From contig NZBN01000007.1 in assembly GCA_002687935.1 (NCBI GenBank), positions 69,030-133,029 of the forward strand: a stretch of DNA of 64,000 nt, given 5' to 3'. The notes under the pieces were generated by a model. It did no database searches. It saw only the letters and a program-made list of their open reading frames with translations, and was not told the DNA's origin. Positions 1-64,000 of this stretch are shown in pieces. Origin of the DNA: Methanobacteriota archaeon (GTDB taxonomy: Archaea; Undinarchaeota; Undinarchaeia; Undinarchaeales; Undinarchaeaceae). Within the stretch, counting starts at the first letter, position 1. The number at the start of each line of letters is the position of its first letter. The position numbers and the translations under genes were made by a program.

Positions 1-762
1 TATTCCTGCAACCTCAACTCCGCCTGCGAAACTCACTGTATTGGCGTCTGATTCCCAAGCATCATAATACTCAACAGAATATTCTTCGTATCCTCCTGAA
101 TCTGTTTGCCTATAAATATGGAACACCGACACTCCTAAAACAATTATTTCATCGTCCCCGTCCCCGTCCAAATCCCCGACAAGTAGTGGTTTGTTCCCAA
201 TTATAATTTCCCCGTCATCTTTTCTGAAAGCTCTTAGGTCTCCCAAACTATCTCCTGCACCTTCAATCATATTTGAATCACTCGGACTTTCCTCTTCAAG
301 ACTTATTACGTCCCAATTTGTAAGCCCTGCAAGGTTTGAAGTGGTATAGTCATTCAATTGTTCATACTGTTCTGTATAATCTTTAATGTTAAAAATTACG
401 AGTTCCTTATCTTCTGTCAATGCTACGAAATCATCATCAATTCCGTCTCCATCAAGGTCTCCAACTCTTACTTGTACCCATGGGTTCCTCCCATTTCCGA
501 ATACATTCGGAAATTCATTTCCAACTTCCGGACCAAAGAAAAGTTTGGCGTCTCCGTCACCGTAACCTACTACCATTAGATTTCCTGGATTCCCCAGAGC
601 CACAAGTTCCAGTCCCTCAAATTGGAACGCATCCTTCACTCCAAAAATCTGTCCTCCCATATTGAAAATGAAAGCCGCGCCGATGAGTGAAAGTACTATG
701 GCGATTATCAGTGAGGCTCCGAAAGGAAGCCCTCCTTGCGCTTTTCTCATTTGTGTTTTCAT
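1..762 (-). CDS. FG-GAP/VCBS repeat surface protein, partial (runs off left edge)
   Basis: Open frame from ATG at 762 to the window edge (254 codons, absent from ORF track). Reads MKTQMRKAQGGLPFGASLIIAIVLSLIGAAFIF... with VGDLDGDGIDDD and VGDLDGDGDDEIIVLG calcium-loop repeats. Confidence 0.85.
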   Translation of the reverse strand, partial: MKTQMRKAQGGLPFGASLIIAIVLSLIGAAFIFNMGGQIFGVKDAFQFEGLELVALGNPGNLMVVGYGDGDAKLFFGPEVGNEFPNVFGNGRNPWVQVRVGDLDGDGIDDDFVALTEDKELVIFNIKDYTEQYEQLNDYTTSNLAGLTNWDVISLEEESPSDSNMIEGAGDSLGDLRAFRKDDGEIIIGNKPLLVGDLDGDGDDEIIVLGVSVFHIYRQTDSGGYEEYSVEYYDAWESDANTVSFAGGVEVAGI

Positions 763-763
763 T

Positions 764-2584
764 TTATTCGCTTATCAGAGTTTCTGACTCCTCTCCTGTT
801 TTTTCGCCGATGATATTCGCCGGGACAAGGCCTATCCAGCTGTTGAACCAGGTGGGGTCTGTCACAAATTTTTCACTATCATTTGTAAAACCTATATTAG
901 CCCAGGACCAAGGGAGTCTATTTATCATTTGTTCATCATTCATATCCTTGAGTCCTTCTATTCCTCCAGAAAGGAAGGTATCAATTTCACTATTTCCTAT
1001 TATGTAAACAGTTCCCGGCTCTTCTACTAAAACCAAGTCCATCTTGCCATTTCCTGTAAAGTCGTCGCAGGCAATATCAACCCATTTAACAGGCCAGTTT
1101 AGTGCACATTCATAATTGCCTGCCAACCAATTTGTGAAGTCCGTATATGCTACTAATACATTAAATGCAATTCCTCTGCTTCCAAATCTAATAAGATTCC
1201 AGTCATAATCAAAATCTATTTGATCACATTCTGACGAAGAAGTATAGTCTATGTCTATTATTGGTTGAGGTAGTTCTACAGAACCCTGTGAAACTATCTC
1301 TCCATAAGTACTACTTACTACATACTTTCTTACAGTTGGACTCAAACCCTCTCCCCTTCCTGGTACTGTATCTTCACTATTATATGTTCCAAACCAAGGG
1401 TTTGCATAGTCACTGCAACTCGGATTGGCCAGGTTTACAACCATGTCCTGAAGTAGTAGTATGTCATTATTTGATTTGTCACGATACCACAAATCCTCAT
1501 CAATCTGTGTCTCGTATATTGCCCCTGGTTGCGTGCTTGCTAGCGCTGGACTGTCGTCATAATCATATTCACAACCATCAACATAACCCTTCCAATCCAT
1601 ATCATAACCCCAAACTCCATATACATCAGACGTCAAGAATAGTATCTCGTCTTTTCCATCTTCATTGTAATCACACATGGTAGCTGAGGGATAAAGCTCC
1701 GCAAAGTTTGCTAACAATTCATCATTCTCATCATACATTGTCCTATAGTTTCCATTATCATCCTTCCAAATCTCAAATATCGCCAGGCTTCTCCTACTCT
1801 CTTCGTAATCACTGGCTGTTCTATATGCAACAACAATCTCTGTATTATCGTCGTAGTCAGCATTCCCAACAGCGACAGAGTCAACGCCACCTCCAAAACT
1901 TACGGAATGCGAAAATCCAATATTGTTATTTGCATTATCCGAGCAAAATTCGGATGTACAATATTCATCATATTCATCTATTACAGTTTTCACATAGCTA
2001 CTTCCGGTATAATCGTAAATAACAAGTTTATTCTCCCCGACAACTAATATCTCATCCTTTTCGTCATTGTCAAAGTCTCCTGCTGCAAGGGCGTTCTTTT
2101 CGTAGTTCATACCAGAATCAAAATGTAGTACGTCCCAATCCCAGTTCTCAAGATCTGAAACAGTTTTCACATTCAATGATGCTTCATCTGTATCTGTCAT
2201 CAAGGGAGCAATCTCATCAATAGGTATTATGATAATATCACTGCTATCTGAAAGTCCGATAACTTCGTCATAGCCGTCTCCGTCAAGGTCTCCTGCTGCA
2301 AGCCCATACCATGCGTCACTTCCTAAATTTGGAAATGTTGCCCCCACTTCTCCTTGTAGCTGAACCTTTACACTTGCATCTGGACCGTATCCAATAAGTC
2401 TAATATCTCCTTCATTCCCCAGAGCAATAAGCTCCTTCCCTTCTGTTGGAATAATATCTTCCGTTCCTCCAAACAGCCCACTTGCAAGTTTTCCAAGACC
2501 GAGAAGCCCTATCATAGTAGGTATAAGTACAATTATCAGAACGACTCCCAGAACTAATCCGGCTGCTGCTTTCCTATTGGGCAT
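764..2584 (-). CDS. FG-GAP/VCBS repeat surface protein with N-terminal TM segment
   Basis: 606 aa ORF; hydrophobic N-terminus; repeats such as AAGDLDGDGYDEVIGL, AAGDFDNDEKDEILVVG, CDYNEDGKDEILFL. Confidence 0.88.
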   Translation of the reverse strand: MPNRKAAAGLVLGVVLIIVLIPTMIGLLGLGKLASGLFGGTEDIIPTEGKELIALGNEGDIRLIGYGPDASVKVQLQGEVGATFPNLGSDAWYGLAAGDLDGDGYDEVIGLSDSSDIIIIPIDEIAPLMTDTDEASLNVKTVSDLENWDWDVLHFDSGMNYEKNALAAGDFDNDEKDEILVVGENKLVIYDYTGSSYVKTVIDEYDEYCTSEFCSDNANNNIGFSHSVSFGGGVDSVAVGNADYDDNTEIVVAYRTASDYEESRRSLAIFEIWKDDNGNYRTMYDENDELLANFAELYPSATMCDYNEDGKDEILFLTSDVYGVWGYDMDWKGYVDGCEYDYDDSPALASTQPGAIYETQIDEDLWYRDKSNNDILLLQDMVVNLANPSCSDYANPWFGTYNSEDTVPGRGEGLSPTVRKYVVSSTYGEIVSQGSVELPQPIIDIDYTSSSECDQIDFDYDWNLIRFGSRGIAFNVLVAYTDFTNWLAGNYECALNWPVKWVDIACDDFTGNGKMDLVLVEEPGTVYIIGNSEIDTFLSGGIEGLKDMNDEQMINRLPWSWANIGFTNDSEKFVTDPTWFNSWIGLVPANIIGEKTGEESETLISE

Positions 2585-2659
2585 ACTTGCCCTTAATCCT
2601 GCTTTATATTAATTCTTTCCCCGCAAGTCTTTTATCATAGTCTTGTAATAAATAAAAAG

Positions 2660-3286
2660 ATGAAAGAAAATCCGGCAGGTGCAATAATCACCAGAATCAT
2701 CGGCGGAGTCGCACTTGTAGCAATTTCCCTGTATCTCCTCTTCGGTAAGTTTTCTGCTGCAATAAACAGCTCTCCGCAGAATAATGTCCTTGTACTCTTC
2801 CTTCTCTTACTCATGCTTCTTATATCGCGTATTACCGTCCTCACAAAAGTCGGCGTTGCATTCCTCTTCCCTATATTATTTGCAGTTAATTTGGTCTACG
2901 GAACTTTGGCAACGCTTCTAATTCTTTGGGTTTCAACAATGCTCTTCATCTTTTTGGCACTTAAACCAACTCCGATAGATATGTTCATACACAAGGGAGC
3001 CGGTCCTGCTATAACCCAGACTATTTACATGTCGCTCTGGATAGTTCTTGTTGGAATTAGCTTTTCAGTTGTTCCGTTCAATGAGGTTCTTTCGAATCTT
3101 CGTGTTTTCTATCTCAGTTGGCTCGCAGTTTATGTCACTTTCATGTACTTTGCATACAGAATCTTTACTGCCGATCCAATTCCCCAAATACTGCTCAATG
3201 TGTTCTCAAGTGCTGGTTTTCAATATCTCACAATAACTTTCTTCGAGGCATCTTATAGAAGTTACATAATTGCGATGGCGGCTTAA
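2660..3286 (+). CDS. polytopic membrane protein of unknown function
   Basis: 208 aa ORF, multiple hydrophobic segments. Confidence 0.75.
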   Translation: MKENPAGAIITRIIGGVALVAISLYLLFGKFSAAINSSPQNNVLVLFLLLLMLLISRITVLTKVGVAFLFPILFAVNLVYGTLATLLILWVSTMLFIFLALKPTPIDMFIHKGAGPAITQTIYMSLWIVLVGISFSVVPFNEVLSNLRVFYLSWLAVYVTFMYFAYRIFTADPIPQILLNVFSSAGFQYLTITFFEASYRSYIIAMAA

Positions 3287-3287
3287 A

Positions 3288-4748
3288 ATGACTAAAATAG
3301 ATGAGCTTTTCAAGAAATGCACTGAAGGCAATGGAAAATTTGTCAAAGGAGGGGATCTTGCCAATTACATCAAGGAGCCCTTCATAATTTACTGTAATGA
3401 CTTTGCCCCGGAAGATGCTCGTGACAAACCGAAAAGATTTCAGGAGCTTCTGTCAGAGGCAGGAATGAAGCATGAAGCCGACTCAATAGAGGCTCAACAT
3501 CCTGGAATGAATCCACTCAAGTTTACAAAGGAAAGAGAAGGCTTCAAACTGGTGCTAGATGCTTTTTTCACAGGAAAAGAAGCCGTCGCAAATGGTCCTC
3601 TTATCTATCTTCCAGAAAATCTCATAGGTCGGGCAGATCTTCTTGAGAAAAGGAAAGGGGAAAGCGTTTTTGGAAATTATCATTATATTGTGAAGGAAAT
3701 AAAACTCGCCAAGAATCTAAAGCGAGATCACGTTCTTCAGGCAGCTTATTACAATCTTGTTCTTGGAAAAATACAGGGCTTTACACCTGAGGAATTTTAT
3801 CTTGTAAATCGAAATAACGATATTTTCTCTTACAAGTTTTCTGATTACAAATCAACACTCGAACTCGCTATTTCCGATGTCCTAAAAATAAAAACTGGCG
3901 AAATTATTCCTTCGGCAACATATGGCTCTGTAAAATATAACTGGACGACTTACACGAATAAGATAGCAAAGGAAGCTGATGACGTTTCACTTATCCCTGG
4001 AATCTCCGGGGCAATGAAGACAAAACTAAATTCTTCCCAGTTTTTCACAGTTTCCGATATAATGGAAGCCGATATTTCAAATTTGACAGATATAGAGGGT
4101 ATCGGAGACGTGAAAGCAAGCCAGTTCAAACTTTGCGCAGAGTCACTAAAAACCGGAAAGCCATTACTCAAGAACAAGGATGCAATAATTCTGCCAGATA
4201 CGAAATCTGAACTGTATTTCGACTTGGAGGGGACTGATGAAGTAACTTCTGGAGCCGAGCCCTTTGATTATCTGATGGGTATTCTTGAATCGGAGAATGG
4301 CTCTGAAAAATACATATCCTTCTTGGCCGAGACGCCAGACGATGAGGAAAAAATCTTCCGTGACTTCCTAAAGTACTTGGATTCAAAAGAAGATTATATC
4401 CTCTATCACTGGAATACCTACGAAGTCACTGCACTGAAAAAACTTTTTGAAAAGTACCAGGTTGATGGAACAAAGATTCTTAAAAGAATGGTAGATTTAT
4501 ACAGAGTTTCTCACAAATCAATTGTTTTTCCTCTCTACTCCTACTCTCTGAAAGCTATCGCAAAATTCTTAAAACCGGATTCATGGAGGCACGAAGATGT
4601 TGACGCTATGCAGTCGATTGTGCTCTACAAGGAATTTGTTGATACTGGGGACAGGGAAAAGCTCCAGAAAGTCATAGATTATAATGAAGATGATTGCAGG
4701 GCAACTTTGCTTGTAAAGAAGTATCTTGCAAATCTAATAAAACAGTAA
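3288..4748 (+). CDS. TM0106-type RecB-like nuclease with helix-hairpin-helix and RNase H-like C-terminal domain
   Basis: ORF from ATG 3288; HhH-like LIPGISGAMKTKL...LTDIEGIGDVKASQF; C-terminal YFDLEGT...YHWNTYE...YNEDDCRAT acidic motifs of RNase_H_2/YprB-like exonucleases. Confidence 0.75.
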   Translation: MTKIDELFKKCTEGNGKFVKGGDLANYIKEPFIIYCNDFAPEDARDKPKRFQELLSEAGMKHEADSIEAQHPGMNPLKFTKEREGFKLVLDAFFTGKEAVANGPLIYLPENLIGRADLLEKRKGESVFGNYHYIVKEIKLAKNLKRDHVLQAAYYNLVLGKIQGFTPEEFYLVNRNNDIFSYKFSDYKSTLELAISDVLKIKTGEIIPSATYGSVKYNWTTYTNKIAKEADDVSLIPGISGAMKTKLNSSQFFTVSDIMEADISNLTDIEGIGDVKASQFKLCAESLKTGKPLLKNKDAIILPDTKSELYFDLEGTDEVTSGAEPFDYLMGILESENGSEKYISFLAETPDDEEKIFRDFLKYLDSKEDYILYHWNTYEVTALKKLFEKYQVDGTKILKRMVDLYRVSHKSIVFPLYSYSLKAIAKFLKPDSWRHEDVDAMQSIVLYKEFVDTGDREKLQKVIDYNEDDCRATLLVKKYLANLIKQ

Positions 4749-4807
4749 GCTTTATATATCACCTCAAGTAGAGTAAGGACACTACGTAATACTTGGAGGT
4801 ATTAGAG

Positions 4808-6451
4808 ATGACACAAATGACTGGACAACCAGTAATAGTTCTATCTGAGAATTCTAAAAGAACTCTTGGAAGGGACGCACAAAGAATGAATATTATGGCA
4901 GGTCGCATTGTAGCGGAAGCCGTAAGAACTACTCTTGGTCCAAAAGGAATGGACAAGATGCTTGTCGACTCGCTTGGAGATATTGTTATCACAAATGATG
5001 GCGCTACTCTGCTCGGCGAGATGGACATACAACACCCTGCAGCTAAGATGCTTGTTGAAGTATCAAAGGCTCAGGAAGACGAAGTCGGAGATGGAACAAC
5101 AACTGCTGTGATAATCGCAGGAGAACTTCTCAAGGAATCAGAGGCTCTTCTCGACCAGAACATACATCCGACTGTTATTGTACAGGGCTACAGAAAAGCG
5201 AATGATATTGCTCAGGAATTTCTGGCTTCAGCGGGAGAAAATGTTTCTCCAGATGATACTGGAATTCTAGAAAAAGTTGCTATGACTGCAATGACTGGAA
5301 AGTCAGCAGAGAGAGCAAGAGAAAGTCTTGCAAAACTCGCAGTTAAGGCTGTAACACTTGTTGCAGACGAGTCAAATGGCTCACTTTCTGTCGATCTTGA
5401 TAATATCAAGATTGAGAAAAAGAGTGGAGGCTCAATTGACGATAGCGAGCTTATAATGGGACTCATAATCGACAAAGAGCGAGTTCACCCTGGAATGCCT
5501 CAGTCTGTCAGCGGTGCAAAGATAGCTCTTGTTGACGCAGCTCTTGAGGTAAAGGAAACTGAAACCGATTCTGAAATCAGAATCACTGATCCAAACCAGC
5601 TTCAGGCCTTCCTTTCACAGGAAGAGGGAATGCTCCGAGATATGACTGACAAAGTTAAAGCATCCGGGGCAAAGGTACTCTTCTGTCAGAAGGGAATTGA
5701 CGATATGGCACAGCACTTCCTTGCAAAAGAAGGAATCTTCGCTGTAAGACGTGTCAAAAAGTCCGATATGGAAAAACTATCCCGTGCAACAGGCGCAAGT
5801 ATAATTTCAAATCTTGACGACCTTGACAAGGAAAGCCTTGGAAATGCCGGAAGCGTCGAGGAACGCAAGATTTCCGGAGACTCAATGGTCTTCGTTACTG
5901 ACTGCAAATCTCCAAAGGCTGTTTCTCTTCTAGTAAGGGGCGGAACTGACCATGTGGTTGATGAAGTCAAGCGCGCACTGGATGATGCAATCGGTGGCGT
6001 TTCAGCAACACTTGAAACTGGAAAGATAGTCGCAGGCGGAGGCGCAATTGAGATAGAAGTTTCCAAGACTATCCGAAAAGCTGCAGAGAAGGTCAGTGGA
6101 AGAGAACAGCTGGCAATAAATGCCTTTGCGGATGCTCTGGAAATTGTTCCAAAGACACTGGCAGAGAATGCCGGTCTTGATCCGATTGACAAAATGACTG
6201 AGCTAAGGTCTGCACATGACAAGAAGGGTCAGAACTCACACGGTCTTGATGTGTTCCTCGGAAAGGTCATCGACATGCAGAAGGAAGGTGTTCTTGAGCC
6301 TCTTAAGATTAAGACACAGGCAATTAAGAGCGCATCAGAAGCAGCGGAAATGATAATCCGCATCGATGATGTAATCTCTGCCAAGGAGCTTGGCAAGGGA
6401 GGAGCCCCAGCAATGCCCCCAGAAATGGGCGGAATGCCGGGCATGATGTAA
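4808..6451 (+). CDS. ths: thermosome (group II chaperonin) subunit
   Basis: [45 protein letters not shown]-terminal GGMPGMM; GGAGGT at 4795-4800 favours ATG 4808 over the upstream TTG. Confidence 0.97.
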
Positions 6452-6545
6452 TATCCTGAAATCTGGGGCCTTCGGGCCCCCTTTCTTTTTTCCCCACTCT
6501 TTAAAAGCAACATTTATATAGACTCTCCCTTTAAACCGAGTAGCC

Positions 6546-7124
6546 ATGGCGGAAGAGTCTGAATCATACGAAGTTGTTGCGTCAAGCCCTTATGACGAGC
6601 TCGAACGAAAGGAAGAGAAGCTCGAGCACGATATAAATGAAATTAAATCCGCTCTGCGCGGCACTGTCGGGCTCACAAAAATTGAATCACACGCAGACGA
6701 ATTCATAAAAAAAATGATGGGGCTCTTAGAGTCAACCCAGAGAATGCAGGAGCAGGTTTCAAAGTCAAATCAGCAAGTCGCTGAAAAAATCCAGAATGCT
6801 CTTGATTTGATGAATGAGACAAACCGTGGGCTTTCTCAGAAGCTTTCCAAAATACTTACAATATTCGCCGAAGCAACAGAGGCAATGGAAACCGAGGAAG
6901 AAGGCAGCATAAAGGAAGTTTCATCGGCTATCGGGGATATGAAATCTGCAATGAACGATTTCAAGGCACAAAACAAGCAATTATCTCAGACTCTCAATTC
7001 CTTAGAAATGTATTTAAAGAGACAGAGCGTAGCTCCCCAAAGAGTGGCAAGGGTTCCTGTGCCTGTTCAGAAACCTCAGCAGCCACGAAGGCAGTTGCCT
7101 CCCCCTCCACTACCTCCACAATAA
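6546..7124 (+). CDS. coiled-coil protein with Pro-rich C-terminus, first gene of pilus-like locus
   Basis: 192 aa; heptad-like charged helices, QQPRRQLPPPPLPPQ tail; TATA-like TTTATATAG about 30 bp upstream. Confidence 0.7.
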   Translation: MAEESESYEVVASSPYDELERKEEKLEHDINEIKSALRGTVGLTKIESHADEFIKKMMGLLESTQRMQEQVSKSNQQVAEKIQNALDLMNETNRGLSQKLSKILTIFAEATEAMETEEEGSIKEVSSAIGDMKSAMNDFKAQNKQLSQTLNSLEMYLKRQSVAPQRVARVPVPVQKPQQPRRQLPPPPLPPQ

Positions 7125-7125
7125 T

Positions 7126-7329
7126 ATGACTACAAGAAAATCCCGTAAAATCGTAATCCAGATAACAATAATTCTGGCTTTTATATTCTCTCTAGTAATT
7201 GCCTATATTGCGAGAGGAACCGGTATGTCTTCAATGCTCTTAATTTTCATGGCAGGTCTTCAGGTCATTGTCCTGCTTTCAATATTATATGTCCTTGAAA
7301 CTGTGATCGAGATTATAGAGGTAAAATGA
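7126..7329 (+). CDS. small two-TM membrane protein
   Basis: 67 aa, two hydrophobic segments, tightly packed with neighbours. Confidence 0.65.
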   Translation: MTTRKSRKIVIQITIILAFIFSLVIAYIARGTGMSSMLLIFMAGLQVIVLLSILYVLETVIEIIEVK

Positions 7330-7823
7330 GATTTCCAAAATTCTTTTCAAGTAAAAAGGGAATAACTCCTATAATTTCGGTTATTCTACTTCTTATGATG
7401 ACTATAGCAATAGCCGGTCTAGCTTATACTTTCCTTCAGAGAATGCAGGGTACAATCCAGACTTCAAGCGAGAACACAAGTCTGGAATTGCTCGGTGGTC
7501 TTAATGTTCAGCTGAAAGTTGAAGGTTTTGTGGCAAATTGCTCAGCAAGCACAGATAAAGCAAACATCACAATTTATGTAAGAAATGCGGGAACGGAGCA
7601 GGCTGAGAAGCTTCAACTCTTTGTCGATGATGCTCTTCAGTCAAATATGGCGAATGATACACTCGCCGCAGGTACTGTAACTTCTTATAGCGGAGGCGTC
7701 TTGAATGATGTTTCCTGTTCTGAGTGGATAAACAAAACAAAAGAAGTAAGACTTTCTTCAAAAGAGACCTCTGCAGAGAAGCTCATAAAATTCACCTGCA
7801 CATATTCCAGCTACCTGTGCTGA
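7326..7823 (+). CDS. archaeal type IV pilin/archaellin-like protein
   Basis: KKGITPIISVILLLMMTIAIAGLAYTFLQRMQ class III signal peptide-like N-terminus. Confidence 0.85.
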   Translation: MRFPKFFSSKKGITPIISVILLLMMTIAIAGLAYTFLQRMQGTIQTSSENTSLELLGGLNVQLKVEGFVANCSASTDKANITIYVRNAGTEQAEKLQLFVDDALQSNMANDTLAAGTVTSYSGGVLNDVSCSEWINKTKEVRLSSKETSAEKLIKFTCTYSSYLC

Positions 7824-8489
7824 ATGTCCTTTCATATTATGGTTTCCAATTACCGCTCTAGAAAAGGACAGTCTCCGGTTATATCTTCTGTCGTGATGAT
7901 TCTTGTTGTAACAGCTCTTGTTATACTGACTTTTAGCTGGGGAAAGGAAATGCTGGAAAGTCAGCAGGTTTCAGTCACGGTTACTTATTCTCAGGCAAAA
8001 CTTCTTGACATAAAAAACGCAATTCTTGAAGTTGGACAGGAGCAGATAAACTCAACTCGTATAGTTCGCATGAATCTTAGAATGGGCAGTTTATCTGTTC
8101 TGAATGGAAGTCACTGTTCCGGAGCTAATGTAAACAAGAACGCAATTTTATACAATCTTACGAACGGCAGAAAGCTCATAAATTCATTAGATTGGGTGTC
8201 AATAGATCCGATTGAGCCGAATATCCGTTGCTCTGCCAATCAGACTAATAGCAGTTCGGGGGTTCTCATTGCCAGACCCTTTTCAGTGGGTAACAGCTAC
8301 GCAAATTCCTTCATGATGTGGTTCAGACAGATAAATGACACAACTTCTTCAACTTCATATTTGATTAACATATCTCTTGGTGAAGTTTCCAGGATTTCTG
8401 GAACTTCTGCAACTGTCGTAGTAAGAAACATTGGCAGAGTCAATAGTAGTGGAACAATACATACAAATGTCCTTGTTGATCTCAGATAA
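7824..8489 (+). CDS. type IV pilin-like protein
   Basis: RKGQSPVISSVVMILVVTALVILTFSW N-terminus. Confidence 0.8.
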   Translation: MSFHIMVSNYRSRKGQSPVISSVVMILVVTALVILTFSWGKEMLESQQVSVTVTYSQAKLLDIKNAILEVGQEQINSTRIVRMNLRMGSLSVLNGSHCSGANVNKNAILYNLTNGRKLINSLDWVSIDPIEPNIRCSANQTNSSSGVLIARPFSVGNSYANSFMMWFRQINDTTSSTSYLINISLGEVSRISGTSATVVVRNIGRVNSSGTIHTNVLVDLR

Positions 8490-8530
8490 GACATCAAAAT
8501 AGATAAATAAGCGCTTTCTTTAGTCGTAAT

Positions 8531-8977
8531 ATGGGCTTCTCCAATCGTAAAGCTAGCACGGCCATATTTGAGCAGGTATGCTTTGCGATTATGGGCGTTT
8601 TCATCTTTGTAATGTTTCTAACAGTTTTTGGCGGAATAAAGGACGAGATGTCTGATTTTCAGGCAGGTCACCAGTTCAGAAATGTTGCTTCCTATGTCCA
8701 CCTCGCTATTTCTAACTCCTATATTTATGGAAGATATGTGGACAATTACTCACTCAATATAGAACTTCCTCCATATCTCGCAGGTCATCGCTATTTGGTT
8801 ATTGCAAATAACACCTCAATACTGGTCAGAGATGAATTCTATGACATAAATCGTACCCACCCTCTACTGAAATTTAACATTTCAATCAATGGAAGTTTCA
8901 GTTCAACAGCCGGAGGGCGGCATCGCATAGCTTATAATTCAACAGCCGGTATTATGGTATTAGAGGATATAGCATGA
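8531..8977 (+). CDS. pilin-like/minor pseudopilin membrane protein
   Basis: 148 aa with single N-terminal TM following RKAS motif; in operon with secretion ATPase. Confidence 0.6.
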   Translation: MGFSNRKASTAIFEQVCFAIMGVFIFVMFLTVFGGIKDEMSDFQAGHQFRNVASYVHLAISNSYIYGRYVDNYSLNIELPPYLAGHRYLVIANNTSILVRDEFYDINRTHPLLKFNISINGSFSSTAGGRHRIAYNSTAGIMVLEDIA

Positions 8978-10893
8978 AGAACCTGACAAAGTTCCTAAAA
9001 CACGCAAAGAAGACATATCACTCCAGACCTGCTCCTCTTCAGATGCCTCCGGATGTTTCTCAAAAGAGAGCCGCTCCAAATATGCTTGAAATGTTACAAC
9101 CTGCCATCGATGCAAGGAACAAAGAGGCAATAAGCGAGGAAAGTTTTGATCGGATTTCTTCCGAGCTCTCCAAAGAGAGCAGCAGCGGAGCTTCTGAAAG
9201 TGAGCTTAAATCTCTGGTGTCTGAGCTTCTGAAACTTGCTCTCGAAAAAGAGGCAAAGACCGAGAGAGTGAGTCTTCCTGTGAAAGAGCTGCAGACAGAT
9301 TCCCGTGCAACATCAGACTTTTCATTGTCACTTCCTTCGAGTCCTGGTGTACAAAACAAGCCCGGAGTAAAAAAACAGAAACCTGAAAAGAGAGAATCCC
9401 TTCTTGGAATCAATATGACCTATCCTCTAATTTATCGTGGAGGGAAGGTACATGTTTATGCAAATATAAGATATGACCCACGAGCTCAGGGGCTTCTTTA
9501 CAAAGTAATAGAACCGGTTCTTACTCCACAGGAAAATGAGATACTCAAAAGAATAGAAAGCACTCTTGTCGAGGAACTTGAAGTTGATTTCGCCGCACTT
9601 AAGACACTTAAGGCTGAACAATATCTTTCACAGAAGCTGGATTCCGTAATAGCTTACTATAATTTCAGAATGAGTGAGAGAACCCGACATTTCATAGAAT
9701 ACTATATTCAGAGAAATTTCATCGGTCTTGGAAAAATAGATGCTCTGATGAATGACCCAAATATAGAGGACATAAGCTGTGATGGTGTCGGTGTTCCAAT
9801 TTACGTCTATCACCGTGACCAGAGATTTGGTTCAGTAAGAACCAATGTTAAATTTGACACAGAAGAAGAGTTGGATTCCTTTGTTATGAGGCTGTCCCAG
9901 AAATGCGGTCGTTCCATAAGTATAGCTGACCCCCTTCTTGATGGGGCTCTACCTGACGGTTCACGTGTCCAGGCTACCTTTGGCTCTGGAATTTCTATGA
10001 AGGGTTCAAATTTTACAATAAGAAAGTTCACAGCTGATCCTATGACGTGTGTTGACCTTCTTAACTATGGGACTGTAAATTCTGAGATTCTTGCTTACCT
10101 CTGGCTTGCTATAGAGCACGGCAAGTCCATCCTTATTGCCGGACCGACAGCTTCCGGAAAAACTACTATGTTGAATGCGCTGTCTCTTTTCATCAGACCT
10201 GAGCTCAAAGTAATTACCATTGAGGACACTCCTGAACTTCGTCTTCCTCATGAGAACTGGGTGTCTCAGGTTTCAAGAACCGGCTTTGGTCCTGAGGGAG
10301 TAAGCGGAAAGAAACTTGGCGAGATAGACCTCTTTGACCTTCTCAAGGCTTCTCTGCGTCAGAGACCTGACACTATAATTGTCGGTGAAGTGAGAGGTCG
10401 TGAGGCATATGTTCTCTTCCAGCAGATGGCCACAGGTCACCCTGGTATGAGCACAATTCACGCCGAATCTATGATGGCTGTGGTTAACAGACTCAGAACA
10501 CCTCCTATAAATTTGCCCCCGAGTCTGCTTCAGCACCTTGACCTACTTCTTGTTCTTACAAGACAGAGAATAAAAGGCAAGTACATTCGTCGGTCAAAGG
10601 AATTGGTTGAAGTTACAGGATATGATATAGAAAAGGATGTTCCAAAAACAAATACTGCATTTACTTGGTCAGCCGCCGCTGACAAATATTCCTATTATGG
10701 TAAAAGTTCAATATTAAAACGGGTTATGGAAATAACAGGTGGAACTCCGGATTCAATCTACGAGGAGGTAAAGAACAGAATGAGGGTGCTGGACTGGATG
10801 AAGTCAAAAAATATCAGGGACTACAGGAATGTTGGCAGAGTCATACACGAGTACTACCAGAATCCAAGCAAACTTCTCAATCACATAAAGTGA
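8974..10893 (+). CDS. type II/IV secretion system ATPase (FlaI/TadA/VirB11-like)
   Basis: Walker A GPTASGKTTMLN, ITIEDTPEL, Walker B/His-box region RPDTIIVGEVRGREAYVLFQQMATGHPGMSTIHAE. Confidence 0.95.
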   Translation: MKNLTKFLKHAKKTYHSRPAPLQMPPDVSQKRAAPNMLEMLQPAIDARNKEAISEESFDRISSELSKESSSGASESELKSLVSELLKLALEKEAKTERVSLPVKELQTDSRATSDFSLSLPSSPGVQNKPGVKKQKPEKRESLLGINMTYPLIYRGGKVHVYANIRYDPRAQGLLYKVIEPVLTPQENEILKRIESTLVEELEVDFAALKTLKAEQYLSQKLDSVIAYYNFRMSERTRHFIEYYIQRNFIGLGKIDALMNDPNIEDISCDGVGVPIYVYHRDQRFGSVRTNVKFDTEEELDSFVMRLSQKCGRSISIADPLLDGALPDGSRVQATFGSGISMKGSNFTIRKFTADPMTCVDLLNYGTVNSEILAYLWLAIEHGKSILIAGPTASGKTTMLNALSLFIRPELKVITIEDTPELRLPHENWVSQVSRTGFGPEGVSGKKLGEIDLFDLLKASLRQRPDTIIVGEVRGREAYVLFQQMATGHPGMSTIHAESMMAVVNRLRTPPINLPPSLLQHLDLLLVLTRQRIKGKYIRRSKELVEVTGYDIEKDVPKTNTAFTWSAAADKYSYYGKSSILKRVMEITGGTPDSIYEEVKNRMRVLDWMKSKNIRDYRNVGRVIHEYYQNPSKLLNHIK

Positions 10894-10894
10894 T

Positions 10895-11776
10895 ATGGCA
10901 GAGAAAAAATCATCATATGAAAAGTATGTAGAAGTTGCCAGCAGGCTTTTTAGGGATTTTGTTGAAAGAAAAATAGAGAAATTCCGCTGGATACACCCCT
11001 TCCTTAGGCAGGCGAATATGGGTATAATGCTCCGTGAATATGTCTGCGTAAGTTTTCTGAATGCTCTGATAACTCCGGCTATTGCCCTTCCAATAACTTA
11101 TCTTTACATAATTCTTCTTGGAAAACCCTTTCTTCTTGCCCTTGTACTTTCTTTGGCAGTTACCGTAGTTCTGACAACTGGAGTTTTTTTCGGGTCTCTC
11201 TATTATCCTCAGATGCTTGCTGCAGATAGAAAGAAGAACATAGAGAATAACCTTCCCTTTGCGACTTTGTATATGAACACAATAGCGGGGACTGGAGCTC
11301 CCCCCTTTGCTATGTTCAAACTTCTTGCTGATTTTAAGGAATACGGAGAAGTTTCCAAGGAGGCGCAGAAAATAGTGGAAGATGTTGAGATAATGGGGCG
11401 TGATATAGATGATGCACTTCATAAGGCAGCGGAGCAGACTCCTTCCAATCAGTTCAAAGAAATGCTTCTTGGAATTTCAACTACAATAGTCGGAGGAGGT
11501 AATCTCAGAGTCCTTCTCTCAGGAAAGTCAAAACTTCTTATGAATGCATACAGAAGGAAGATAGAAAAATATACAAATGAACTCTCGATTTACATAGAAC
11601 TTTACATCACTCTCGTCATAGTCGGCTCAATATTCTCAACTGTAATGCTAACTATAATGGGTTCAATCTCCGGTTTCGAAAGCTTTAGATTCCTCCAACA
11701 GGCGCTTGTCTACATCTTCCTACCAGTTGCCGGAATAGTCATGATAGGTCTACTAAAAATCGCTTCCCCACTCTAA
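10895..11776 (+). CDS. type II secretion system F domain protein (TadB/FlaJ-half-like)
   Basis: 293 aa integral membrane protein adjacent to the ATPase; NNLPFATLYMNTIAGTGAPPFAMFKLLADF is typical of the T2SF fold. Confidence 0.85.
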   Translation: MAEKKSSYEKYVEVASRLFRDFVERKIEKFRWIHPFLRQANMGIMLREYVCVSFLNALITPAIALPITYLYIILLGKPFLLALVLSLAVTVVLTTGVFFGSLYYPQMLAADRKKNIENNLPFATLYMNTIAGTGAPPFAMFKLLADFKEYGEVSKEAQKIVEDVEIMGRDIDDALHKAAEQTPSNQFKEMLLGISTTIVGGGNLRVLLSGKSKLLMNAYRRKIEKYTNELSIYIELYITLVIVGSIFSTVMLTIMGSISGFESFRFLQQALVYIFLPVAGIVMIGLLKIASPL

Positions 11777-12606
11777 TGGATATAAAAAATCTTTCAGTAA
11801 AAACACAGCACATTGTGCTCGGAATCAGCGGAGCTTTGGCTTTAATTCTTATGATTATTCCCTTTGCAGTCGGTCGAAACGATTTATTGCCTCCCGCCTT
11901 CAGTGTTGCGATTCTCCTTATCTTTCTTCCTTACTCGTATTTCTCATATACTTCACGGAAGGAAATAGAGGAAATCGAGGACCAGCTTCCGGCATTTCTC
12001 AGAGATATAGCAGAGTCAAGAAAGTCAGGACTTACGCTTCCTCAGGCTGTTTCAAAAAGTTCAAAGACTGATTATGGGGTCCTTAGCAAATATGTCAGGA
12101 AAATGGCCGTCCAGTTGTCCTGGGGGGTTCCCTTCATAGAAGCTCTAAGAAGATTTTCAAGAAAGTCCCGAAGTCGTTTCGTACAAAGGGCTATTGCAAT
12201 CATCATAGAAACTCAAATGAGTGGAGGGGCGCTTTCTGAGACGCTTGACGCGGTCGCGAATGACGCCCGTATAATTAAGGAAGCCGAAGCCGAGAGAAAA
12301 ACAAAGCTTCAACAGCAGACAGTAATAATGTATGCAATATTCTTTCTCTTCCTGATGATAGTTATCTCACTTCAGAAGCTTCTCGTTCCTCTTGTATTTT
12401 CACGCGGATTTACAATTGCCTCAATTGACCCTGAAGCAGTTCTTTCCTTCTATCAGGGAATATTTTTCTCAATGGTCGTTATACAAGCTATATTTACTGG
12501 CTTGATAGCCGGTCAGATAGCTGAGGACTCTGTAAAACTTGGTCTTAAACACAGCGCAATATTCCTTGTAACGGGGGTTATGGCATCATGGATATTCCTC
12601 TTCTAA
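11776..12606 (+). CDS. type II secretion system F domain protein (TadC/FlaJ-half-like)
   Basis: 276 aa; EIEDQLPAFLRDIAESRKSGLTLPQAVSK is a characteristic T2SF motif. Confidence 0.88.
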   Translation: MDIKNLSVKTQHIVLGISGALALILMIIPFAVGRNDLLPPAFSVAILLIFLPYSYFSYTSRKEIEEIEDQLPAFLRDIAESRKSGLTLPQAVSKSSKTDYGVLSKYVRKMAVQLSWGVPFIEALRRFSRKSRSRFVQRAIAIIIETQMSGGALSETLDAVANDARIIKEAEAERKTKLQQQTVIMYAIFFLFLMIVISLQKLLVPLVFSRGFTIASIDPEAVLSFYQGIFFSMVVIQAIFTGLIAGQIAEDSVKLGLKHSAIFLVTGVMASWIFLF

Positions 12607-13115
12607 AGCAAGATAACGGACAGGGAAACCTAGGAGTTATTGTCGCGGTAGTCCTCCTAATAATAATGGTTATGTCGGCGACTATGTCAATTCTTGATAT
12701 GGCTCCTTCAGTGAAAGAATCCTCTGACCGCTTTGTTCTCCAGTCTAGAGCTCTCGATATAAGCAATCTTTTGCTGAATGACCCCGGACTTCCGGCTGAT
12801 TGGAATTCGGGCGATCTTCCGGACAGAATCGGACTTGCTGAATACAATAATTTTAGCAATTCAACTCTCAGGAACAAATTGGATTGGAAAAAAGTCCTCT
12901 ACATAAATGATACTATAGCTAATAATTACACAAAAGTGAGCCAGAACTTAAGCCTCGAGAATAGTACACGATTCTGGCTCAAAATGGAGGCTTCTGGACG
13001 TGTTTATCTTAATATGACCGAAGGCTACCCCTCAAGGCTTTCAGATGTTGTGGTTCTCACAAGAATTATGGTAATAAATCAGACAATAGTTAATGTGACT
13101 TTGATGGTATGGTAG
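12588..13115 (+). CDS. pseudopilin-like membrane protein
   Basis: DNGQGNLGVIVAVVLLIIMVMSATMSILDMA N-terminus; overlaps the end of the T2SF gene. Confidence 0.65.
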   Translation: MDIPLLKQDNGQGNLGVIVAVVLLIIMVMSATMSILDMAPSVKESSDRFVLQSRALDISNLLLNDPGLPADWNSGDLPDRIGLAEYNNFSNSTLRNKLDWKKVLYINDTIANNYTKVSQNLSLENSTRFWLKMEASGRVYLNMTEGYPSRLSDVVVLTRIMVINQTIVNVTLMVW

Positions 13116-13116
13116 T

Positions 13117-13602
13117 ATGATGAAAAACAGAAAAGCGTGGATAAAATTAGTAGGTCTAGTCTTAGCCTCAGTTTTGATATTTGTTTCTATAATGTATCTG
13201 CAGTCTCTTCAGCTTACAGAAAGCAGTCAGCCCGGGGACTGGGGAAATGTTGTTCTTAATACCTATGCAAAAGACTCTCTTAATTCCCTCTGGAGAAGTG
13301 ACTTGAATAATGATAGTTCAAAAGATCTTGCTAAGTTTGTTATAAATCAATTTTGGACCAGTGACGAAGATCCCTTTAATCTGGAAGATGAACTGACTAA
13401 AATGCTTCCAGACCATCTTGGTTTCACATTTTACTTATATGACAATGGAACAATATCACATAAGGGAGGCTCTCTTGTAGGTCTACAACCTTCCACAAAA
13501 GAAATAGTCTCTGTCGGTAGAACAATCTCAGGTGCAAATGTGAATAACACCTGTACTGTCGTTCCTTGCTCAGTATATCTTGCAGTGTGGTTTATACAAT
13601 GA
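13117..13602 (+). CDS. pseudopilin-like/secreted membrane-anchored protein
   Basis: 161 aa with N-terminal TM segment; ATGA overlap with next gene. Confidence 0.65.
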   Translation: MMKNRKAWIKLVGLVLASVLIFVSIMYLQSLQLTESSQPGDWGNVVLNTYAKDSLNSLWRSDLNNDSSKDLAKFVINQFWTSDEDPFNLEDELTKMLPDHLGFTFYLYDNGTISHKGGSLVGLQPSTKEIVSVGRTISGANVNNTCTVVPCSVYLAVWFIQ

Positions 13603-14579
13603 ACAAAAATAGAAAGGCTCTCATCGGAGTTGCTGCAATAGCTGGTGCAGTTATTGTTATTGTTGTCGCAACTGGTGTTTTTATTGAAGCTGAAGAAGCT
13701 GAGGAAATCACTACACAACAGGCTCAGTCAATTGTCGCCCAGAATCCAGGGGAGGTTTTTGAAGTTATTCGTGAGGTTATGGATGAATGTGTCAGCGAAG
13801 CGCTGTTTTTCGCAAATTTTGAGGATATTGGGGACATGATGGCATATGAGGATTTTCTTAATAATATCTGTTCTCATTCAGTACTGGAGTTAGAGTCCTT
13901 CATAACTTCAGAAGGTTTTTCGCAAAATATCACTTTTGTGGTGGACACAGCTCTTCAGGAAGTTATGACTATAAATGTTTCAGCTCAGTTGTCCTCAGCC
14001 GCAGGAACAGTAAGCAAGGATTTTGTATCTTCTGATGCTAGATATGTTTGTGTTCCTCAGACAGAGGCGGTTGATCCTGAATGTATAACTGACAGTGCAA
14101 ACCTTAAGGATTTTAACACATCTCCAACGGAACCAACAACTGACTGCGAGCTCCACTTCACAATTCTTGATGAGTCTCTTGACTATCTACAAATGCCAGT
14201 TATGATAGGTTTTGGGATGACCCTTCCTCCTATGGGCGGTGGTCCTGGTACTCCTTATACTGTTAGATTTATTACAGCTGAAGATCCTCTTGGAGAAGCT
14301 ATAGTAGAGGACTATAGGCTGAGTTTATGTAGATTGGATGCAAGTTTCTCAAGTACTGGAAAAATCTTAGACCTAACTCTAGATACAGCAACTTGTCTAA
14401 TGAGAGATCCCCCCGGTCCTGGTTGTGAGGATTGTGCCCAGTGCGAGTCTGTAAATTCTTCCTATTATAGGTTCTTATCTCTCAACTTGCAAATTGACCA
14501 TCCTGAAGATATCAGTGTAACGCACTGCCGTATAGAAAATCTTACTGATTGCTTACCTGTCTTTGGTGTTGGAAAATAA
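13599..14579 (+). CDS. membrane-anchored extracellular protein, last gene of pilus-like locus
   Basis: ATG 13599 overlaps the TGA of the upstream gene; MNKNRKALIGVAAIAGAVIVIVVATGVF signal/TM; cysteine-rich GPGCEDCAQCESVN. Confidence 0.7.
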   Translation: MNKNRKALIGVAAIAGAVIVIVVATGVFIEAEEAEEITTQQAQSIVAQNPGEVFEVIREVMDECVSEALFFANFEDIGDMMAYEDFLNNICSHSVLELESFITSEGFSQNITFVVDTALQEVMTINVSAQLSSAAGTVSKDFVSSDARYVCVPQTEAVDPECITDSANLKDFNTSPTEPTTDCELHFTILDESLDYLQMPVMIGFGMTLPPMGGGPGTPYTVRFITAEDPLGEAIVEDYRLSLCRLDASFSSTGKILDLTLDTATCLMRDPPGPGCEDCAQCESVNSSYYRFLSLNLQIDHPEDISVTHCRIENLTDCLPVFGVGK

Positions 14580-15696
14580 TATCAAAATATGGCATCTGCT
14601 CAAGCACGCGTTTTTTTGAGCAGTGCAGAGCTTCCCCAAGCTCGGCGGCTTCGGAATCTCGTTTTGCTCGCTGAAACTTTGTTCTTCCCATAATAGCAAT
14701 TATCTGCGGAAAGACACAATCTATACTTTTTCCATTCTTCTCTTTTTTCGCCCGGGCAGTTCCTATTGACATTAGCTCGGAGGCGTAGCTAAGCAGAGCC
14801 CACTGCTGCCCTCTTCTTATTCTTCTCAAAAAGATGTCTGCCCGTGAGACTTTGTCATAGGCCTCTGCAATCTCCGAAGCATCTCCGTACTCACGCGCTA
14901 TATTCTCTTCTATCCACAGCATTATTTCTTCAGGCGCCACATCGCAGGCAAACATAGACTTCCGTATAAAATCTGCATCCTTAGTTTTGAATATAGCTTT
15001 TAGAGCGTCAGAAATGGCAATTCTCTTGCCATGTTCTCCTAAATGCTCCAAATTTTCCTTTGTTATTTTCTGCCTTCCGGTCGAAACCGCCTGAAGCTCA
15101 TTTATTGCAATTCTCATATCTCCCTCTGAGCGCCACGCTATCTGCATAATTACGCTGTCGGCTGCTTCTATTCCTTCTGAAGAAAGTATATCCTTAAGCC
15201 TCTTCGCCACATCTGCCTCACTCAGCTTTGCCATTTTAACAACCTTGCACTTCTTCTTCAGCTCTTTTACTGCTCTCACATCAGGATTATTTGCAGTTAG
15301 AACAATCGGGAATGCGCTGTTTTGAACTATCTTCAGTATCGCAGGCACTCCTCCTCTATCAGAGTTTCCGTGGATTCCGTCTGCTTCGTCAACGAGTATT
15401 ATTTTTCCATCCCCTGTCAGACTCATCTGACGGGAAGCACCTCCTATAATTTCTTCTATATCTGCCTTCTTCCTTACATCTGAGGCGTTTGTCTCCAGAA
15501 GCTCATTTCCAGTTTCCTTTGCCAGGGCTGAAACAAGAACGTTTTTCCCGCAGCCACTCGGTCCAATAAGAAGAATTCCTGAACCTGGTTTGTAATTCTT
15601 AACAAAAGTTTTCAGAGTCTCTGCAGCCTTTCCCTGGCCAAGCACTTCCTCAATTTTCGTCGGGCTGTATTTCTCAGCCCACGGTTCATTTCCCAT
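14542..15696 (-). CDS. rfcL: replication factor C large subunit
   Basis: WAEKYSPTKIEEVLGQ, GPSGCGKNVLVSALA, DEADGIHGN, adjacent to rfcS; start at MGNEPW chosen over upstream alternative. Confidence 0.92.
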   Translation of the reverse strand: MGNEPWAEKYSPTKIEEVLGQGKAAETLKTFVKNYKPGSGILLIGPSGCGKNVLVSALAKETGNELLETNASDVRKKADIEEIIGGASRQMSLTGDGKIILVDEADGIHGNSDRGGVPAILKIVQNSAFPIVLTANNPDVRAVKELKKKCKVVKMAKLSEADVAKRLKDILSSEGIEAADSVIMQIAWRSEGDMRIAINELQAVSTGRQKITKENLEHLGEHGKRIAISDALKAIFKTKDADFIRKSMFACDVAPEEIMLWIEENIAREYGDASEIAEAYDKVSRADIFLRRIRRGQQWALLSYASELMSIGTARAKKEKNGKSIDCVFPQIIAIMGRTKFQRAKRDSEAAELGEALHCSKKRVLEQMPYFDIIFQHQRQVSNQ

Positions 15697-16657
15697 CTTT
15701 TCCGGTCTTGTAAAGCTGAGCCAGGAAGGCATTTATCTGTATAATATCGTTCGAGCCTTCGGTTATTCTGAAGTCATATTCTCCTAGCCTGTCCAGGAGT
15801 CCTGCCAATGCGTTTTCCGGAATTTCTTCCATTCTCAGAAGAGCTCGGTGCATCTGCCTTATCACATCTTCTCCAGAAACACCTTTGTCAATCATCATAG
15901 TGGTAATTTTTTTCCGTGCTTCTCTGAATCCGCCATTCATGGCGAGCTTGAGACAGTCTTCAACTTCTCCGGGTTTGCTTCTTGCCGAAACAAGATAAAC
16001 TGATTCCTCGCTTATACTCTCCCCACTAGATGCGACAGCCTGCATAAGGTTTATCGCTGTTCTAAGGTCTCCGGTTGCGATTTCAAGAAGAGCTTCTATT
16101 CCACTGGCGTCTACAGAAAGTTTCTCCTCCGCTGCTATAAATTTCAGTCTTTTTTCAACTTCTCCCTTCTCAACTGGTCCGAATCTGAAAATTGCGCATC
16201 GTGACTGTATCGGGTCTATAATTTTTGAACTGTAATTACAGGAAAGTATGAAGCGGCAGGTATGTGTATAATTTTCCATAGTGCGTCTTAGTGCCTGCTG
16301 TGCCTCTTTCGTCAGAGCGTCACTTTCATCCAGATAAATTATTTTGTAAGGAACATCTCCGAGTGCTTTTGTTCTTGCGAAGTCCTTTACTTTATTTCTT
16401 ACTACGTCAATTCCTCTTTCATCAGAGGCATTTAACTCAAGAAAATTACCTTGCCAGTTGTCTCCAAAAGTTTCTTTCGCAAGAGCGAGTGCGCAGGTAG
16501 TTTTCCCCGTTCCTGCAGGTCCTGAAAAGAGCAGATGCTGAAGCGTTTTAGATTCTGCGAAGGCGCTTAGTCTTTCCACTATGTGTTTTTGTCCCACGAC
16601 TTCCGATAGTACAGTGGGTCTGTACTTCTCTGTCCAAATATCTGTGCTAAATTCCAT
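15686..16657 (-). CDS. rfcS: replication factor C small subunit
   Basis: WTEKYRPTVLSEVVGQ, GPAGTGKTT, LDESDALTKEAQQALRRTME, SCNYSSKIIDPIQSRC. Confidence 0.97.
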   Translation of the reverse strand: MEFSTDIWTEKYRPTVLSEVVGQKHIVERLSAFAESKTLQHLLFSGPAGTGKTTCALALAKETFGDNWQGNFLELNASDERGIDVVRNKVKDFARTKALGDVPYKIIYLDESDALTKEAQQALRRTMENYTHTCRFILSCNYSSKIIDPIQSRCAIFRFGPVEKGEVEKRLKFIAAEEKLSVDASGIEALLEIATGDLRTAINLMQAVASSGESISEESVYLVSARSKPGEVEDCLKLAMNGGFREARKKITTMMIDKGVSGEDVIRQMHRALLRMEEIPENALAGLLDRLGEYDFRITEGSNDIIQINAFLAQLYKTGKDGK

Positions 16658-16740
16658 CTCCCAAAACTGTTTTTGTCTGCGTGTTATATAAAACTTCGTT
16701 GCCTGTTAATTTTTTATAGAAGTGTCTCTAATGATAGTGT

Positions 16741-17409
16741 ATGAATTATCCTCTTCACATGGGAATAATCCCTGATGGCTGTCGCCGATGGGCTTCTGAA
16801 AAAGGCTCACTTCCTTGGGATGGCCATCTTAAAGGAATTGGGGTTATGGAAACAGTTTCCAAATGGATTCTTTCTGAAACTCCTGTGAAACATCTCACTG
16901 CATACGGACTTTCTGCGTCAAATTTGAAGCGTCCTGCTTCTCAGCTGAAGGCTCTTGAAAAATTGTATTCAAAATATTTCATTAAACTTTCAAAAGACAA
17001 GGATATTCACGAAAACCAGGTAAGGGTTGGAATTATAGGTTCCCGTAACCTTTTACCGGAAAAAATCCTTGATGCTGCTGATGTTGCTGTGGAGGCAACA
17101 GCTAATTATGACAGCAAATTTTTCAGAGTTGCTCTTGCCTATTCTGGTCGCCAGGAAATAGTAGATGCTGTCAAGAAATCCGGAGAAAAATTGTCAGTGG
17201 AAAGTATATCCCAAAATCTTTATTCAGATTATCCTGATGTCGACTTGATATTCAGGACTTCCGAGCGCCGCCTGAGCAATTTCATGCTCTGGGCTTCAAG
17301 TTATTCTGAGCTCTATTTTTTAGACAAGTATTGGCCTGATGTAAGCGTTGACGATATTCGCGTGGCACTTGAAGACTATGATTCCCGTCAACGAAGGCAC
17401 GGAGAATAG
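16741..17409 (+). CDS. uppS: cis-prenyltransferase (undecaprenyl diphosphate synthase family)
   Basis: HMGIIPDGCRRWA, LTAYGLSASNLKRP, DLIFRTSERRLSNFMLWASSYSELYF. Confidence 0.93.
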   Translation: MNYPLHMGIIPDGCRRWASEKGSLPWDGHLKGIGVMETVSKWILSETPVKHLTAYGLSASNLKRPASQLKALEKLYSKYFIKLSKDKDIHENQVRVGIIGSRNLLPEKILDAADVAVEATANYDSKFFRVALAYSGRQEIVDAVKKSGEKLSVESISQNLYSDYPDVDLIFRTSERRLSNFMLWASSYSELYFLDKYWPDVSVDDIRVALEDYDSRQRRHGE

Positions 17410-18471
17410 CTATCTCAGAAGACCTCTGATAAAAGGAACCTGAGTTATTAGTCTGGGATTTTTTAAGAAACCTTTCAGAAGAAGAGTCGGCTTGTCCATA
17501 TCTCCATATTCCTGCATAAGTTTTACCATACTCTCGTTTCCAAGCGTGTCCCAGAATTTGTCCATCTCTTCGTCTGTCATGCTTGAGAGAATGTTATTAA
17601 TCGCCACAGCCTTTTTCAAATCAGGATAAATCTCATTCCTAAATCGTTTTTCATATATGTTTAAGTCCTTTTTTTCTATTGCATCTGCCAATATTTCTGC
17701 GGATTTCATACCCATATAAATTCCCCCACCTGTTGTTGCCTTTACCTGACCTGCCGCGTCTCCAACCAAGGCAACATTTCCCTTCAATATAGGTTTTCTG
17801 ACACGCATTGGTATAAATCCTGCCAAACATTTTCGCTGTTCGACTTTTCCAAACCTCTCTTCTATAAATCTGTCAAGGTACTCCTTCGGTTTCTCTCTTG
17901 TTCCTAGGCCTACACGGAGATTTTTGTCCGTCGGTATTATCCAGGCAAAGAAACCTGGAGCCACCTTCTGTCCAAGATGGAGCTCTACAAAGTCCTTGTC
18001 ATATCCGTCGTTGTCTATTTCAACTTGAACTCCAACGACATGTTTTTCTAGTGGCGGAAACCCTGCCAGCCTCGCAACTGTTGAGTGGGCTCCGTCTGCA
18101 CCAACTATATATTCAGAATTAAAGTCTAAAGAGTTGACGTGCACTCCTTCCTTGACATCAAGACCCTTCGCTAGATGTCTGTCATATTCTCCTCTGTCAA
18201 CAATATCTGCTTGTTTCTCTTCTCTTGAAACTTCAACAACTTTTTTGCTTGGAGAATAAAGCTTAGCTCCTTTTACTTGATTGAGTATTACTTTTTTTGG
18301 CATATCAAGAAGTTCTGCAAAATTGTTACTAAAAACTCCGGAACACTGAACTGGTCTTCCTATGTCTGGACTACTTTCATACACTGTCGAATCTATTCCC
18401 TTATCTTTAAGCTTTCTCGAAAGATGTAGTCCGGCTGGTCCTCCACCGACTATTGTAACTTGAGAATCCAT
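17410..18471 (-). CDS. geranylgeranyl reductase family FAD-dependent oxidoreductase
   Basis: GGGPAGLHLSRKL Rossmann motif, VGADGAHSTVARL, LVGDAAGQVKATTGGGIYMGM. Confidence 0.92.
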   Translation of the reverse strand: MDSQVTIVGGGPAGLHLSRKLKDKGIDSTVYESSPDIGRPVQCSGVFSNNFAELLDMPKKVILNQVKGAKLYSPSKKVVEVSREEKQADIVDRGEYDRHLAKGLDVKEGVHVNSLDFNSEYIVGADGAHSTVARLAGFPPLEKHVVGVQVEIDNDGYDKDFVELHLGQKVAPGFFAWIIPTDKNLRVGLGTREKPKEYLDRFIEERFGKVEQRKCLAGFIPMRVRKPILKGNVALVGDAAGQVKATTGGGIYMGMKSAEILADAIEKKDLNIYEKRFRNEIYPDLKKAVAINNILSSMTDEEMDKFWDTLGNESMVKLMQEYGDMDKPTLLLKGFLKNPRLITQVPFIRGLLR

Positions 18472-18504
18472 AAGTTTAAATTGCTCCTTCGGATATAATA
18501 ATTT

Positions 18505-18753
18505 ATGGTCGAACAGGAATATCTTGAGGAATTAAAACGTGCAGTTCTTGAAATAGAGGAACACGCAAATATGTTTTCCCTTGAGGACCTTATAAGTTAC
18601 GCAAAAGGACATGGAATTCCTGAAAAAGAAGTAGATGGCTTGATTCATGAGCTTATTGCGGAAGAATACATTCACAAAATAAAGGGAACAGAACTTTATT
18701 CAAGAACTATTCACAAGGATTACAGTCAGGCGGCAGAGAAGCAGCCTCTTTAG
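18505..18753 (+). CDS. small hypothetical protein, possible winged-helix fold
   Basis: 82 aa ORF with TATA-like upstream; helical pattern ending GTELYSRT. Confidence 0.6.
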   Translation: MVEQEYLEELKRAVLEIEEHANMFSLEDLISYAKGHGIPEKEVDGLIHELIAEEYIHKIKGTELYSRTIHKDYSQAAEKQPL

Positions 18754-19544
18754 GCAGTGGCGCCTTCCATTGCGTTTTTACATTCATCAGAGCGCTCGTC
18801 CGGAATTTTTGCTATGACTTCTGCAAGGAGTTTTTTGATTTTTCCGACATTCTGTTCCATAACTGAGATTACTTCTTCATGACTTACAATATGACCTTCC
18901 TTCCAACAATCGTAATCAGTTACCATTGAAACAGGTGCATAGCAAATCGATGCCTCTTTTGCCAGAATAGATTCTGGGACAAGTGTCATTCCTATTATGT
19001 CAGCGTTCCAGCTTCTGAAAAGTTCTGATTCTGCGCGTGTAGAAAATCTTGGTCCTTGTATACAAACATAAGTAGCTTTTTCGTGGTGCTTAATTCCGAG
19101 CTCCCTTGCTCCACTTATCAGGATTTCTCTAAGGGGTTGGCACATAGGGTCAGCCATTGATACGTGGGCAACTTTTCCTTCATCGAAAAAAGTGGACTCT
19201 CGTCCTGAAGTCCTGTCTATAAACTGGTCTGTAAAAGCAAGGTCTCCAGGTTTATATTCTTCCTTTAAAGAGCCGACTGCCTGAGCCGCTATTATTCTTT
19301 GTACTCCAAGCTGTCTGAACCCGTCTATATTTGCACGATAGTTCACCTGATGGGGTGCAAGTGCGTGATCCTTTCCGTGTCTTGGAAGAAATGCAATCTG
19401 CTTCCCAAGGTATTCTCCAACAAGATAGCTATCAGCCGGACTTCCATACTTACCTTCTAAAGTAATTTCTTCTGAGTTTTTCAGAAACTCAGCGTCGTAG
19501 ACTCCTGAGCCACCTATAACTCCAATATCAACTTGCCTTTCCAT
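18750..19544 (-). CDS. mtnP: S-methyl-5'-thioadenosine phosphorylase
   Basis: IGVIGGSGVYDA, LPRHGKDHALAPHQVNYRANI, QGPRFSTRAESE. Confidence 0.94.
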   Translation of the reverse strand: MERQVDIGVIGGSGVYDAEFLKNSEEITLEGKYGSPADSYLVGEYLGKQIAFLPRHGKDHALAPHQVNYRANIDGFRQLGVQRIIAAQAVGSLKEEYKPGDLAFTDQFIDRTSGRESTFFDEGKVAHVSMADPMCQPLREILISGARELGIKHHEKATYVCIQGPRFSTRAESELFRSWNADIIGMTLVPESILAKEASICYAPVSMVTDYDCWKEGHIVSHEEVISVMEQNVGKIKKLLAEVIAKIPDERSDECKNAMEGATA

Positions 19545-19595
19545 TGTTTTTCTATGCCTAATAAAAGTTATAAGCTTATCTTACAATTTTCCTAT

Positions 19596-20117
19596 ATGGA
19601 TTTAAAGGACAAAATACGGAACATACAGGATTTCCCAAAAAAAGGAATAGTTTTCCGTGATATAACGACTTTAATACAGGATCCAGAGGTCTTCCAATAT
19701 ATTGTCGACAATTTCAAGAATGAATTTTCAAATTCCGAAATCGATGTAATTGTCGGAGTAGAATCTCGTGGTTTTATTTTCGGAGCAGCTCTTGCATATG
19801 CAATGGGCATTCCCTTTACAATGGTCAGAAAACCCGGAAAACTTCCAAGTAGTATTGTTTATGAGGAATACGAACTCGAGTACGGGACCGACAGGCTGGA
19901 AGTCCATGACGATGCGGTCAAGGAAGGGGACAAAGTCTTAATTGTAGATGACCTGTTAGCGACCGGAGGAACTTCTCGAGCAACTGCCAACTTAATAGAA
20001 AAAATAGGTGGGGAACTTGTAGCCTTCGCTTTTGTCATTGAGCTGTCATTTCTTAATGGACGAGAAAAGCTTAAAGACTACAAAATATACTCGCTTGTTG
20101 ATTACAAATCAGACTAA
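19596..20117 (+). CDS. apt: adenine phosphoribosyltransferase
   Basis: FPKKGIVFRDITTL, GVESRGFIFGAALA, PRPP loop VLIVDDLLATGGTSRA. Confidence 0.95.
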   Translation: MDLKDKIRNIQDFPKKGIVFRDITTLIQDPEVFQYIVDNFKNEFSNSEIDVIVGVESRGFIFGAALAYAMGIPFTMVRKPGKLPSSIVYEEYELEYGTDRLEVHDDAVKEGDKVLIVDDLLATGGTSRATANLIEKIGGELVAFAFVIELSFLNGREKLKDYKIYSLVDYKSD

Positions 20118-21367
20118 TGAGTAAAATAGCAGATGAAAAACTGGCGGCACAAGGTCGAAAGAAAATAGAGTGGGCAGAATCCAGAATGCCTGTTCTTATG
20201 AGCCTGCGCGAGAAATATGGAAAGACCAAGCCTCTGAAAGGTCAGAGAATAGCTGGCTGTCTCCATGTTACAAAGGAAACAGCTGTTCTCATAGAAACTT
20301 TGGTTGCAGCAGGGGCGGAAATCTCCTGGAGTGGTTGCAACCCCCTTTCAACACAGGACGATGTGGCAGCAGCTCTCGCCGAAGCGGGTACGGACATCTA
20401 TGCCTGGCACGGACTTTCAAATGAGGAATTCTACTGGTGTATAGACCAAACTCTGAAGTTCAAACCGACACTTACTCTCGATGATGGGGCTGATTTAATT
20501 TTTACAATACACAATAAACACCCTGAACTTGCTAAAGAGGTTATTGGAGGAACAGAGGAAACAACGACTGGCGTTCACAGACTTCGCGCAATGGGGAATG
20601 AAGGAAAGCTTCTTTATCCTATAATAGCTGTCAATGATGCTGAAACAAAATGGGATTTCGACAATGTCTATGGAACAGGTCAGAGCACTCTCGATGGAAT
20701 AATGAGGGCCACATCTGTCCTTTTCGCAGGAAAGACGGTTGTTGTCGCAGGATACGGACACTGTGGTAGAGGACTTGCTCTCCGGGCAAGCGGTCTTGGA
20801 GCAAATGTAATTGCAACTGAAGTTGACCCCGTTGCCGCGCTTAAGGCAACTCTAGAAGGTCACCGAGTTATGAAAATGGACGAGGCAGCAAAACTTGGAG
20901 ATATATTCATAACAGCAACAGGAATGAAAGACGTAATTGTTAAGAGACATTTTGAAAGCATGAAGGACGGGGCAATAGTTTGCAACACCGGACACTATGA
21001 CCTTGAAATAAATATTGGTGATTTGGAATCTATCAAAAAAGACAAACGAGAAATTCGCCCAAACAATGAAGAATATCTTTTGCAGAATGGACGAAGAATC
21101 TATCTTCTTGCGCAGGGACGTCTTGTTAATCTTGCTGCAGCAGAAGGTCATCCCTCTGAAGTTATGGATATGAGTTTTGCAAACCAGTTTATGTCAATGA
21201 TGAGTCTTGTAGAGAATAAGGGAAGTCTTGAAAACAATGTTCATGACATAGATGCTGAGCAGGACCGGCAAATCGCTGAACTAAAACTTGAAACAATGGG
21301 GTTTTCTCTGGACAAACTCACAACAGAGCAGATAAAATACCTTACTGATTACGCCTCTGGCACATAA
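20117..21367 (+). CDS. ahcY: adenosylhomocysteinase
   Basis: GCLHVTKETAVLIETL, SCNPLSTQDDVAAAL-like, VVAGYGHCGRGLALRASGLGANVI, NTGHYDLEI. Confidence 0.96.
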   Translation: MSKIADEKLAAQGRKKIEWAESRMPVLMSLREKYGKTKPLKGQRIAGCLHVTKETAVLIETLVAAGAEISWSGCNPLSTQDDVAAALAEAGTDIYAWHGLSNEEFYWCIDQTLKFKPTLTLDDGADLIFTIHNKHPELAKEVIGGTEETTTGVHRLRAMGNEGKLLYPIIAVNDAETKWDFDNVYGTGQSTLDGIMRATSVLFAGKTVVVAGYGHCGRGLALRASGLGANVIATEVDPVAALKATLEGHRVMKMDEAAKLGDIFITATGMKDVIVKRHFESMKDGAIVCNTGHYDLEINIGDLESIKKDKREIRPNNEEYLLQNGRRIYLLAQGRLVNLAAAEGHPSEVMDMSFANQFMSMMSLVENKGSLENNVHDIDAEQDRQIAELKLETMGFSLDKLTTEQIKYLTDYASGT

Positions 21368-21449
21368 TAAAAAATCTTTATAATTTTGACTTTAGGGGAG
21401 CCTTTATATACTTTAAATACTACTTAAAGCACTCCTGGGAGGGATTATT

Positions 21450-22079
21450 ATGGCAAAAACCGCAAAAACCGCAAAAACCGCAAAAACTTCAAAAACTTCA
21501 AAAACTTCAAAAACTTCAAAAACTTCAAAAAGCACACTTAAACCAAAAATAAAGATTGAAAATGTTGTCGCAAGCGCTGCCGTCGATGCTGAAATTGACC
21601 TGGATAAGATTGCTGCGACTCTAGATAACGCTGAATATGAGCCAGAGCAGTTTCCAGGTCTCGTTCTGAGACTGACTAAACCAAAGGCCGCAATTCTCGT
21701 ATTCTCTTCGGGCAAAATGGTTTGCACCGGTTCAAAAGAGATAAAAACAGTAAAGGTCGCTATTGCAGAGACTCTTAAACAAATCCGCAAATGCGGTATA
21801 AAAGTAAAGGGTGAGGCAACAATAAAAATACAAAATATTGTCGCATCTTCTGATCTAAAATCTGAGCTAAATCTGGATAATATTGCGTTTACGCTTGAGA
21901 ACACAGAGTTCGAACCGGAACAGTTTCCTGGTCTCGTTTTCAGAGTTACTGATCCTAAGGTAGTTTTCCTACTTTTCAGATCAGGTAAAATTGTGTGCAC
22001 AGGTGCAAAGAAAATTGTCGACGTCAGTAGAGGCGTCGAGAAGTTGGTCAAGGAGCTCAAAAAAGCCAAAGTTCTTTAA
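21450..22079 (+). CDS. tbp: TATA-box binding protein with repetitive Lys/Thr/Ser N-terminal extension
   Basis: Two direct TBP repeats (ENVVASAAVDAEIDL...YEPEQFPGLVLRL and QNIVASSDLKSELNL...FEPEQFPGLVFRV) after MAKTAKTAKTAKTSKTSKTSKTSKTSKS. Confidence 0.96.
   Translation: MAKTAKTAKTAKTSKTSKTSKTSKTSKSTLKPKIKIENVVASAAVDAEIDLDKIAATLDNAEYEPEQFPGLVLRLTKPKAAILVFSSGKMVCTGSKEIKTVKVAIAETLKQIRKCGIKVKGEATIKIQNIVASSDLKSELNLDNIAFTLENTEFEPEQFPGLVFRVTDPKVVFLLFRSGKIVCTGAKKIVDVSRGVEKLVKELKKAKVL
21453..21533 (+). repeat. 9-bp tandem repeat (GCAAAAACC / TCAAAAACT), nine units, in-frame
   Basis: Direct reading: GCAAAAACC x3, GCAAAAACT x1, TCAAAAACT x4, TCAAAAAGC. Confidence 0.97.
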
Positions 22080-22116
22080 CTAGGCTTTCCTAATACAAAT
22101 TCTGTGAGTGGGAGAT

Positions 22117-24153
22117 ATGCAGGATTCTATTGACAAATTTGAGCAGTTTTTCAAGACGAAGAAATACTACGGAAGACTTCTCGAAATAGCTAAGGAATAT
22201 CCGGACAAGAGGTCTGTTTTAGTAGACTTTGCTGATATTGACAAATCCTTTCCGAACTTGGCTGATGACCTACTTCTTCATCCAGAAGAAGCGCTTCGCC
22301 AAGCGCAGGATGCAATATCTGAAATAGATCTTCCAATCGATGTTGAAAATCTGTCCATCAATGTCCGTCTGCATAATCTTCCAAAAGCACACACCATTGT
22401 TATCAGGGACGTTCGTTCAGACCATCTTGATAGATTAATTTCTGTTGAGGGTATAGTTAAAAATGCGGCTGAAGTCAGACCAAAGGCTTTGAAAGTCACT
22501 TTTGAATGCCCTGAGTGTAAGACTAATATGGTTTTGCCACAGTTTACAAAAAACATGGTTTCTCCTAGTCAGTGTGATAATTTCGAGTGCGCACGCCGTG
22601 GAAGATTCAAAATTATCAATGAAACATTGATCGACTCTCAGATACTCAAAGTTCAGGAAGCCCCTGAGTCAATTTTTGGAGGAGAACAGCCTTCTGAATT
22701 ATATGTTCACCTTTCTGATGACTTAGTTTCTCCTCCTGAAAGAAAGAAAGTAATGCCAGGAAACAGGGTTCAGCTCGTCGGCTCTCTGAAAAAAGTCCCA
22801 ATTCCTTCAAGGAGTGGAGCTCAGACTGTTAATTATGATTTCTATCTGGAGGTTAATCACGTTGACCCAACTGAACAAGAATTCCAGGAAATTGATTTGT
22901 CGGATGAAGATATTGAAAAAATAAAGAAATTCTCAAAAGATCCAAAAATCTATGAAAAACTTATTGCATCCATTGCACCATCTATTCGAGGAAATGAAGC
23001 AATTAAAGAAGCAATACTTCTCCAGCTCATGGGTGGTGTCAGAAAACAACATCCTGATGGAACCCTTGTCAGAGGAAATGTTCACATTTTCATTGTTGGA
23101 GACCCCGCTGTCGGGAAATCTCAGATACTTCGTTATGTTTCAGGACTGGCTCCAAAAGGTCGTTTCGTTTCAGGAAAAAAAGCATCTGGGGTCGGTCTTA
23201 CTGCAGCAGTTGTTCGTGACGATTTTGCAGGTGGTTGGACATTGGAAGCGGGGGCACTTATTCTTGCAAATAATGGAATTGTCTCTGTCGATGAGTTTGA
23301 CAAAATGAGTGATGACGACCGCTCGGCAATGCTGGAGGCTATGGAGCAAGGTACAATTTCTATAGCAAAGGCAGGTATTGTAACAACCCTGCGAGCTAAT
23401 ACCTCTGTTCTTGCTGCAGCAAACCCAAAATACGGACGTTTTGATGTGTATAAACCTCTATATGAGCAAATAGACCTGTCTCCCGTTATATTGAGCAGAT
23501 TTGATCTGAAGTTCACTTCAAGAGACTTGCCAGGCTCTGACAAGGATACTCTTCTTTCAGAACACGTTCTTACAGCCCTTATTTCTCCAAAGACAATTGA
23601 GCCTGAAATTTCTTCTGAATTCATTCAAAAATATGTTGCATATGCCAGAAATCTTGATCCGGAAATGACTGAAAAGGCAAAAGAGCTAATACAACACTTC
23701 TACGTTAGCTGGAGGGGTAAATATAGAGATGATGACGACAATGGCGGAGTAGTCCCTCTTACCCCAAGACAGCTTGAAGCTATGGTTCGTCTCTCTGAAG
23801 CCTCAGCCCGCATCAGACTGGCAAAGAAGGTGTCCCTAAATGACGCAAAGAGGGCTACAAAACTTATAGAGCAGTCCTTAAGGGATCTCGGTACTGACCC
23901 TGAAACAGGAAAAATTGATATAGACCGAATGGAAGCAGGAACTTCCTCAGTGCAGAGGAGCAGAATAAATACAATCCTCACTATAATAGATGAACTCTCA
24001 AAAGAGCAGGGTCCCAATATAAAAATAGATGATGTTTTGATAGAGGCAGCCAACCGTGGAATAGACAATCTCAAAGCAGTTGAACTTATAAGCAAATTAA
24101 AATCAAAGGGTGATTTGTTTGAGCCGCGCCAAGGTATCCTCAAAAAGCCCTGA
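22117..24153 (+). CDS. mcm: replicative DNA helicase MCM
   Basis: GDPAVGKSQILRY, VDEFDKMSDDDRSAMLEAMEQGTISIAKAGI, SRFDLKF; GTGGGAG SD-like sequence before ATG 22117. Confidence 0.97.
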   Translation: MQDSIDKFEQFFKTKKYYGRLLEIAKEYPDKRSVLVDFADIDKSFPNLADDLLLHPEEALRQAQDAISEIDLPIDVENLSINVRLHNLPKAHTIVIRDVRSDHLDRLISVEGIVKNAAEVRPKALKVTFECPECKTNMVLPQFTKNMVSPSQCDNFECARRGRFKIINETLIDSQILKVQEAPESIFGGEQPSELYVHLSDDLVSPPERKKVMPGNRVQLVGSLKKVPIPSRSGAQTVNYDFYLEVNHVDPTEQEFQEIDLSDEDIEKIKKFSKDPKIYEKLIASIAPSIRGNEAIKEAILLQLMGGVRKQHPDGTLVRGNVHIFIVGDPAVGKSQILRYVSGLAPKGRFVSGKKASGVGLTAAVVRDDFAGGWTLEAGALILANNGIVSVDEFDKMSDDDRSAMLEAMEQGTISIAKAGIVTTLRANTSVLAAANPKYGRFDVYKPLYEQIDLSPVILSRFDLKFTSRDLPGSDKDTLLSEHVLTALISPKTIEPEISSEFIQKYVAYARNLDPEMTEKAKELIQHFYVSWRGKYRDDDDNGGVVPLTPRQLEAMVRLSEASARIRLAKKVSLNDAKRATKLIEQSLRDLGTDPETGKIDIDRMEAGTSSVQRSRINTILTIIDELSKEQGPNIKIDDVLIEAANRGIDNLKAVELISKLKSKGDLFEPRQGILKKP

Positions 24154-24988
24154 TTTTAGACCAAGGCTTCTTTTGTCTGAGTTATCTCTTTTCTTTACTG
24201 TTCAGATTATCGGACTTTATGTTGCGATTAGGATTGCAGCAGTCGAGATAATCCCTGTTGTTGAAACAGGACCTGCTGTAAAAAGCTTTCTGATTCTGTT
24301 CACAATAGCTACTGCAGTTTTCCTGCTATTGATAAGATTCCTCAAGAAGCGTCTCGGATTTATGAAAATTCTTATGGCTTTCATAATATTCGTCGGAAGC
24401 GAAACAGTTTTCATCGTCTTTTTCTCTGAGTTTACAGCAATGCTTCTTGCAATTTCACTTGTTATAATAAGATTCACCTATCCTACAATTTTTGTCCAGA
24501 ATGCATCTCTAATTCTGGCACTTGCCGGCGTCGGAGCAAGCATTGGCCTCCTCTTCAATGTAAGTACGATTTTCATTATACTTGCTGTATTATCTGTGTA
24601 TGACATTATAGCAGTTTACAAGACAAAGCATATGCTGACATTATTTAAGGGCACAATCAAAGGAGGTGTTCCTTTGGCTCTCATAGCTTCTGAAAAGATT
24701 TCAGGCATGCGCTCTAATTTAAAGAAAGCTAATATAAACAAACCTGCTACAAAAAGGGAGTATACTTTCCTTGGAACAGGTGACGTGGCATTTCCTCTTA
24801 TACTTGCTGTATCTGCTCTTAGAACTGGCTTATTTGCTTCCCTTGCAGTCGTCGTCGGAGGACTGGTAGGAATATTAATAATTCACAGCCTTCTAATCTA
24901 TGGAAAAGGAAAGCCGATTCCGGCTCTGCCTCCTCTCGCTGCCTGCACCATGGGGGCATATCTCGTCGCGTCCTACCTACTAATCTAA
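24110..24988 (+). CDS. presenilin/signal-peptide-peptidase-like intramembrane aspartyl protease (PSH)
   Basis: YD motif (VLSVYDIIAVYKTKHM), GxGD motif (FLGTGDVAFP), PAL-like motif (PIPALPPL). Confidence 0.85.
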   Translation: MICLSRAKVSSKSPDFRPRLLLSELSLFFTVQIIGLYVAIRIAAVEIIPVVETGPAVKSFLILFTIATAVFLLLIRFLKKRLGFMKILMAFIIFVGSETVFIVFFSEFTAMLLAISLVIIRFTYPTIFVQNASLILALAGVGASIGLLFNVSTIFIILAVLSVYDIIAVYKTKHMLTLFKGTIKGGVPLALIASEKISGMRSNLKKANINKPATKREYTFLGTGDVAFPLILAVSALRTGLFASLAVVVGGLVGILIIHSLLIYGKGKPIPALPPLAACTMGAYLVASYLLI

Positions 24989-24989
24989 A

Positions 24990-25607
24990 ATGACAGAAAA
25001 CTCTCAACTTGCATCGAAGAAAGTTCACGTAGAAAAAATAGTCACAGGAGAATACGTGGAGAGCGAAGGCTATGGAGTTCTCAGAGTTTCTGATGGTTCT
25101 AAAATATCAAGAGTTCGTATACTTGGCACAGTTGTTGATAGATATGTTTCAAATGATGGTGAATATTCAAGTATTACCCTTGATGACGCGACTGAGACAA
25201 TACGTGCAAAGGCTTTCAAAAAACGCGCTGACACTCTCGCGAAACTCGAAATTGGGGATATTGCTGATGTAACTGGGTCTGTCCGAGAATATGACGGAGA
25301 AATTTACATAAACTCTTTTGCAGTCCAAAAAATAAGTGATCCAAATTTCGAATTACTGAGGAAGGTTGAACTTTCACAGCAAGTTGAATTACAGTCTTCA
25401 GAAGACAAGCCAGAAAAACTACACGAAGATGTAGAGGCTCTTATTTTAAAGACAATTAGTGAAGTCGGTAGTGATGGAGCTTCCTTGGATGATTTGACAA
25501 GTGTTTTAAATGACTTAGATTACAATGATATACTCGAGGCAGTAAAGTCCCTTCTTCATAAAGGGGACTTATACGAGCCAAAACGAGGTGTATTCAAACA
25601 AGTATGA
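24990..25607 (+). CDS. OB-fold protein with C-terminal winged helix (RPA32-like)
   Basis: OB-like VRILGTVVDRYVSNDGEYSSITLDDATETIRAKAF; C-terminal SLLHKGDLYEPKRGVFK. Confidence 0.75.
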   Translation: MTENSQLASKKVHVEKIVTGEYVESEGYGVLRVSDGSKISRVRILGTVVDRYVSNDGEYSSITLDDATETIRAKAFKKRADTLAKLEIGDIADVTGSVREYDGEIYINSFAVQKISDPNFELLRKVELSQQVELQSSEDKPEKLHEDVEALILKTISEVGSDGASLDDLTSVLNDLDYNDILEAVKSLLHKGDLYEPKRGVFKQV

Positions 25608-26011
25608 AATCCTATGAAGAACTTCTGAAAAAAGCTAAAGAACAGCTTCCAGAAGTAAGCAGTGAAAAGGCAAGATTTGAAATTCCAGTTTTCGAATCAT
25701 TTATTCAGGGTGCTGAAACAATAATCTCTAATTTCCTTGAAGTAGCTAACAAGCTCGAGCGTGACCCTGCACACCTACAAAAATTTATTCTTTCTGAAGC
25801 AGGAACTTCCGGAACTCTTTCTGGTCAAAGATTGACTTTCAAGGGAAATAAAACTCCTAAATTCTTGAACTCAAAACTCACTGATTATTACAAAGCCTTC
25901 GTTTCCTGCAAACAATGCAATCTTCCAGATACAATCCTCAATGAAGGGGATGATTCTGCAGAACTCAAGTGTAAAGCCTGTGGAACTAAGTATATGGTAA
26001 AAGTTCTATGA
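25604..26011 (+). CDS. eif2b: translation initiation factor aIF2 subunit beta
   Basis: RDPAHLQKFILSEAGTSGTLSGQRLTFKG, C-terminal zinc ribbon CKQCN...CKACG. Confidence 0.93.
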   Translation: MKSYEELLKKAKEQLPEVSSEKARFEIPVFESFIQGAETIISNFLEVANKLERDPAHLQKFILSEAGTSGTLSGQRLTFKGNKTPKFLNSKLTDYYKAFVSCKQCNLPDTILNEGDDSAELKCKACGTKYMVKVL

Positions 26012-26301
26012 TTTGTGCAAGAATAATTTCCTCAGATGCTGGCTCAATTCTCGCAGCCTGCGACAAAGAGCTCCTAGGAAAGACTTTTTCTGAAGGAGAT
26101 ATTTCCCTAACTGTTGATGAAAATTTTTATGGAAATGAAGAAGTTGATGCTGAAACTTTCAAAGAAATGCTAAAATCTTCAGGAATAGCAAATCTAGTTG
26201 GTGAAAATTGTGTTTCTATCGCAATTGAGCTCGGATTGGTTACAGAAAAGACCGTTCTTAAAATTGAAGGTATTCCACATGCGCAGATTCTCAACCTTTA
26301 A
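26008..26301 (+). CDS. DUF424 family protein
   Basis: [27 protein letters not shown]...[18 protein letters not shown], location after aIF2-beta. Confidence 0.8.
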
Positions 26302-26543
26302 TAAAGCATAGTTTCCAAGTCAGTTTCACTTATATCAACAGTTATTGCGTCCTGTCCCTGTGCCCTTCGTATAACTGTCATAGGAACTGTTCGTTCTTTA
26401 AATTCCTTAACAGCTATTTCTGTCGGGTCAGTCTCAAGTTTTCCAAGCTTAACTAGAACTGGAGCACCCATAGATATCTGGAGAGATCTGGCTCCAATTA
26501 TCCTTGCTCTTTCAAATCGTGTAAGTCTGTTTTCGTTATACAT
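26298..26543 (-). CDS. rpoK: RNA polymerase subunit Rpo6 (RpoK)
   Basis: [25 protein letters not shown]. Confidence 0.93.
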
Positions 26544-26632
26544 CGTGAGCTTTTATTATCCCCTCAGTAATATATAAAGCTTGACACTGTTCCCAAAACC
26601 TTAAAAACAAGACCCCTTACATAAGGTGTTAT

Positions 26633-27118
26633 ATGTCTTATCACAAGAAAAAGAAAAAACACGGAAGCTTCGACCCAAATGCCCCTGTCCGTGTAAGAAT
26701 GCCCCGGACTGACAAGAGAGAGGTACTTGGAATAATTATTGAGCATTATGGCACAAAACTTCTTGTTGAGTGTATGGATGGCTATACGCGTCTTTGCAGA
26801 GTTCCTGGGAAAATAAGATATAAACTCAGAGTAAAACCAGGGGATGTTATACTTGTTCAGAAGTGGCCAATCCAGGAAAATGAGAAAGGAGATTATCTTT
26901 ACAAATACAGACCAAATCAGATAAACATACTCAGGAGAAAAGGTCTTTTAACTACTGAGTCTGAGGAAAAAGAAAAGTCAGAATCTTCAACACCTACATC
27001 TGAAGCACCTGAAAAAGAAACTGAAACTAGTTCTGAAGACGCTCTAAAAGAGGAAGAAAGCAGTTCAGAGAAAAGTGAAAAAAGCGAAACAGACGAGGGA
27101 AATTCGGCTGACGCATAG
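26633..27118 (+). CDS. eif1a: translation initiation factor aIF1A with acidic C-terminal tail
   Basis: RVRMPRTDKREVLGIIIEHYGTKLLVECMDGYTRLCRVPGKI. Confidence 0.94.
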   Translation: MSYHKKKKKHGSFDPNAPVRVRMPRTDKREVLGIIIEHYGTKLLVECMDGYTRLCRVPGKIRYKLRVKPGDVILVQKWPIQENEKGDYLYKYRPNQINILRRKGLLTTESEEKEKSESSTPTSEAPEKETETSSEDALKEEESSSEKSEKSETDEGNSADA

Positions 27119-27186
27119 CGATTAGACATAATTAACTTTATATAGTTTCATCCCCAATATATTGTGTTGAATTTTGTTTCATTCAA

Positions 27187-27732
27187 ATGGCTGAATACGT
27201 AAAAATTCCAAAAGAGCGCCTGAAACTTCTTCTCGAGGAGGATGGTAAGCTCATTAAATATATTGAATCTCAATCTGATACGAAAATTCGTATAGATAAA
27301 CTTGAACAGGAGATTTCCATAGAGTCTTCTGGAAAATCTGATGAAATTCTTGATTTATGGCGGGCTCGGGATACAATAAAGGCCATAGGAAGGGGCGCAG
27401 AACCCGAAGCTGCAATCGATATATTGGAATCTGATGCAGAGTTACAGATTGTTGATCTCAGTGAATTCGTTGGAAAAAAACATAATGCATTAGTCAGGAT
27501 AAAAGGAAGAGTTATCGGAACAAAAGGAAAGGCAAAGAATATAATAGAGAACCTCACAAATACACAAATCTTCGTTTACGGAAAAACTGTTACGATAATT
27601 GGCGAACATGATATGGCTGTCATCGCAAAGGGTGCGGTGGAGCTTCTTGCCAGAGGTACTATGCACAGCACTGCAATCCATCATATAGAAACCGAGTTGA
27701 GCAAACTAGGAGTGAAATATAAAGATGCCTGA
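27187..27732 (+). CDS. KH-domain rRNA-processing protein (Pno1/Dim2-like)
   Basis: RIKGRVIGTKGKAKNIIENLTNTQIFVYGKTVTIIG KH motif. Confidence 0.85.
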   Translation: MAEYVKIPKERLKLLLEEDGKLIKYIESQSDTKIRIDKLEQEISIESSGKSDEILDLWRARDTIKAIGRGAEPEAAIDILESDAELQIVDLSEFVGKKHNALVRIKGRVIGTKGKAKNIIENLTNTQIFVYGKTVTIIGEHDMAVIAKGAVELLARGTMHSTAIHHIETELSKLGVKYKDA

Positions 27733-29380
27733 ACAAATATCTGGTGAAAAACTGTTTGAAGAATTCAAGACCGTCCAGCTCAGCGAATTCTTCAGAAAAA
27801 ACAGGCAATATCTTGGTTATGTCGGGAAAATAAAGTCCTTGACTACGGTTATACATGAGCTTCTGTCAAACTCTCTTGACGCCTGCGAGGAGTCTAAAAT
27901 AGTCCCTTCAATAAAAATTACAATCACAGAAATGGGAACGGAGCATTACAAAGTCCGTGTCGAGGATAATGGTCCGGGAATTCCTGAAAAACACCTTGAA
28001 AAAGTATTTGGACAGCTTCTCACAGGAACCAAATTCCACAGAAATATCCAACTAAGAGGTCAGCAGGGTCTTGGTGTTTCAGGTTGTGTTCTTTTCTCTC
28101 AGATGACTTCTGGAAAACCAACTTATGTAAAATCAGGTACTGGGAAGGGTAAAGTTGTTGAAGCCATGGTCGAACTTGACATAAAAACAAACTCTCCAAA
28201 ACTCATCGATAAGACTGTTGAAAACAGTACAATGCGCGGAACTGTCGTTGAATCAGAATTCAAAGGAGTTCAGTACACTAAAGGAATGCGCGGACCTTTT
28301 GAATATGTCCGCTGGACTGCCGCCGCAAATCCCCATGCTGAGATTATGTTCAAGGATCCGGAAGGAAATGAGATGCTCTTCGAACGTGTCATTGACAAAG
28401 TTCCAAAAGTTCCAAAAGAAATTAAGCCACATCCCTCAGGTTTAGAAGCCCACGATATCTTAGATATGGCTCTCAAGTCAAAATCACGAGCAATTTCCTC
28501 ATTTCTTACAACTGACCTTGCAAGGGTAAGTTCTGAGAAAGTCAGAGAAATTCAGTCTCGTGTTGATTTTGACCTGGCAAAAAGTCCGAAGCGTCTTGAA
28601 TGGCCAGAAGCTGAGCAAATAGTCAAATCCTTTAAGAAAATAAAGTTCATGGCACCCCCTACTGATGGTCTTATACCAATTGGAAAAGACCAGATAGAGA
28701 AGGCTCTGAATAACTTACTTTCTCCTGACTTTATAGAGGTCATTTCAAGGAAGCCAACAACATACAAGGGGGGTATTCCTTTCATAGTTGAGATAGCAAT
28801 AGCCTATGGAGGAAATTCCGGCAGAGCCACTTCATCTAAGGAAGTTCATGAAAGAAAGGTTGAAATAATGCGATTTGCCAACCGTTCCCCACTTCTTTTC
28901 GATGCTGGAGGATGCGCTCTTACAAAAGCTGTCAACTCTATAGAATGGAGGCGCTACAAACTGAAGGATATGGAAAATTCCCCTGTATCTCTTTTCATTA
29001 ATCTCATTTCGACTCATGTCCCTTACACCTCTGCAGGAAAACAGGCTGTCGCCGGCGAGGAAGAAATACTCAATGAGATAAGGATGGCGCTAATGCGTGC
29101 TTCTCGCTCTCTTCAGCGTTTCCTTTCAGGAAGAAGAAAGGCAGCTGAAATCGCAGAGAGAAAGAAGATGTATGAAAGATACATTCCAGAAACTGCCAAG
29201 GCTCTTGCAAAATTAACTGGAGGCAAGGAAGACGAGCTGGAGAAGAAGTTAAAGATATTAGTTCTTGAACGCTTCGGTGACGATGAACCGGATGAAAATG
29301 ATGAGGCAGAAGAGGATTTAGAGGAAGAGGGAGCGGCATACGACGAGATTCCTGAAGATGTATCTGAGGAGGGTGAATAA
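27725..29380 (+). CDS. top6B: DNA topoisomerase VI subunit B
   Basis: ELLSNSLDACEE, DNGPGIPEKHLEKVFGQLLTGTKFH, QGLGVSGCVLFSQMTSGKP. Confidence 0.97.
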   Translation: MPEQISGEKLFEEFKTVQLSEFFRKNRQYLGYVGKIKSLTTVIHELLSNSLDACEESKIVPSIKITITEMGTEHYKVRVEDNGPGIPEKHLEKVFGQLLTGTKFHRNIQLRGQQGLGVSGCVLFSQMTSGKPTYVKSGTGKGKVVEAMVELDIKTNSPKLIDKTVENSTMRGTVVESEFKGVQYTKGMRGPFEYVRWTAAANPHAEIMFKDPEGNEMLFERVIDKVPKVPKEIKPHPSGLEAHDILDMALKSKSRAISSFLTTDLARVSSEKVREIQSRVDFDLAKSPKRLEWPEAEQIVKSFKKIKFMAPPTDGLIPIGKDQIEKALNNLLSPDFIEVISRKPTTYKGGIPFIVEIAIAYGGNSGRATSSKEVHERKVEIMRFANRSPLLFDAGGCALTKAVNSIEWRRYKLKDMENSPVSLFINLISTHVPYTSAGKQAVAGEEEILNEIRMALMRASRSLQRFLSGRRKAAEIAERKKMYERYIPETAKALAKLTGGKEDELEKKLKILVLERFGDDEPDENDEAEEDLEEEGAAYDEIPEDVSEEGE

Positions 29381-29382
29381 TT

Positions 29383-30501
29383 ATGGCAGCAAAAAATAAG
29401 GACAAAAAATTTGATGAGAAAATTAAGAAAGAGTCCTTGGACTCAATAAGCGGTTTCGGCAAGAAAATTGTTGCCGCTGTGGAGAACAAAAATCCCCCTG
29501 TCTTTGAGATACCACTTCGTTCAAAGACAAACATAAGTTTTGATGAAAAACAGAAAATCCTTGTTCTCGGAGACAAGAAATCAAGCAGGCGTTTCCTTAA
29601 TGTTGCTCACGCAAGAAAGTTCATGCAGTCAGCTTTGATAGCTTCTGCTTGCAAGGAATACATTGAACACGACAGAACAGTCGGAAAACGTGAGTTGTAT
29701 TACAACTTGAAACATTCTCTTCCAAACTCTAAAGAGAATACGTTTGAAGACGATATAGAGTCCGGAACAGTTCTCAATGACCTTGAAGCATCAATGGGAG
29801 TTCTTAGAGAACGTCTCCACATAGAGGCAAAAGCCCGCGGTTCTATCTATGGAGATATCACTCTTAGTCAGGCAGGGGATACATTCGACTGCAGTAAACT
29901 TGGAAGAGGCGGATGGGCAATTCCTGGGTATACAGAAGACGTTGATATTGTAAACTATAAAGCGGACTTCATTCTTGCAATAGAGAATGACGCAATGATG
30001 TCCCGTCTTATACAGGAAAAAGTCTATAAGAATTTGAATTGTCTCCTCATCACTGGTGAAGGTATGTTTCCGCGCGGTGTAAGGCGCTTCATCAAGCTTC
30101 TTAACGAGAAACTAAAACTTCCTGTCATATCATTCGTTGACGGAGATCCTTACGGATTTTACATATATTCCGTTCTGAAATACGGTTCCATCGAACTTGC
30201 GCATCTTTCAGAAAGGTATGCAGTTCCAAATACTCGCTATGTTGGTATGACAATGGATGACATAGAAACTTATGAGCTTCAGAATGTTACGGAACAGCTC
30301 AAGGAAGTTGACAAGAAGCGAATAAAAGAGGAGCTAGGTTATATGTGGTTCAAGAACAATCCGGCTTGGGTAAGGCAGCTCAATAAGATGCTTGAGATGG
30401 GTGTCAGAATAGAACAGCAGGCTCTCGCAAACAAGAGTCTGGACTTCGTCGCAAAGAAGTATCTTCCTGAGAAAATAAATGAAGAAAAATTCCTGGACTG
30501 A
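29383..30501 (+). CDS. top6A: DNA topoisomerase VI subunit A
   Basis: KRELYYNLKHSLP, LITGEGMFPRGVRRFI, FVDGDPYGFYIYSVLKYGS. Confidence 0.97.
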   Translation: MAAKNKDKKFDEKIKKESLDSISGFGKKIVAAVENKNPPVFEIPLRSKTNISFDEKQKILVLGDKKSSRRFLNVAHARKFMQSALIASACKEYIEHDRTVGKRELYYNLKHSLPNSKENTFEDDIESGTVLNDLEASMGVLRERLHIEAKARGSIYGDITLSQAGDTFDCSKLGRGGWAIPGYTEDVDIVNYKADFILAIENDAMMSRLIQEKVYKNLNCLLITGEGMFPRGVRRFIKLLNEKLKLPVISFVDGDPYGFYIYSVLKYGSIELAHLSERYAVPNTRYVGMTMDDIETYELQNVTEQLKEVDKKRIKEELGYMWFKNNPAWVRQLNKMLEMGVRIEQQALANKSLDFVAKKYLPEKINEEKFLD

Positions 30502-30637
30502 TTATAGCAAAAAAGAATGAGTTATTTGGGTTTAAGTAAAGTATTTTAAGCTGTTAATTTATGAATTCATTCTATTATCTTAAATAATGCCTCTGCCTAT
30601 CTGACGATGGGCTAAATAGGCATATCATAGATAAAGT

Positions 30638-30709
30638 GCCCCTGTAGCTCAGCGGTAGAGCGTGTGGCTGTTAACCACAAGGTCGCAGGTTCGAATCCTG
30701 CCGGGGGCG
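30638..30709 (+). tRNA. tRNA-Asn(GTT)
   Basis: Cloverleaf: GCCCCTG/CGGGGGC acceptor, TGTGG-CTGTTAA-CCACA anticodon arm, GCAGGTTCGAATCCTGC T arm. Confidence 0.95.
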
Positions 30710-30821
30710 CTCGTTTTATTAAATATAAACTCCGTTAACAACTTATCAAATAAAAAAAATATTCGCCCCGTAAAAGTTGTTTAGACTTTAACAGGGCGTA
30801 TTTTAACTAAAATTAGTAAAC

Positions 30822-30965
30822 TTAGTAGTTCCTTCGCTTTGAGAAGCAATCCCTGCAATATACAGGCCTATCTTCTGCCGGCTTGAATGGAACTTCACAT
30901 TCGTTCTTGCACTCAGCGCATGTTGCCTTATGCATTTCTCTCTGTGGTCTTTCAAATTCTGCCAT
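30822..30965 (-). CDS. 47-aa zinc-ribbon protein (MHKATCAECKNECEVPFKP...YCRDCF type)
   Basis: Reverse-strand frame ATG 30965 to TAA 30822: MAEFERPQREMHKATCAECKNECEVPFKPAEDRPVYCRDCFSKRRNY; two CxxC pairs; missing from ORF track. Confidence 0.88.
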   Translation of the reverse strand: MAEFERPQREMHKATCAECKNECEVPFKPAEDRPVYCRDCFSKRRNY

Positions 30966-31101
30966 GATATCTATCCTCCTATATGACTTATAGCTACTTT
31001 ATCTGCAGTTTGGGGTTTATTAAGCTTTGTATGCGCCTTCATTTTGATATTGAAAGGAATCAAAGGTCTCAAAACCCCTCCAACTTAATTTAGAGCTACA
31101 C

Positions 31102-31386
31102 TTATTGTTCAAAATCCATCTCTCGTTTTCCAAGTCTTTTTGCAGCCAAATTGTATAGAATTGCACCAACAAGCCCTGTAACAAAACCAAAGACTGCAAA
31201 ATATAATGGCATGACTGGAATTGCAATATAGGCAAGTATCGTTCCTTTGTTCAGACCAATTGTCTGCAAGTCATAAAAAGTCCCACCCACAGAATATATC
31301 AGGCCTGCAATTATTCCAGCAAATGCCATTACAATGGCCTGGAATTTTGCATAGGAAAACACTTTGATTTTTTTAACTTTTGCCAT
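31102..31386 (-). CDS. small multi-TM membrane protein (DUF3566-like)
   Basis: 94 aa, KFQAIVMAFAGIIAGLIYSVGG and IAIPVMPLYFAVFGFVTGLVGAILYNLAAKR. Confidence 0.7.
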   Translation of the reverse strand: MAKVKKIKVFSYAKFQAIVMAFAGIIAGLIYSVGGTFYDLQTIGLNKGTILAYIAIPVMPLYFAVFGFVTGLVGAILYNLAAKRLGKREMDFEQ

Positions 31387-31439
31387 AGTAACTCATCATA
31401 AATTAAAATAATAAATATTTTTAAAATTTCATACAGAAT

Positions 31440-31655
31440 TTATGTTATTGACTTTATTGTGTTCTGAGTCAGCCAGAGAATGAAAAAACCACTTACTAAT
31501 GTCGTTAAGTGGCTTAGAAGATACTTCTCTGGAAATATGTAATTGTCCATCAGTCCCCAAAGACCTCTCCAGACGCCTATTATTGCGACAACTATGAGGC
31601 TCCCGAAAAGAACTCTGTGGTGCCTCTGGAGTTTCCAGAACTTTCTGTGAACCAT
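31440..31655 (-). CDS. small two-TM membrane protein
   Basis: 71 aa hydrophobic ORF. Confidence 0.5.
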   Translation of the reverse strand: MVHRKFWKLQRHHRVLFGSLIVVAIIGVWRGLWGLMDNYIFPEKYLLSHLTTLVSGFFILWLTQNTIKSIT

Positions 31656-31686
31656 AATTTCCTTTAATAAATAAGCCTATAAATAA

Positions 31687-32289
31687 TTATTCTGAATCAG
31701 CTTTCAGATATTTTTGTATTTTTTTGTAATCTTCCTGTGTCAATTCATTATTTTTTAGTCCGTATTCCAGTGTTTCACTGAGTGTTGCGAGTGAGTGGAG
31801 TTCAATTCCCAGATTTTTCAGCCTCTTACGACCTCCCTGCTCTCTGTCGAAAACTACAAGACAGTGTTCCACAGTCGCGCCTGAATTTCTAATTCCTTCT
31901 ACAAAAGAGTCTTTACTGTATCCGCTCGTTATTAGATCCTCAACCAAAAGTACTTTCTTCCCTGCATCCATCGAACCCTCAATTTGCGATGTTCTTCCAT
32001 AACCCTTCGGTCTCCGTCTAATGTAGGTCATTGGAACTTTAGTTCTTGCAGATATCCAGGTCGCATATGGGATCCCTGCAGTTTCTCCGCCAGCAAGTAT
32101 CTCAGTTCCAGTTTCCTTCACTATTTTTGCTGCTTCGTCTGCTATGAGGTCCATAACATCCGGATATGATATTAGTGAGCGACAGTCGATGTATATTGGA
32201 CTTTTATGTCCGGATGCAAGTTCAAAGCCCTCATCTGTCGATACAAGAATCGCTCCATACTCCCAAATTTTTTCAACTATACTATTCAT
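31687..32289 (-). CDS. pyrE: orotate phosphoribosyltransferase
   Basis: SGHKSPIYIDCRSL, AGGETAGIPYATWISARTKVPMTYIRRRPKGYG, VLLVEDLITSG. Confidence 0.95.
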   Translation of the reverse strand: MNSIVEKIWEYGAILVSTDEGFELASGHKSPIYIDCRSLISYPDVMDLIADEAAKIVKETGTEILAGGETAGIPYATWISARTKVPMTYIRRRPKGYGRTSQIEGSMDAGKKVLLVEDLITSGYSKDSFVEGIRNSGATVEHCLVVFDREQGGRKRLKNLGIELHSLATLSETLEYGLKNNELTQEDYKKIQKYLKADSE

Positions 32290-32990
32290 CGTTTTTCATA
32301 ACCTCTCAGTGCACTCTCATATATCTCATCTACGACTTTCAACGGGTCTTCGGAAAGATAGATTGCCCTTCCTACAATTGGATAGTCTGTTCCTGCTTTA
32401 ACTGCTTTCTCTGCCTGACCGCCTTGACTTCCTATTCCTGGTGACATTATCTTTGCTCCTGAACCTGACTCGTCAATCCAGTTTCTGTATTCTCTAAGTC
32501 TTTCGTATTTATTTCCTGGTGCGACAATATTCTTCACTCCAAGCTCCATAATATGATCAAAAATTTTTCTAGCAGTATCTTCTTTGTGATAATCATGAGC
32601 TCCTACATGAGTCATTTCAAGAAGTACAATTGGTTCAATTCCTGCACTTTTACAACTGGTGCAGAATCTCTCCAGTGACTTTGGACCTGCTCCGTGCGGA
32701 ACCCCTATTACTGCATCTATACCACAGTCAGAAGCCAGAAGAACCTGCCTTTCAACAATGTCTGGTATGTCACTGCATCCTTTCTGGTGGTCATAAATCA
32801 GTGGAAAGTCGGAAACTTCCTTCAACATTTTTATTGTTCCCCTGAGTCCAGTATCCATTGCATGGAGTGAGCCGACTTTCAGAGCTCCAATCTTGTCTCT
32901 TACAGGAAGTAATTTCTCTGCAAGTTGAACAGCCTCATTTGGCGCAATGTCTGCAGATACTATTATCTTCGGAGTTTTCCCAAAGTCCAT
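32286..32990 (-). CDS. pyrF: orotidine-5'-phosphate decarboxylase family protein
   Basis: LPLIYDHQKGCSDIP-type active site, LLEMTHVGAHDY, MSPGIGSQGGQ; overlaps pyrE start. Confidence 0.9.
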   Translation of the reverse strand: MDFGKTPKIIVSADIAPNEAVQLAEKLLPVRDKIGALKVGSLHAMDTGLRGTIKMLKEVSDFPLIYDHQKGCSDIPDIVERQVLLASDCGIDAVIGVPHGAGPKSLERFCTSCKSAGIEPIVLLEMTHVGAHDYHKEDTARKIFDHIMELGVKNIVAPGNKYERLREYRNWIDESGSGAKIMSPGIGSQGGQAEKAVKAGTDYPIVGRAIYLSEDPLKVVDEIYESALRGYEKR

Positions 32991-33023
32991 TTTGTCTAAT
33001 TCCTTGTGTTACTATATATCGTT

Positions 33024-33500
33024 TTAGAACATTAAGGTCGCAAGTATGTCTGCAAAAGAGTATATTACGAAAATCTCAAGCCCGAGCTTTCCAAGGTTCC
33101 CATACTCCTTGAAAATATGTTTGTTTCTTCTGTAAGCCAGACCAAGTTCAATAACAACAAAGAATGAGAGAAGAAATATTGCCATTGACTGCGGGTTCAG
33201 ACTTATGAATCCAGTTTTTGTTGCAACATCGGTTCCGACTACAGTTGTTCCGTATCTTGCAGAGAGTCTTCCACTTAGTCCTCTCCCTAAAAGGGCTGCT
33301 TCTCCTACAAAAAGTCTCCTTGTGGCAAGTTTTCCAGCGAGTTTAACCCAATATTTTCTGGCAATGTGGGGTATCACAGAAAGCATACGCTTTGGAGCCA
33401 TTCCCCAGTGAAGGATTACTTCTTTTTGCTGATAAATTATATAGTGAAGTAGCCATGCAATTCCTGTTGCCGCTCCAATATATTGAATAAATCCTGTCAT
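33024..33500 (-). CDS. membrane protein of unknown function inside PPP/pyrimidine operon
   Basis: 158 aa with terminal TM segments, translationally packed. Confidence 0.65.
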
Positions 33501-34141
33501 TTTTTTCGGTTTTTCCAGTCCTCAAGGAATTTCTCAAGCCCTGCATCTGTCAGTTCGTGTTTTGCAAGATTTTCAAGAACTTTCATAGGAACTGTTGAAA
33601 CATGAGCTCCTGCAAGAGCTGCCTGCAGTACATGCTCTTCACTGCGGATACTCGCTACAAGAACTTCCGTTTCAAGCCCATAATTTTGATATATCTGAAC
33701 AATATCTCTGATTAGCTGCATTCCGTCTTCTCCTCTGTCATCCAGCCTTCCGACAAAGGGACTGACATAACTTGCGCCTGCTTTTGCCGCCAGAAGTGCC
33801 TGATTTGCCGAGAAAACAAGAGTTACGTTAGTTCTTATTCCCTTTGAGCTCAGTTCCTTCGTAGCAGCCAGACCTTCAAGAGTCATAGGTATTTTTACAA
33901 CAGCATTTCCTCTCAGCTTGGCTATTTCGTAGGCTTCCTTCAACATTCCCTCGGTGTCTGTGCTAATTACTTCAATACTGACTGGCCAGTCTGACTCAGA
34001 AAGTATATCTTTGACAGTTTCATCTCTTCCTTTTTCCATTTTTGCAAGAAGGGAGGGATTTGTTGTTACTCCGTCAACTATTCCGTAGGATTTTGCCTTC
34101 CGTATTTCCTCAATATCTGCGCTGTCTATAAAGAATTTCAT
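33497..34141 (-). CDS. tal: transaldolase / fructose-6-phosphate aldolase family
   Basis: [88 protein letters not shown]. Confidence 0.95.
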
Positions 34142-34150
34142 AATAATAAA

Positions 34151-35086
34151 CTATTTTACTTCCTCTTTAACCTTTTCGGCAATACTTTCCGAGTCGAGCC
34201 CATATTTCTTATATAGCTCTTCAGGACTTCCGGATTCTCCGAAAACATCCTGGACACCTATTCTGACAAGTCTCGTCGGGCATCTTTCAGAAAGAACTTC
34301 AGCAACTGCGCTTCCAAGTCCCCCAATTATGCTGTGGTCTTCTGCCGTTATTATTAATTCAGTTTCATTTGCACACTTTTCTATAAGTTCGGAGTCTATC
34401 GGTTTTATTGAGGACATATTAACCACTCTTGCTGATATTCCTTCTTTTTCAAGAATTTCAGCGGCTTTCAGAGATTCAGAAACAAGAACTCCACAAGCTA
34501 TTATTGTAAGGTCGTTTCCTTCTTTCAGAACACTTCCTTTTCCAATTTCGAATTTGTAGTTCTCATCATAAATTATTGGGGTTTTATTTCTCCCAAATCT
34601 AAGATAAAATGGTCCAGGCGTTTCAGATGCAGTAATTGTTGCCGCTTCTGCTTCCACAGAATCTGCCGGAACAATGACGCGCATATTTGGAAGAGTCCTA
34701 TATATTGCTATATCTTCAACTGTCTGAGCACTGGAACCGTCTTCTCCGGTGTGAAGTCCTGAGTGGCTTCCCATTACTTTAACGTCAAGGTTCTGCCTCG
34801 CGACGGAGTTTCGTATTTGCTCAAAGGCTCTCTCTGTAAATATTGCAAAGCTTGCAGCAAAAGCAACCTTTCCTTCAGCTGCCATCCCTGAGGCTGTGCA
34901 GATCATGTCCTGCTCGGAAATTCCAACATTAAACGAGCGCTCTGGGAGCTCTCGTTTAAATTCAGCGGTTTTGCAGGAGGCTCCAAGATCGGCTTCAAGA
35001 GAAACAACATTGTCGTTCTTCTTTCCTGCCACCAGTAGGCCTCTCCCATATCCTGTTCTAGTTGCTTCGACTGCTTCAGAGCTCAT
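34151..35086 (-). CDS. transketolase C-terminal subunit
   Basis: RSFNVGISEQDMICTASGMAAEG, SHSGLHTGEDGSSAQTVEDIAIYRTLPNM. Confidence 0.94.
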   Translation of the reverse strand: MSSEAVEATRTGYGRGLLVAGKKNDNVVSLEADLGASCKTAEFKRELPERSFNVGISEQDMICTASGMAAEGKVAFAASFAIFTERAFEQIRNSVARQNLDVKVMGSHSGLHTGEDGSSAQTVEDIAIYRTLPNMRVIVPADSVEAEAATITASETPGPFYLRFGRNKTPIIYDENYKFEIGKGSVLKEGNDLTIIACGVLVSESLKAAEILEKEGISARVVNMSSIKPIDSELIEKCANETELIITAEDHSIIGGLGSAVAEVLSERCPTRLVRIGVQDVFGESGSPEELYKKYGLDSESIAEKVKEEVK

Positions 35087-35889
35087 TTTAGTTCCTCCAT
35101 TGCTGTTTTAAATTCTTCATCACTCGGAGCCATTCCGTGGAATTTAGGATTCAGTTCCATAAATGATACTCCATATCCTTTCTTGGTATTCGCTATAATT
35201 GCTACAGGTCCGTCAAGCTTTTTTGCCTCTTCCAATGCTGAAAGTATCTCTTCAAAATCGTGTCCGTCCTCCACTTTTATTGTATGCCAATTGAAGGACT
35301 TCCATTTTTCTGTGAATGAGCAAAGGCTCTTTGTTTTTTTCACAAAGTCATCATTCTGAATTTGATTCCTGTCAATAATTGCTATGAGGTTCTGTGTTTT
35401 CATATGTCCTGCAGTCATTGCAGCTTCCCAAACTTGTCCCTCTTGACATTCTCCGTCTCCGAGAAAGGCGTAAACATAGTGATTTTTCTTATTCAGATCT
35501 CTTGCAAGTGCCATGCCGTGAGCAAAGGACAGTCCCATGCCGAGAGAGCCGGCGGACATTTCAACTCCCGGAACTGTGATGTCAGAATGCCCCTGTAAAA
35601 GTCCTCCAAGCTTTCTAAAATTCTTAAATTCACTTTTCGGAAAGAAGCCCAGGTCTCCGAGAATCGCATACAAAACTGGGCAGGCGTGACCCTTACTATA
35701 TATTATCCTGTCCCGACTTTCGTCCTTTGGATTCGTCGGATTTACTTTTGCTGCATTATAATATAGTGAGCAAAGAAGTTCTACTGCAGAAAGTGAACCT
35801 CCGGGGTGGCCACACTTTGCATCGTAGACCATCTGAACAATGTCTCTTCGTACTTGCTTCGCCTTCTCCTTCAAAGCATCAATTTCCAT
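35083..35889 (-). CDS. transketolase N-terminal (TPP-binding) subunit
   Basis: GHPGGSLSAVELLCSLYY, YSKGHACPVLYAILGDLG, FLGDGECQEGQVWEAAM. Confidence 0.95.
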   Translation of the reverse strand: MEIDALKEKAKQVRRDIVQMVYDAKCGHPGGSLSAVELLCSLYYNAAKVNPTNPKDESRDRIIYSKGHACPVLYAILGDLGFFPKSEFKNFRKLGGLLQGHSDITVPGVEMSAGSLGMGLSFAHGMALARDLNKKNHYVYAFLGDGECQEGQVWEAAMTAGHMKTQNLIAIIDRNQIQNDDFVKKTKSLCSFTEKWKSFNWHTIKVEDGHDFEEILSALEEAKKLDGPVAIIANTKKGYGVSFMELNPKFHGMAPSDEEFKTAMEELK

Positions 35890-36538
35890 TACTTTCTCCC
35901 TTCATTTTAATTATGGCTCCAAGAGGGTCGTCAGAGCCAAATATTGCAGAGCCAGCAATTAATATATCTGCTCCAACTTCAATAATTTTTGGCGCTGTCT
36001 CTATATTTACTCCCCCGTCAACGGCTATTTCAAATTGAAAATCATTTTCCTTCCTCAACTTTTTCAATTCTTCAATCTTCGGAAGAGCTTCCGGCATAAA
36101 AAATTGTCCTCCAAATCCTGGATTTACTGACATAACAAGAACCTGCCCGACAGAGCCGAGATAGCTCTCTATTTCCGAAACTGGCGTTTCCGGATTTATT
36201 GAAATTCCTGATCTTTTATTATGGTCTTTTATATCTTGAAGAGGCTTTCCGTCCTTTATTGTTTCAGTATGTACTATTATAGTATCTGAACCTGCGAGAG
36301 CAAAAGCTTCAATATACTTTTCAGGATTTTCTATCATCAAATGCGTGTCAAGTCGCATCTCCGTAAATTTTCTTACTGACTCAACGACAGGAACACCTAT
36401 CGATATGTTTGGAACAAAATGACCGTCCATAACATCTATATGAAGTAAGTCTGTATGCTGTTCTACTATTCCTATATCCTTCCCTAAATTGGCGAAGTCA
36501 GCCGAAAGTATGGAAGGCGCTATCTTAATTTCTGCCAT
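35879..36538 (-). CDS. rpe: ribulose-phosphate 3-epimerase
   Basis: IAPSILSADFANLG, LHIDVMDGHFVPNISIG, VMSVNPGFGGQFF; start taken at MAEIKIAP (36538). Confidence 0.94.
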   Translation of the reverse strand: MAEIKIAPSILSADFANLGKDIGIVEQHTDLLHIDVMDGHFVPNISIGVPVVESVRKFTEMRLDTHLMIENPEKYIEAFALAGSDTIIVHTETIKDGKPLQDIKDHNKRSGISINPETPVSEIESYLGSVGQVLVMSVNPGFGGQFFMPEALPKIEELKKLRKENDFQFEIAVDGGVNIETAPKIIEVGADILIAGSAIFGSDDPLGAIIKMKGESNGN

Positions 36539-36644
36539 TTCCCGTGATTGTTGGGGGAAGCTCCTATATATTATTGATGTTAGGCTTTCAATAAAATATT
36601 TATACCTCGACGGAAATGGCCTCAATGACCTAAGAGTAAGTCTC

Positions 36645-36890
36645 TTGGGTATAAGTGAGTCTGGAAAAGCTGATTTGAAGTTTGAGATTCTCGAGGAAAC
36701 AAGTCCGACATCAGCTCCTACAGAGGCTCCGTCAGCTGAAGATCTAGAAGAGGAAGTAGCCGAAGAGCCAGCCTCTGAACCTGTAACAAGTCCGGCAGAA
36801 GAGGAGCCAGTACCTTCCTCCTTACTGTGGATATTCGGAATAGTTTTGGTCGCAGCACTCTTCCTTTACTGGAAAACACAGAAGAAATAA
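36645..36890 (+). CDS. short acidic protein or fragment with C-terminal TM anchor
   Basis: Tail EEEPVPSSLLWIFGIVLVAALFLYWKTQKK; ORF-track start (36489) lies inside antisense rpe. In-frame TTG 36645 sits downstream of TATA-like AAAATATTTATA. Confidence 0.35.
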   Translation: MGISESGKADLKFEILEETSPTSAPTEAPSAEDLEEEVAEEPASEPVTSPAEEEPVPSSLLWIFGIVLVAALFLYWKTQKK

Positions 36891-36931
36891 TCTGATTTAA
36901 AAATAATATTATTAAAAAGTCTCAGCTAGAC

Positions 36932-37162
36932 TTATTCTGAACTTTCTTTAGCTTCCTCTGCAGGCTTTTTTCCCTTCTCTTCAGGACTATCTTCTTCTTT
37001 AGGTTTGTTTGGGAACTCTGTATATCCGCAGGCTCCGCAGGACTCTCTGTCTGCGTGCTTAGCTAAGAATATTCCTGGTCCGCATCGTGGACAAATCTTA
37101 TTCTTCCTTGAGACACCTTCTGATGTATCGTAAAGTTCGTGCTTATTCCTCTTCTGCGGCAT
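36932..37162 (-). CDS. rps27ae: ribosomal protein S27ae with charged tail
   Basis: [28 protein letters not shown]. Confidence 0.92.
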
Positions 37163-37565
37163 TTTCTGCCTCCTTTGCCTCTTCTACAGGCTTTTCATCA
37201 GCTGGAGCGTCTTCTTTGCTTTCTTCAGTTTCCTTTGGAGCCTCTTCTTTTGGTGTTTCTTCAGATGTCGCAGAAGGCGGTTCCTCAGATTCTGGTTTTT
37301 CTTCTACAGCCTTTGTCTCTCCTTCGTATTGCTTCAAAATATCTTCTGAATTATAAACATCAACACGAGCAATTGAGTGCTTTGCACCGTAGACTTGGTT
37401 TATTTGCTGTATAACCATGAGACCTTCTTCGCATTTTAGAGCCTTGCACACCTCAGGAATAAGACTTTCCTTGCTTGCAGTAGGTCCTGGATTCTCTACA
37501 AGTATCTCGTACTCCTTCCTGCCTATAAGTTTGTTCTCTTTCTCATTAAGAATTTTAAGATTCAT
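37143..37565 (-). CDS. rps24e: ribosomal protein S24e with long acidic C-terminal tail
   Basis: [11 protein letters not shown]..., [49 protein letters not shown]... tail. Confidence 0.9.
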
Positions 37566-37744
37566 TGCACGCTAAGGGCATATTCGCCCTTCTCCTTTAT
37601 TCCCAGTTTTTCGGCTACTACAGATTTCTCTGGGTTTATGATTATGACAAGTCCGTTCCACCTGCTTGAAAAGTCTGTTGCTCCGCAGGCGACACAAACA
37701 TTGCTTTCATTCAGTCTGCTGCAGGCTTTACATGCCTTACTCAT
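37562..37744 (-). CDS. spt4: transcription elongation factor Spt4
   Basis: CKACSRLNESNVCVACGATDFSSRWNGLVIIINPEKSVVAEKLGI. Confidence 0.93.
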   Translation of the reverse strand: MSKACKACSRLNESNVCVACGATDFSSRWNGLVIIINPEKSVVAEKLGIKEKGEYALSVQ

Positions 37745-38325
37745 TTCTTTGCCCCCTTCTTGGGAGTTTTAACTTTCTTTTCTGTTGGTTCTTCTTTCTG
37801 ATTTATCCAGTCCAATTTTCCAAGACCTGGCTGTCTCATTGTAAGTCCTATTTTATTTTCCTTTGCCTTCTTCAGACTTATTGTAACTATTCTTGCTCTT
37901 ACCTTGTCTCCGTTTTCAAGTGTTTTCTTTGATTCCTTACCCATAAACCTCTGTCCCTTCTCATCGTAGTTCAGATAATCATCAGTTATCTGCGAAACGT
38001 GAACAAGTCCGTCAAGAGGTCCAAGTCTTACAAAGGCTCCGAACTCAACTATTTCTATTACATCCCCTTCAACGATTTCCTGAAGCTCGGGTTTGTATGT
38101 AAGTGCTCTGAAGCTGGCATTATAATATGCGGCTCCGTCTCCGGGTATAACACGACCGATTCCGTCGCTTTTTACATCAAGAACAGTGATAAGAGAGCCG
38201 ATTTCTCTGTCTAGTTTTCCTTCATACTGCTCAGCCAGAATCTTCTTTAATGTTACTTCAAGTTCCTCATTGAAGTGCTCCGCTGGAACTCTTACCATGT
38301 CCTCTATTCTTACTATTTGGTACAT
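37741..38325 (-). CDS. rpoE: RNA polymerase subunit Rpo7 (RpoE')
   Basis: Rpo7 N-terminal domain plus S1 domain EFGAFVRLGPLDGLVHVSQI. Confidence 0.93.
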   Translation of the reverse strand: MYQIVRIEDMVRVPAEHFNEELEVTLKKILAEQYEGKLDREIGSLITVLDVKSDGIGRVIPGDGAAYYNASFRALTYKPELQEIVEGDVIEIVEFGAFVRLGPLDGLVHVSQITDDYLNYDEKGQRFMGKESKKTLENGDKVRARIVTISLKKAKENKIGLTMRQPGLGKLDWINQKEEPTEKKVKTPKKGAKK

Positions 38326-40313
38326 TATATCAGTGAATGCGCAAGCACGAGCCCAATCTCAAGAAGTGCAACCATGTTGACAACCTTGATGAGGGGGTTT
38401 ATTGCAGGTCCTGCTGTATCTTTTGTTGGGTCTCCAACAGTATCTCCTACAACAGCTGCTTTGTGTGCTTCAGATCCCTTTCCTCCGTAATTTCCGTCCT
38501 CTATATACTTTTTGGCATTGTCCCATGCCGCCCCTGAACTTGTCATAAAGAGTGCTAGGAGTAGACCTGAAACAATAACTCCTACTAACATTGCTCCGAG
38601 TGTGATGGGTCCTAGAAGGAAACCGACAGCTATTGGAGCTCCAACTGCAATTACTGCAGGCAGTGCCATCTTCTTTATTGCTGCCTGTGTTACTATATCA
38701 ACACATTTTCCATATTCTGGCTTTGCAGTTCTTTTCATTATTCCCTTTATTTCTCTGAACTGCCTTCTAACTTCATTTACTATTGAGAATGCTGCCTCTC
38801 CGACTGCCTTCATCAGAAGTGAAGAGAATATGAAGGGTAGTACAGCTCCTATAAAGAGCCCAACAATCACGCGTGGGTCATTCAGACTGAATACAAATGT
38901 AGTTGATGTGTGTAGTGCTATTTCTTCTGTATATGCAGCAAACAATACAAGTGCTGCAAGAGCAGCTGAGCCAATTGCATATCCCTTTGTAACAGCCTTT
39001 GTTGTATTTCCTACTGAGTCAAGAGCGTCTGTTATGTTTCTTACTCTTGAAGGAAGGCCTGACATTTCTGCAATTCCTCCTGCATTGTCAGTTATTGGAC
39101 CATATGAATCTATAGCGACTACAATTCCTGTGAATGAAAGCATTGCCATCGCAGCTATTGCAATTCCATAAATTCCTGCTGCAGAATAGGCTATCATAAT
39201 TCCTGCAGATATTACAAGAACTGGAACAAGAGTTGCTTCAAGACCGACTGCCATACCACTTATCAAGTTTGTTGCAGCCCCTGTCTGAGATGCCTTTGCT
39301 ATGGACTGGACTGGTCTGAAATTTGCTGATGTGTAATAATCTGTTATAAACATTATTGCGAATGTAACACCGAGACCTACAAGTGAGGCAATGAAGAGTC
39401 CTATGTCATTCATCACGTACTTAGTTATTGCATAGAAAAGTACGACTGCGATTATTCCTGTTGCGATGACTCCCTTGTAGAGTGCACGCATTATATGCTT
39501 CTTGCTATCTGTTTTTACAAAGTATGTTCCTGCAATAGATGCGAAAATTCCCCCTGCACCAAGAACCATTGGATAGAGTACAGCATTTGCACCTTCAAAG
39601 AGTAGAGTTCCCAAAAGCATTGCACTTATTGCTGTTACTGCATAAGTCTCAAATAGGTCAGCTCCCATTCCTGCACAGTCTCCAACATTGTCTCCAACAT
39701 TGTCAGCTATAACTGCAGGGTTCCTTGGATCATCTTCAGGTATTCCCGCTTCAATCTTTCCGACCATGTCTGCTCCGACATCTGCGGCCTTTGTAAATAT
39801 TCCTCCGCCAACTCGGGCAAACAAACTAACTAGTGATGCTCCAAAACCAAAACCAATAAGAAGTGCAGCTTCTCCGAACCACATATAGAATCCACTGATT
39901 CCAAGAAGTCCAAGACCAACAACTGCCATTCCAGTTACTGCTCCTCCTCGGAAAGCTACTGCAAGTGCATTTTTCAATCCAGATTTTGCAGCAGATGCTG
40001 TCCGTACATTTGCGGCAACAGATATTGCCATTCCTATATATCCTGCAAGGGCGGACATAATTGCTCCGGCAACGAAGCCGACTGCGGTCTGCCAGTTAAG
40101 GAAGTAATATAATATTGGTGCTATAAGTGCTGTGAAAATTGTGATGGTTCTGTACTGTCTGTTCAGATATGCCATTGCACCCTCACTTATGGCGGATGCT
40201 ATCTCCTGCATTTTTGGAGTGCCCTTATTGCACTTCCTTACATCAAGTACAAGGTAGGCTGCAAAAAGCAATCCTGAAATCGCCGCTAGTGGTGCTACAT
40301 ATATTATGCTCAT
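38325..40313 (-). CDS. hppA: membrane-bound inorganic pyrophosphatase (H+-translocating, K+-independent signature)
   Basis: [77 protein letters not shown]. Confidence 0.96.
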
Positions 40314-40374
40314 TGGTACATCTTAGTCTAAAGAACTCTTTTCTAATATTACGCGTAATATATAAGCCTTATGC

Positions 40375-40782
40375 TCAAGCCTTCGGGTGCCTCGATTTCT
40401 TGGGATATTTTTTCTGGCTGATGTAAATAGTAAGTATATTCCGTTTTTTTGCCCTGTCTCGAAGTCCGCGGTCATTGGTATATATATAGGCGCCTCGTTC
40501 CTGTGCAAAGGAAAGTATGGCACTGTCAACAGTTCTCTGTCCTTTATTGGCTTCAACGATTTTTGCTTTTTTAATTATCTGATTCAGCGCAAGTTTTGCT
40601 GCGGCCTTTGTCTGACCTCGCCCTTTCTCAGAAAGTTTTTTCACTTCTTCGACAACGAAGCTAGGAATTATAGCATCATAGCTCCCTAGGAAATGTTCAA
40701 GGTCACTGAAAATATCTCTGCCTCCTTTCTTTCCCGGAATCAGAAGGGCATTCGTATCCAGAACAACTTTATTGACTTTCAT
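40375..40782 (-). CDS. PIN-domain nuclease (FCF1/VapC9-like)
   Basis: VVLDTNALLIP, TVDSAILSFAQERGAYIYTNDRGLRDRAKKRNI. Confidence 0.85.
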   Translation of the reverse strand: MKVNKVVLDTNALLIPGKKGGRDIFSDLEHFLGSYDAIIPSFVVEEVKKLSEKGRGQTKAAAKLALNQIIKKAKIVEANKGQRTVDSAILSFAQERGAYIYTNDRGLRDRAKKRNILTIYISQKKYPKKSRHPKA

Positions 40783-40818
40783 ATTGCTAATTAAGTTTGT
40801 TACTTATAAAAAATATTC

Positions 40819-42021
40819 CTATCGTACTATTCCATAGCCAATAAGTCGCCATCTTGAGCCATATCTTCTTGCTATTGTTATACGGCCTCCTGTTTCTACA
40901 CAGGCGGGGAATTTGAACTTGAATTCATACTGCCCCTTCTTTCCACCTGATTGCACTATTCCTACATTCGTTGAGGTTCCTATGTTTAGCATCAGAGGCT
41001 CGTGCTTTGAAAGTGGCTTAATTTCAAGCTCCTCTTCAGAGCCGACAGCTCTGTCCAGCAGATGAACTTCCATACTCACAGTTTTTACGGATTCAGTAAG
41101 ACTTCCCCTATTTCCGACTATTCGTCCGGCCATTTTATCTGATTTTGTCAGGCTTGGGTCCAAGCCAGTTTCAATTCCAAAAGTTCCACCCCTTTCAACT
41201 ACTTTAACTTCGTCTCCTCCTGACGTCAGCTTGATTATTTCTGTGCTTACAAATTTTCCGTCTCGGCTTGGTCCAATATCAATTTCATCTCCGACTTTTA
41301 GAACTCCTTCAACAAGAGCTCCTCCTATTACACCGCCCTTCATTTTAACCGGGTCAGAACCTGGCTTGTTTATGTCGAATGAGCGGGCAATGTACATCCT
41401 CGGTTTCTTACCTTTCTTAGATTCTGCTGTTGGAATGCTTTCTTGAATAGTTTCGATTAAAGAATCTATATTAGTTCCCAGTTCTGCTGAAACCGGTATT
41501 ATCGGGGCATTCTCGGCGACTGTACCTTTAACAAATTCCTGTATCTGTTTATAATTTTCAATAGCCTGCGCCTCTGTAACTAAGTCTATTTTATTCTGAA
41601 CAATTATTATGTTCCGTATTCCAACAATGTCGAGTGCCATTAAATGTTCCTTTGTCTGTGGCTGAGGACAGTCTTCACTTGCTGAAACAAGAAGAAGTGC
41701 TCCGTCCATAATTGAAGCTCCTGAAAGCATAGTTGCCATGAGGGTTTCGTGCCCCGGGGCGTCAACAAAACTTACTGAGCGAAGCTTAGTCGCGTTGCCC
41801 TTGCAATTTTCGTCCTTCTCCGTAGGGGTGTAAAAAACATTTCCTTTCTTATCTTTGCATTTGTAAAATGTCGCGTCGGCATACCCAAGCCGGATTGTAA
41901 TTCCTCTCTTAAGTTCCTCAGAATGTCTGTCTGTCCAGACACCTGTCAGTCTCTTTGTAAGTGTAGTTTTGCCGTGATCAACATGTCCCACAAGCCCAAT
42001 AGTAAGTTCAGGGAGCGACAC
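40819..42021 (-). CDS. eif2g: translation initiation factor aIF2 subunit gamma
   Basis: GHVDHGKTTLTKRLTGVWTDRHSEELKRGITIRLGYAD, FVDAPGHETLMATMLSGA, NKIDLV. Confidence 0.97.
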   Translation of the reverse strand: MSLPELTIGLVGHVDHGKTTLTKRLTGVWTDRHSEELKRGITIRLGYADATFYKCKDKKGNVFYTPTEKDENCKGNATKLRSVSFVDAPGHETLMATMLSGASIMDGALLLVSASEDCPQPQTKEHLMALDIVGIRNIIIVQNKIDLVTEAQAIENYKQIQEFVKGTVAENAPIIPVSAELGTNIDSLIETIQESIPTAESKKGKKPRMYIARSFDINKPGSDPVKMKGGVIGGALVEGVLKVGDEIDIGPSRDGKFVSTEIIKLTSGGDEVKVVERGGTFGIETGLDPSLTKSDKMAGRIVGNRGSLTESVKTVSMEVHLLDRAVGSEEELEIKPLSKHEPLMLNIGTSTNVGIVQSGGKKGQYEFKFKFPACVETGGRITIARRYGSRWRLIGYGIVR

Positions 42022-42024
42022 TAA

Positions 42025-42603
42025 TCAGCCCTCCACGGCCTTTTCGTCGCTTTCTTCCTCTGCGTTTTCTGAACTTTCTTCCTCTTTTTCCTCAGAAGCT
42101 TCTCCCGTCTTCTTTTCTTCAACGGGTGCTTTTCCTTTCTCTTCTGCTGGTTCTTCAGCCTTTTCCTCAGCTGAAGCTTTCTCAGCTTTTCCTTCAACAT
42201 TTGTCTCAGTTGCTCCTTCTTCAGCAGGCGCCTCTTCAGCCGCCGGTGCGAGAAGTTTGTCCAAAGGCTCCTTACCTTCTTTGACTATTTTTGTGTTAAG
42301 CTGAACAATATTTCCTGAAACAATGGTTCCGTGAACTCTCTTCTTTCTTCTTTCTCCCTTCCTCTTTGCTCTGAATCCTGTGCTATTTGAAAGGAGAAGT
42401 TTTCTAGAAGTGGCTCCGGAAACATCACGCCTCATTGGAGTGCCACTGGCATCTGAACCTCCAGTTATTTCAAGTTCGTATCCTGCCAGGTTCAATACTT
42501 CGCCCTTTACTGCGTCTCCTACTTTCTTCCCAGTAAAATTGCTTATATCTGTTTCAACAGAGTAAGTTTTTCCTGTCTTTGTATTCCCAATAACAACTTT
42601 CAT
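42025..42603 (-). CDS. rps6e: ribosomal protein S6e with acidic C-terminal tail
   Basis: YELEITGGSDASGTPMRRDVSG, RKRVHGTIVSGNIVQLN. Confidence 0.94.
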   Translation of the reverse strand: MKVVIGNTKTGKTYSVETDISNFTGKKVGDAVKGEVLNLAGYELEITGGSDASGTPMRRDVSGATSRKLLLSNSTGFRAKRKGERRKKRVHGTIVSGNIVQLNTKIVKEGKEPLDKLLAPAAEEAPAEEGATETNVEGKAEKASAEEKAEEPAEEKGKAPVEEKKTGEASEEKEEESSENAEEESDEKAVEG

Positions 42604-42683
42604 AGTAACTCCCTAAAAGGTGGTGTACTGCTTAATAACCTTTGTGCTATTTAAGGATTGTGAGCTTGTTCGCTTTTCCCTTT

Positions 42684-44435
42684 TTACTTCTTCCTTGCTA
42701 TTTTTTCGGTTTCCTCAAGAATCGCTATATCAAAACCTGTCAAAATATCTGCCAGTTTCTCTCGCATTTCCCTTGCTTCACTCGGAGCCATTTTAACATA
42801 GAATTCATCTCCTTCAAAAATGTTCTTTCCGACAGATGCACCGTCTATCGATACCGAAACTTGATCTCCAATTATTGCTTTTTGAACAGTATCTCCCTCT
42901 TTCTGCATTTCTTTTATTGTCCCAACAGTGATTCCGTCCTGGTTCATCAGCTCACACTTAGGAGATATACTGCCTCCCAAGACTTCAAGACCAACAACTG
43001 CCGGCTTGTTCTGCCTGAATATCATACCTTTCATAAATTTGGCTTTTCCAGGGAGAGTCCTGTCTTTCAGAGCATTTTCCTTCCTTCTCTCTACTTCTTC
43101 CTTCTCCCATTCCTTATAATCATCAATGAGACTGTAAACTACTCCTCCCTCAAATACCTTTATTCCAAAGTCATAAACATCTTTATCGACTCCTGGAAGC
43201 AGTTTGACATTAAAGGCAAATATAACTGCATTTGCAGGACTCTCTTCCTTCAATGCAGCAACTTCTGTTATATCTTTCTTGGAAATTGCCCCGACTTCTG
43301 CCTTCCTCACTGATATTCCTCCTTCTGTCAGAAGTCGCACAAGAGCTTCCAATGAACCAAGTGTATCTGCCTTAACGAATGCTCCGGTTTCTCCTGTTTC
43401 AATCTGAATCTCTTCCAACTCAGACTTCACCAGATTTTTCATCTCTTCAATTCCCTCTTCATCTCGGGCTGCGTATACTGGTGAACCTGCAATTACATCT
43501 TCAAGCCCTGGTGCCGAAATTTTTACTCCTATTGCGGCTGTGACTTGGTCAACTGATTTGAATTTTTTCTCAACTCTGAGTTCTGCAAGAGGATTTGGGA
43601 GGAAAATTGCCTTAGTATTTGTAACTAAAGGCTCGTCAAGAGTTCCGACAACAATTTTGTCCCCTTTCTTTAAAGTTCCGTCATAAAGTATGACGTCCAT
43701 AGTCGTTCCGAGCCCTTCAGACTGCTTGACTTCTAGAACTGAGCCCTTGGCAGGCCTGTCTTTATGAACTTCCAACTGTTCTTCCATATACCTCTGAACC
43801 AAACCAACAAGGACCATAAGAATTTCCTTCAATCCCTCTCCTGTTTTTGCGCTGAAAGGAACTATTGCCACCTGCTTTGCAAAATCATTTACTCTGTCAT
43901 ATCGTTCCGAGCTTATGTCAGCTTTGTAGAGATTTTCAACCAAGGAGTAAAGTTTCATATCAAGATTCTGCTGAACATCTTCCTGCTGACTCTTGAATGA
44001 ATCCATAAAATTCTTCTCGGGCTGACTGTTCCATCTTGGGATTAGGTCAACCTTATTCGCGGCGACTAGGAATGGCGTTTTATAAGATTTCAGAATGCTT
44101 AGCGCCTCGTGAGTCTGGGGTTTGAAGCCCTCATTTACATCGACTACGAGAATTCCCATGTCTGATATTGAGCCTCCTCTCTTCCTGAGGTTCGTAAAAG
44201 CGGCGTGCCCCGGTGTATCTATAAACAGGAGTCCCGGAGTTTTCAGTCCATCATCTTTAAGCAGATTTCCACAGAGTTTCTTTACAACTTCCATCGGAAC
44301 TTCTGTTGCGCCGATGTGCTGCGTTATTCCTCCTGCTTCCTTTTCTGTTATAGCTGAGCCTCTAATCTTGTCTAGAAGTGATGTCTTTCCGTGGTCTATA
44401 TGGCCAAGCACCGAAACTATTGGTTGTCTAATCAT
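42684..44435 (-). CDS. infB: translation initiation factor aIF5B
   Basis: QPIVSVLGHIDHGKTSLLDKIRGS, ITQHIGATEVP, FIDTPGHAAFTNLRKRGGSISDMGILVVDVNEGFKPQT. Confidence 0.97.
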   Translation of the reverse strand: MIRQPIVSVLGHIDHGKTSLLDKIRGSAITEKEAGGITQHIGATEVPMEVVKKLCGNLLKDDGLKTPGLLFIDTPGHAAFTNLRKRGGSISDMGILVVDVNEGFKPQTHEALSILKSYKTPFLVAANKVDLIPRWNSQPEKNFMDSFKSQQEDVQQNLDMKLYSLVENLYKADISSERYDRVNDFAKQVAIVPFSAKTGEGLKEILMVLVGLVQRYMEEQLEVHKDRPAKGSVLEVKQSEGLGTTMDVILYDGTLKKGDKIVVGTLDEPLVTNTKAIFLPNPLAELRVEKKFKSVDQVTAAIGVKISAPGLEDVIAGSPVYAARDEEGIEEMKNLVKSELEEIQIETGETGAFVKADTLGSLEALVRLLTEGGISVRKAEVGAISKKDITEVAALKEESPANAVIFAFNVKLLPGVDKDVYDFGIKVFEGGVVYSLIDDYKEWEKEEVERRKENALKDRTLPGKAKFMKGMIFRQNKPAVVGLEVLGGSISPKCELMNQDGITVGTIKEMQKEGDTVQKAIIGDQVSVSIDGASVGKNIFEGDEFYVKMAPSEAREMREKLADILTGFDIAILEETEKIARKK

Positions 44436-44514
44436 TTTACAAATCTCCTTTTCTACTGGTTTACTGGCTTAATAACCTTTATTAAAGCTTATATAGTGAC
44501 AAACTCACTCCTAT

Positions 44515-44863
44515 ATTGCGAGGAGCAGAAGGGCAACTAACCCGAATGGTCTAACTATTTGGGAGGAAAATCTTCCACCTTCAGCAATGCAGTCAGAAAT
44601 GACAGTCGCGAGAGCGGCTATCGCAGTCACAGAAACGAACGCCCCTGGGTTAATGCAATGACGCCTACAGCAGAGGTCGCACAGGGATACGGTGAAACGA
44701 GCTGCGGATGCGCGGGTGCAAGCCAAAAGTATTCCATTGACATGCTGATGAGGAATACGGTTCGGCGCTTAGTAGAATGTTGCCTGCTCCGTCAAAGGAG
44801 CCCGGTTGGCTAATTACAAATCATCCGGATAACAGAAGGAGATTTACTCTCTGCACCTCGCAT
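44515..44863 (+). ncRNA. rnpB: RNase P RNA
   Basis: 5' GCGAGG-AGCAG pairs with 3' CTGC-A-CCTCGC (P1); CR-I GAGGAAAATCTTCC; ACAGGGATACGGTGAAACGAGCTGCGGATGCGCGGGTGCAAGCCA; 3' ATAACAGAAGGAGATTTACT (CR-V); TATA-like CTTATATAG about 25 bp upstream. Confidence 0.93.
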
Positions 44864-44917
44864 CTTACTTTTCCCAGTCTGCGGATTCTTTTTATAGTCC
44901 TTCTTACTAGATGTTCT

Positions 44918-45268
44918 ATGGGAGATTGGCAGGAACTGAAGAAGAAAGTAGATGAATTTATAAAAGTGCGTGACTGGGGACAGTTCCACAATCCAAAAGA
45001 TATAGCTGTGTCAATTTCAATTGAGGCGGCCGAGCTTCTTGAGAATTTCCAATGGGTAAGGTCTGACGATGTTGAAGCACATCTTGGAAACGGCAAGCTT
45101 GCTGAAGTCAAGGACGAACTCGCAGATGTGATTATTTATTGCCTGAGTATGGCATCCGCACTTGATGTTGATTTAGAGGCATCAGTTCTTGAGAAGCTCA
45201 GGAAAAACGGGGAGAAATATCCTGTAGATAAGTCTAAGGGCAGTTACAAAAAATATAATGAGTTATAG
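44918..45268 (+). CDS. MazG-like nucleotide pyrophosphohydrolase
   Basis: ISIEAAELLENFQWV...EVKDELADVIIYCLSMASALDVD; ATG 44918 used because the upstream ORF extension lies in RNase P RNA. Confidence 0.9.
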   Translation: MGDWQELKKKVDEFIKVRDWGQFHNPKDIAVSISIEAAELLENFQWVRSDDVEAHLGNGKLAEVKDELADVIIYCLSMASALDVDLEASVLEKLRKNGEKYPVDKSKGSYKKYNEL

Positions 45269-45459
45269 TGCAAAAATTCTCTCTGCAGTTAAATACTCAG
45301 TTGTTTTTAATCCGTTCTGATTTTAATCATAAGAAATAGTTATATTTGGGCTATCTAAGTATCTCTAGATGAATTAAGAAAGATTATAGCTCGCGCTATT
45401 TTTTATAAAAATAAAGAGCATAACGGCCCTGCACAACAAAGAATTTGAGTATTTCTGAG

Positions 45460-48405
<2,946 letters not shown>

Positions 48406-48550
48406 CAAGTCTTTCTTTGTTGCGCAGGACCTATATTATGCACGCAGCAATTGCTGCTCTTAGCATAAGGACCCTTCATCGGAGAGAGGGATCTATCCAT
48501 CTCCTGGGTGCCTCTTAGCTCCTCGACACTTGTCTTGGAGCCGCACTACA

Positions 48551-48625
48551 TGGACTCGGCGTGATTTGAACACGCGGCCTCCTGCTTGCAAAGCAGGCGC
48601 TCTAGCCGGGCTGAGCTACGAGCCC
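48551..48625 (-). tRNA. tRNA-Ala(TGC) in 16S-23S spacer
   Basis: GGGCTCG...CCTGCTTTGCAAGCAGG...GCGTGTTCAAATCACGC CGAGTCC A. Confidence 0.95.
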
Positions 48626-48705
48626 TTTATCCGGCTTGTTCCGACCACACGAGCCGGTTATTTATTGACCAATGAGAGTAAACGCCCAACCACCCCTGTT
48701 TGTTT

Positions 48706-50172
<1,467 letters not shown>

Positions 50173-50390
50173 TAACAGAGATGGTTGGGTATCGTCTCTC
50201 ATTGGCCAATGATCAGATACCAATACTAAGTATTAGTCCTCATGATAAGCAAGCTACAATAAACTGTCTAAGGAAGTATAGATTCGATCACTCCTCCCAA
50301 AGCAATCATTGCAGCCGCTATCTATTTAGCCATACTTTGTAGAGGGCTAAGCTCAAATTAAATTGAGCGACTTATTGAATGCCCGAGCCA

Positions 50391-50403
50391 CTATATATAG
50401 TTT
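50391..50403 (-). promoter_or_regulatory. rRNA operon TATA element
   Basis: AAACTATATATAGT on the minus strand, about 220 bp upstream of 16S. Confidence 0.6.
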
Positions 50404-50435
50404 ATTAGAATTTTCCAAATTTCCTTAAAATAAAA

Positions 50436-50566
50436 TGCGGGGAGTAGGATTCGAACCTACGAAGGCACTAAGCCACATGGTGTCTTATCATCACGTCCTG
50501 CGACGTTCATCGCTCAAGACTGTGTGATCTTGAGCCATGCCCATTTGACCGCTCTGGAATCCCCGC
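50436..50566 (-). tRNA. tRNA-Leu(CAA) with 47-nt intron (50482-50528)
   Basis: GCGGGGA/TCCCCGC acceptor, D arm CCA..TGG, anticodon stem CATGG/CCATG enclosing CTCAAG + 47 nt + A, long variable arm, GTAGGTTCGAATCCTAC T arm. Confidence 0.88.
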
Positions 50567-50601
50567 ATCGGCAAGTTTCACTTCTTTTCGGTAACTTGCA
50601 A

Positions 50602-50673
50602 TGCGCCGACCGGGACTCGAACCCGGGTTACGAGCTTGGAAGGCTCGGGTCATAGCCACTAGACCACCGGCGC
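50602..50673 (-). tRNA. tRNA-Gly(TCC)
   Basis: GCGCCGG/TCGGCGC acceptor; GAGCC-TTCCAAG-CTC anticodon arm; CCGGGTTCGAGTCCCGG T arm. Confidence 0.94.
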
Positions 50674-50720
50674 ATAAGTGTTTCTTTTGAAACAATCTTC
50701 AAGAAGCTATTAAAGAGTTT

Positions 50721-51113
50721 CTATTCTCTAGTGTTTCCAAACTCTTCCAGAATCTTGTCAAGGTCCAAGCCCTCTTCATGATTCAGAGAAAGTGGCATCT
50801 TTCCGTAATAGGGAATAAGATGTACATGTGTGTGCGGAACTTCTTCACCCATCAGAAGAACAAAAATCTTCTCAGCTCCGAAAGATTCCTTCATTTTCTT
50901 TCCGACTTCTTGGACAGCTCCGAAAAGCTCCTTCTCAGAGTCCCTTGCCATATCCAAAAAACTCTCAGAATGTTCCTTCGGTATAACAAGCGCGTGTCCC
51001 CTGGAAGCCGGTCGGATATCCAAAAATGCAATGTGGCTCCCATCCTCCCACAGCCGCTTTGCCGGTATGTCACCGGCTGCAATCTTACAGAATATGCAGT
51101 TTTCAGTAGCCAT
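50721..51113 (-). CDS. HIT family hydrolase
   Basis: CIFCKIAAGDIPAKRLWEDGSHIAFLDIRPASRGHALVIPKEH; HTHVHLIPYY. Confidence 0.94.
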   Translation of the reverse strand: MATENCIFCKIAAGDIPAKRLWEDGSHIAFLDIRPASRGHALVIPKEHSESFLDMARDSEKELFGAVQEVGKKMKESFGAEKIFVLLMGEEVPHTHVHLIPYYGKMPLSLNHEEGLDLDKILEEFGNTRE

Positions 51114-51212
51114 TCTGGAAACTCTTAGAGTTCTCTGTCATTTAAAAAGCTTTCTTTTTCCCCAGTTTCGCGGGATTCGTGTTAAATAGCTTTTCTTGAC
51201 ATTAATAATATT

Positions 51213-53405
51213 ATGAAAATAGTGATGAGTTTCAAAAAGTTTTTCACCATCTCTCTAATCCTTCTTGCTGTTTCAGTCGCTGGTTGCACAGGAAGTTTTG
51301 ACAATCTTCCTTACAATATCAGCTCAACGGACTATGCAAATCTCTCTGGAATAATAGAAGATAATCTAAACCAACTTTCTTGTGTCAACCAGACTGCGTC
51401 GGCGAGCTCGACAGGTTCAGTCATAAATGGACGAGTAAAAGTGGAGATAAGCCACGATCTTTTCTTCAATGGACAGAATGTAAACAGCAAATTTATGTAT
51501 CTCATCGACAGCAAGAGAACTCCTGAAAAATTCTTCCCAAAATACAGTGACTTTGTTCCAGATATCTTTGGAACTTACTATCTCTATGTTGATACTACAA
51601 CAGGCAGGATTTACACAAGCCCTACAATAAATATAACGGTCGATGAGGAGTTGCATGATGGGTTTTTCACAGATTCCGATTGGCGCTGGCTTTATTCAGC
51701 AGTAACAAAGTGCTATGACTATAGCCTCGTCAATTCTAATGTTTGCTCTAGTCTCAGTATTGAGAAATTTGCTGAGTCCATAGAAGGAAATAATTATATC
51801 CGTGATGCGCAGTGTCTTACAGACCAGAAAAACCGTCACTGGTGGAGTCAGATGAATCTTATTTATGACGGAAAGGTCCGTTCTGACCCAGAGTCTTCTG
51901 AAGAAGCCATTCTTGTTGAGGGGTCACCGGCCGAAGAAAATCTGACTTTCGAGGGTTTCAATGGCTCTGAAAGATGCTGGTCGGATTCAAGCTGTCCTTG
52001 GAATCAGGAATGTTATGGCGGTCTCTTTTCTATGCCTCCGGGGCGGGGTGTTTGCAGAGATATAGACTGCCCTGATGGAAAGATAAAGAATAATAAATGC
52101 GTTCCAAATGTTTGCCAGGTAAACAGTGATTGTACTTCAGGCTATCGCTGTGAAAGCGAAAGCAACAAATGCGTTCCAAATTCAGACTGTACGATTGTTC
52201 ATGACAGCGGTCTTGGTCTTGGAAAGCTGGATATAACTTTCATAGGTGCTGGTTTCAATAGCATATCGGATGTCCATCAACTTGCCGAAGGGCTTGCTGG
52301 TAGCACCCGTGGAAGAAAAAGGACTGGCATTCTCAGAAGCAGTCCTTTCAACAAATACTCTGACAAAATTAACATAAGAGTTGCCAACCAACAGTCCGTG
52401 CTTGACGCAGGAACTACAGACATGTTTAGAAACACACCAAGATTCAAAAGAAATAATATTAATAAAGAGAAAAGACTCTGCCCAGAAAATGATGTCGTTA
52501 TCACATTAGTTGACAAAAATCTGGCGGCTGAAAATGATGTTTCTATTGCTCACTGCAGCGGACCTACAATGGATACCTGCTTTATTCCTGTAGCCGGAAC
52601 ACATGCAAGTAGTAATGATATCGGGGCAACTCTACATGAACTTGGTCACGCCTTTGCTCACCTTGCCGAAGAATATGAATTTACTGAAAAATCATGGTAT
52701 TTACCTTCAGGAATTTCTACAGCAAAGCCAAACTGTGCTCCTGATTTGGATGTCGCTGAAAACTGGTGGGGGGAGCTGGCAGAAAAATATCCGGCAGAGG
52801 TTGGATACTATATTGGGTGTGGTTACGGGGATGAAAATGTCCGACCTCACAGAATATCTGTTATGCGTGACTTCAGAAGGACACACTCATATGGGCTTGT
52901 CAATGAACTGGAGATAGAAAAAACATTTGACAGATATTCACACTTTGAACCTCCGATTGTCAGATTGGCATTGAATCAGATTCATGTACCTTTTGGAATT
53001 GGAGGGCCAGAAAATGATAGGACTGTTGCTCATGGTAATGAAAAAAGCAGAAAACGGCAGATGAAACCACGGGAGGAGAAAAATTACTTTGATCATCTCA
53101 AGAATAAATTGAGTGCCATGATTGCGGTGGATGAAAAATCAGAAAGGAAGAGAGGGAATCGGGGTAGTAAGGGTGGAAGAAATGGAAGAAAAAGTTCAGA
53201 CCTGAACTACTTTGAGAAATTCAGGAAAAGCATTGACAAAGTGTTCGAACCCGATGCACCACCTCGCCGAGGAAAACGTGCCAGAGGTAGTGAAATAGAC
53301 AGAATGCTCGAGCCAAAACAGGACAAGGGTCTGAATAAACTTCTTGATAAGGTAAAGAGGGACTTCGAAAATCTTCAGAATATAATCACGAAACAAAATA
53401 CCTAA
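51213..53405 (+). CDS. secreted lipoprotein-like M64-type metallopeptidase with Cys-rich module and basic C-terminal tail
   Basis: Lipobox-like LLAVSVAGC, zinc motif ATLHELGHAFAHLAEEYEF, Cys-rich CVPNVCQVNSDCTSGYRCESESNKCVPNSDC. Confidence 0.82.
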   Translation: MKIVMSFKKFFTISLILLAVSVAGCTGSFDNLPYNISSTDYANLSGIIEDNLNQLSCVNQTASASSTGSVINGRVKVEISHDLFFNGQNVNSKFMYLIDSKRTPEKFFPKYSDFVPDIFGTYYLYVDTTTGRIYTSPTINITVDEELHDGFFTDSDWRWLYSAVTKCYDYSLVNSNVCSSLSIEKFAESIEGNNYIRDAQCLTDQKNRHWWSQMNLIYDGKVRSDPESSEEAILVEGSPAEENLTFEGFNGSERCWSDSSCPWNQECYGGLFSMPPGRGVCRDIDCPDGKIKNNKCVPNVCQVNSDCTSGYRCESESNKCVPNSDCTIVHDSGLGLGKLDITFIGAGFNSISDVHQLAEGLAGSTRGRKRTGILRSSPFNKYSDKINIRVANQQSVLDAGTTDMFRNTPRFKRNNINKEKRLCPENDVVITLVDKNLAAENDVSIAHCSGPTMDTCFIPVAGTHASSNDIGATLHELGHAFAHLAEEYEFTEKSWYLPSGISTAKPNCAPDLDVAENWWGELAEKYPAEVGYYIGCGYGDENVRPHRISVMRDFRRTHSYGLVNELEIEKTFDRYSHFEPPIVRLALNQIHVPFGIGGPENDRTVAHGNEKSRKRQMKPREEKNYFDHLKNKLSAMIAVDEKSERKRGNRGSKGGRNGRKSSDLNYFEKFRKSIDKVFEPDAPPRRGKRARGSEIDRMLEPKQDKGLNKLLDKVKRDFENLQNIITKQNT

Positions 53406-53458
53406 CTATACTACTTCTTGTGATAGTATAGTTTCAACAGATACAGGAGAACAAAAAA

Positions 53459-54010
53459 ATGAAAAAAACAATTGCTGTAATGCTTGCGTTCCTTTTGCTT
53501 TCAATTGGAGCCTATGCACAAACTGAGACTGGTCTGCGTTATGTGACTGATCTCAAAATCGACCCTGCTAGTGGGGTATTTGAATACATAGACTTGGATG
53601 TTGTTCCAGGAAGTGGGATAAGTGAGGCTTCTGAAGAGAGCGGTCTTGTTGTTTCCTTACACGATTATGAAGATACACTTCTCTACTATGCGTATTTCCC
53701 TGTCGATTTGAGCGGCTCTGAGGATGTATATCTTCCAATAACTCTACCTTATTTTTACGAGGGAGCTTGGCTGGATGTATATCTTCCTAATGGCACACAG
53801 TCTCATTCAATTGATGTTCGAAACTTTGCCCAGTGCAACCAGAACGCTGTTTGCGACGACAATGAATTCTTCGAAACTTGCCCATCCGACTGCGCTCTTG
53901 AGAGTCAGTATCCACAGAAGAGTAACTGGATTTTGTATGCGGCTCTGGCAGGATTGATTGGCTACGGAGCATTCAAGCTGTTCGGCAAGAAAAAACGTAT
54001 TGTGAAATAA
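53459..54010 (+). CDS. small secreted protein with C-terminal TM anchor
   Basis: N-terminal signal peptide; CNQNAVCDDNEFFETCPSDC motif; C-terminal YAALAGLIGYGAFKLFGKKKR. Confidence 0.75.
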   Translation: MKKTIAVMLAFLLLSIGAYAQTETGLRYVTDLKIDPASGVFEYIDLDVVPGSGISEASEESGLVVSLHDYEDTLLYYAYFPVDLSGSEDVYLPITLPYFYEGAWLDVYLPNGTQSHSIDVRNFAQCNQNAVCDDNEFFETCPSDCALESQYPQKSNWILYAALAGLIGYGAFKLFGKKKRIVK

Positions 54011-54017
54011 AGGCTAG

Positions 54018-54091
54018 TGGACCCGGCGAGATTTGAACTCGCGGCTTCTACCATGCCAGGGTAGCACTCTACCGAGCTGAGCTACGGGCCC
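54018..54091 (-). tRNA. tRNA-Ala(GGC)
   Basis: GGGCCCG/CGGGTCC acceptor; CTACC-CTGGCAT-GGTAG anticodon arm. Confidence 0.94.
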
Positions 54092-54182
54092 ATCGAATTG
54101 GATAAATGTGGCGACTCGTTATTAAAGCTTGCGCCAAAACAAAATCTTTAAAACGGGGTGGAAACATCAAGAAATCCTTAAT

Positions 54183-54257
54183 GCCCCGATAGTGTAGTCC
54201 GGCCAATCATACTAGGTTCTCATCCTGGTGACCTGGGTTCGAATCCCAGTCGGGGCG
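54183..54257 (+). tRNA. tRNA-Glu(CTC)
   Basis: GCCCCGA/TCGGGGC acceptor; CTAGG-TTCTCAT-CCTGG anticodon arm; CTGGGTTCGAATCCCAG T arm. Confidence 0.94.
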
Positions 54258-54266
54258 CTTGCTTCA

Positions 54267-54980
54267 TCAGCCGACTTCGTTCAGCTTCTTTTGAGTGTAC
54301 TTCTTCCGGACTTTTGGAACTGTGTGCTTTTTCAGTTTTTCCAGATGTCCTGGGAACATTCTGTCCATTCCAAAGGCAACCAAAGATAGTCCGATAACAA
54401 CAACAAGCAACCTTCCTATCCATTCTGTCATCAAGGTAGATATAATATCTTTAAATGTCAGGAGATTTTCCTGTGTTGCGAAGAACCCTGTAAAAAATAT
54501 AGACATCCCAAGAAGAAGGTAAAGGAATCCTCTTGTTCTGTCTCCTATTATGCTGGCTCTTTCATAGAAAATTATAACATTTTTTCTTGTACTATGCAAA
54601 CCAGAACCAGCGACCTCCTTAAGGTTTCCTATCTGGCTCCTGACTTTCGGGCTTTCCAGCGTAAAAGTAATCGGATTTTTATTTATTTTTCGTATATCTT
54701 TCTCTATCTTTGTACTGACTTCTTGGCTTACAGCCTCTCCCAGAGTTTCAAGAACTTCTTCTACTTTCTTTTCCTGTATGTCTTTTGGGGTCTCAAGTTT
54801 TTCATATATCTCCCCTTCTTCAAGAACGGCTTTTACTGATTTTACTTCTCGACGAGAAGCTGGACTTTTCACATCTTCAGCTTCTATAAGTTCAATTCCT
54901 GCCTCTTCAACAACTTTCTTTTTTGAATTTCGTTTCCCCCGTTTCGTTGGAATTTTGATAGTCTTCTTTGTTTTGCTCAT
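54267..54980 (-). CDS. hypothetical membrane protein with charged N-terminal domain and two TM helices
   Basis: 237 aa ORF; Lys/Glu-rich N-terminus, two C-terminal hydrophobic segments. Confidence 0.7.
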   Translation of the reverse strand: MSKTKKTIKIPTKRGKRNSKKKVVEEAGIELIEAEDVKSPASRREVKSVKAVLEEGEIYEKLETPKDIQEKKVEEVLETLGEAVSQEVSTKIEKDIRKINKNPITFTLESPKVRSQIGNLKEVAGSGLHSTRKNVIIFYERASIIGDRTRGFLYLLLGMSIFFTGFFATQENLLTFKDIISTLMTEWIGRLLVVVIGLSLVAFGMDRMFPGHLEKLKKHTVPKVRKKYTQKKLNEVG

Positions 54981-56266
54981 GGCGCATTCCTGTTAATTGT
55001 TCTTGGAAATGGTATAGTATCTCGTATATGTTCAAGTCCACATATCCACATTACAAGCCTTTCAACACCCATTCCAAAACCTGCGTGAGGTACAGCTCCA
55101 TACTTTCGTGTGTCGAAATACCAGTCATAGGTGCTCAAATCCTCTCCCTCTTCCTTCAGCACTTTTTTCATCGCATCAACATCAAGATCTCTTACTGAGC
55201 CGCCTATTAGCTCCCCAACTTCAGGTATTATTAAGTCAAAGCAAAGAGCAGTTCCTGGATTCTCCGGATCCTCAGGTTTGTAGAAGGCCATTATCTCCTT
55301 CGGGTAGTTTGTCACAAATACTGGCTTTTCAAAATGCTTTACGAGTTCTCGTTCTTCAAGAGTTCTCAGGTCTTTTCCGTACTTTACCTTCATCCCGTTC
55401 TTTGCCAGAATGTCCAGAGCTTCTTTGTAAGTTATTTTCGGGAAAGGTGCCTTCACCTTCTTCAGTTCAGCTGGGTCTTGTCCGAGCTCTTTTAACTCCT
55501 CAACATTTTTCCGTGCTACTTCCTGGCAGACATGCGAAACAAGCTCTTCTCCATATTTCATTAGCTGGGGAAGATCACAATATATCGCTTCCATTTCGGC
55601 GTGCCAGTATTCAGTCAGATGGCGCGGAGTTCTCGACTTCTCAGCCCTGAAACTCGGGGCTATTGTATAAAGCTTTTCAAGAGATGCCGTCAAAGCCTCA
55701 GAATATAGCTGCCAACTCTGGGTCAGGTAAACTGTATCTCCAAAATAGTCCACCTTGAATAATGAGCTTCCTCCTTCGCATGCTGTCGGGGTCAGAACAG
55801 GAACTTGAGTCTCAAAGAAGTCATTTTTTCTGAAATAATCGTGTATAGCCCCAACGACTGTTGAGCGTATTTTGAAAACATTGGTCAGCTTTCTTGACCT
55901 CACCCACAGATGTCTTACGTCTAAAAGGAATTCCTCACTCTTATCTCGCGAGATTGGGAATGGAGCGGCCTTTCCAACTACTTCAAGATCTTTTACCTGA
56001 AGTTCATACCCTGTTGGTGCTCTCTCGTCTTTTCTTATTTTTCCGGAAACAATAACTGAGGATTCCATCGTCGCATCCTCGGCAATCTTGAATAGCTTCT
56101 TGTCCTCAGCCTTTACAATTGCCTGTATTGTTCCACTTACATCTCTTATTACAAAAAACTTGAATTTATTGCTTCCACGTTCTCTGTGAACCCAACCTCT
56201 TATACTTACAATCTTTCCATCATTCTTCGCTGAAAGTGCCTCCCTAATCGGGATAGTTTTCTTCAT
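54977..56266 (-). CDS. asnS: asparaginyl-tRNA synthetase
   Basis: CEGGSSLFKVDYFGDTVYLTQSWQLYSEALTASLEKLYTIAPSFRAEKSRTPRHLTEYWHAEMEAIY; GFGMGVERLVMWICGLEHIRDTIPFPRT. Confidence 0.93.
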   Translation of the reverse strand: MKKTIPIREALSAKNDGKIVSIRGWVHRERGSNKFKFFVIRDVSGTIQAIVKAEDKKLFKIAEDATMESSVIVSGKIRKDERAPTGYELQVKDLEVVGKAAPFPISRDKSEEFLLDVRHLWVRSRKLTNVFKIRSTVVGAIHDYFRKNDFFETQVPVLTPTACEGGSSLFKVDYFGDTVYLTQSWQLYSEALTASLEKLYTIAPSFRAEKSRTPRHLTEYWHAEMEAIYCDLPQLMKYGEELVSHVCQEVARKNVEELKELGQDPAELKKVKAPFPKITYKEALDILAKNGMKVKYGKDLRTLEERELVKHFEKPVFVTNYPKEIMAFYKPEDPENPGTALCFDLIIPEVGELIGGSVRDLDVDAMKKVLKEEGEDLSTYDWYFDTRKYGAVPHAGFGMGVERLVMWICGLEHIRDTIPFPRTINRNAP

Positions 56267-56404
56267 ACTTGTTTATGAGGCGCCTTCATTTATTAAGCTT
56301 TAGGGAAATTTCCTAAAAAATAAGATTTTTTCCAAATAAAATAACAAGTTAAAGTATATTCTCCAGAACAACAATGGATATATAAATAGCTTCCTGATTA
56401 GAGA

Positions 56405-56525
56405 ATTAGCCAACAGAAATAGAGCAAGTCTTTGCCAAACATCAGTTGCCGCTGATGTCTTGATTTGCTATGTTTCGAGTGTGAGTCGAATTATAGATAA
56501 GTCCTATTCAGGAGTTTATCCATTA
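56405..56525 (+). ncRNA. candidate structured non-coding RNA with own promoter
   Basis: TATATAAATA at 56379-56388; long interrupted hairpin 56416-56476 and second hairpin 56496-56520; no ORF in track; ftsZ has a separate TATA at about 56557. Confidence 0.5.
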
Positions 56526-56602
56526 AATTTTATTAATGAGTGGTTACACTCTGAGGTATATAAAGCCTTGTAACTACTCGCAAGTGAAATGGAGGGAAAA
56601 AC

Positions 56603-57694
56603 ATGGAATTCTTAGTAAAAAACGCGATGAATCGCGAACCAGAACATTCGGCAGCACCCGCTGTCGGAAAAGCAAAAATTGTAGTTGTCGGCGCTGGAGG
56701 CGCAGGCAACAACTCTATCAGCCGGCTCATGACAATGGGCGGCGTTCACGGTGCAGAAACTGTAGCAGTGAACACAGACATGCAACATCTTGAGGCCACA
56801 AAGGCTGATACAAAGATACTGCTTGGCTACAAGCTCACACAGGGGCTTGGTGCCGGAGGATATCCTGAGGTTGGCCGGAAGGCTGCAGAAGACAGCAGGA
56901 ACGAAGTCCGTGAAGTTATGAGGGGTGCACATCTTGTCTTCCTCACTTGCGGACTTGGAGGAGGTACAGGAACTGGCGCAGTTTCTATATTGGCAGACAT
57001 CGCCAAGAAGGAAGGTGCAATAGTAATCGCAACGGTTACGACGCCTTTTGACCTCGAGAAAGCCCGCCTAATAAAGGCAGAAGAAGGTCTTTCGGAACTC
57101 AGGAAAGTTGCAGATACAGTAATTGTAATAGATAACAATAAGCTTGTTGAGCAGGTTCCGAACTTGCCACTTGAGCAGGCTTTTGCAGTCTGCGATGAGC
57201 TTATAGCGACTATGATTAAGGGAATATCAGAAATAATAACTGTTCCTAGCTTGGTTAATCTGGACTTTGCCGACATAAAGTCAATAATGACTGGTGGCGG
57301 AGTTGCTATGATTGGAATCGGAGAGTCTGACACCACCAATAAAGTCGAAGAAGCAGTGAAGAGTGCAATGCAGCACCCACTTCTTGATGTCGACTACAAT
57401 GGCGGAACTGGTGCCTTAATCCACATAGCCGGTGGACCAGGAATGACTCTGTCTGAAGTTACAAAGGCAGGTAATCTGATATCCGGTGAGCTGGATCCAA
57501 GTGCCCAGGTAATCTGGGGTGCAAGAGTTGATCCTGAACTTGATGGACGAATACGAGTGATGACAATCGTAACTGGTGTCACCTCACCTCATATACTTGG
57601 AAGGAACAGTCCAAGTCCTACACTGGAAAAAAATTCTTCTCCGGGTGCTGAAGCGCCTGAAATGATGAAGGAATTGCGAATAGATTACACATAA
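56603..57694 (+). CDS. ftsZ: cell division protein FtsZ
   Basis: VVGAGGAGNNSISRL, tubulin signature GLGGGTGTGAVSILADIAKK. Confidence 0.97.
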   Translation: MEFLVKNAMNREPEHSAAPAVGKAKIVVVGAGGAGNNSISRLMTMGGVHGAETVAVNTDMQHLEATKADTKILLGYKLTQGLGAGGYPEVGRKAAEDSRNEVREVMRGAHLVFLTCGLGGGTGTGAVSILADIAKKEGAIVIATVTTPFDLEKARLIKAEEGLSELRKVADTVIVIDNNKLVEQVPNLPLEQAFAVCDELIATMIKGISEIITVPSLVNLDFADIKSIMTGGGVAMIGIGESDTTNKVEEAVKSAMQHPLLDVDYNGGTGALIHIAGGPGMTLSEVTKAGNLISGELDPSAQVIWGARVDPELDGRIRVMTIVTGVTSPHILGRNSPSPTLEKNSSPGAEAPEMMKELRIDYT

Positions 57695-57754
57695 TAAAAC
57701 CACCCACGGGCTCCTAGTTTAAATCCTGGGAGCCTCCCTCTTTTTTTTAATTTA

Positions 57755-59497
57755 TTAGAAGGTTCCAGACCAGATTCCTATTGTTATCCAGTAGGTTTTT
57801 ACTAAGGTGTAGAGAGCCAATAATATGAGTATCTCGACCATCAGACCGGCTTTCAGGAGATCTTTTTGTTTGAAGTATCCTGTTGAATATGCCATAGTAT
57901 TTGGAGGAGTTCCATAAACTGTCAAGAAGGCGAATGCAGTAGGTATGGCAGTTACTAAAGCTATTAGGACTGGGTCTATATTTGAGATGAGAGCTATGTT
58001 AAGAGATATCGGAATAAGTATTGCTGCGGATGCTCCGCCACTGAGGAACTCCGTTGCTATTGCAGCTACAATTATTATACTGAGCATAATTAGAAGTGGT
58101 GATTCAGAAGGAAGAACATTTAGAGCTCCTCTTGCAAGCCACTCTGCCGCCCCTGTATCTTTGAGTGAGATACCCATTGTTATCGCAGCTCCGTAAATAA
58201 ACATAATTCCCCACGGTATACTCCGTTCAGCCTCTTCCCAGTCTATAACTCCGGCAAGGAACATGAGGATGGAGCCGAATATAGCAATAGTTCCTAAGTC
58301 TATAAGGCTCGAGCTGGTAATGAAGAGAAGAATTGTAAAGCCGAATACTCCAAGTGCCCTCCATTGTCTGGTACTCATTGGTTTTACAGTTTTCTTTATT
58401 TCAGCAAGTGCATTTTCAATCGAGAAGTCCTTAGGGGGTGGGAAGGTTATTCTTAAAATTATCCACACGATTGGTATCATTATCAGGGTCAAAGGTGCCG
58501 CCGCCTTCATCCATGTGAAATATGAAAGTTCAATTCCTGCCAATTCCTGAAGGAATCCTAGTGTCACAGCATTTCTTGCTCCTCCAGATGGAGTTGCTAA
58601 ACCGCCAATACTGGCTCCGAATGCCACAGCAAGAACTAGGGCTATTCTGAATGGTCCCTTCAACTCAATCATGCTCACTATAAGTATGGCAACTGGAATC
58701 AGCATCGCGGCGACTGTATGGTCCGATATAAACATGGCAAGGAATGCGGAAACTGTGACAAAAAGAAGGAGAAGGAGATTGGCGCTATTTCGTGAATATG
58801 TAAGAATTTTGACAGCTAGTCTCTTCGCAATACCACTTTGTGTAAGCCCTTGGGCAAGTAGAAGAGAACCTATAATAAAGAATACTGCAGGGTGGGCATA
58901 GGTCTTGAAGGACTCTGTGGGTGTCCCATATATTCCGAAGAAGTATAGCAATATTCCGGGGAGGAAGGCAGTAACGGGTAAGGGGACTACCTCAGATACC
59001 CAAAGTATGATTATAAAGACGAAAATTGCAATTGCCCTCTGCCCCAATATACTCAGCCCTGGCATAGGGATTATCAAAAGAAGAAGTAAAATTATTACTG
59101 AAAAAAGACCGAAATATCGTTTCTTTGTTACATCTTCTCTAAATTTCTCAACGTCAGTAATTTCCTCCTTTAATTTGGAGATTTCCACACGCATTCTCTC
59201 GATTCCTGTGACATCAACTTCCTTTTTCCCAATTGCGTCAAGTTCCTTTGTTACTTTCTCAAGATGCTTACTAATGGAATCACGCGCTTTCGCTTCTTTT
59301 ATCTCCTCTTTCATCCGCTCCTCTTCTGTTTCGCGGATTATGTACTCAAGAGGCTCCTCCTTTTCAGCTTTCTTATTCTCAGCTGACTTTCCGGTTTTCT
59401 TCGTTTTATCTTTCCCCTTACCGTTGCCATTGATGAGCTTTTTAAGCTTTTTAGACGTCTTTTTAACCACCATCTCTTTTTTCCTTGAGTTGTCCAC
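57755..59497 (-). CDS. SLC13/DASS-family anion transporter with long charged N-terminal extension
   Basis: Multi-TM; FGASIGGLATPSGGARNAVTLGFLQEL and YGTPPNTMAYSTGYF motifs; roughly 135-aa Lys/Glu-rich N-terminus. Confidence 0.88.
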   Translation of the reverse strand: MDNSRKKEMVVKKTSKKLKKLINGNGKGKDKTKKTGKSAENKKAEKEEPLEYIIRETEEERMKEEIKEAKARDSISKHLEKVTKELDAIGKKEVDVTGIERMRVEISKLKEEITDVEKFREDVTKKRYFGLFSVIILLLLLIIPMPGLSILGQRAIAIFVFIIILWVSEVVPLPVTAFLPGILLYFFGIYGTPTESFKTYAHPAVFFIIGSLLLAQGLTQSGIAKRLAVKILTYSRNSANLLLLLFVTVSAFLAMFISDHTVAAMLIPVAILIVSMIELKGPFRIALVLAVAFGASIGGLATPSGGARNAVTLGFLQELAGIELSYFTWMKAAAPLTLIMIPIVWIILRITFPPPKDFSIENALAEIKKTVKPMSTRQWRALGVFGFTILLFITSSSLIDLGTIAIFGSILMFLAGVIDWEEAERSIPWGIMFIYGAAITMGISLKDTGAAEWLARGALNVLPSESPLLIMLSIIIVAAIATEFLSGGASAAILIPISLNIALISNIDPVLIALVTAIPTAFAFLTVYGTPPNTMAYSTGYFKQKDLLKAGLMVEILILLALYTLVKTYWITIGIWSGTF

Positions 59498-59556
59498 TCC
59501 TTATAAGTCTTTAGATTTGCATTAATAATTTAAATACAGGGCTTATATTGTAGCGT

Positions 59557-61227
59557 ATGAAATACGGAAAACTTGTTGATTCTTACAGAAAGCTCAGCTC
59601 CACAAACAAAAAACTGGAAAAAACGGACATAGTCTCAAAACTCTTAAAATCGGCATCAGACGAGGACCTCGAAGTTCTTGTACTACTTTCCCGTGGTAGA
59701 ATTTTCCCTGAATGGGATGTGACTGAACTCGGCGTTGCCGACAGTATAATGATAAAAACTCTTGCCAAAACTTCCGGAGTTCCTGAATCTGAAATAAAGT
59801 CAATTTCAAGAAAAAAAGGAGATCTTGGAGATGCAGCTGAGGAAATACTTGAAAAGAAAAGACAGACAACTCTTCACAAGAAGAGTTTAAGCCTTTCTGC
59901 AGTCTATTCAAACCTTCGCAAGATACCTTCTATTGGAGGTTCTGGTTCTGTTGAAAAAAGAATGGCATTAATTTCTGAGTTATTGTCGTCAGCTACTCCT
60001 GAGGAAGGAAAATACATAACCAGAACAGTATTACAGACTCTCCGCCTTGGTGTCGGGGAAGGAACCATCCGTGATGCTATAGCAAAGGCTTACGGACTTG
60101 AGGCTTCTCTTGTAGAGAGAGCTCACAATATAAGAAATGACTTCGGGGAAATTGTAAAAATAGCCAGAAAAGCGGGTGAAACTGGTCTTAAGAAGCTCTC
60201 TCTGGAAGTCGGACGTCCATTGAAACCAATGCTGGCACAGAAAACAGAGGGCATAGAAAAAGCTGTCGAGGATATGGGTGGACTCGCTGCATGGGAAATA
60301 AAATATGACGGAATGCGTGTTCAAATACACAAAAAAGGAAGTGATATTCGCGTTTTCACACGAAGGCTTGATGATGTTACTAAGCAGTTTTATGATATAG
60401 TTGAAATTTCCTCAAAATCTATTGTTGCAAAAGACTGCATACTTGAAGGTGAAGCGGTTGGTGTAGATCCAAAGACAGGGAAGCCACTTCCCTTTCAGCA
60501 ACTGTCCCGTAGGATAAAGAGAAAATATGACATCGAAGAACTTTCAAAAGAGATTCCTGTCACAGTCAATCTTTTTGATATATTATATCTTGACGGAAAA
60601 TCCCTTCTGGATTCTCCATTTGAGGAGAGGCGAAAGCTTCTTGTAAAGTCCGTAAAGCCAAACGGAGCAAAATTTGCTCTCGCTGAACAAGTTATTTCTG
60701 GTGACAAGAAAAAAATCACGAGATTTTATGATCATGCTCTTTCTATGGGTCACGAAGGTCTTATGGCGAAGAATCTCAGTGCAAAATACACTCCTGGTTC
60801 TAGGGTGAAGCATATGTACAAGCTGAAACCTGAGATGGAAACCCTTGATTTAGTCGTAATCGGTGCCATTTGGGGGGAGGGCCGCAGAGCAAACTGGCTC
60901 GGTTCATTCATTCTCGGAGCCCGCGATGTTGATACATCAGAATTTGTCGAAGTTGGTAAGGTTGCAACAGGACTTAGCGATGAGAATCTAAAAAATCTTA
61001 CAAAAATTCTCAAACCACTTATAACAAAGGACAATATTTCCACTCTTGATGTAAAACCGAAGCTAGTTGTTGAAGTCGGATATGAGGAGATACAGAAATC
61101 CCCAACATATCGCTCCGGTTTCGCTCTCCGATTTCCAAGAGTCAAGCAAATCCGGGACGACAAGGGTCCTGAGGATGCTGACAGTATAGAAAGACTGGCT
61201 AGGCTCTATGAAATGCAGAGAAAATAG
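59557..61227 (+). CDS. lig: ATP-dependent DNA ligase
   Basis: Active site WEIKYDGMRVQIHK, ILEGEAVGVD, HEGLMAKNLSAKYTPGSR. Confidence 0.96.
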   Translation: MKYGKLVDSYRKLSSTNKKLEKTDIVSKLLKSASDEDLEVLVLLSRGRIFPEWDVTELGVADSIMIKTLAKTSGVPESEIKSISRKKGDLGDAAEEILEKKRQTTLHKKSLSLSAVYSNLRKIPSIGGSGSVEKRMALISELLSSATPEEGKYITRTVLQTLRLGVGEGTIRDAIAKAYGLEASLVERAHNIRNDFGEIVKIARKAGETGLKKLSLEVGRPLKPMLAQKTEGIEKAVEDMGGLAAWEIKYDGMRVQIHKKGSDIRVFTRRLDDVTKQFYDIVEISSKSIVAKDCILEGEAVGVDPKTGKPLPFQQLSRRIKRKYDIEELSKEIPVTVNLFDILYLDGKSLLDSPFEERRKLLVKSVKPNGAKFALAEQVISGDKKKITRFYDHALSMGHEGLMAKNLSAKYTPGSRVKHMYKLKPEMETLDLVVIGAIWGEGRRANWLGSFILGARDVDTSEFVEVGKVATGLSDENLKNLTKILKPLITKDNISTLDVKPKLVVEVGYEEIQKSPTYRSGFALRFPRVKQIRDDKGPEDADSIERLARLYEMQRK

Positions 61228-61286
61228 TCACTACTCGAGAATAATAAAACTTTTATATACCACCTTAGTAACTGTACCTGTGGGAA

Positions 61287-62039
61287 ATGAGTAAAAATTC
61301 AGACGTCCTTAATTTGCTGAACCGCGTTGGCTTAAACAAGTATGAATCAGAGCTCTATACGGCGCTTCTTAAACTAGGAAGCTCTACTGCCGGCGAGCTT
61401 GCATCAAAGTCAAACGTTCCAAGGTCAAGAGTTTATGATGTTCTTATAAGTCTGGAGAAGAAGGGCTTTGCCCTTATTCAGGTGGGAAGGCCTGTAAAAT
61501 ATACAGCAACAGCTCCGGATAAACTTGTCGGAAGTATAGTTTCAAATTATGAGGATGACCACAAGGAAAGACTTTCAGATTTTGAAAGAATAAAAGGAAA
61601 TCTTTTGAAAAGTCTCAGCAGTATTCACGGAACTGAAGGTTCTGAAGATGACAATCTTGTCGGAATTATTCGCGGAAAGTCTAATATCTACAGTCAGATG
61701 AAAAATATGATTTCTGATTCAAAATCTTCAATTGTGAAGATTGCAAGCGGAGAAAGTGCAGGGCATTTTGAAAAACATTGTTCAGGTCATATTGAGGGAG
61801 CAAAGAAAAGAGGAGTCAATACTCGTCTTATAATTAATTCAGACGGAAAGGACTCAGATTCAAAATCTTCAGCAGATTCAAGACTGTCAAAAAACAGCCA
61901 CGGACGTTTTTTCGTTAAAGATGGAGAAGAACTTCTTGCATTTCTAAAGGGTGGCGAATCTGCTCTCTGGATACGCGATTCATCTTTGGCAGGCTCTTTT
62001 GCAGGACTCTTCGAATCAGTTTGGCAGAACAGCAAGTAA
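61287..62039 (+). CDS. TrmB-family transcriptional regulator
   Basis: LLNRVGLNKYESELYTALLKLGSSTAGELASKSNVPRSRVYDVLISLEKKGFA winged helix plus C-terminal PLD-like domain. Confidence 0.92.
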   Translation: MSKNSDVLNLLNRVGLNKYESELYTALLKLGSSTAGELASKSNVPRSRVYDVLISLEKKGFALIQVGRPVKYTATAPDKLVGSIVSNYEDDHKERLSDFERIKGNLLKSLSSIHGTEGSEDDNLVGIIRGKSNIYSQMKNMISDSKSSIVKIASGESAGHFEKHCSGHIEGAKKRGVNTRLIINSDGKDSDSKSSADSRLSKNSHGRFFVKDGEELLAFLKGGESALWIRDSSLAGSFAGLFESVWQNSK

Positions 62040-62068
62040 TCACTTATTAAACAAGGTTTATAAATGGA

Positions 62069-62118
62069 GTTACACTACATTTTCAGGGTGTAACCAGCAC
62101 TATGTGGCGTTACACTAC
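62069..62118 (+). promoter_or_regulatory. operator-like array of GTTACAC elements downstream of a TATA box
   Basis: GTTACACTAC at 62069-62078 and 62109-62118; inverted GTGTAAC at 62088-62094; TATA-like GTTTATAAAT at 62057-62065. Confidence 0.55.
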
Positions 62119-62135
62119 TAAAACGGTGCTTTGAA

Positions 62136-64000
62136 TTGGTCTATAAACGCTATATCAAAAAAGGCGGGAAGAAAGTAGGTCCTTATTATTATGACAGTAT
62201 GCGCGACGCAGACGGAAAAGTTCGTACAATATATATAGGACGCGACCCGACGGAATATCTCAGGAAAAAAGAGAGTTCAAAAAATAATATTTCATCTCCG
62301 TCTTCAAATTCTTCATCTCCAATGAGGAAAATTCCCTCCCGTCCCTTGGGCGGTTATCGCAAGACGAAAGTTGACTCAAAGTTCATAGGTTTCTCTCTGG
62401 TTTTTCTTGCTCTTATTGCAGTGGTTCTATCTTCTCCTTTATCGGACGCGCCAACAGGACTTCTTGCGGGCGGTCAAAAAGTTTCAACAAGCTGGGAAAA
62501 TGTAGAGTTTCTGCAAATCGCGACTGGTCAGAGAGCGGTTTCCCATCACATAGTTTTCGGAAGCAACAAGCCAGAGGCCTGTGAAGATGGCATATTTGTT
62601 CTCTCTGGTAATGGAGAGGAAGTTGATTTTACTCTTACTGACAAGATTATTTCTGGAGGAGAATGTCAGAAAGCAATTATCCACTTCACTGCGGGTCCTG
62701 AGGCAGATATTGCTGCTGTTTTAGGCCTCTTTGAAATAGATGAAATAAATCTTGCATCTGAATATTCAATATTCTATGGTCTTGTAATATCAGGGGGTGT
62801 CGGAAGTTCTCCTTCTACTGTTGAAGCGGCAGACGAACAGGAACTGCAGGACATTCACCTGGAATCTTCCCAGATAGTCGCCGGAGAAGATATTATGTGG
62901 ACAAAGAAGGTGAAAGTTCAGAATACTGAAAAGCGCCCAAGGACCCTGGATGTCAGTATTGGCATACCAGATGATGCGAAGAGTGTCACTTTTACAAGCT
63001 ACACATCTCCAAATGAATTTTTTGTTTCAGACACTGTGGAGGGGCAGTCTGTTGATTACGAGTATTCATTAGAGAGTCTTGAGTCAGAAACTTTTGAAGT
63101 AGAATATGTTACGGAGGGTCCAGTTGTTGAAGAATCAAATCTTTCAGAGGCTGATGGCAGGCTCACAAAGACTGTTAATGTTTCATCGGACTATCATTAC
63201 GAAAATGTTCTCACCTATGCAGCAGTTCCTGACCTCGAGCCTGAGCAGGTTCATCTCTTCTGGATTATTGATGGTATTAAAACTGATGTCACTGAAAGGG
63301 CAGATTTCAATGTGAGCTTCTACGACGAGAACGGCGACGGGCTCATTGATAAAATGTCCTGGGTCGTTCCCCACCTCTCTACTCAGGAATTCGTTCTTGT
63401 TTTTGACATCACTGTAATAAATCCATGGCATTATGGAGCCAGCGGAGAGGACTGGATTGTTTACTTTAACACAACGGGTGAGGGGACGCTGAACATAAGC
63501 AAAGACAGTTTAGCAGATTCAGTGCTTTCTTTTAACTGGATAAAATGCGGTATTGCTACCCTGACTCCGATTATTGATGGTCCAAGTGTTATTGTCTACA
63601 ACTATTCCTGTGACTATAAAGGAAGTATCAGTCATACGATATCTGAGATGCCGTCTGAGGTCTTCAGTCAGACTTTGAACTTTGGAAATGACCTGTATAA
63701 TGATGTTGATTTTGCTTATGATCCTTCGTGTACTGAAGAGCTTCAACATCCAATTACTTGCGACACTTCAACATACCCTGGTGGTGGTCCAGGGATTACT
63801 TGCGATATGATGTTTGGACTTCCTGTTGTATACCAGGATGGAACGAACTGCTTCGCAACTGGAGCTCCTGGCACCGGAATGGAGTGCACTAACATGGGGC
63901 CTCCCGTCTCCGTAGAATGCGCGGTCTTCAGTTCTGGAATTCCGGAAGCAACAATAACGGCCTCCGATGCAACTGCAACAGAAGCAGGTTTAACAACTGG
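62136..64000 (+). CDS. large surface protein with N-terminal cytosolic domain and TM anchor, partial (runs off right edge)
   Basis: Continuous frame (TTG start proposed): MVYKRYIKKGGKKVGPYYYDSMRDADGKVRTIYIGRDPTEYLRKKE... TM FIGFSLVFLALIAVVLSS ... DENGDGLIDKMSWVVPHLS...WIVYFNTTGEGTLNIS. Not in ORF track because it leaves the window. Confidence 0.82.
   Translation, partial: MVYKRYIKKGGKKVGPYYYDSMRDADGKVRTIYIGRDPTEYLRKKESSKNNISSPSSNSSSPMRKIPSRPLGGYRKTKVDSKFIGFSLVFLALIAVVLSSPLSDAPTGLLAGGQKVSTSWENVEFLQIATGQRAVSHHIVFGSNKPEACEDGIFVLSGNGEEVDFTLTDKIISGGECQKAIIHFTAGPEADIAAVLGLFEIDEINLASEYSIFYGLVISGGVGSSPSTVEAADEQELQDIHLESSQIVAGEDIMWTKKVKVQNTEKRPRTLDVSIGIPDDAKSVTFTSYTSPNEFFVSDTVEGQSVDYEYSLESLESETFEVEYVTEGPVVEESNLSEADGRLTKTVNVSSDYHYENVLTYAAVPDLEPEQVHLFWIIDGIKTDVTERADFNVSFYDENGDGLIDKMSWVVPHLSTQEFVLVFDITVINPWHYGASGEDWIVYFNTTGEGTLNISKDSLADSVLSFNWIKCGIATLTPIIDGPSVIVYNYSCDYKGSISHTISEMPSEVFSQTLNFGNDLYNDVDFAYDPSCTEELQHPITCDTSTYPGGGPGITCDMMFGLPVVYQDGTNCFATGAPGTGMECTNMGPPVSVECAVFSSGIPEATITASDATATEAGLTT

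Follow-up and report, generated by a model that had tools for sequence, protein, structure and literature searches.

Structured cis-regulatory 5' leaders, whether riboswitch-like or protein-binding, are folded, covarying RNAs that lie directly upstream of one gene, between a promoter and the ribosome-binding site, and 104 motifs described as orphan structured RNA candidates (PMC2864571) rest on the same type of evidence as that presented here, namely conservation of sequence and of base pairs beside a gene. No structured RNA is described for archaeal ftsZ in the literature within reach of our search, which left most subscription papers outside. Control of archaeal cell division is poorly known outside the haloarchaea, where ftsZ2 is controlled by CdrS (PMC7439475) and where transcript processing near the start of Halobacterium ftsZ2 has been suggested to be linked to post-transcriptional control (PMC8303175). 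The main text of the Undinarchaeota paper (PMC7414124) mentions neither ftsZ nor noncoding RNA.

Here we analyse the region upstream of ftsZ in a stretch of 64,000 nucleotides (the window) from a member of the Undinarchaeota, whose genome of 0.67 Mb in 11 contigs has a Candidatus Undinarchaeales MAG among its nearest relatives. The original prediction, that an unannotated structured RNA with a putative promoter of its own stands upstream of ftsZ, agrees with conservation, TATA-like boxes and folding z scores alike, and no Rfam 15 family matches the block or its homologues above the gathering threshold, a search by E-value also giving nothing relevant. Elsewhere in the window the Rfam matches are to rRNAs, tRNAs and RNase P; one tRNA gene, matched over 131 nt at 50436-50566 on the minus strand, is absent from the ARAGORN list and is probably an intron-containing tRNA. 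The divergent gene upstream of the block, probably that for AsnRS, encodes a D/K/N-group tRNA synthetase of class II. Comparisons within the genus comprise the window genome, G001 and G002, while G005 and G004 represent two further families of the same order and G003 is the most complete genome of that order. The features of the locus are as follows.

56351..56378, plus strand: conserved box adjoining the distal TATA box, without a difference among the three same-genus genomes, its neighbour 56303-56350 having diverged
56379..56388, plus strand: TATA box TATATAAATA of the putative distal promoter P1, with TATA-like boxes before the RNA in G005 and G004
56416..56476, plus strand: hairpin 1, a lower and an upper stem parted by an asymmetric internal loop, with apical loop UUGCCG; z -4.0 (-2.1 on the minus strand); double-sided changes in 9 of 18 core pairs
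56496..56520, plus strand: hairpin 2, with a sequence-conserved CUAUU loop region; identical in the genus, CTATT...GG...TATC kept in G005 and G004
56527..56590, plus strand: hairpin 3, in which arms of 22 nt enclose the TATA box proximal to ftsZ and which ends just before the Shine-Dalgarno sequence; z -5.3 (-2.1 on the minus strand)
56557..56564, plus strand: TATA box TATATAAA of the putative proximal ftsZ promoter P2, in the loop of hairpin 3; G005, G004 and G003 each have a TATA-like box in a similar position
56592..56597, plus strand: ftsZ Shine-Dalgarno sequence GGAGGG, read from the sequence
56603..57694, plus strand: ftsZ (FtsZ, 363 aa; Pfam Tubulin 1.4e-43, FtsZ_C 8.7e-33)

Hairpins 1 and 2 fold as had been described, the former through GAAATA/TGTTTC, AGCAAGTC/GATTTGCT, an 8/3 internal loop and ACATCAG/CTGATGT, the latter through GATAA/TTATC, and the 131-nt block has a folding z of -3.0, with equally good folds in 1 of 200 shuffles. 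The block is structured as predicted and is also conserved, with limits other than those first given it: the conserved unit begins at about 56406 (TTAG), some 27 nt past the start of the P1 TATA box, and conservation reaches upstream to about 56351, where the box at 56351-56378 may be a promoter element or the site of a regulator. In the two other genomes of the genus 56406-56526 is 97-98% identical, with 127-128 of the 131 bases of the block unchanged, compared with 83-86% identity for AsnRS, 86% for ftsZ and 67-68% for the third codon positions of ftsZ (Fisher p about 2e-15 for 128/131 against 67% at third positions). Since the spacer at 56303-56350 diverges freely, the conservation of the block is local.

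A covariance model made from the three same-genus sequences was used for a genome-wide search and gave matches in G005 (E 0.0125) and G004 (E 0.024), both immediately upstream of ftsZ and on the same strand; E-values of this size are weak if taken alone, and the position beside ftsZ is independent support. Model matches on the minus strand were set aside as echoes of the palindromes. Because MAFFT misaligned the distant homologues, we used an alignment of the five genomes fitted to the model of the first three sequences (A5), which holds three independent lineages only. The covariance check in related genomes that the original prediction proposed bears it out: compensatory changes are found in 11 of the 28 pairs of A5, hairpin 2 showing double changes in 2 pairs, and 93% of cells pair. 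None of 500 shuffles reached the covariation score of A5, and slid controls give 0-1 pairs. The changes are also visible by eye, without the model fit, as GCAAGTC/GATTTGC versus CAAAACC/GGTTTTG in the lower stem and as CATCAG/CTGATG versus CATGAG/CTCATG and GCCAG/CTGGC in the upper stem. The structures are real, beyond chance, and comparison among the genomes shows that selection acts on both the sequence and the pairing of the block.

Some parts of the structure change in distinctive ways. The apical loop UUGCCG is common to the genus and G005, and that of G004 is its reverse complement, CGGCAA; the tip of hairpin 1, CAGTTGCCGCTG in the window (56443-56454), is CAGCGGCAACTG in G004 (L023:2858-2869), which looks like a stem-loop inversion by template switching, the loop being swapped for its reverse complement. 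The internal loop of hairpin 1 varies in sequence but keeps its asymmetry, and hairpin 2 retains CUAUU...GG...UAUC across families.

In all three families that have it, the element directly precedes ftsZ and shares its strand, whereas its other neighbour changes, being AsnRS in the genus, what is by inspection an Lrp-like regulator in G005, and a different divergent gene in G004; this change of the upstream gene rules out linkage to AsnRS. The conserved structure is thus tied to one downstream gene in three families, as is characteristic of mRNA leaders. The window genome holds one copy. Among the 291 archaeal genomes outside the order (297 in all) there was no convincing match, all E-values being at least 0.22 and put down to chance, nor did anything convincing emerge from 50 loci, of which 49 carried the ftsZ of other archaea and one came from G003, so that the RNA appears so far to be restricted to the Undinarchaeota. 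A second ftsZ paralogue (L107-L111), about 52% identical, is shared by the window genome and all but one of the order's five other genomes; in the window genome it has no comparable leader, and a coding frame extends almost to its start.

On balance, and with modest confidence, we think that the block is probably the first part of a structured cis-regulatory 5' leader of ftsZ mRNA that would set FtsZ dosage. We favour a long leader because the linkage to ftsZ is kept in three families while the other neighbour changes, because hairpin 3 on the plus strand reaches the ftsZ Shine-Dalgarno sequence, and because no clear terminator separates the block from ftsZ, no clear U-run terminator being present in the sequence between hairpin 2 and the gene. 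We infer transcription from P1, read-through into ftsZ and a regulatory step, which might work as follows. Transcription from P1 would start near 56406-56409 and give a leader of about 195 nt that runs through hairpins 1, 2 and 3 into ftsZ, and transcription from P2, whose TATA box the hairpin 3 loop contains, would yield a short ftsZ leader that lacks the structures. Hairpins 1 and 2 would offer a conserved recognition surface, made of the apical loop and the CUAUU loop, to a binding partner, perhaps a protein, and hairpin 3, which abuts the Shine-Dalgarno sequence, would set translation or stability of the long mRNA. Several observations count against such a leader: the separate TATA box directly before ftsZ implies that the gene could be transcribed without the block; G003 has no model match and no detectable homologue of hairpins 1 and 2, the region upstream of its ftsZ having hairpins of its own (leader z -2.4); G004 yielded no hairpin 3; and the window shows a larger difference between the strands in hairpin 3 than G001, G002 and G005 do.

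The alternative that survives best, doubtful in our view though a serious contender, is the free-standing small RNA that the original prediction preferred to a UTR. It would run for about 115-120 nt from P1, end after hairpin 2 in the U-rich TTAAATTTTATT and act in trans, bound to a protein or paired with an mRNA, with ftsZ transcribed from P2 only and its neighbourhood a matter of linkage. Its P1 TATA box and TAG start are kept in three families: TATATAAATA is present in the window as claimed, the corresponding TATA-like box is TATATAAA in G005 and TTTAAATA in G004, and a TAG follows it by about 27-29 nt in both. Also in its favour, the separate TATA box predicted for ftsZ was located, as TATATAAA at 56557-56564, and hairpins 1 and 2 are recognisable in sequence between families whereas hairpin 3 is not. 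However, synteny was kept with ftsZ alone, a stable plus-strand hairpin 3 sits between the supposed RNA and the gene, G004 and G005 are poor in terminator-like U content, which is weak in the window too, and the features of a guide RNA are absent. The free-standing character of the RNA is therefore not established, and the evidence leans against it.

Hairpin 3 bears also on a reading at the level of DNA. The stretch after hairpin 2 that had been described as AT-rich itself forms the 5' arm of this very stable 64-nt hairpin, which takes up the interval from hairpin 2 to the ftsZ Shine-Dalgarno sequence. None of 2040 GC-matched windows elsewhere is as stable as the 68-nt window over hairpin 3, and the fold is more stable as plus-strand RNA (-20.9) than as minus-strand RNA (-10.8) because four of the six non-Watson-Crick positions are G.U, a bias that suggests that hairpin 3 is also kept as RNA. 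Among the same-genus genomes the covariation of hairpin 3 does not reach significance (1 double change; 162 of 500 shuffles), the changes being too few for the pairing to be proven in this way. The corresponding place in G005 is occupied by a hairpin (z -7.5) whose sequence is unrelated and whose loop contains TATATAA. In G004, without hairpin 3, TCCATCGA right after hairpin 2 (L023:2924-2931) could pair without mismatch with TCGATGGA at the ftsZ start codon (L023:2998-3005), a complementarity not seen in the other genomes.

The palindromes might instead be protein-binding sites, with hairpin 3 an operator dyad around the ftsZ TATA box and the whole block an extended regulatory region that makes no RNA. 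The arms of hairpin 3 are indeed symmetric about the TATA box in the genus and in G005, and the inverted apical loop of G004 would be tolerable in a site read on both strands. We nevertheless consider this improbable: the arm sequences of the two families are unrelated, which would not be expected of a conserved operator and speaks for structure over a fixed binding site; the G.U pairs favour the plus strand; compensatory changes run throughout hairpins 1 and 2, with their asymmetric internal loops; and a repeated operator dyad was ruled out, the dyad occurring once in the genome. The guide RNA for rRNA modification, H/ACA or C/D, that had also been suggested is very unlikely, for although a long hairpin with a pocket-like internal loop would suit it, no ACA lies 3' of hairpin 1 and one follows hairpin 2 in G005 only (the window has GAGTGTG and CATTAA at these places), no GA pairs for an L7Ae-binding k-turn or k-loop were seen (by inspection, tandem GA is missing where the upper stem closes on its UUGCCG or CGGCAA loop), the pocket sequence differs in each family, none of the six leaders has a C box (RUGAUGA), the box D motif occurs as CTGA only inside hairpin 1 in the genus and at 56551 in the window, Rfam gives no match, and a check for rRNA targets found matches of only 6-8 nt for the apical loop and none for the hairpin 2 loop.

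Returning to the ftsZ leader, a possible wider reading, which we offer tentatively, is that a phylum-specific family of regulatory RNAs makes FtsZ production depend on a cellular signal or a division protein in an archaeon of reduced genome, its two nested promoters yielding a regulated long-leader mRNA and an unregulated short-leader mRNA. If confirmed, this would place control of ftsZ at the level of RNA in a DPANN phylum not yet cultured and would add a new RNA family, and a covariance model of the kind used here would make the RNA searchable by others in metatranscriptomes. The element differs from the known structured 5' leaders in lacking an Rfam family and in having a second promoter inside the leader. 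It differs from the motifs of PMC2864571, with which it was compared through Rfam alone and not motif by motif, in being so far confined to the Undinarchaeota and tied to ftsZ. No cdrS-like gene lies directly before the Undinarchaeota ftsZ, and the portions examined of the haloarchaeal ftsZ2 accounts (PMC7439475, PMC8303175) contain no structured leader RNA; what the two systems would have in common is that the dosage of ftsZ is controlled.
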